A stretch of 21,540 nucleotides of DNA from a virus. Below are positions 1 through 21,540 of this stretch, one piece after another. The notes below the pieces were generated by a model, which was not told where the DNA came from, searched no databases, and saw only the letters and a program-made list of their open reading frames with translations. The first letter of the stretch is position 1. Every line of letters starts with the position of its first letter. Both the position numbers and the translations under genes were made by a program. The DNA lies in the IMG/VR virus record IMGVR_UViG_3300036853_000083, positions 1-21,540 of that record; one strand, given 5' to 3'.

Positions 1-32
1 ATGGACCTCGTTGCGCCCGCAAGTGGCATAAC

Positions 33-141
33 TGTGTGACGTCACTCACACTCGCGCGATATGTTCCATAATGCGCGTTATGCGATTGCTAAGTCATTGA
101 TATCATTGATGTGACGTATTCGCATGTGAACCACGTCACAT
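33..141. promoter_or_regulatory. Cluster of palindromic operator-like sites, including a CRP-type site
   Basis: Seen directly: a perfect palindrome GTGACGTCAC at 36-45; a near-palindrome CATAATGCGCGTTATG at 67-82; a doubled TCATTGA at 94-100 and 103-109 spanning the palindrome TGATATCA (98-105); a 9-base inverted repeat ATGTGACGT (109-117) with ACGTCACAT (133-141); and TGTGA-N6-TCACA at 125-140, flanked A/T to give ATGTGA-N6-TCACAT at 124-141. The last is the textbook core of CRP/FNR-superfamily sites. The half-site GTGACGT occurs four times (36-42 +, 39-45 -, 111-117 +, 133-139 -). This looks like a binding region for one or more dimeric regulators. The protein, and the gene controlled (terminase operon or something left of the window), cannot be told from here. 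Confidence 0.45.
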
Positions 142-213
142 TCGATATGCGCCCAGGTCATGCGCGAAGTGGCTGAACGCGCCGATATGCCAGGCTTTCC
201 AGGCAAAAAGACC

Positions 214-235
214 GGGGTGGGGTGGGGGTAGGGGG
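214..235 (+). other. Strong G-quadruplex motif
   Basis: Four G-runs of 4, 4, 5 and 5 (214-217, 219-222, 224-228, 231-235) are separated by loops of 1, 1 and 2 bases (T, T, TA). Short loops and four-layer runs make this a very favourable intramolecular quadruplex on the + strand. A competing structure exists: GTGGGGG (222-228) can pair with CCCCCAC (267-273), and that arm is followed directly by TTTTT (274-278). The pairing would resemble an intrinsic terminator with a long 38-base loop. Both readings place a structural block between whatever lies to the left and the first repeated element at 315. Confidence 0.6.
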
Positions 236-314
236 AAAACCACCACCCTATGTGAATTTCGAGGTCCCCCCACTTTTTCGCGCCGTTTCCTGAAAATTTT
301 GGCCGTTCGGGCTT

Positions 315-341
315 GTGCGTTGTTCGGTCGGGTCTCGGCCG
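315..341 (+). promoter_or_regulatory. Repeated element copy 1: GTGCGTTGTT plus stem-loop
   Basis: The 10-mer is at 315-324. It is followed at once by CGGTCG (325-330), loop GGTCT, and CGGCCG (336-341), a six-pair stem with one G-U pair. terS begins 12 bases later and has no clear Shine-Dalgarno sequence. The same 10-mer lies in four other gaps on the same strand. Read as a candidate phage-specific promoter with a structured 5' leader; the function is inferred from repetition and placement. Confidence 0.55.
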
Positions 342-353
342 TAATTTGTTAGC

Positions 354-881
354 ATGAGCGAGGCTGAAGGAGTTGCGACGGTTCCAGACCCCGAGGAGGG
401 GTCGTTGGGGCCTGCGATGAAGGCGCTGAACGCGGCGCAGCGGCGGTTTGCGATCGCTGCGGTGATGTATCCTCTCGCGAAAGACTGGCAGATCGCGAAG
501 GCGGCCGGCTATTCGGATCGGTCGCATGGTGCGCTGCGGGTATCGGCGCACCGGCTATTCCACGACGAGAAGGTTCTGGCGGCGATCCGGGAATGTGCGG
601 ACAAAGAGATCCGCGGCTCGGCGATGCTGGGAGTAGCGACGATCAAGAAGATCGCGCGGCTTGAGGGGCATCGGGACCAGTTGAAGGCGGCGCAGACGCT
701 GGTGGGGTTGGCCGGGTTCACGGTCGCGCAGAACATCAACGTGAACCAGAACGTCACGGACAATTCCGGCAAGGCGCTGATGGAGCGGCTGGAGAAGGCG
801 GCGGCGATCCTGGGGATTGATCCGGCGGCGCTGCTTGGGTTGCAGCCGATGAAAGTGATCGAGCATGAACCGCAGTCCTGA
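354..881 (+). CDS. terS: Terminase small subunit (probable)
   Basis: A 175-residue protein that should bind the packaging site and hand phage DNA to the large terminase. The N-terminal half (about 25-75) reads as the helix-turn-helix of small terminases: a stretch like LNAAQRRFAIAAV, then IAKAAGYSD, then a helix ending in VLAAIREC. This is the usual pattern of a 'quantity of sequence, skip, clone-like Gly-Tyr-Ser' terminase DNA-binding region. The C-terminal part (about 90-165) is helical with an Asn/Val stretch (AQNINVNQNV) near 123-134, typical of the oligomerisation and large-subunit contact region. It sits directly before terL and overlaps it by 17 bases, which strengthens the call. ATG 354 has no good Shine-Dalgarno; ATG 417, preceded by GAGGAGGGG at 393-401, is a weaker alternative start that would remove 21 residues. 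Confidence 0.75.
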   Translation: MSEAEGVATVPDPEEGSLGPAMKALNAAQRRFAIAAVMYPLAKDWQIAKAAGYSDRSHGALRVSAHRLFHDEKVLAAIRECADKEIRGSAMLGVATIKKIARLEGHRDQLKAAQTLVGLAGFTVAQNINVNQNVTDNSGKALMERLEKAAAILGIDPAALLGLQPMKVIEHEPQS

Positions 882-2304
882 GCAACTGCGGGAACTTGTC
901 GAAGGGCTGGAGGCCGCGGTCTACCAGAAGACCTACCGGCAGTTTTTCCAGTTCCAGCCCTATCCGAAGCAGAAAGAATTTCTTGCTGTGGGCGCTGCGA
1001 AGCGCGAGCGGCTGCTGATCGCGGGCAACCAGAACGGCAAGACGCACACTGGCGCGTTCGAGATCGCCTGCCATTTGACGGGGCTGTACCCGGACTGGTG
1101 GCAGGGTAGGCGCTTTGACCGTCCGGTGAAGGTCTGGGTTTGCGGCGAGACATCGCTGGTGGTCCGAGACGTGCAGCAGAAGAAGCTTTGCGGCGAGCCG
1201 GGCGTTGAGAGCGCGTTCGGCACCGGCATGATCCCGAAGGACCTGTTCGTCGACAAGCCGTCGCTGGCGCGCGGCATCACCGATGCCTACGACACGATCC
1301 AGGTCCGGCATGCGTCGGGCGGGGTGTCGGTGGCGCGGTTTAAGTCGTATGAGCAGGGCCGGACCAAGTTCCAGGGCGAGAGCATCGATATCGGCTGGGC
1401 GGACGAGGAGCCGCCGGAGGACGTCTATGCCGAGCTGCTGACCCGCACGGTCGCGACCGGCGGCATGGTCTTCGTGACGTTCACGCCGCTGAAGGGCCGC
1501 TCCGCGGTGGTGCTGCGGTTCCTGGACGAGCCGGACGACAATCGCAGCGTGACGTCCATGACGATCGATGACGCGCTGCACATCCCCGCCGAGCAGCGGG
1601 CCGCGATCATTGCCGCCTTTCTGCCGCACGAGCGCGAGGCGCGGGCCCGCGGCGTGCCGACGCTGGGCTCCGGCCGCATCTTCATGGCGCTGGAGGACTC
1701 GGTCACCGAGGCGCCGCTGGAGTTTATCCCCACGCATTGGGTGAAGCTGTGGGGGGTCGACTTCGGCATCGACCACCCATTCGGCGCCGTGCTGATCCTG
1801 TGGGACCGCGACGCCGACGTGATCCATGTTCACCACACCTACCGGGTGACGGACGCGTTGCCGATCCAGCATGCCGAGGCGATCAAGAAGGTCGCCGGCG
1901 AGGTGCCGGTGGCATGGCCGAACGACGGCAATGTGCGGCGCGACGACGGCAAGCCGATGGCCGACCACTACAAGCGGCACGGGCTCAAGATGCTGTCGGG
2001 GCATGCGACCTGGCCGGACGGTTCGGTGTCGACCGAGGCCGGCATTCTCGAGATGGACGAGCGGGAGAAGTCCGGCCGGCTGAAATACGCCCGCCACCTG
2101 TCGGACCTCCTCGAGGAGCGGCGCTTCTACCACCGCAAGGACGGGCAGATCGTGAAGCTGAAGGACGACCTGATCTCGGCGCTCCGGGTCGCGATCATGA
2201 CGAAGCGCAGCGCGCGCGCCGTGGCGCTGGGTGGCGGCGCGTCCGCCGTGGTGGCGCCGGCGGTCGCCGCCGGGCTCGACTTCGACGTTTTCACCGGAGG
2301 CTAG
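865..2304 (+). CDS. terL: Terminase large subunit (ATPase-nuclease)
   Basis: A 479-residue DNA-packaging motor that docks on the portal, hydrolyses ATP to drive DNA into the head and cuts the concatemer. The ATPase domain shows a Walker A-like GNQNGKT at 54-60 and a Walker B-like IDIGWADEE near 174-182, where D180/E181 are the likely acidic pair. This is followed by a coupling-type TFTPLKGRS near 209-217. The RNase H-like nuclease begins at WGVDFGID (296-303, D299 the probable first metal ligand). A middle segment WPNDGNVRRDDG follows, and a late acidic motif DDLISALR sits near 434-441. The length is normal for the family. The start ATG 865 overlaps terS by 17 bases, so translation is probably coupled. 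A gap of 79 bases with the repeated element follows, so the head genes may be transcribed separately. Confidence 0.93.
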   Translation: MNRSPEQLRELVEGLEAAVYQKTYRQFFQFQPYPKQKEFLAVGAAKRERLLIAGNQNGKTHTGAFEIACHLTGLYPDWWQGRRFDRPVKVWVCGETSLVVRDVQQKKLCGEPGVESAFGTGMIPKDLFVDKPSLARGITDAYDTIQVRHASGGVSVARFKSYEQGRTKFQGESIDIGWADEEPPEDVYAELLTRTVATGGMVFVTFTPLKGRSAVVLRFLDEPDDNRSVTSMTIDDALHIPAEQRAAIIAAFLPHEREARARGVPTLGSGRIFMALEDSVTEAPLEFIPTHWVKLWGVDFGIDHPFGAVLILWDRDADVIHVHHTYRVTDALPIQHAEAIKKVAGEVPVAWPNDGNVRRDDGKPMADHYKRHGLKMLSGHATWPDGSVSTEAGILEMDEREKSGRLKYARHLSDLLEERRFYHRKDGQIVKLKDDLISALRVAIMTKRSARAVALGGGASAVVAPAVAAGLDFDVFTGG

Positions 2305-2309
2305 GCGTC

Positions 2310-2339
2310 GTGCGTTGTTGTGGGCGCATGCCTCGCCCA
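2310..2339 (+). promoter_or_regulatory. Repeated element copy 2: GTGCGTTGTT plus stem-loop
   Basis: The 10-mer is at 2310-2319. With its upstream flank it reads TAGGCGTCGTGCGTTGTTG, identical over these 19 bases to the copy before the fibre gene (both begin in the stop codon TAG of the preceding gene). A perfect stem TGGGCG (2321-2326) / CGCCCA (2334-2339) with a seven-base loop starts one base after the 10-mer and G. Candidate promoter for the portal-scaffold unit. Confidence 0.55.
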
Positions 2340-2383
2340 GTTTCCGCTCCAGCATCACGCCCCTGATGACCGGAGAGCCATTC

Positions 2384-2746
2384 ATGGCCGACGAACCCAC
2401 CACCGACCAGCCGCTTGCCGATCTCGCCGCCGCTGAGGACCGGATCGCCGCCCCAGAAGCCGAACCGATGACCGGCGAGCAGCGCCTGCGCGCGTTCGAG
2501 GACCTGCATTTCGGCGAGAAGGCGGTGCGCATCAATGGACGCATCGAGCGCGGATCCGGCTCGCCCTACCAGATGGCGCATCCCGCCGTCCGCGAGCAGC
2601 ACGCCAGGCTGGAGAAGCTGATCGAAAGCGAACAGAAGCTGGCCGAGGCGCACGCGGCGCTGATGGCCGCCGATGAGGCCCACGAAGCCGCCCAGAAGGC
2701 TGTCACGGACGCGGAGAAGCAGGTCGATGGCGCTTCCGACGAATGA
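2384..2746 (+). CDS. Hypothetical protein with C-terminal coiled coil
   Basis: A 120-residue protein I do not recognise. The first 30 residues are acidic and low in order (MADEPTTDQPLADLAAAEDRIAA). A middle part GEQRLRAFEDLHFGEKAVRINGRIERGSGSPY is the most specific stretch. Residues about 66-118 form a long Ala/Glu/Lys helix with heptad character (LEKLIESEQKLAEAHAALMAADEAH), so a coiled coil is likely. ATG 2384 was chosen because GGAGAG (2372-2377) lies six bases before it; the longer frame upstream overlaps terL and the repeated element and looks artificial. It is the first gene after element copy 2 and lies among head-assembly genes, so a role in assembly is possible but unproven. The next gene starts 20 bases before its end. 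Confidence 0.75.
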   Translation: MADEPTTDQPLADLAAAEDRIAAPEAEPMTGEQRLRAFEDLHFGEKAVRINGRIERGSGSPYQMAHPAVREQHARLEKLIESEQKLAEAHAALMAADEAHEAAQKAVTDAEKQVDGASDE

Positions 2747-2924
2747 CGCCGGCGCCGTCGGCGCGCTCGGCCTCGGCGGCGATCTCGCCCAGCAGGTCAA
2801 GAACGAGACCGACGAGGAGCGCAAGAAGCGCATGCAGCAGATGCAGCAACAGCAGACGATGGGACCCGCCGGCTCGCTGGCGGTGACGTCGATCTTCGGC
2901 CCGACGGGTGGCGCTGGTGCTTGA
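2727..2924 (+). CDS. Small hypothetical phage protein
   Basis: A 65-residue protein. It has a Gly/Ala/Leu-rich start (GAVGALGLGGDLAQQV), then a very charged and polar helix ETDEERKKRMQQMQQQQ (about 27-43), then a Gly/Ala-rich tail. The ETDEERKKRM-type segment is a recurring feature of tiny proteins between terminase and portal in this kind of phage, in my recollection, but no function is known to me. ATG 2727 has GGAGAAG at 2713-2719, seven bases ahead. It overlaps the preceding gene by 20 bases and the following one by 17. The overlaps and the good ribosome site argue that it is real despite its size. Confidence 0.65.
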   Translation: MALPTNDAGAVGALGLGGDLAQQVKNETDEERKKRMQQMQQQQTMGPAGSLAVTSIFGPTGGAGA

Positions 2925-3375
2925 GAGCCGGTTCGAACAGACGTTGGCCTTCGACCTGCGCCGGAGCTGGCAGGCGCGGGCGCTTCTGGCCGCCGAAGGC
3001 AAGGCCGGCATGGTGCTGCTGTCGATGATTGACCACAGCTACGGCACGGACACGCTGCGCGTGCTCCTGCCGCTGGTCTTCCCGGGCTACATCGAGCCAT
3101 CGCTGCCGTGCCTGGCGAGCTGTGGAAAAGTGGATAAGTCCGGCGCCGTGGTCGCCGACGTGATCATGAAGAACCACGACCTCGTCAAGGACAAGGTCAT
3201 CTACGGCAGCGAATTGGAGCTGCGGGACGAATTCCGGAAGCTCGCCGACCGGCTGAAGCTTCCCGACGCCGACCGGATCGAGTTGTTCAAGTGCGTACAG
3301 CGCTGGGTGGTCGCCGACCGCCGGCTCGATCCGTCGTTTGACCCGCAGGACCCCGATGCCAAGCGCCTCCACTAG
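2908..3375 (+). CDS. Hypothetical protein upstream of the portal
   Basis: A 155-residue protein if the GTG at 2908 is used; GTG 2917 is an equally possible start three codons later. Both lie inside the end of the preceding gene, so coupled translation is likely. I do not recognise a family. The sequence is a mixed alpha/beta soluble type, with conserved-looking stretches such as WQARALLAAEGKAGMVLLSMIDH (broken here for description: Trp-Gln-Ala at about 18, SMIDH near 39) and KCVQRWVVADRRLDPSFDP at the C-terminus. Three Cys residues are scattered (SLPCLASC, FKCV). It ends at TAG 3373-3375, 20 bases inside the portal gene. Its position between terminase and portal suggests a head-assembly accessory, with no direct evidence. 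Confidence 0.65.
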   Translation: MALVLESRFEQTLAFDLRRSWQARALLAAEGKAGMVLLSMIDHSYGTDTLRVLLPLVFPGYIEPSLPCLASCGKVDKSGAVVADVIMKNHDLVKDKVIYGSELELRDEFRKLADRLKLPDADRIELFKCVQRWVVADRRLDPSFDPQDPDAKRLH

Positions 3376-5104
3376 CGTCGTCCCGATCCAGACCGGCGCG
3401 TCCGTCGATGGGCGGGGGCGCCGCGTCAGCGATCGCGAGATGGAGAAGGTCAACAAATCGAAGCGGACCTTTTCGCAATATCAGACCCGCCGGTCGATGT
3501 TCGCCGGCCAGTGGGAGGAGGTGGCGCAGCTCATCCTGCCGACCTCGCGCAACACGTTTTTCTATCAGAGCTACATGGCTCCCGGCCAGAAGAAGACGCA
3601 GCAGCAGGTCGATGCCACCGGTGCGCTCGCGCTGCATCGCTTCTGCGCGATCGCGGATTCGCTGGTCACGCCGCGGAACATGCTGTGGCACGGCCTGCAA
3701 GGCGACGACTACGTGATGAAGGACCGGGCCACCCGGCTCTGGTTCGAGAACACGACCAAGCTGCTGTTCCGCCAGCGCTACGACAGCAACGCCAATTTTG
3801 CGGCGCAGAACTACAACAACTGGCAATCGCTCGGCGCGTTCGGCAACGCGACCATGTATGTCGACAAGTTCGACAACCGATGGCACGGCGGCGGCCGCGG
3901 CCTGCGCTACAAGTCGGTGCCGCTCGGAGAGACCTTCTTCGGCGAGAACCACCAGGGCAAGGTCGACCGGATGATCCGGTGGTTCAAGCTGACCGCCTAT
4001 CAGGCCGCCCAGAAATTCGGCGAGGATTGGCTGCCGGCCGCGGTCGCCGCTGCGCTCGGTCAGGACGAGACCACGCTGTTCAACTTCCTGCATTGCGTGC
4101 ATCCTCGTGACGAGGGGTACGACCCTGAAGCGCTGGACGAGCGCTCGCTGCCGTTCGAGTCCTACTACATCTGCGTCGAGGGCAACTGCCTGATGGCGCC
4201 GGAGAGCGGATACCGCGTGTTCCCCTATGCGGTCTCGCGCTACGACCAGACCCCCGGCGAGGTCGAGGGCCGCGGCCCCGCGCAGCTCGTGCTGCCGTCG
4301 CTGAAGACGCTGAACGCGCAGAAGATCACATTCCTGAAGCAGGGCCACCGCGCCGCCGATCCCGTGCTGCTGATCGCTGACGACGGCATTGTCGGCATGG
4401 ACCTGCGGCCCGGCGCGCAGAACAAGGGCGGCGTCACGTCCGACGGCAAGCTGCTGGTGCACACGCTGCCGACCGGTGACATCGGCATTTCCGAGAAGAT
4501 GATGGGCGAGGAGCGCAGCATCATCGACGACGTGTTCCTGGTCTCGCTGTTCAAGGTCCTGTCCGAGAACCCGAACATGACCGCGACACAGGTCATCGAA
4601 CTCGTCAACGAAAAGGGCATGCTGGTGGCGCCGACGCTCGGCCGGCAGCACACCGAATACGTTGGCGGGCTTGTCGAGCGCGAGCTCGACCTGCTGGCCG
4701 AGATGCGGATGCTCGACCCGATGCCGCCGCGCCTCCGCGAGGCCAAGGGCGCCTACGAGGTCACCGACACCTCGCCGTTGTCGCTGGCCGCGTCCGCCGG
4801 CGAGGTGGCCGGCTTCCTGCGCACGGTCGAGCAGGTCCGCGAGCTCGTCGCCATCACGCAGGACCAGTCGCTGCTTGACCCCTTCGATTTCGACACAGCG
4901 ACGCCGGAGATCGCCCGCATCAACAAGGTCCGCGAGAGCTGGATGGCAACGACGCAGCAGGTCGCGCAGAAGCGCAAGGCCCGCGCACAGCAGGTCGCGC
5001 AGCAGCAGCGCATCCAGGCGCTGCCGGCTGAAGCCGCGATGGTCAAGGCCCAGGCCGCGAGCGCGAAGGCCGCGCCGCCGCAAATGCCCGGGATGCCGGC
5101 ATGA
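3356..5104 (+). CDS. Portal protein (head-to-tail connecting, T7/BPP-1 type)
   Basis: A 582-residue protein that forms the dodecameric ring at the unique head vertex, through which DNA enters and leaves and on which terminase and tail dock. The N-terminal segment (about 30-110), with QYQTRRSMFAGQWEEVAQL, LPTSRNTFFYQ and the phrase ADSLVTPRNMLWHGL, is the characteristic opening of the podovirus head-to-tail connector family. The centre holds YNNWQSLGAFGNATMYVD and an aromatic-rich barrel-like part. The C-terminal 90 residues are helical, ending in a Gln/Ala-rich tail (QQVAQKRKARAQQVAQQQR) typical of portal barrel extensions. ATG 3356 was preferred over an in-frame TTG at 3338 because AGGA (3347-3350) precedes it. 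It overlaps the gene before by 20 bases and the next by an ATGA. Confidence 0.9.
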   Translation: MPSASTSVVPIQTGASVDGRGRRVSDREMEKVNKSKRTFSQYQTRRSMFAGQWEEVAQLILPTSRNTFFYQSYMAPGQKKTQQQVDATGALALHRFCAIADSLVTPRNMLWHGLQGDDYVMKDRATRLWFENTTKLLFRQRYDSNANFAAQNYNNWQSLGAFGNATMYVDKFDNRWHGGGRGLRYKSVPLGETFFGENHQGKVDRMIRWFKLTAYQAAQKFGEDWLPAAVAAALGQDETTLFNFLHCVHPRDEGYDPEALDERSLPFESYYICVEGNCLMAPESGYRVFPYAVSRYDQTPGEVEGRGPAQLVLPSLKTLNAQKITFLKQGHRAADPVLLIADDGIVGMDLRPGAQNKGGVTSDGKLLVHTLPTGDIGISEKMMGEERSIIDDVFLVSLFKVLSENPNMTATQVIELVNEKGMLVAPTLGRQHTEYVGGLVERELDLLAEMRMLDPMPPRLREAKGAYEVTDTSPLSLAASAGEVAGFLRTVEQVRELVAITQDQSLLDPFDFDTATPEIARINKVRESWMATTQQVAQKRKARAQQVAQQQRIQALPAEAAMVKAQAASAKAAPPQMPGMPA

Positions 5105-5334
5105 AAATCAAAGCGCTTACCGTCACCCGCGAGGAAAATGGCGGAAATCCTGCGCTGATGTGCACGGTCACATGGGCCGATGGCACGCAATCCTGCGCCG
5201 CGCATCCATGGCGCAATCCGTTTGGCATCTGGGCATCACCGGATGAGGCCCGCGACCCGAACGAGATCTGCGCGGTCTTGCGCAACTTCGCGCGCGCGAT
5301 CGAGGATGCGGCGAAGGAGCGCGCGGCCGCATGA
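5101..5334 (+). CDS. Small hypothetical protein
   Basis: A 77-residue protein starting in the ATGA shared with the portal stop codon. It begins with a beta-type stretch MKIKALTVTREE, continues through CTVTWADGTQSCAAHPWRNPFGIW and ends in a helix rich in Ala/Arg (NFARAIEDAAKERAAA). Two Cys (about 22 and 33) flank the WADGTQS turn. I do not recognise it. It is likely translationally coupled to both the portal and the next gene, whose ATG again overlaps its stop. That arrangement and an intact frame with normal third-position GC bias support it as a real gene. Confidence 0.65.
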   Translation: MKIKALTVTREENGGNPALMCTVTWADGTQSCAAHPWRNPFGIWASPDEARDPNEICAVLRNFARAIEDAAKERAAA

Positions 5335-5630
5335 CCCCAGACAAGCTTCAGGAAGTCCTGGCCGACCGCCAGCGCGCCTACATGCTCGCTTTCAAGGAGG
5401 CCGCCGGCGCCGCGGTGCTGGCCGACCTCGCGACCTTTTGCCGGGCAAACGAGACCTGCGTGGTCCCCGGCAATCGAGACCTCACCTACGTCCTGGAAGG
5501 ACGGCGGGAGGTCTACCTGCGCATTCGAGCCCACCTCGATCTCCACATCGAGGAGCTTGTCCAGCGCTTTACCAGGCCCGCCAAAGGAGCACACGGCCAT
5601 GACAACGACGACCCCTCCGAACCTCTATAG
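5331..5630 (+). CDS. Bbp19-like small phage protein
   Basis: A 99-residue protein. The segment from about 18 to 75 (AFKEAAGAAVLADLATFCR, then a loop with NRDLTYVLEGRREVYLRI, then AHLDL) has the pattern of the small Bbp19-type family found beside portal and scaffold genes in BPP-1-like phages: 'G..VLADL..FC', followed by 'EGRR.V.LRI...L'. I assign it from this pattern and position; the function of that family is not established to my knowledge. The start ATG overlaps the preceding stop (ATGA). The last 32 bases overlap the scaffold gene, whose ribosome site (AAAGGAG 5583-5589) lies inside this gene, so the two are probably coupled. Confidence 0.65.
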   Translation: MTPDKLQEVLADRQRAYMLAFKEAAGAAVLADLATFCRANETCVVPGNRDLTYVLEGRREVYLRIRAHLDLHIEELVQRFTRPAKGAHGHDNDDPSEPL

Positions 5631-6501
5631 CCACCTCAACGCCTTCAATTTCCAGACTGGCCGGCCCCGTTTCCACTTCGAGGAGCCGCCGCCCGCGCCC
5701 CCGCCGCCGTCCCCACCTCCTGCGCCGCCGCCTGCTGCCTGGCACACCGGCGTCGATGCCGAGTTCATCGGCCATGCCCAGAACAAGGGCTGGAAACTGG
5801 ACGACCCGAAGGAAGCCTTCGCCGCCGCGGTGAAGCAGGCGCGCGAGCTCGAGCGGCACTTCGGCGTGCCGCCGGACCGCCTGGTAAAGCTGCCAGCGGC
5901 GGACGCCAAGCCGGAGGATCTGCGCTCCTTCTACGAGCGCCTCGGCGCGCCGAAGGAGGCCAAGGACTACGACCTGTCGCCGATCAAGGACGCGGCAATC
6001 TCCGACGCCATGCGCGCGGCGATGCACGAGCGCGGTGTGCCGAAGGATGCGGCCAACATCATCGCGGCGCAGGTTGCCAAGGCGATCGAGTCCAAGGTCA
6101 CCACCGACAACACGCTGTTGACGACGAAGCTCGCCGAGCAGAAGGAGGCCTTGGCCAAGAATTGGGGCGACAAGTTCGCCTACAATCACCTACAGGCCAT
6201 TGAAGGCGCGCGCCGGCTCGGCATCTCGCCGGATGGCGTCAAGGCGCTGGAAGGCACGATCGGCTACGACCAGGTGATGGAGGTGATGCGCAAGATCGGC
6301 GCCAACACCCGCGAGGACACCTTCGTCGAGCGCGGCGCCGGCGGTCCGCAGGGCGATGTCACGACGCTGGAAGGTGCCAAGGCACGCAAGGCCGAACTGA
6401 TGGCAGATGCGGCATGGGTCGATCGCTACAACAACGGCGGGGCCGCGGAGAAGCGAGAGATGTCGCGGCTTAACCAGATGATCACGGGAGTGGTCGCATG
6501 A
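5599..6501 (+). CDS. Scaffold protein (probable)
   Basis: A 300-residue, strongly helical, charged protein lying between portal and capsid, the usual place for the scaffold that shapes the procapsid and leaves before packaging ends. Residues 30-45 are a proline tract (13 of 16 are Pro), which would act as a stiff linker after a short aromatic N-terminus (NFQTGRPRFHFEE). Residues about 60-200 alternate Ala/Lys/Glu helices. The stretch RLGAPKEAKDYDLSP near 117-131 is a phrase I associate with phage scaffold-like proteins ('lg.P..a.dYdl'). The C-terminal part carries DVTTLEGAKARKAELMADAAWVDRY, which is also common there. ATG 5599 is nine bases after AAAGGAG. The next gene overlaps its stop by ATGA. 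Confidence 0.78.
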   Translation: MTTTTPPNLYSHLNAFNFQTGRPRFHFEEPPPAPPPPSPPPAPPPAAWHTGVDAEFIGHAQNKGWKLDDPKEAFAAAVKQARELERHFGVPPDRLVKLPAADAKPEDLRSFYERLGAPKEAKDYDLSPIKDAAISDAMRAAMHERGVPKDAANIIAAQVAKAIESKVTTDNTLLTTKLAEQKEALAKNWGDKFAYNHLQAIEGARRLGISPDGVKALEGTIGYDQVMEVMRKIGANTREDTFVERGAGGPQGDVTTLEGAKARKAELMADAAWVDRYNNGGAAEKREMSRLNQMITGVVA

Positions 6502-6821
6502 GCGAGACCGATGAGGTGACCTTCGACGCGCCGGCCTCTAAGCCCATGAAGCCGAAGAAAAAGGCCGCGAAAAAGCGCACTGCATCGGCCCGCAAGGAGC
6601 CGAAGGCCGCAGGCGCGCAATTTCCCGGACTGACCAAGACCGGGTGCGCCGACGGCTGCAACGCCAAGGGCTGCGTGATCAGCGGCAAGCCGTACTGTGC
6701 GCACCCGACCAAGGGCGGTTTGCAGACGGCCGACATGAACAATGACGCGGCGCTGCGGCGTCTCAAGGCAGCGCGCGAACAGCTTGGCGTTCGTATCGAT
6801 CCGGACCGCTTCAAGGACTGA
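6498..6821 (+). CDS. Small Cys-cluster protein with basic N-terminus
   Basis: A 107-residue protein in two parts. Residues 15-38 are very basic (KPKKKAAKKR and more Lys/Arg), suggesting nucleic-acid or acidic-surface contact. Residues 50-69 hold C50, C54, C59, C67 and H69 in GCADGCNAKGC...YCAHP, a spacing that could bind one zinc ion. The C-terminal 30 residues (ALRRLKAAREQLGVRIDPDRF) form a helix. I recognise no named family. It starts at the ATGA shared with the scaffold stop and ends just before element copy 3, so it is the last gene of the portal-scaffold unit. A role in head assembly is plausible from position only. Confidence 0.72.
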   Translation: MSETDEVTFDAPASKPMKPKKKAAKKRTASARKEPKAAGAQFPGLTKTGCADGCNAKGCVISGKPYCAHPTKGGLQTADMNNDAALRRLKAAREQLGVRIDPDRFKD

Positions 6822-6830
6822 TCGGGCGTT

Positions 6831-6874
6831 GTGCGTTGTTGGTATGGAACGGTCGCGGCAGGTTCGCGGCCGTT
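6831..6874 (+). promoter_or_regulatory. Repeated element copy 3: GTGCGTTGTT plus stem-loop
   Basis: The 10-mer is at 6831-6840, nine bases after the preceding stop codon, with the flank GGGCGTT upstream. The downstream stem is the longest of the set: AACGGTCGCG (6848-6857), a seven-base loop, and CGCGGCCGTT (6865-6874), ten pairs with one G-U. No T-tract follows, so it is not an intrinsic terminator. Candidate promoter and leader for the major capsid gene, which starts 148 bases further on. Confidence 0.55.
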
Positions 6875-6891
6875 AAGCCCGAGTACCCGGT

Positions 6892-6946
6892 CCCCGCAAG
6901 GGCAAGGCCGAGTGGGCAGAAGTGCCGGCCCCCGCAAGGACAAGGC
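6892..6946 (+). repeat. Short direct repeat in the capsid leader
   Basis: CCCCGCAAGGGCAAGGC at 6892-6908 recurs at 6930-6946 with one change (GGGC to GGAC), 38 bases apart. Similarity continues on both sides with a one-base slip (GTACCCGGT against GTGCCGGC). Read as protein, both copies give Gly-Pro-Arg-Lys-x-Lys-Ala-Glu, but in frames that do not lead into a sensible gene. It lies in the long leader between element copy 3 and the capsid start. Its meaning is unknown; duplication in untranslated RNA, or a relic of coding sequence, are both possible. Confidence 0.5.
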
Positions 6947-7022
6947 TGAAAGCTTGATGGCCCCCAGTGCATTCCGCATGGGCAAGGTCGCCGACCATTC
7001 AACCTCTCAAGGCGGGATAGCC

Positions 7023-7946
7023 ATGTCCGAAAATCTGCCGCAACTGTTTACGACTGAATTCTCGACCATGCTGGCGCTGAAGCTCCAGCAGAAGCGCTCC
7101 AAACTGCGCGGCCGCGTGATGGAAGGCTATCACGTCGGCAAGCAGGCCTCGCCCATCCAGTATTTCGGCGCCGTGCAGATGAAGCCCCCGCAGGGCCGCT
7201 TCGCTCCGATCGGCCGTCAGGATGGCAGCTTCACCCGGCGCTGGGTCTTCCCCGTCGATCGTGACTGCAACCAGCTCATCGACACCTTCGACAAGCTCAA
7301 GACCGCGATCGATCCGCAGTCGCAGGAAGTCGCCGCGGCCGCCGCCGCCGTCGCCCGTGAATGGGACGACCGGCTGATCGCCGCCGCGTTCGGCACCTCG
7401 CAGCTCGGCACCGATGGCGCAAGCTTCTCGGCCGAGACCTGGGCCTCGATCTCGAGCTCGTGGACCGTGTCCTCGACCTTCGGCTCGTCCGCCGCATCCG
7501 GCTTGACCGTCGCCAAGATGATCGAAGCCAAGCGCATCATGCGCAAGGCGCAGGTCGACATGGAGGAGGAGACACTGACCTGGGTCACCAACTCCCAGGG
7601 CGAAAGCGATCTGCTCAACCAGGTGCAGGTCGTCTCGACCGACTTCTCCGACCGGCCCGTCCTCACCGACGGCAAGGTCACCCGGCTGCTGGGTTGGGAC
7701 ATCGTCTACAGCGAGCGCCTGCCGTCCTCGTCCAACGTCCGGCAGAACATCCCCTTCGCGAAGTCAGGCCTCTATCTCGGCATCTGGAAGGACACCGAGA
7801 ACGACGTCGACCGCCGCAAGGACCTCTCTGGTCTGCCCTGGCAGATCTACACCATGATGTCGTCCGGCGCGACCCGACTGGAGCCCGGCCGTCTCCTCGA
7901 ATGCGACTGCGCCGACACCTCGGCCGCAGCCGACGTCACGCCGTAA
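7023..7946 (+). CDS. Major capsid protein (BPP-1-type podovirus)
   Basis: A 307-residue protein that forms the icosahedral shell. It starts MSENLPQLFTTEFSTML, followed by LKLQQKRSKLRGRVMEGYHVGKQ, the form I associate with the capsid family of BPP-1-like podoviruses. The middle has the acidic and aromatic FPVDRDCNQLIDTFDKLKTAIDPQSQEV, then an Ala-rich spine helix (VAAAAAAVAREWDDRLIAAAFG, about 102-123). A later part WVTNSQGESDLLNQVQVVSTDF resembles the capsid A-domain. Late strands LGWDIVYSERL and KSGLYLGIW complete an HK97-like plan. ATG 7023 was chosen over the long in-frame extension from 6831, which would run through the repeated element and the direct repeats. AAGG (7009-7012) is ten bases ahead. 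A 201-base leader precedes it; a decoration-type gene follows after 12 bases. Confidence 0.88.
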   Translation: MSENLPQLFTTEFSTMLALKLQQKRSKLRGRVMEGYHVGKQASPIQYFGAVQMKPPQGRFAPIGRQDGSFTRRWVFPVDRDCNQLIDTFDKLKTAIDPQSQEVAAAAAAVAREWDDRLIAAAFGTSQLGTDGASFSAETWASISSSWTVSSTFGSSAASGLTVAKMIEAKRIMRKAQVDMEEETLTWVTNSQGESDLLNQVQVVSTDFSDRPVLTDGKVTRLLGWDIVYSERLPSSSNVRQNIPFAKSGLYLGIWKDTENDVDRRKDLSGLPWQIYTMMSSGATRLEPGRLLECDCADTSAAADVTP

Positions 7947-7958
7947 GGAGAGACCGAA

Positions 7959-8492
7959 ATGGCTGTCGATCACGTCAAGTCCACCCCGATCACCAACCTC
8001 GACACTACGCCGGTCGTCCAGCAGACCGCCGGCGAAGGCGGCCCCGCGCCGCTCAAGTCGGTCTCGTCCGGCAACGTCGTCGGTGTCGCATCGTCCTCGG
8101 TCAACGCGACCTATCAGTTCTGCCGCGTTCCCTCGAACGCCAAGGTCAAGCAGGTCCTTTTCGACTCCGAAGCCCAGGCTGCCGGCGCCATTGACATCGG
8201 CGTCTACTACGCGACCGACGGCGAGGGCGGCAAGCCGACCGCGCTGCTCGCCGCGAATGCGATCAGCCAGGCGCTGTTCGCTTCCGCGGTAGCGCTGACC
8301 TCGGCGTCTGGCCCGACTGACGTCACCAACGAGAGCGGCACCTACACCCCCGACAAGCGCAACCAGCCGCTCTGGCAGGCTGCGGGCCTCTCTGCCGACC
8401 CCGGCGGTTACTTCGACATCGTGGGCACTATCACGACGGCGATCACCACCGGCACCGGCAAGATGGGCATGACCGTCAACTACACGGATTGA
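7959..8492 (+). CDS. Probable capsid decoration or cement protein
   Basis: A 177-residue protein rich in Thr, Ser, Ala, Gly and Val with alternating short strands, so mostly beta structure. No signal peptide or membrane segment is visible. It directly follows the capsid gene with an excellent ribosome site (AAGGAGAG 7945-7952, six bases before the ATG), which suggests high expression. In BPP-1 a jelly-roll cement protein is encoded beside the capsid gene, and this is the natural candidate for the same job. That is an inference from position and composition, not from a recognised motif. Segments such as VPSNAKVKQVLFDSEAQAAGAIDIGVYYATDG (positions about 52-83) look like the best part for a family search. 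Confidence 0.6.
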   Translation: MAVDHVKSTPITNLDTTPVVQQTAGEGGPAPLKSVSSGNVVGVASSSVNATYQFCRVPSNAKVKQVLFDSEAQAAGAIDIGVYYATDGEGGKPTALLAANAISQALFASAVALTSASGPTDVTNESGTYTPDKRNQPLWQAAGLSADPGGYFDIVGTITTAITTGTGKMGMTVNYTD

Positions 8493-8500
8493 GGTGACGC

Positions 8501-8725
8501 ATGGCCGATCACTTTGTAGGCTTCAGCCGCGGCATCGAAGGCACGAAGTATTCCGACTTCACGACCGGAACGTCAACGACGTCCGGCTTGTCGATGGAGC
8601 TTCGGGTCACTGACGGCGCGGTCCGCCGCCTCGACGTGATCAAGTTCCTGGAGGCGGCCGAGCGGTTCTTCTCGAACCAGCAGCACACGACCGCCGCCGG
8701 CTTCACGTTCCTGCAGGACGGGTGA
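8501..8725 (+). CDS. Small hypothetical protein of the capsid operon
   Basis: A 74-residue soluble protein. It begins MADHFVGFSRGIEGTKYSDFTTGTST, has a beta-like middle (GLSMELRVTDG) and then a helix VIKFLEAAERFFSN followed by a short strand. I do not recognise it. GAGGTG (8491-8496) overlaps the previous stop and lies four bases before the ATG. It is the third gene of the capsid unit and could be a minor head or head-completion component. The frame is intact and third-position GC bias matches its neighbours. Confidence 0.65.
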   Translation: MADHFVGFSRGIEGTKYSDFTTGTSTTSGLSMELRVTDGAVRRLDVIKFLEAAERFFSNQQHTTAAGFTFLQDG

Positions 8726-8728
8726 TCC

Positions 8729-8941
8729 ATGGCGCAGGATCGCTTCATCAACATCACTCTCGATCCGGGCGCTGCTTCCCGGATCGATCGTTCGAACGAC
8801 AAGCATAGCAGGGGACTTGGCGCTGCGGCGGCCGGTGACCTGACTTTGTCCTTCGATACCTCCAAGTTCACGTCGCTATCGTTGCTTCGCTCTGCCACCA
8901 TGGCAGCTATCGAGCAGGCAGCGACGTCGATGAAGCCGTAA
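8729..8941 (+). CDS. Small hypothetical protein, last gene before the terminator
   Basis: A 70-residue protein starting MAQDRFINITLDPGAASRIDRSNDKHSRGLG, with a middle strand DLTLSFDTSKFTSLSLL and a C-terminal helix MAAIEQAATSMKP. No family is recognised. It starts three bases after the preceding stop, with AGGACGGG (8715-8722) as ribosome site, and ends 24 bases before a perfect intrinsic terminator. It is therefore the end of the capsid transcription unit. It could be a small head component; that is position only. Confidence 0.6.
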   Translation: MAQDRFINITLDPGAASRIDRSNDKHSRGLGAAAAGDLTLSFDTSKFTSLSLLRSATMAAIEQAATSMKP

Positions 8942-8965
8942 TCCTCCGAGGCGCGACCCAAGACT

Positions 8966-8996
8966 GCCGGCTGATCGAAAGTTCAGCCGGCTTTTT
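8966..8996 (+). terminator. Intrinsic terminator of the capsid operon
   Basis: A perfect nine-pair stem GCCGGCTGA (8966-8974) / TCAGCCGGC (8983-8991) with an eight-base loop is followed at once by TTTTT (8992-8996). It lies 24 bases after the last capsid-unit stop codon. The next copy of the repeated element starts three bases after the T-tract, so the junction is terminator then restart. This is the only clear rho-independent terminator I found in the window. Confidence 0.85.
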
Positions 8997-8999
8997 GCT

Positions 9000-9023
9000 G
9001 TGCGTTGTTGGGCAGGAACCCCA
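9000..9023 (+). promoter_or_regulatory. Repeated element copy 4: GTGCGTTGTT plus weak stem-loop
   Basis: The 10-mer is at 9000-9009, immediately after the terminator above. The downstream stem is weak here: TGGG (9009-9012) with CCCA (9020-9023). The upstream flank differs from the other copies (TTTTTGCT) because it is the terminator tail, so the conserved core for function is probably the 10-mer plus the following G. Candidate promoter for the long tail and ejection unit. Confidence 0.55.
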
Positions 9024-9040
9024 TCCGCATTGTCCGCGCC

Positions 9041-10879
9041 ATGGCGGCATTTACCAGCAAAGTAGACATCGGCAACCGCGCGCTACAGCACTGCGGCGCC
9101 GATCGCATGGGATCGGACGGCTTCAGCGAGGATTCCAAGCGAGCGTCCGAGGTGTCCTTCGTTTACGACAAGGTCCGCGTCGCGGAGCTCCAGGAGAACG
9201 TCTGGACCTTCGCCACCCGCCGCGCCACGCTGCGGGCGGTCGACACCGCGACGATGATGCTGAACCCGGCTATGTGGTCGCAGACAACGACCTACTATCG
9301 CGGGTCGATCGCCTCCGACCAGGTCGGCAATCTCTGGATATCGAGAGTACCCGGCAACATCGGGAACGACCCGCTTCTGACCAATGTCTGGGAGCCGTAT
9401 TTCGGTCCGTTGACGGTGTCGAGCTACGATAGCACGGCGACCTATGGCGCCGGCGAGCTTGTCTACACCTATGCCGGTGACGGCACCTATCGCGTTTACC
9501 TCTCGATGCAGGACGCCAATTCGGACGTTCCCGCGACCGCGACCGCTTGGAATGCGACGGTCACCTACGCGCAGGACCAGGTCGTGACCTTCACTGGGGG
9601 GAACGACAGCTTTGCGAAGGTGCTGCTGCATTTCGATGGCGCCGACGCATCGACCACGATCACCGACAACAACGCGGGAGGTTCCGCGCATGCCTGGACG
9701 GCGAATGGCAATGCGCAAATCGACACCGCGCAGAGCAAATTTGGTGGCGCCTCTGGACTGTTCGACGGCGCCGGAAGCTATGTCACGGCGCTGGATAGCC
9801 CCGATTTTACACTTGGCGCAGGGGACTGGACTGTTGATCTGTGGTTCCGAGTCGGGGGTGGCGATGGGACAACGATGAGGCTGGCCGGACAATGCGACGC
9901 TTCGCTAACGGCGACGACCCGCAGCTTCATGATTTCCCGGACAGCCGCAAATATCATTCAGGCCCAGGCATTCGTGGGCGCCGTCGGGACCGTCTGTAGC
10001 GGTACGACGCAGTTCACGACCATCATCAATCCAGGATGGCATCACGTCGCGCTGGTGAGAACGGGAAACACTCTCAAGCTATTCGTCGATGGTGTCCAGG
10101 AAGGCGGGGACCAGACAATTACCGGTTCGGTAAACGATAGTGCAAATGCGCTGTCCGTTGGCAGGCTGGGTGAGGAAGTCGCCAACTATTGGAACGGTTG
10201 GATCGATGAATTCCGCCTGAGCGTCAGCATCGCGCGCTGGACGGCAAATTTTGCGCCGCCGCAAGTGGCGTATGCCTCCGGTGTCGTCCCGTATATGAGC
10301 CTCTTCGACCTAAACCTGAACCAGCAGCCAGACACGCATCCGCTGGCGTGGACCACGACCTTCACCGGTGGCACCGGCTCGGTGAAGTGGCTCGAGATCG
10401 GCGGCGTCGACTTCCCGACCGGTGTAGGCCTGACCGTACCGAACATCGTCTACCCGCTCGGTTCGGGCCCGTCCTCTCAGTCGAACAGCCAGAACATCTT
10501 CAAGCTGCCGGCGGGCTATCTGCGCATCGCGCCGCAGAACCCAAAGGTTGCTGTGCCAATGCTCGGCGCGCCGACCGGCAACACCTACAACGATTGGCAG
10601 ATCGAGAACGGCTACATCGTTTCGGCTGACGATGGGCCGATCCGGCTGCGTTTCGTGGCCGATGTGACCGACGTCACCAAGATGGACGCGCTGTTCTGCG
10701 AGGGTCTCGCGGCACGGATCGGCCTTGAGATAGCGCAGCCCATCACGCAATCCGACGCGAGATTGCAGACGATTGCGTCGCTCTACAAGCGCTTCATGGA
10801 TCGTGCAAAGGTCGCCAACTCGATCGAGGCTGGCTATGACGATCCGCCGGACGATGTCTACGTTTCCGTGAGGCTCTGA
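9041..10879 (+). CDS. Tail adaptor (tail tubular A type) carrying a LamG-like domain
   Basis: A 612-residue protein, about three times the usual 190-220 residues. The N-terminus (KVDIGNRALQHCGAD at 7-21, FVYDKVRVAELQENVWTFATRRATL at 40-64) and C-terminus (GYLRIAPQNPK; NGYIVSADDGPIRLRFVADV; AARIGLEIAQPITQSDARLQ; KVANSIEAGYDDPP) match the adaptor ring that joins portal and nozzle. Between them are carbohydrate-binding-like repeats of the CBM5/12 (ChtBD3) pattern at about 75-120 and 124-168, and a third begun at W170-G187 and resumed at G414-W437. The third is interrupted by residues 188-413, a LamG/concanavalin-like domain: FAKVLLHFDGAD, GDWTVDLWFRV, and GWHHVALVRTGNTLKLFVDG starting at 332. 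ATG 9041 was chosen because the upstream TTG 9005 lies in the repeated element. It overlaps the nozzle by one base (TGATG). Confidence 0.82.
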   Translation: MAAFTSKVDIGNRALQHCGADRMGSDGFSEDSKRASEVSFVYDKVRVAELQENVWTFATRRATLRAVDTATMMLNPAMWSQTTTYYRGSIASDQVGNLWISRVPGNIGNDPLLTNVWEPYFGPLTVSSYDSTATYGAGELVYTYAGDGTYRVYLSMQDANSDVPATATAWNATVTYAQDQVVTFTGGNDSFAKVLLHFDGADASTTITDNNAGGSAHAWTANGNAQIDTAQSKFGGASGLFDGAGSYVTALDSPDFTLGAGDWTVDLWFRVGGGDGTTMRLAGQCDASLTATTRSFMISRTAANIIQAQAFVGAVGTVCSGTTQFTTIINPGWHHVALVRTGNTLKLFVDGVQEGGDQTITGSVNDSANALSVGRLGEEVANYWNGWIDEFRLSVSIARWTANFAPPQVAYASGVVPYMSLFDLNLNQQPDTHPLAWTTTFTGGTGSVKWLEIGGVDFPTGVGLTVPNIVYPLGSGPSSQSNSQNIFKLPAGYLRIAPQNPKVAVPMLGAPTGNTYNDWQIENGYIVSADDGPIRLRFVADVTDVTKMDALFCEGLAARIGLEIAQPITQSDARLQTIASLYKRFMDRAKVANSIEAGYDDPPDDVYVSVRL

Positions 10880-13800
10880 TGCCTGCCGCAACGCAGCTTT
10901 TCACGTCCTTTCTCGGCGGTGAGATCAGCCAGTACTCGCAAGGGCGCTACGACCGGCCAGACTATCGCACCTCGCTGCGGGTCTGCCTGAATGCGTTCCC
11001 TCTCGAAGGCGGCGCATGGACGCGCAGGCCCGGGACGAAGTACGCAGGCCATACCCGCGGCGGCGCAGCGGGCCGTGTCATGAAGTTCGACTTCGAGCAG
11101 GACGCGCCGATCACCAAGGAATACACCGACGGCTATTTGCGCTTTCGGAGCGGCGCAACGCTGATCGGAACGAACGACGACGCAACGATCGTTGCGATCT
11201 CGTCCGCAAATCCCGCCGTTGTGCAGGTCTCCTCCGCGGTGACGTGGGCGACTGGCAATACCGTCGTGTTTCCGGGCGCCTCGACGCCGCTGCTTGAAAA
11301 CCGCCAGTTCACGATCACGGTCTCGGACACGACGCACTTCTCCCTGCAGGATGCGTTGACCGGCGCAAACATAGATGGTTCCACACTCGGCGCGCTCCCC
11401 GGAGGAACCACGGTGCGCCGCGTGCACGAGCTCACGACGGTGTATGTCGGGCAGTCGTGGCAAGATTTGCGAGCGGTTCAGGCCGAGACGACGGACGTCC
11501 TGCTCACGCCAAGACTGGCGCCCCAGATCCTATCGGTGTCGACGCTTCCGTCCGATGATGTCAGCCCGCAGTTTTCGATTGCGCCTGCGGTCCTCCAGGA
11601 TGGTCCATACCTCGATCCGCCGACAAACGGCGCGCAGGTGACGCCGAGCGCACTGACTGGCAACGTGACGCTGACGCTTGGCTTTCCTGCCTACGTATCG
11701 ACGCAGGCCTACGCCAAGGATTCCTTTGTCTCGGCGTCCGGCGTCAACTACAAATCTCTGATCGACCAGAATATTGGCAACACGCCGGTCAGCAGCCCGA
11801 GTGCATGGGCGCCAACAAGCGCTGGCGCTGCGATCAATGATGGGCGCGGCTTTCTCGGAACGGATGTCGGCCGCCTTATTCGGTTCTATTCAGAGCCGGT
11901 GGCGTGGACCGCCGCCTCGTCTTACTCGTCCGGCCAGATCGTTTCCTATAATCCAACCGGGAAACCGGGGGCGGCAACCTATTGGCAGGCAGCAGCCAGC
12001 ACGACAAATAACCCCCCCGGATCTGACCTTACTCATTGGACGCTGATCACCACCAACGCCGCAGCGCTGTGGACGTGGGGCAAGATCACCGGGCTTTCGA
12101 ACGTGATCGACCGCGCGCTGGCAGGCTCGACATCGATCGGAAACCTGACGAGCGGCGGCGGTCTAGCTGCTGCGTTTGACGGCAATTTCTCCAAGTCAGT
12201 CGGCCTCTGTGCCAGGTTCGTCGACGGCGCGTCTGGCGTCTTCATCCCTCCATCGACGACGCTATTGCTGACGAGGTATGTCGGCAAGAACTACTCCGGA
12301 GCCAGCGCGCAAAAGATATCTCAGGTCACCGTCTATCCGTCGTCCGATGCCGGTATGGGCTACGGGAGTGTGGCATATGGCGGCGGTCTTTCCCCACAAA
12401 CTGTGAGTTTTACGATCAATCTTCGGGCCAAGAACTCGCTTCCCGTCGGCTCAGCCGACGGGACGCTGCTCGGCTCCGCGACATTTGCCGGTATCTCTCC
12501 TACGACGACGGTCGTCTCCAATGATCAGGTGACGGCGTGGAATTATGTGTGGGTCGAGATGTTCGTCTCGACCACGACGTCATCTTCGGCATATGCCACG
12601 CAATACGAATTCTCTCTGAACCTTTCGCAGGTGACGTTCTATAGCCCGACAACCTCGTCGAGCGCGGGCTGCACCGCTGAAATTCTCGGACCCGCGCTGC
12701 TCTATTCGCAACCGATTACCACATGGCGGCTCGGCGCATACAGCGACACCACCGGATGGCCGACGTGCGGCTGTTACGACGGCGGGCGCCTCGTCCTCGG
12801 TGGCGCGATTCCGAACCGCTGGGACGCTTGCGTTTCCAACGGCATCAGCGGCAACACGATCAATTTCGCGCCGACCGACGTGTATGGTGTTGTGGCCGCA
12901 TCGAATGCGATCTCATACACGTTCAACTCGGATAGCGTGAACCCGATTTTCTGGATGAGCCCCGAGTTGCAGGGCATCGTCATGGGCACACAGGCCGGTG
13001 AATGGCTGGTCCAGGCGCCGACCTCAGGCGCGCTGTCGCCGACGAACGTATCCGCGCGCCGCGTCACCAAGATCGGATGCGCCAATATCGAGCCGCGCCG
13101 CACCGAGCACACGTTGATCTTCATCAAGCGCTATGCGCGGAAGCTAATGGAGTATTTCGCCGACGTCTATTCCGGCAAGTATTCGGCGCCAAACCTGGCC
13201 GACAAGGCTCAGCACATCGTCAGCGCTGGGGCTGCCGAACTCGCCTATACCGAGGCTGTGACGCCGGTTCTGTGGGGGCGGGACGAAAGCGGCAGCATGT
13301 TTGGGGTCACCTACAAGCGAGACAGCCTTGCCTCGGGGCAGGGGCCGACTTTCTACGCTTGGCACCGCCACGAACTCGGATCGGACCGCGTCGTCGAAAG
13401 CATGTGCTCCGGCCCGTCGGTTAACGGCGATCTCGACACCCTGACGATGGTGACGAATGACCTGACCACGAATGTCAGGCACGTCGAATTGCTGACAGAC
13501 ATGCCCGACGAAACAGCGACCCTAGCGTCGTCGTGGTTCCTCGATGATGCCGTGAACCCAACGTCTATCACGGTCGGCGCAAGCAGCGTCATACTCAATG
13601 GCCTGTGGCACCTCAACGGAAAGACAGTGCAGGTCTTCGCCGGCGGGCTCGACCTTGGCGATCTCGGCGATGCCGTGGCGTGGTCGTCCACGAAGACTTA
13701 CGGCTCCGGCGAATACGTCAAGGGCAGCGACAGGTTGTTCTATGTCTCGCTCGTTGGCAGCAACCTTAACCACGATCCGACGACGGATGACGGCACGCAT

Positions 13801-14289
13801 TGGGGCTCAGACTACATCGTCAGTAATGGCTCGGTGACCGTGCCGCTGGCCGACGGCATCAGCGCGGGGCCTGGCCGCGGGCTGTTCACCTCCACATTCG
13901 CGAGCGCGCTGGCGCTGACGGACATCGTCATCGGCTTCACCTACAACAGCGACGGACAGCTCGTGCGTCTGGTCGGGCAAGCGGATACTGGCGCTCGCAA
14001 CGGGCCCGCCATGGGCGCTCCCAGCCGCACCCACCGTGCCGCGATGAAGCTCGTCAATGCGAAGGGCCTGTCGATCGGCGGCACATTCGCCGATCTTTAC
14101 CCCTGCCAGTTCAAGATGTCGGGCACAAGCGCGACCGACCTTGCGGCGCTGTCGACATTCAGCGGCATCTTCTACGACCAGGTAAAGTCGGATTTCAGCT
14201 ACGAGGACTCGCTTTGCTGGCGCGTGTCGCGGCCGTTCCCGTGCACGATCACGGCCGCCGCGCAGAACCTCCGGACGGAGGACATGTAG
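10879..14289 (+). CDS. Tail nozzle (tail tubular B type), enlarged
   Basis: A 1136-residue protein that should form the short tail tube below the adaptor and meet the cell surface. The first 100 residues (LFTSFLGGEISQYSQGRYDRPDY; CLNAFPLEGGAWTRRPGTKYAG; VMKFDFEQ; YLRFRSG) are the standard nozzle opening. The region about 640-830 (NRWDACVSNG, NPIFWMSPELQGIVMGTQAGEWLVQA, ARRVTKIGCANIEPRRTEHTLIFIKR..) matches the nozzle beta-propeller found across T7-like and related podoviruses. Carbohydrate-binding-like repeats sit at about 271-318 (GVNYKSLIDQNIGNTP..W), 342-394 and 934-984 (FYVSLVGSNLNHDPTTDDGTHW). They echo those of the adaptor and account for part of the extra length; a Ser/Thr-rich beta insert at about 430-600 accounts for more. 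It is followed by TAG then ATG of the next gene in the same frame. Confidence 0.88.
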   Translation: MPAATQLFTSFLGGEISQYSQGRYDRPDYRTSLRVCLNAFPLEGGAWTRRPGTKYAGHTRGGAAGRVMKFDFEQDAPITKEYTDGYLRFRSGATLIGTNDDATIVAISSANPAVVQVSSAVTWATGNTVVFPGASTPLLENRQFTITVSDTTHFSLQDALTGANIDGSTLGALPGGTTVRRVHELTTVYVGQSWQDLRAVQAETTDVLLTPRLAPQILSVSTLPSDDVSPQFSIAPAVLQDGPYLDPPTNGAQVTPSALTGNVTLTLGFPAYVSTQAYAKDSFVSASGVNYKSLIDQNIGNTPVSSPSAWAPTSAGAAINDGRGFLGTDVGRLIRFYSEPVAWTAASSYSSGQIVSYNPTGKPGAATYWQAAASTTNNPPGSDLTHWTLITTNAAALWTWGKITGLSNVIDRALAGSTSIGNLTSGGGLAAAFDGNFSKSVGLCARFVDGASGVFIPPSTTLLLTRYVGKNYSGASAQKISQVTVYPSSDAGMGYGSVAYGGGLSPQTVSFTINLRAKNSLPVGSADGTLLGSATFAGISPTTTVVSNDQVTAWNYVWVEMFVSTTTSSSAYATQYEFSLNLSQVTFYSPTTSSSAGCTAEILGPALLYSQPITTWRLGAYSDTTGWPTCGCYDGGRLVLGGAIPNRWDACVSNGISGNTINFAPTDVYGVVAASNAISYTFNSDSVNPIFWMSPELQGIVMGTQAGEWLVQAPTSGALSPTNVSARRVTKIGCANIEPRRTEHTLIFIKRYARKLMEYFADVYSGKYSAPNLADKAQHIVSAGAAELAYTEAVTPVLWGRDESGSMFGVTYKRDSLASGQGPTFYAWHRHELGSDRVVESMCSGPSVNGDLDTLTMVTNDLTTNVRHVELLTDMPDETATLASSWFLDDAVNPTSITVGASSVILNGLWHLNGKTVQVFAGGLDLGDLGDAVAWSSTKTYGSGEYVKGSDRLFYVSLVGSNLNHDPTTDDGTHWGSDYIVSNGSVTVPLADGISAGPGRGLFTSTFASALALTDIVIGFTYNSDGQLVRLVGQADTGARNGPAMGAPSRTHRAAMKLVNAKGLSIGGTFADLYPCQFKMSGTSATDLAALSTFSGIFYDQVKSDFSYEDSLCWRVSRPFPCTITAAAQNLRTEDM

Positions 14290-14820
14290 ATGGCAGGCAT
14301 GGACGACTTCGCCAGCGCCTTTCAGTTCGGGCAGGGGACCTTCAACAACATCAGCGGTGCTGTCGGCGACTTGTTTGCGGCAGAAGGACACCGGATCAAG
14401 GCCGAAGGCAATAGGGTCGAAGCCGAGAACTATGACCTCGCCGCGCGCTACTCCGACCAGAACGTTCAATTCACAAAGACGTCGACCGCGATCAAGCAGG
14501 CGCAGCTCGACCGGGAGAACTACAAGGTGATCGGCGGGCAGGCGGCAGACGTCGCCGGCGCCGGCTTTGCCGCGTCAGGGTCGGCAATCGATCTCATGCG
14601 CGAGAGCGCGCAGCAGGGCGCGCTGACCAAGGCGGTCGGTGAGCAGCAGGGCCTCATCACCGAGGCGGGTTACGAGCAGCAGGCCGCATCCTATCGCAAC
14701 ATGTCCAAGGCCGCGCGCATGGCCGCCGATGCGGAGGATAGTGCTGCCACGGGGGCCACCATTACCGGCGCTATCAAAGGCGTGACTGCCGCCGCGCAAA
14801 TCGCGACGCTTTTCATCTGA
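14290..14820 (+). CDS. Internal virion protein, small (T7 gp14-like position)
   Basis: A 176-residue, nearly all-helical protein with heptad-like stretches (AAEGHRIKAEGNRVEAENYDLAARYSDQ near 30-57). It is followed by Gly/Ala-rich segments (GGQAADVAGAGFAASGSAIDLMRESAQQGAL) and a hydrophobic C-terminus GAIKGVTAAAQIATLFI that could enter a membrane. This architecture is shared by the smallest ejected core protein of podoviruses, which inserts in the outer membrane at infection. The assignment rests on this pattern and on its being first of three genes of rising size after the nozzle. GGAGG (14277-14281) lies eight bases before ATG 14290. The preceding TAG is directly adjacent and in the same frame. 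Confidence 0.75.
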   Translation: MAGMDDFASAFQFGQGTFNNISGAVGDLFAAEGHRIKAEGNRVEAENYDLAARYSDQNVQFTKTSTAIKQAQLDRENYKVIGGQAADVAGAGFAASGSAIDLMRESAQQGALTKAVGEQQGLITEAGYEQQAASYRNMSKAARMAADAEDSAATGATITGAIKGVTAAAQIATLFI

Positions 14821-14829
14821 GGAGGCTCC

Positions 14830-16458
14830 GTGCCGAACATTCGCGAGAACAGCGCGCCGCAGGGCCTCGGTATCAACCCGAGCGAGACCGGCATCAACGC
14901 CACGGCAGCGGCCGCGCGTCGCATTGGATCGTCGTATCGGGAGGCTGCGGATGCCACCGGCGACCTCGGGCAGCGGATCGGGTCGGCCATCCGCACGGTC
15001 GGCGACGTCGCGGTCAAGTTCGAGGACCACCGCGAGATCAGCGCCGGCGCCGCCAAGTTTGCTGAGCTCCAGGATAACCTCACGCAGGAGTGGAACAAGC
15101 GCGCCAAGGAGGCCGACCCGAACGATCCGACGGTCGCGCAGAAGTTCCGCGAGGAGGTGGTCGAGCCGGCTCTGGAGAATTTCTCGGGCGGGTTCAACAC
15201 TGAAAACAGCATGCGCTTTGCGGAGCAGAAGGTCGAGCATCTCCGCACGCACATGTTCCAAAAAACGGCCGCGGACATGTCCACGCTGGCCGGCATCGCG
15301 GTGCGGAAGAATATCGCCGATTCCACGACGGCCATGACGAACACGGCGATCACCGACCCGTCGTCGGTGCCGACGCTGCTCGACGGTGTGGATCATTCGA
15401 TCTCTGGCGTCGTGGGTTCAAGCCCGACCATGAGCGCGACCGATGCCGCGCGGGTGACCTCAGAGGTATCGACGGCGACCAAGCGCGCGATCGTGCACGC
15501 CGGCGCGATCGGCGCCATCCAAAAGTCGGGTGACCCGGAGCGCACGGCCGAGGAGTGGATCAAGAAATACCCCAACCTGATCGACGGCAGCGAGGCGAAG
15601 GCGCTGGCCGGCAATGCGCGGCAGCAGATCCGCGCCCGCAACTATGACGACCAGGTCGAGCGGCGGCGCGCCAAAGAGGCCGCGCAGGACAAGTCCACCG
15701 AACTCACCAACCAATACCTGATTGACGTGCGCTCGCGCGACCCCCGGATCGCCAGCGACCCGACGGCGGTCAAGATCCTCAACGATACGGACCTGACCAA
15801 GCAGGACAAGAACAACCTGCTCAACTACGTCGACCGCACGCTCAAGCCCGAGACCAACAGCCGGCTTTCCCAGCAGACGTTCGTCGGCCTGTTGCGGGAT
15901 CTGCGCGCGCCGGACGCCGATCCTGACACCGTGATGCAAAAGGCCTGGGACGCGCGCCTTAAGGATCCGGGCCAGGCCGGCAGTATGACGGAGCAAGATT
16001 TCAACCAGTTCCGGCAGGAGGTTGTCGCGCGCAAAACGCCGGAGGGGGCCGCGCTGGAGCGCGACCGGTCGCTGTTCTTCAAGCAGTACGCCGGTACCAT
16101 AGCCGGTACCGGCTACGACCCGGCCATGGGATCGCCGAAGCTCTACAACGCCGAGGCCGATGCTCGCCGGATGGAATCGATGCTGCGCAGCAAGGGGCTC
16201 GACCCGCATCTCGCATACGACCCATCGTCCGAATACTTCCTCGGCCGCCCGCAGCGGCTGCAGAAATGGCAGCAGTCCATGCAGATGGACCTGTCCCTGC
16301 GCGCGGAGGGCACGCAGGCCGCTACCGCGACGCGGCCCGAGGTGCCATTCGAGCTCCGCGGAATCGCGGACGTGTCCTACAACCGCTCGAAAAACCTGTG
16401 GCGGGACAATGTCACGGGCAAGATCTACGACGCGTCGGGCAAGGAGGTCGGCAAGTGA
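14830..16458 (+). CDS. Internal virion protein, medium (T7 gp15-like position)
   Basis: A 542-residue, highly charged, helix-rich protein. It opens with a Gly/Asn/Ala segment (ENSAPQGLGINPSETGINATAAAARR), followed by long helices (ATGDLGQRIGSAIRTVGDVAVKFEDHREISAGAAKFAELQ). This opening, and the later 'NFSGGFNTENSMRFAEQKVEHLRTHMF', is the form taken by ejected core proteins in many podoviruses of rhizobia and pseudomonads, in my recollection. There is no signal peptide or clear membrane span. The start is GTG 14830, set by GGAGG at 14821-14825 four bases earlier. Its end overlaps the next gene by four bases (GTGA), and AAGGAGG inside its last codons serves as the ribosome site of that gene. 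Expected role: part of the DNA-ejection conduit across the periplasm. Confidence 0.78.
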   Translation: MPNIRENSAPQGLGINPSETGINATAAAARRIGSSYREAADATGDLGQRIGSAIRTVGDVAVKFEDHREISAGAAKFAELQDNLTQEWNKRAKEADPNDPTVAQKFREEVVEPALENFSGGFNTENSMRFAEQKVEHLRTHMFQKTAADMSTLAGIAVRKNIADSTTAMTNTAITDPSSVPTLLDGVDHSISGVVGSSPTMSATDAARVTSEVSTATKRAIVHAGAIGAIQKSGDPERTAEEWIKKYPNLIDGSEAKALAGNARQQIRARNYDDQVERRRAKEAAQDKSTELTNQYLIDVRSRDPRIASDPTAVKILNDTDLTKQDKNNLLNYVDRTLKPETNSRLSQQTFVGLLRDLRAPDADPDTVMQKAWDARLKDPGQAGSMTEQDFNQFRQEVVARKTPEGAALERDRSLFFKQYAGTIAGTGYDPAMGSPKLYNAEADARRMESMLRSKGLDPHLAYDPSSEYFLGRPQRLQKWQQSMQMDLSLRAEGTQAATATRPEVPFELRGIADVSYNRSKNLWRDNVTGKIYDASGKEVGK

Positions 16459-19400
16459 CCGACGATGGCTGGGAGAAGGTCGCGCAGCCGGCCGCCGATG
16501 ATGGCTGGGAGCCGGTGCCGCGCGCGGAGCGGCCGGCGCCGGACGTCGGGGAGGCGCTGCCCGAGGCGTTCATGGCGCGCGTGCGCGCGGGCGAGGCGCT
16601 CGGCCGGGTGCTGCAGGCCGCCGGCAAGGGCGCCGAGGAGGGCGCCGGGCCCGGCACGCCGACCGGCTTTGAGGACGACACGCTGAACTATCTGATCGAC
16701 AAGGGCGTCTTCCATGACCCGGCCACGGGCCGCCCGGGGCCGCTCCAGATGGCGAACGAGGCCATCCTGCTGCCGGCCGCCCAGCTCTGGCAGGGCATCA
16801 CCCGCGCGATCTCTGGGGGCATCCACGGCGCCGGCGGGGCGATGGAGCAGGTCGTCACCGAGTTCGGCGGCACGTCCGGCGAGGCCGCGCGCGCCAAGCG
16901 CGAGGTGATCAACTTCGGCAATTGGGCCATGATCGAGGGCGGCATGGGCCGGTTCTCGCGGCCGAGCGTCGAGGCGGCGTCCGTCATGGACCGCACCGTC
17001 GGCACCATCCCGGCGGAGGCCGACTTTGCCGCCGCCGGCAAGGTGCTTGAGAGCCCGCACGCGGAGGCCAACCTGCGCCGCATGTGGCAGGAAGAAGGCG
17101 TCCACCCCGCCGAGGCCGTGCACGACGCGGCGACCGATGCCTTCCTGAAGCACGAGATCACCGCGCCGCGGGAAGTGGTCAAGCTGGAGCCGGAGATCGA
17201 GGCCGTCCTGGAGGAGACCGGCGGGAAGCCCGGCAGCCTGTCTGCGGCGGTCACTGAGCCCGGTGACGTGCCGCTGGATGTCCAGCCAGCCCAACCGGCC
17301 GGCAGCCTCACAGCGGCCGCGCAGAAGGCCGCGGAGACTCTGTTCGACGTCGGCCGGGACATCCAGATGAAACTGGCCCCGATGGCGCGTGGCTCGGTCG
17401 AGAGCATGGCGACCGTCAAGGACTACATGAACGCGATGCGGCGTAACGCCTGGGACTGGTCCCGTATTGATACTGATATCCAGACGCGGTTCACGCCCGA
17501 GCAGCGCGCGCGCATGTGGAACGCCATGGACGAGGAAAGCTTGTCCCTTCGGCTGGGCGAGCCGGAGAGTGCCCGCCAGCATCAGGGCTTGGCCACGCTG
17601 ACCCCGGAGGAACGGGCAGCGGTGGTCGAGCTCGACACCCGCCAACAGATCGCCTGGCTGCGCGCGCGCGATCTTGGCATGGTCGAGGGCGATGGTATCG
17701 CGATGCACGCGCCGCGCATGGTCATCAATATCGAGAAGGGCGCGCTGGAGCGGGAAGGCGTGATGCCGCTCGACGCCATGGGCTACGACCTCCGGACCCG
17801 CACGCCCGGCATAAAGCACCGCAAATATGTGGAGGTCGAGGAAACTGAGCGGGCGGCGAAGGTCAAATATGGCGAGCAGGCCGTGGTCGCGCGCGACATC
17901 CGCACCGTCGCGCTGGCGACCGCCCAGCTCGAGGACGCGATCGCCGGCCGGTCGCTGATAGAAAACATAAAGGACGTGGGCAAGCGCACCGGCGAGGATG
18001 TGGTCGCGGAGGGCTTCAACCCGGGTGGCTGGTTCACCATCGAACATCCCGCGTTCAAAACCTGGCGGCCGAAGTTCTCCGAGGTCGACGGCAAGGTCGA
18101 GGCGGTGAAGGACAGCGCCGGCAACCCTGTGTTCGAGCAGGTTCCGATCTACGTCCGCGGCGACTTCGAGGGGCCGCTGCGCTCGGCGATGTGGGGAAAG
18201 TCTGGCGATGCCTACAGCGCGATGATGTCGCTCAAGGGCAAGACCATGAGCCTGATCATGAACTCGCCCATGATCCACAACCTGGTGGAATACGGCCGCG
18301 CCATGCCGGCGATGCCGGTCCGGATGCTGACCCTGAAGACCTATTTCGACGGTTTCCGTGCGAAGGGCGATCCCGCCGTCATGCATGAGGCGATCAATGC
18401 TGGCCTCGTTCCGATCGGAAAGCGCTTCTTCAACCAGGACATCAACGCCGTCATGGAGACGCCGGACCTGACGCCGGGCCGTTCCTGGACCTCGAAGGTG
18501 CTGGCCGCGGTGCCGGGCCTGTTCGATGAGGCCGCAGGCGTGGCTGTGAAGCGCGCGATCGATAAGGCGGGTGATTTTTGGCACAACACCCTGCTGTGGG
18601 ACCGGATCGCTGACCTTCAGGCCGGCCTCTATGTGAACTTCCGCTCGGACATGATCGCGAAGGGAATGGACCAGACCACCGCTTCCCGTATCGCCGCCCA
18701 CTACGCCAACCGGTACGCCGGCGCGCTGCCGAAAGAAGCGATGAGCGAGGCCGCCACCAAGGTTGCGAACTTCATGCTGTTCTCGCGGTCCTTCACCCTT
18801 GGCAACCTGGGCGTGATGAAGGACATGCTGACCGGCCTGCCGAAAGACGTGTTGGCGCAGATCGAGCGCGATGCGGGTTTCCGCGCCGGCGCGATCGAGG
18901 GCGCCGAGGTCGTCGCGCAGGAGGCGGCGCAGTCGGCAAAAGCCATCGCGCGCCGCAAGGCCATGATGGTCGTCGGCCTCGACGTCGCGCTGATGGTCGT
19001 CGGAAATTCGGTTTTGCAGAGTGCCTTCAATGTGATGCTTGGCCAGAGCGACCTCGGCGAGGAGGGACACGAGTACCTTCGCCGGTTCCGCGACGTGCTG
19101 AACGAGGCCTCGGTGCACCCGCTTTCGCTGCTCAACCCGTTTGGTGTCGCCGAGCGGATGAGCGCAACCCACGAGAACGAGCCCGGCCGCAAGGATCGCA
19201 TCCTGGTCGGCTACGCCAAGGACGGCACAGCTATCTACGCCCGCAACCCCGTCGGCAAGATCGGCGAGGAATTCTCCGGCTATTTCGGCAGCCCGATCGA
19301 CATGCTGCGCAAGAAGCAGGGCACCATTGCGCGGCCGCTAATGCAGATCCTGTCGAATGATGCCGGTTTCGGCCGCAAGGTCTACGATCCCACCGCGGAC

Positions 19401-19868
19401 GCGCCGGCAAAATATGCCGGTAACGTCTGGGCGATCGTGAAGCATCTGGTCGGCTCGCAACTGCCGGAAGGGCAGATCACCGCGTTCTCCGATCTTGTGA
19501 AGGGCGAGGGCGACAGCACTGTGAATGCATTGCAAGCATTCGGCCCGATCGTCGGCACCACATTCTCGAAGGGTGCGCCGGGTGGGCCCGCAGTGGGCGA
19601 GATGTATTATGCCAAGACGCAGCATCAGTTCGCCGTCGACCAGGCATTGCCGGACATTCGCAAGCAGATCAGGCGCGGCGATATCGACGGCGCAATCGGA
19701 CGCATGACCGAGCTCGACGTCCCGCAGGGGCTGCAGCGCTACTACATCAAGACGACCCTGAACCCCGCCCTCCGGATGAGCCCGCGCGCGGTGCGAGACT
19801 TTTACCTGCACGCCACGCCGGAGCAGCGGCAGCGCTTCGACCGCGCTCGTGGTGCGATGCCGCAGTAG
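16455..19868 (+). CDS. Internal virion protein, large (T7 gp16-like position)
   Basis: A 1137-residue protein, third and largest of the ejection set. GTG 16455 is preferred: AAGGAGG (16441-16447) lies seven bases before it and it overlaps the previous stop as GTGA. The longer in-frame start at 16266 would bury it in another gene. The N-terminus repeats a short acidic-aromatic motif (DDGWEKV at 3-9, DDGWEPV at 15-21), a pattern common in large phage core proteins. Helical regions follow. A middle part (about 598-760: MSLIMNSPMIHNLVEYG, DKAGDFWHNTLLWDRIADLQAGLYV, NFMLFSRSFTLGNLGVMKDML) looks conserved-type. A hydrophobic stretch MMVVGLDVALMVVGNSVLQS near 838-857 could enter the inner membrane. 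I see no lytic transglycosylase motif, although T7 gp16 has one. Confidence 0.8.
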   Translation: MTDDGWEKVAQPAADDGWEPVPRAERPAPDVGEALPEAFMARVRAGEALGRVLQAAGKGAEEGAGPGTPTGFEDDTLNYLIDKGVFHDPATGRPGPLQMANEAILLPAAQLWQGITRAISGGIHGAGGAMEQVVTEFGGTSGEAARAKREVINFGNWAMIEGGMGRFSRPSVEAASVMDRTVGTIPAEADFAAAGKVLESPHAEANLRRMWQEEGVHPAEAVHDAATDAFLKHEITAPREVVKLEPEIEAVLEETGGKPGSLSAAVTEPGDVPLDVQPAQPAGSLTAAAQKAAETLFDVGRDIQMKLAPMARGSVESMATVKDYMNAMRRNAWDWSRIDTDIQTRFTPEQRARMWNAMDEESLSLRLGEPESARQHQGLATLTPEERAAVVELDTRQQIAWLRARDLGMVEGDGIAMHAPRMVINIEKGALEREGVMPLDAMGYDLRTRTPGIKHRKYVEVEETERAAKVKYGEQAVVARDIRTVALATAQLEDAIAGRSLIENIKDVGKRTGEDVVAEGFNPGGWFTIEHPAFKTWRPKFSEVDGKVEAVKDSAGNPVFEQVPIYVRGDFEGPLRSAMWGKSGDAYSAMMSLKGKTMSLIMNSPMIHNLVEYGRAMPAMPVRMLTLKTYFDGFRAKGDPAVMHEAINAGLVPIGKRFFNQDINAVMETPDLTPGRSWTSKVLAAVPGLFDEAAGVAVKRAIDKAGDFWHNTLLWDRIADLQAGLYVNFRSDMIAKGMDQTTASRIAAHYANRYAGALPKEAMSEAATKVANFMLFSRSFTLGNLGVMKDMLTGLPKDVLAQIERDAGFRAGAIEGAEVVAQEAAQSAKAIARRKAMMVVGLDVALMVVGNSVLQSAFNVMLGQSDLGEEGHEYLRRFRDVLNEASVHPLSLLNPFGVAERMSATHENEPGRKDRILVGYAKDGTAIYARNPVGKIGEEFSGYFGSPIDMLRKKQGTIARPLMQILSNDAGFGRKVYDPTADAPAKYAGNVWAIVKHLVGSQLPEGQITAFSDLVKGEGDSTVNALQAFGPIVGTTFSKGAPGGPAVGEMYYAKTQHQFAVDQALPDIRKQIRRGDIDGAIGRMTELDVPQGLQRYYIKTTLNPALRMSPRAVRDFYLHATPEQRQRFDRARGAMPQ

Positions 19869-19873
19869 GCGTC

Positions 19874-19912
19874 GTGCGTTGTTGCCGGGGATGGTTCCGC
19901 CATCTTCCCGGC
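19874..19912 (+). promoter_or_regulatory. Repeated element copy 5: GTGCGTTGTT plus stem-loop abutting a start codon
   Basis: The 10-mer is at 19874-19883 and shares 19 bases with copy 2. The stem starts at the next base: GCCGGG + GATGG (19884-19894), loop TTCCG, CCATC (19900-19904), a two-base bulge, and CCCGGC (19907-19912). That is eleven pairs in all, ending exactly where the ATG of the fibre-like gene begins. No Shine-Dalgarno sequence is visible, so the stem may control translation as well. Candidate promoter and leader. Confidence 0.55.
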
Positions 19913-21034
19913 ATGGCACAGATCAGAAACCTCCTCGTCACGCTCATGCTGATGGTCGGGATTTTCCCTGCCGTCGCCCAGCAGTTCAACACCATCCCCG
20001 ATCATTCGTTTATCGGACGGATAGGCACCGGCAGCGGATCAGGGCCGTCTCAGGCCGTGCCATGGACGGCTCTGCCGGCGCTGATGGGAGTGCCATTTGG
20101 CCCACAATCGTGCTCGACCAACAATTGGTTCCGGACGCTGAGTTCCGCCGGCGTGCTGGGGTGCGCGCAGCCTGCATTCTCAAACCTGAGCGGATCGCTG
20201 CCGAATTCTCAGATGGCTGCAATGGCGGCGAACACGACGAAGTGCAATGCCACAGCCGGGTCGGCTGTGCCGACGGATTGCACGGCGTCCACGATGCGGA
20301 CCAACATGGGCGTTGTCATCGGGACGAACGTGCAGGCGTGGGATACCGATCTGGACTGCATCGCAGCGTTGTCCTCCACGGGCGTCATATCGCGAACGGG
20401 CGCCGGAACGTGCTCGGCGGGCGCGTTGGCGCTGAGCGGCCTTGCGACCGGGACGCAGGACACGGTTATCGGCTATTGGGGCTCGACGACCGCAACCGCA
20501 ATAGCGATCAACAACTGCTCGGGCGCGCTCACCTATTCGACCTCGACGCACACGTTCGGCTGCAATGCGACGGCCGGTACCGGCACGGTGACGTCGGTGA
20601 CGTGCGGCACCGGCCTATCGGGCGGCACGTTCACGACCACGGGAACTTGCGCCACGGCGCTGACGAGCATCACTAACTCGCTCGGTGCTGACGTCGCCAT
20701 GAACAATACGGCCAATTATTTCGACGGCCCATCCGTTGCGCAAGGCACGAGCGGGACGTGGTTGGCATCGGGGACCGTGACCGTCAGCGACTCCGGCGCG
20801 TCGGCAGCGTTCTATTGCAAGCTCTGGGATGGAACGACCGTCATCTCAAGCGCATCGGCTTATAGTGGGTCGGGCACGCAGCGCATGGCCATTGCTCTGT
20901 CGGGCGTCATCGCCAGCCCCGCCGCGAATATCAAGATTAGTTGTCGCGACGTCACGACCACAAACGGCTCAATCAATTTCAACACGACAGGCAACTCGAA
21001 AGACAGCACGCTGACCGCTGTTCGAATTCAGTAG
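19913..21034 (+). CDS. Tail-fibre-like protein with Sec signal peptide
   Basis: A 373-residue protein. Residues 1-22 form a clear Sec signal peptide: Arg near the start, a hydrophobic core LLVTLMLMVGIF, and PAVA before QQ as a signal peptidase I site. The mature start (FNTIPDHSFIGRIGTGSGSGPSQAVPW) and the repeat GTVTSVTCGTGLSGGTFTTTGTC are typical of rhizobial phage and prophage tail-fibre proteins. The rest is Ser/Thr/Gly/Ala-rich beta structure. About 12 Cys are spread along the mature chain (e.g. SCS, GCA, KCN, DCT, DCI, TCS, NCS, GCN, TCG, TCA, YCK, SCR), far more than in the other structural proteins here, suggesting disulfides formed after export. ATG 19913 is used because upstream codons lie in the repeated element. 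It may be a virion fibre or an exported surface protein; the first is favoured by context. Confidence 0.7.
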   Translation: MAQIRNLLVTLMLMVGIFPAVAQQFNTIPDHSFIGRIGTGSGSGPSQAVPWTALPALMGVPFGPQSCSTNNWFRTLSSAGVLGCAQPAFSNLSGSLPNSQMAAMAANTTKCNATAGSAVPTDCTASTMRTNMGVVIGTNVQAWDTDLDCIAALSSTGVISRTGAGTCSAGALALSGLATGTQDTVIGYWGSTTATAIAINNCSGALTYSTSTHTFGCNATAGTGTVTSVTCGTGLSGGTFTTTGTCATALTSITNSLGADVAMNNTANYFDGPSVAQGTSGTWLASGTVTVSDSGASAAFYCKLWDGTTVISSASAYSGSGTQRMAIALSGVIASPAANIKISCRDVTTTNGSINFNTTGNSKDSTLTAVRIQ

Positions 21035-21054
21035 CAGCCAGCTATTGCTCTATT

Positions 21055-21090
21055 GTGGGTTGTCCGCTAGAATCTTCCCGGTTGGGAAGA
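21055..21090 (+). promoter_or_regulatory. Degenerate sixth copy of the repeated element (tentative)
   Basis: GTGGGTTGTC at 21055-21064 matches the 10-mer at eight of ten bases, on the same strand and in the only remaining gap between genes. A seven-pair stem TCTTCCC (21073-21079), loop GGTT, GGGAAGA (21084-21090) ends exactly at the next ATG, as in copy 5. No T-tract follows, so it is not a standard terminator for the fibre-like gene. The match alone is weak; the shared arrangement is what makes it worth listing. Confidence 0.3.
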
Positions 21091-21540
21091 ATGTCCTATT
21101 CATTTAAAGAGATGGAAGCGCTCTGCCTCGACTTGGCTAAGGACGCCGAGCCGCTTGAAGCTGGTGCGCTCCGCGAGATCGCGAAGAACTATGCGGACGC
21201 TGCCGCAACTGAGACGCCGTGTAAGTCTGTCACCCGACCTATCCTGCTGATCGCTGCAGTCATTTACGCGATTTGGACGCCGCTCTACTTCCTCTGGCCT
21301 GCTTACGAGCCCGCTCCTCGCCCACCAGGCGCCAAGGTTGAGCAAGTCATGGGGTTTGTAAAAGCCGCGGACGGCCGCTACACAACGCGCACTTACAAAT
21401 TCGGAGCACACGAAGTCTTCGTCACCGAATCGCGCCAGTGGATACATCCTGATGACCCACTTGTCGTATACGAGGATGACAAGCCATTGCCGAAAGAGAA
21501 CTACGACTTCAGCGATCCGAAGAACACCTGGCGCTTCGTG
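21091..21540 (+). CDS. Hypothetical membrane-anchored protein, incomplete at the window edge
   Basis: Open from ATG 21091 to the last base (150 codons, no stop reached). The N-terminal 45 residues are a soluble helical part (MSYSFKEMEALCLDLAKDAEPLEAGAL..), residues 50-69 are one strong membrane segment (PILLIAAVIYAIWTPLYFLW), and a Pro-rich link (EPAPRPPGA) leads to a C-terminal domain with mixed strands (GFVKAADGRYTTRTYKF, PLVVYEDDKPLPKENYDF). This would put the N-terminus inside and the C-terminal domain in the periplasm, or the reverse. I recognise no family. Codons are less GC-biased than in the genes before it (TTT, AAA, TCA, GTA, ATA appear), so it may have a different origin, e.g. a lysis, cargo or host-derived gene. 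Confidence 0.65.
   Translation, partial: MSYSFKEMEALCLDLAKDAEPLEAGALREIAKNYADAAATETPCKSVTRPILLIAAVIYAIWTPLYFLWPAYEPAPRPPGAKVEQVMGFVKAADGRYTTRTYKFGAHEVFVTESRQWIHPDDPLVVYEDDKPLPKENYDFSDPKNTWRFV

Follow-up and report, generated by a model that had tools for sequence, protein, structure and literature searches.

The closest described systems are the tail adaptors T7 gp11 and KP32 TTPA (PDB 6r21, 5mu4) and the connector of phage Carin-1 (8ck1). These proteins have the same fold as a modelled relative of the adaptor studied here (Z 12-17) but are about 200 aa long, with neither CBM5/12-like repeats nor a LamG domain, whereas the adaptor encoded in the window has 612 aa. The window is the whole stretch of DNA that we analyzed, a virus record of 21,540 bases (IMGVR_UViG_3300036853_000083, positions 1-21,540). 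The T7 adaptor is a 12-mer, and the fibers are held between the fiber docks of the adaptor and the nozzle, which face the same groove (PMC6702177). KP32 TTPA contains an extra beta region (residues 57-99) that was termed lectin-like by its authors (PMC5440376) and lies roughly where the adaptor family of the window carries its repeats.

Additional domains on neck proteins have been described as well. In lactococcal 936 phages, carbohydrate-binding modules are found on neck passage, major tail, and Dit proteins, and the module on the neck was able to bind to host cells, although only poorly (PMC6669499). The likeness to the window lies in optional sugar-binding modules grafted onto structural proteins, the neck included. 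However, the 936 phages are siphophages with BppA-like modules, and their neck module belongs to a separate collar protein, whereas the window comes from a podovirus whose adaptor ring itself holds the LamG, within one of its repeats. Roseophage R4C has a peripheral beta-sandwich on its head-tail adaptor, as in the window, but this is an N-terminal Ig-like domain, thought to touch the capsid and judged by the authors to be unlikely to act in adsorption (PMC10276861), whereas the LamG is internal and nested in a repeat. Promiscuous phage domains, one family of which occurs in many unrelated virion proteins, have been described with the neck passage structure proteins as an example of exchange; the passages on this exchange describe neither LamG nor an adaptor of the present kind (PMC10684548). 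Domain shuffling among phages is already known, and the window contains an adaptor LamG case of it, for which an insertion site, empty sites, and an exchange with the neighboring gene can be resolved.

A T7 gp11-type adaptor with an interrupted repeat

Based on Pfam and PHROG family matches, the genes of the window follow the series terminase, portal, capsid, adaptor, nozzle, and further virion genes. The portal (start at 3341, Head-tail_con type), capsid (6987, Phage_capsid_2), adaptor (9041), and nozzle (10879) have the order known for T7 gp11-type adaptors. Among deposited phage records, the portal has its top match in an uncultured podovirus (48%), followed by matches at 28-37% to Stenotrophomonas, Vibrio, Burkholderia BcepC6B, and Pelagibacter podoviruses. 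The phage is a short-tailed podovirus. Neither the adaptor alignment nor the portal found a relative when used to scan bacterial and archaeal genomes. The features of the adaptor gene, whose given reading frame and coordinates are correct, are as follows.

9041..10879, + strand: tail adaptor, T7 gp11 / tail tubular protein A type, 612 aa (phrog_394 and 8ck1_E matches)
9269..9409, + strand: first CBM5/12-like repeat, residues 77-123 (read from the sequence; kept in orthologues)
9416..9553, + strand: second CBM5/12-like repeat, residues 126-171 (read from the sequence; kept in orthologues)
9545..9595, + strand: first half of the third CBM5/12-like repeat, residues 169-185, AWNATVTYAQDQVVTFT (aligned to the unbroken repeat in L007 and others)
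9596..10282, + strand: inserted LamG/concanavalin-like domain, residues 186-414, 687 bp net (PF13385; absent in relatives; jelly-roll match; GC3)
10283..10363, + strand: second half of the third CBM5/12-like repeat, residues 415-441, VVPYMSLFDLNLNQQPDTHPLAWTTTF (aligns with VAYKSL...W of the orthologues)
10481..10873, + strand: C-terminal core of the adaptor, residues 481-611 (phrog_394)

The 612-aa protein matches the tail protein family phrog_394 (E 1.8e-32, best stretch residues 481-611), its N-terminus matches the Carin-1 connector 8ck1_E (phmmer), and the family profile matches both parts of the 8ck1 connector. It is an adaptor with three CBM5/12-like repeats and a LamG inside the third one. 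An adaptor free of repeats also exists (L004, 216 aa), and that of BcepC6B has about 207 aa. Scanned with the CBM5/12 profile PF02839, the adaptor repeats of eight orthologues score 9.1-20.7 bits (at most 17.0 in L007 and L010), below the Pfam cut-off of 26.2 bits, and the nozzle of the window reaches 23.2 bits. We name the repeats CBM5/12-like only: the third one has the predicted fold of CBM5/12 modules in the model of an orthologue, and the chitin-binding aromatics are putative.

The original prediction placed a LamG domain inside the third repeat, and the profile search and the relatives both bear this out. Pfam Laminin_G_3 (PF13385) matches residues 242-393 with 52.4 bits (E 8.7e-14; cut-off 27.6). 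In a global alignment with empty-site orthologues, the insertion amounts to 229 residues net (186-414) and is flanked by QVVTFT and VVPYMS, two residues off the limits proposed before (188-413). The insert also differs in base composition, with a GC3 of 0.675 where each flank has 0.82 (Fisher p 7e-5) and a GC skew that changes sign within it. The GC3 minimum of the nozzle is 0.68, so that a part of that gene is as low as the insert and the low GC3 by itself is no proof of foreign origin.

Empty-site relatives and structure models

Relatives with an uninterrupted third repeat were sought and found in number. The adaptors L007, L008/L009, L010/L013, and L016/L017 align to residues 1-185 and 416-612 of the window's protein with a single residue in between, the first three of these with a flank identity of 76-80%. 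The repeat is likewise uninterrupted in the sibling L033 and in the more distant L108, L113, and L117. In total, at least eight distinct related adaptors with a whole third repeat lack the LamG, six of them at 57-80% flank identity. In other relatives (L011, L012, L014, L101-L104, L106, L111, L112, L122, and L124), the third repeat is also whole but is followed at its end by a fourth repeat of the CBM5/12-like kind. The expectation that the two halves would join into one normal repeat is thereby realized in natural proteins. A maximum-likelihood tree built from the flanks puts the window into a clade of six (100/100) with L007, L008, L010, L016, and L017, and the LamG is absent from all five other members. 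Because the window nests within a fully supported clade of empty-site adaptors, the LamG is a derived gain.

The filled state is known from one contig only. A scan for the 5' junction retrieved no second filled adaptor from the collection, in which records very near the window may be missing. A single contig and a deviating base composition are what one would also see if the LamG of another phage had been joined into the adaptor gene in a chimeric metagenome assembly. We consider such an artifact highly improbable, since each junction keeps the reading frame, the two flank a single two-residue turn, and both coincide with the usual borders of the module; a chimera would need to exit and re-enter at the same codon. 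In addition, the sibling L033 independently carries a clean LamG insertion in the neighboring gene.

The empty-site orthologue L007 was modelled with a mean pLDDT of 73.6. Its model has the adaptor fold, with Z-scores of 17.0 to 8ck1_E and 12.4-12.9 to T7 gp11. Strands 179-182 and 185-189 of the model enclose a two-residue turn, which is exactly the entry point of the LamG in the window. The third repeat (model residues 166-210) shows the CBM5/12 fold: its superposition on CBM5/12 modules of chitinases gives 0.8-2.1 Å over 41-47 residues (Z about 7). The repeats follow strand 57-62 and precede the strands from residue 254 on, i.e., they are located in the beta region of the adaptor.

The model of the full-length adaptor of the window has a mean pLDDT of 55.7 and is poor outside the LamG core, especially from about residue 375 on; the alignment behind it was flawed, as MAFFT had scattered the last 70 or so residues of LamG fragments across the adaptor C-terminus. 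It was therefore used for the LamG core only. Residues 196-379 form the sandwich that had been anticipated, a jelly-roll with a pLDDT mostly between 60 and 94 and with Z-scores of 12-13 to lectin-type jelly-rolls over 160-173 residues. The top Foldseek matches of this core include laminin LG modules, and CBM66 is also listed. Sugar-binding structures among the matches are domain 4 of AbnA with an arabino-oligosaccharide (5hon) and CBM66 (4b1m). The binding domains of clostridial neurotoxins, which also appeared among the top structural matches, were set aside as indicating neither kinship nor function: they share the common jelly-roll fold at 7-16% identity. The insert is thus a predicted jelly-roll, and the likeness of fold by itself says nothing of function.

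LamG and repeat modules in other proteins and in the nozzle

Among the matched stretches of viral contigs, 154 LamG relatives were found. The nearest one (L018, 68%) resides in a virion protein of family phrog_3287; other hosts include nozzle-type proteins (phrog_376), a tail assembly protein, and a central tail fiber J-like protein. No adaptor is present among the other LamG hosts retrieved. Eighteen of the 83 LamG-bearing frames consist almost of LamG alone, 32 contain it internally, and the remainder have a terminal LamG. The borders of the module recur from protein to protein, with a start near GND and an end near PPxxxY, and the insert in the window shares them. Compared to L018 and L033, the LamG has a pN of 0.22-0.30 and a pS of 0.73-0.80, with silent sites saturated or nearly so. 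As amino-acid change lies far below this level of silent change, the module is old and constrained. In the LamG phylogeny, the domains of the window and of L033 fall within one clade of 22 rows (96/96) without being sisters. Almost free-standing LamG genes of approximately 235 aa were observed in other phages (L045:4995-5699, L053, L091, L082).

This distribution bears on the reading that the LamG and the CBM-like repeats brace the collar through contacts with capsid or portal, any sugar binding being incidental. The dodecameric Ig-like attachment domains on the R4C adaptor, which touch the capsid (PMC10276861), provide a precedent, and the repeats are old within the adaptor family, with the LamG being dispensable. 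A LamG that is present in one member and missing in relatives 80% identical around the site, however, fits an optional accessory better, and the module is found in many unrelated tail proteins. We therefore regard bracing as unlikely.

Three features of the gene that adjoins the adaptor bear on an exchange of modules between the two genes.

10879..14289, + strand: nozzle / tail tubular protein B type, 1136 aa, adjoining the adaptor (phrog_376, E 2.5e-75; 8ck1_A, E 1.9e-25)
13567..13599, + strand: nozzle loop, residues ~897-907, empty here and LamG site in the sibling L033 (nozzle alignment)
13681..13803, + strand: CBM5/12-like repeat private to the nozzle of the window, residues 935-975 (nozzle alignment; L011 match)

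The nozzle profile matches the Carin-1 tail nozzle (8ck1_A) with the E-value given above. In the sibling L033, the adaptor is intact and a LamG 54% identical to that of the window is located in the nozzle, as a clean insertion in a loop that is empty in eight other aligned nozzles. A LamG in a different loop, near the N-terminus (around residue 113), was observed in the nozzle-type proteins L034:2309-5635, L035:4665-7955, and L036:3228-4262. The repeat at residues 935-975 of the window's nozzle has no counterpart in any of the eight related nozzles of the alignment; it shares 57% identity with the fourth repeat of the adaptor L011 (E 1.3e-8).

In the adaptors L119:324-2009 and L125:5971-7650, the third repeat reads as two orphan halves with two complete extra repeats between them. 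From the sequences, these two extra CBM5/12-like repeats appear to be nested in the same turn as the LamG of the window, more clearly in L125. The kinship between guest and host repeats makes this nesting less certain, and in plain pairwise alignments of both adaptors the placement of the extra repeats is ambiguous. Two further adaptors have an unusual architecture of their own: L118:5014-7200 is one open frame of 729 aa with two adaptor copies head to tail (9-322, 330-729), either fused or duplicated, and in the 578-aa frame L073:474-2207 the adaptor N-terminus is matched twice (12-73, 380-439), possibly indicating a double adaptor.

We tentatively propose that the collar of adaptor and nozzle in this podovirus lineage is an exchange platform, in which the adaptor turn and the nozzle loop would repeatedly take up unrelated modules of glycan-binding type that move between both proteins, the LamG in the window and pairs of CBM5/12 repeats in L119 and L125 being examples. 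The neck, and not the fiber tip, would then be the fast-evolving surface of contact with host or matrix. This broader idea may well prove wrong, and we hold it with less confidence than the reading of the single insert given below.

A possible role at the fiber-attachment collar

The repeats would be inserted in the beta region that forms the fiber dock in T7 gp11 (PMC6702177), a placement taken from the L007 model. If so, the site of the LamG is probably the fiber-attachment collar at the boundary between adaptor and nozzle. This location makes the holding of a fiber a real rival to free glycan contact: repeats and LamG on the fiber-dock region would secure the tail fiber or some additional appendage, and a change of fiber would bring a change of module. 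T7 gp11 and gp12 both have beta fiber docks in the same groove (PMC6702177), the repeats follow strand 57-62 in the adaptor beta region of the L007 model, and LamG and CBM5/12-like modules occur in both adaptor and nozzle. Family matches, however, revealed no fiber with a partner domain in the partial record, and the LamG module is also present in proteins unconnected to fibers. We thus rate this rival as improbable, slightly below bracing. The record further encodes a 386-aa protein of low complexity and fiber-like look (19874-21034, FIGRIGTGSGSGPSQAVPW) with no family match, which may be the fiber or an appendage.

The reading that we prefer, and consider probable, is that the LamG is an exchangeable collar decoration of glycan-binding type, whose additional low-specificity sugar binding, itself deduced, would aid the virion. 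A LamG of a free-standing type that circulates among phage tail proteins has entered the third repeat in frame, at its hairpin turn. The repeat would still be able to close around it, and the adaptor should therefore keep its fold and show one extra jelly-roll per subunit. Because adaptors of the T7 gp11 type form 12-mers, approximately 12 LamG domains would ring the collar at the adaptor-nozzle junction, on the assumption, by analogy, of a dodecameric ring under the portal. There, they would bind sugars of the host envelope or of the polysaccharide around it with low specificity, and this hold on sugars would keep the short-tailed virion near the cell until the fibers find their receptor. The position of the LamG in the ring on the virion, the sugar binding, and the benefit are all steps that we infer.

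Several results speak for this reading as a whole, namely the empty sites, the insertion at a turn, the LamG fold with sugar-binding domains among its structural matches, the mobile module, the LamG in the L033 nozzle, the base composition of the insert, its low amino-acid change, and the precedent of the 936 phages. Against it stand the position of the adaptor, far from the tail tip, the opinion of the R4C authors on their peripheral domain, the single contig with the filled state, the poor full-length model outside the LamG core, and the fact that LamG folds serve in protein contacts too. Of the original prediction, the clean domain gain in a repeat loop of a conserved adaptor has held up through the empty sites and the tree, and the glycan role at the neck keeps the conditional standing it has above.

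The locus offers a natural control for domain insertion, with adaptors with and without LamG at about 80% identity and the insertion located to a two-residue turn. This turn of the adaptor is a site that tolerates an insert of 229 residues. For short-tailed phages, the finding suggests that the collar, and not the fiber tips alone, may bear domains of sugar-binding type.
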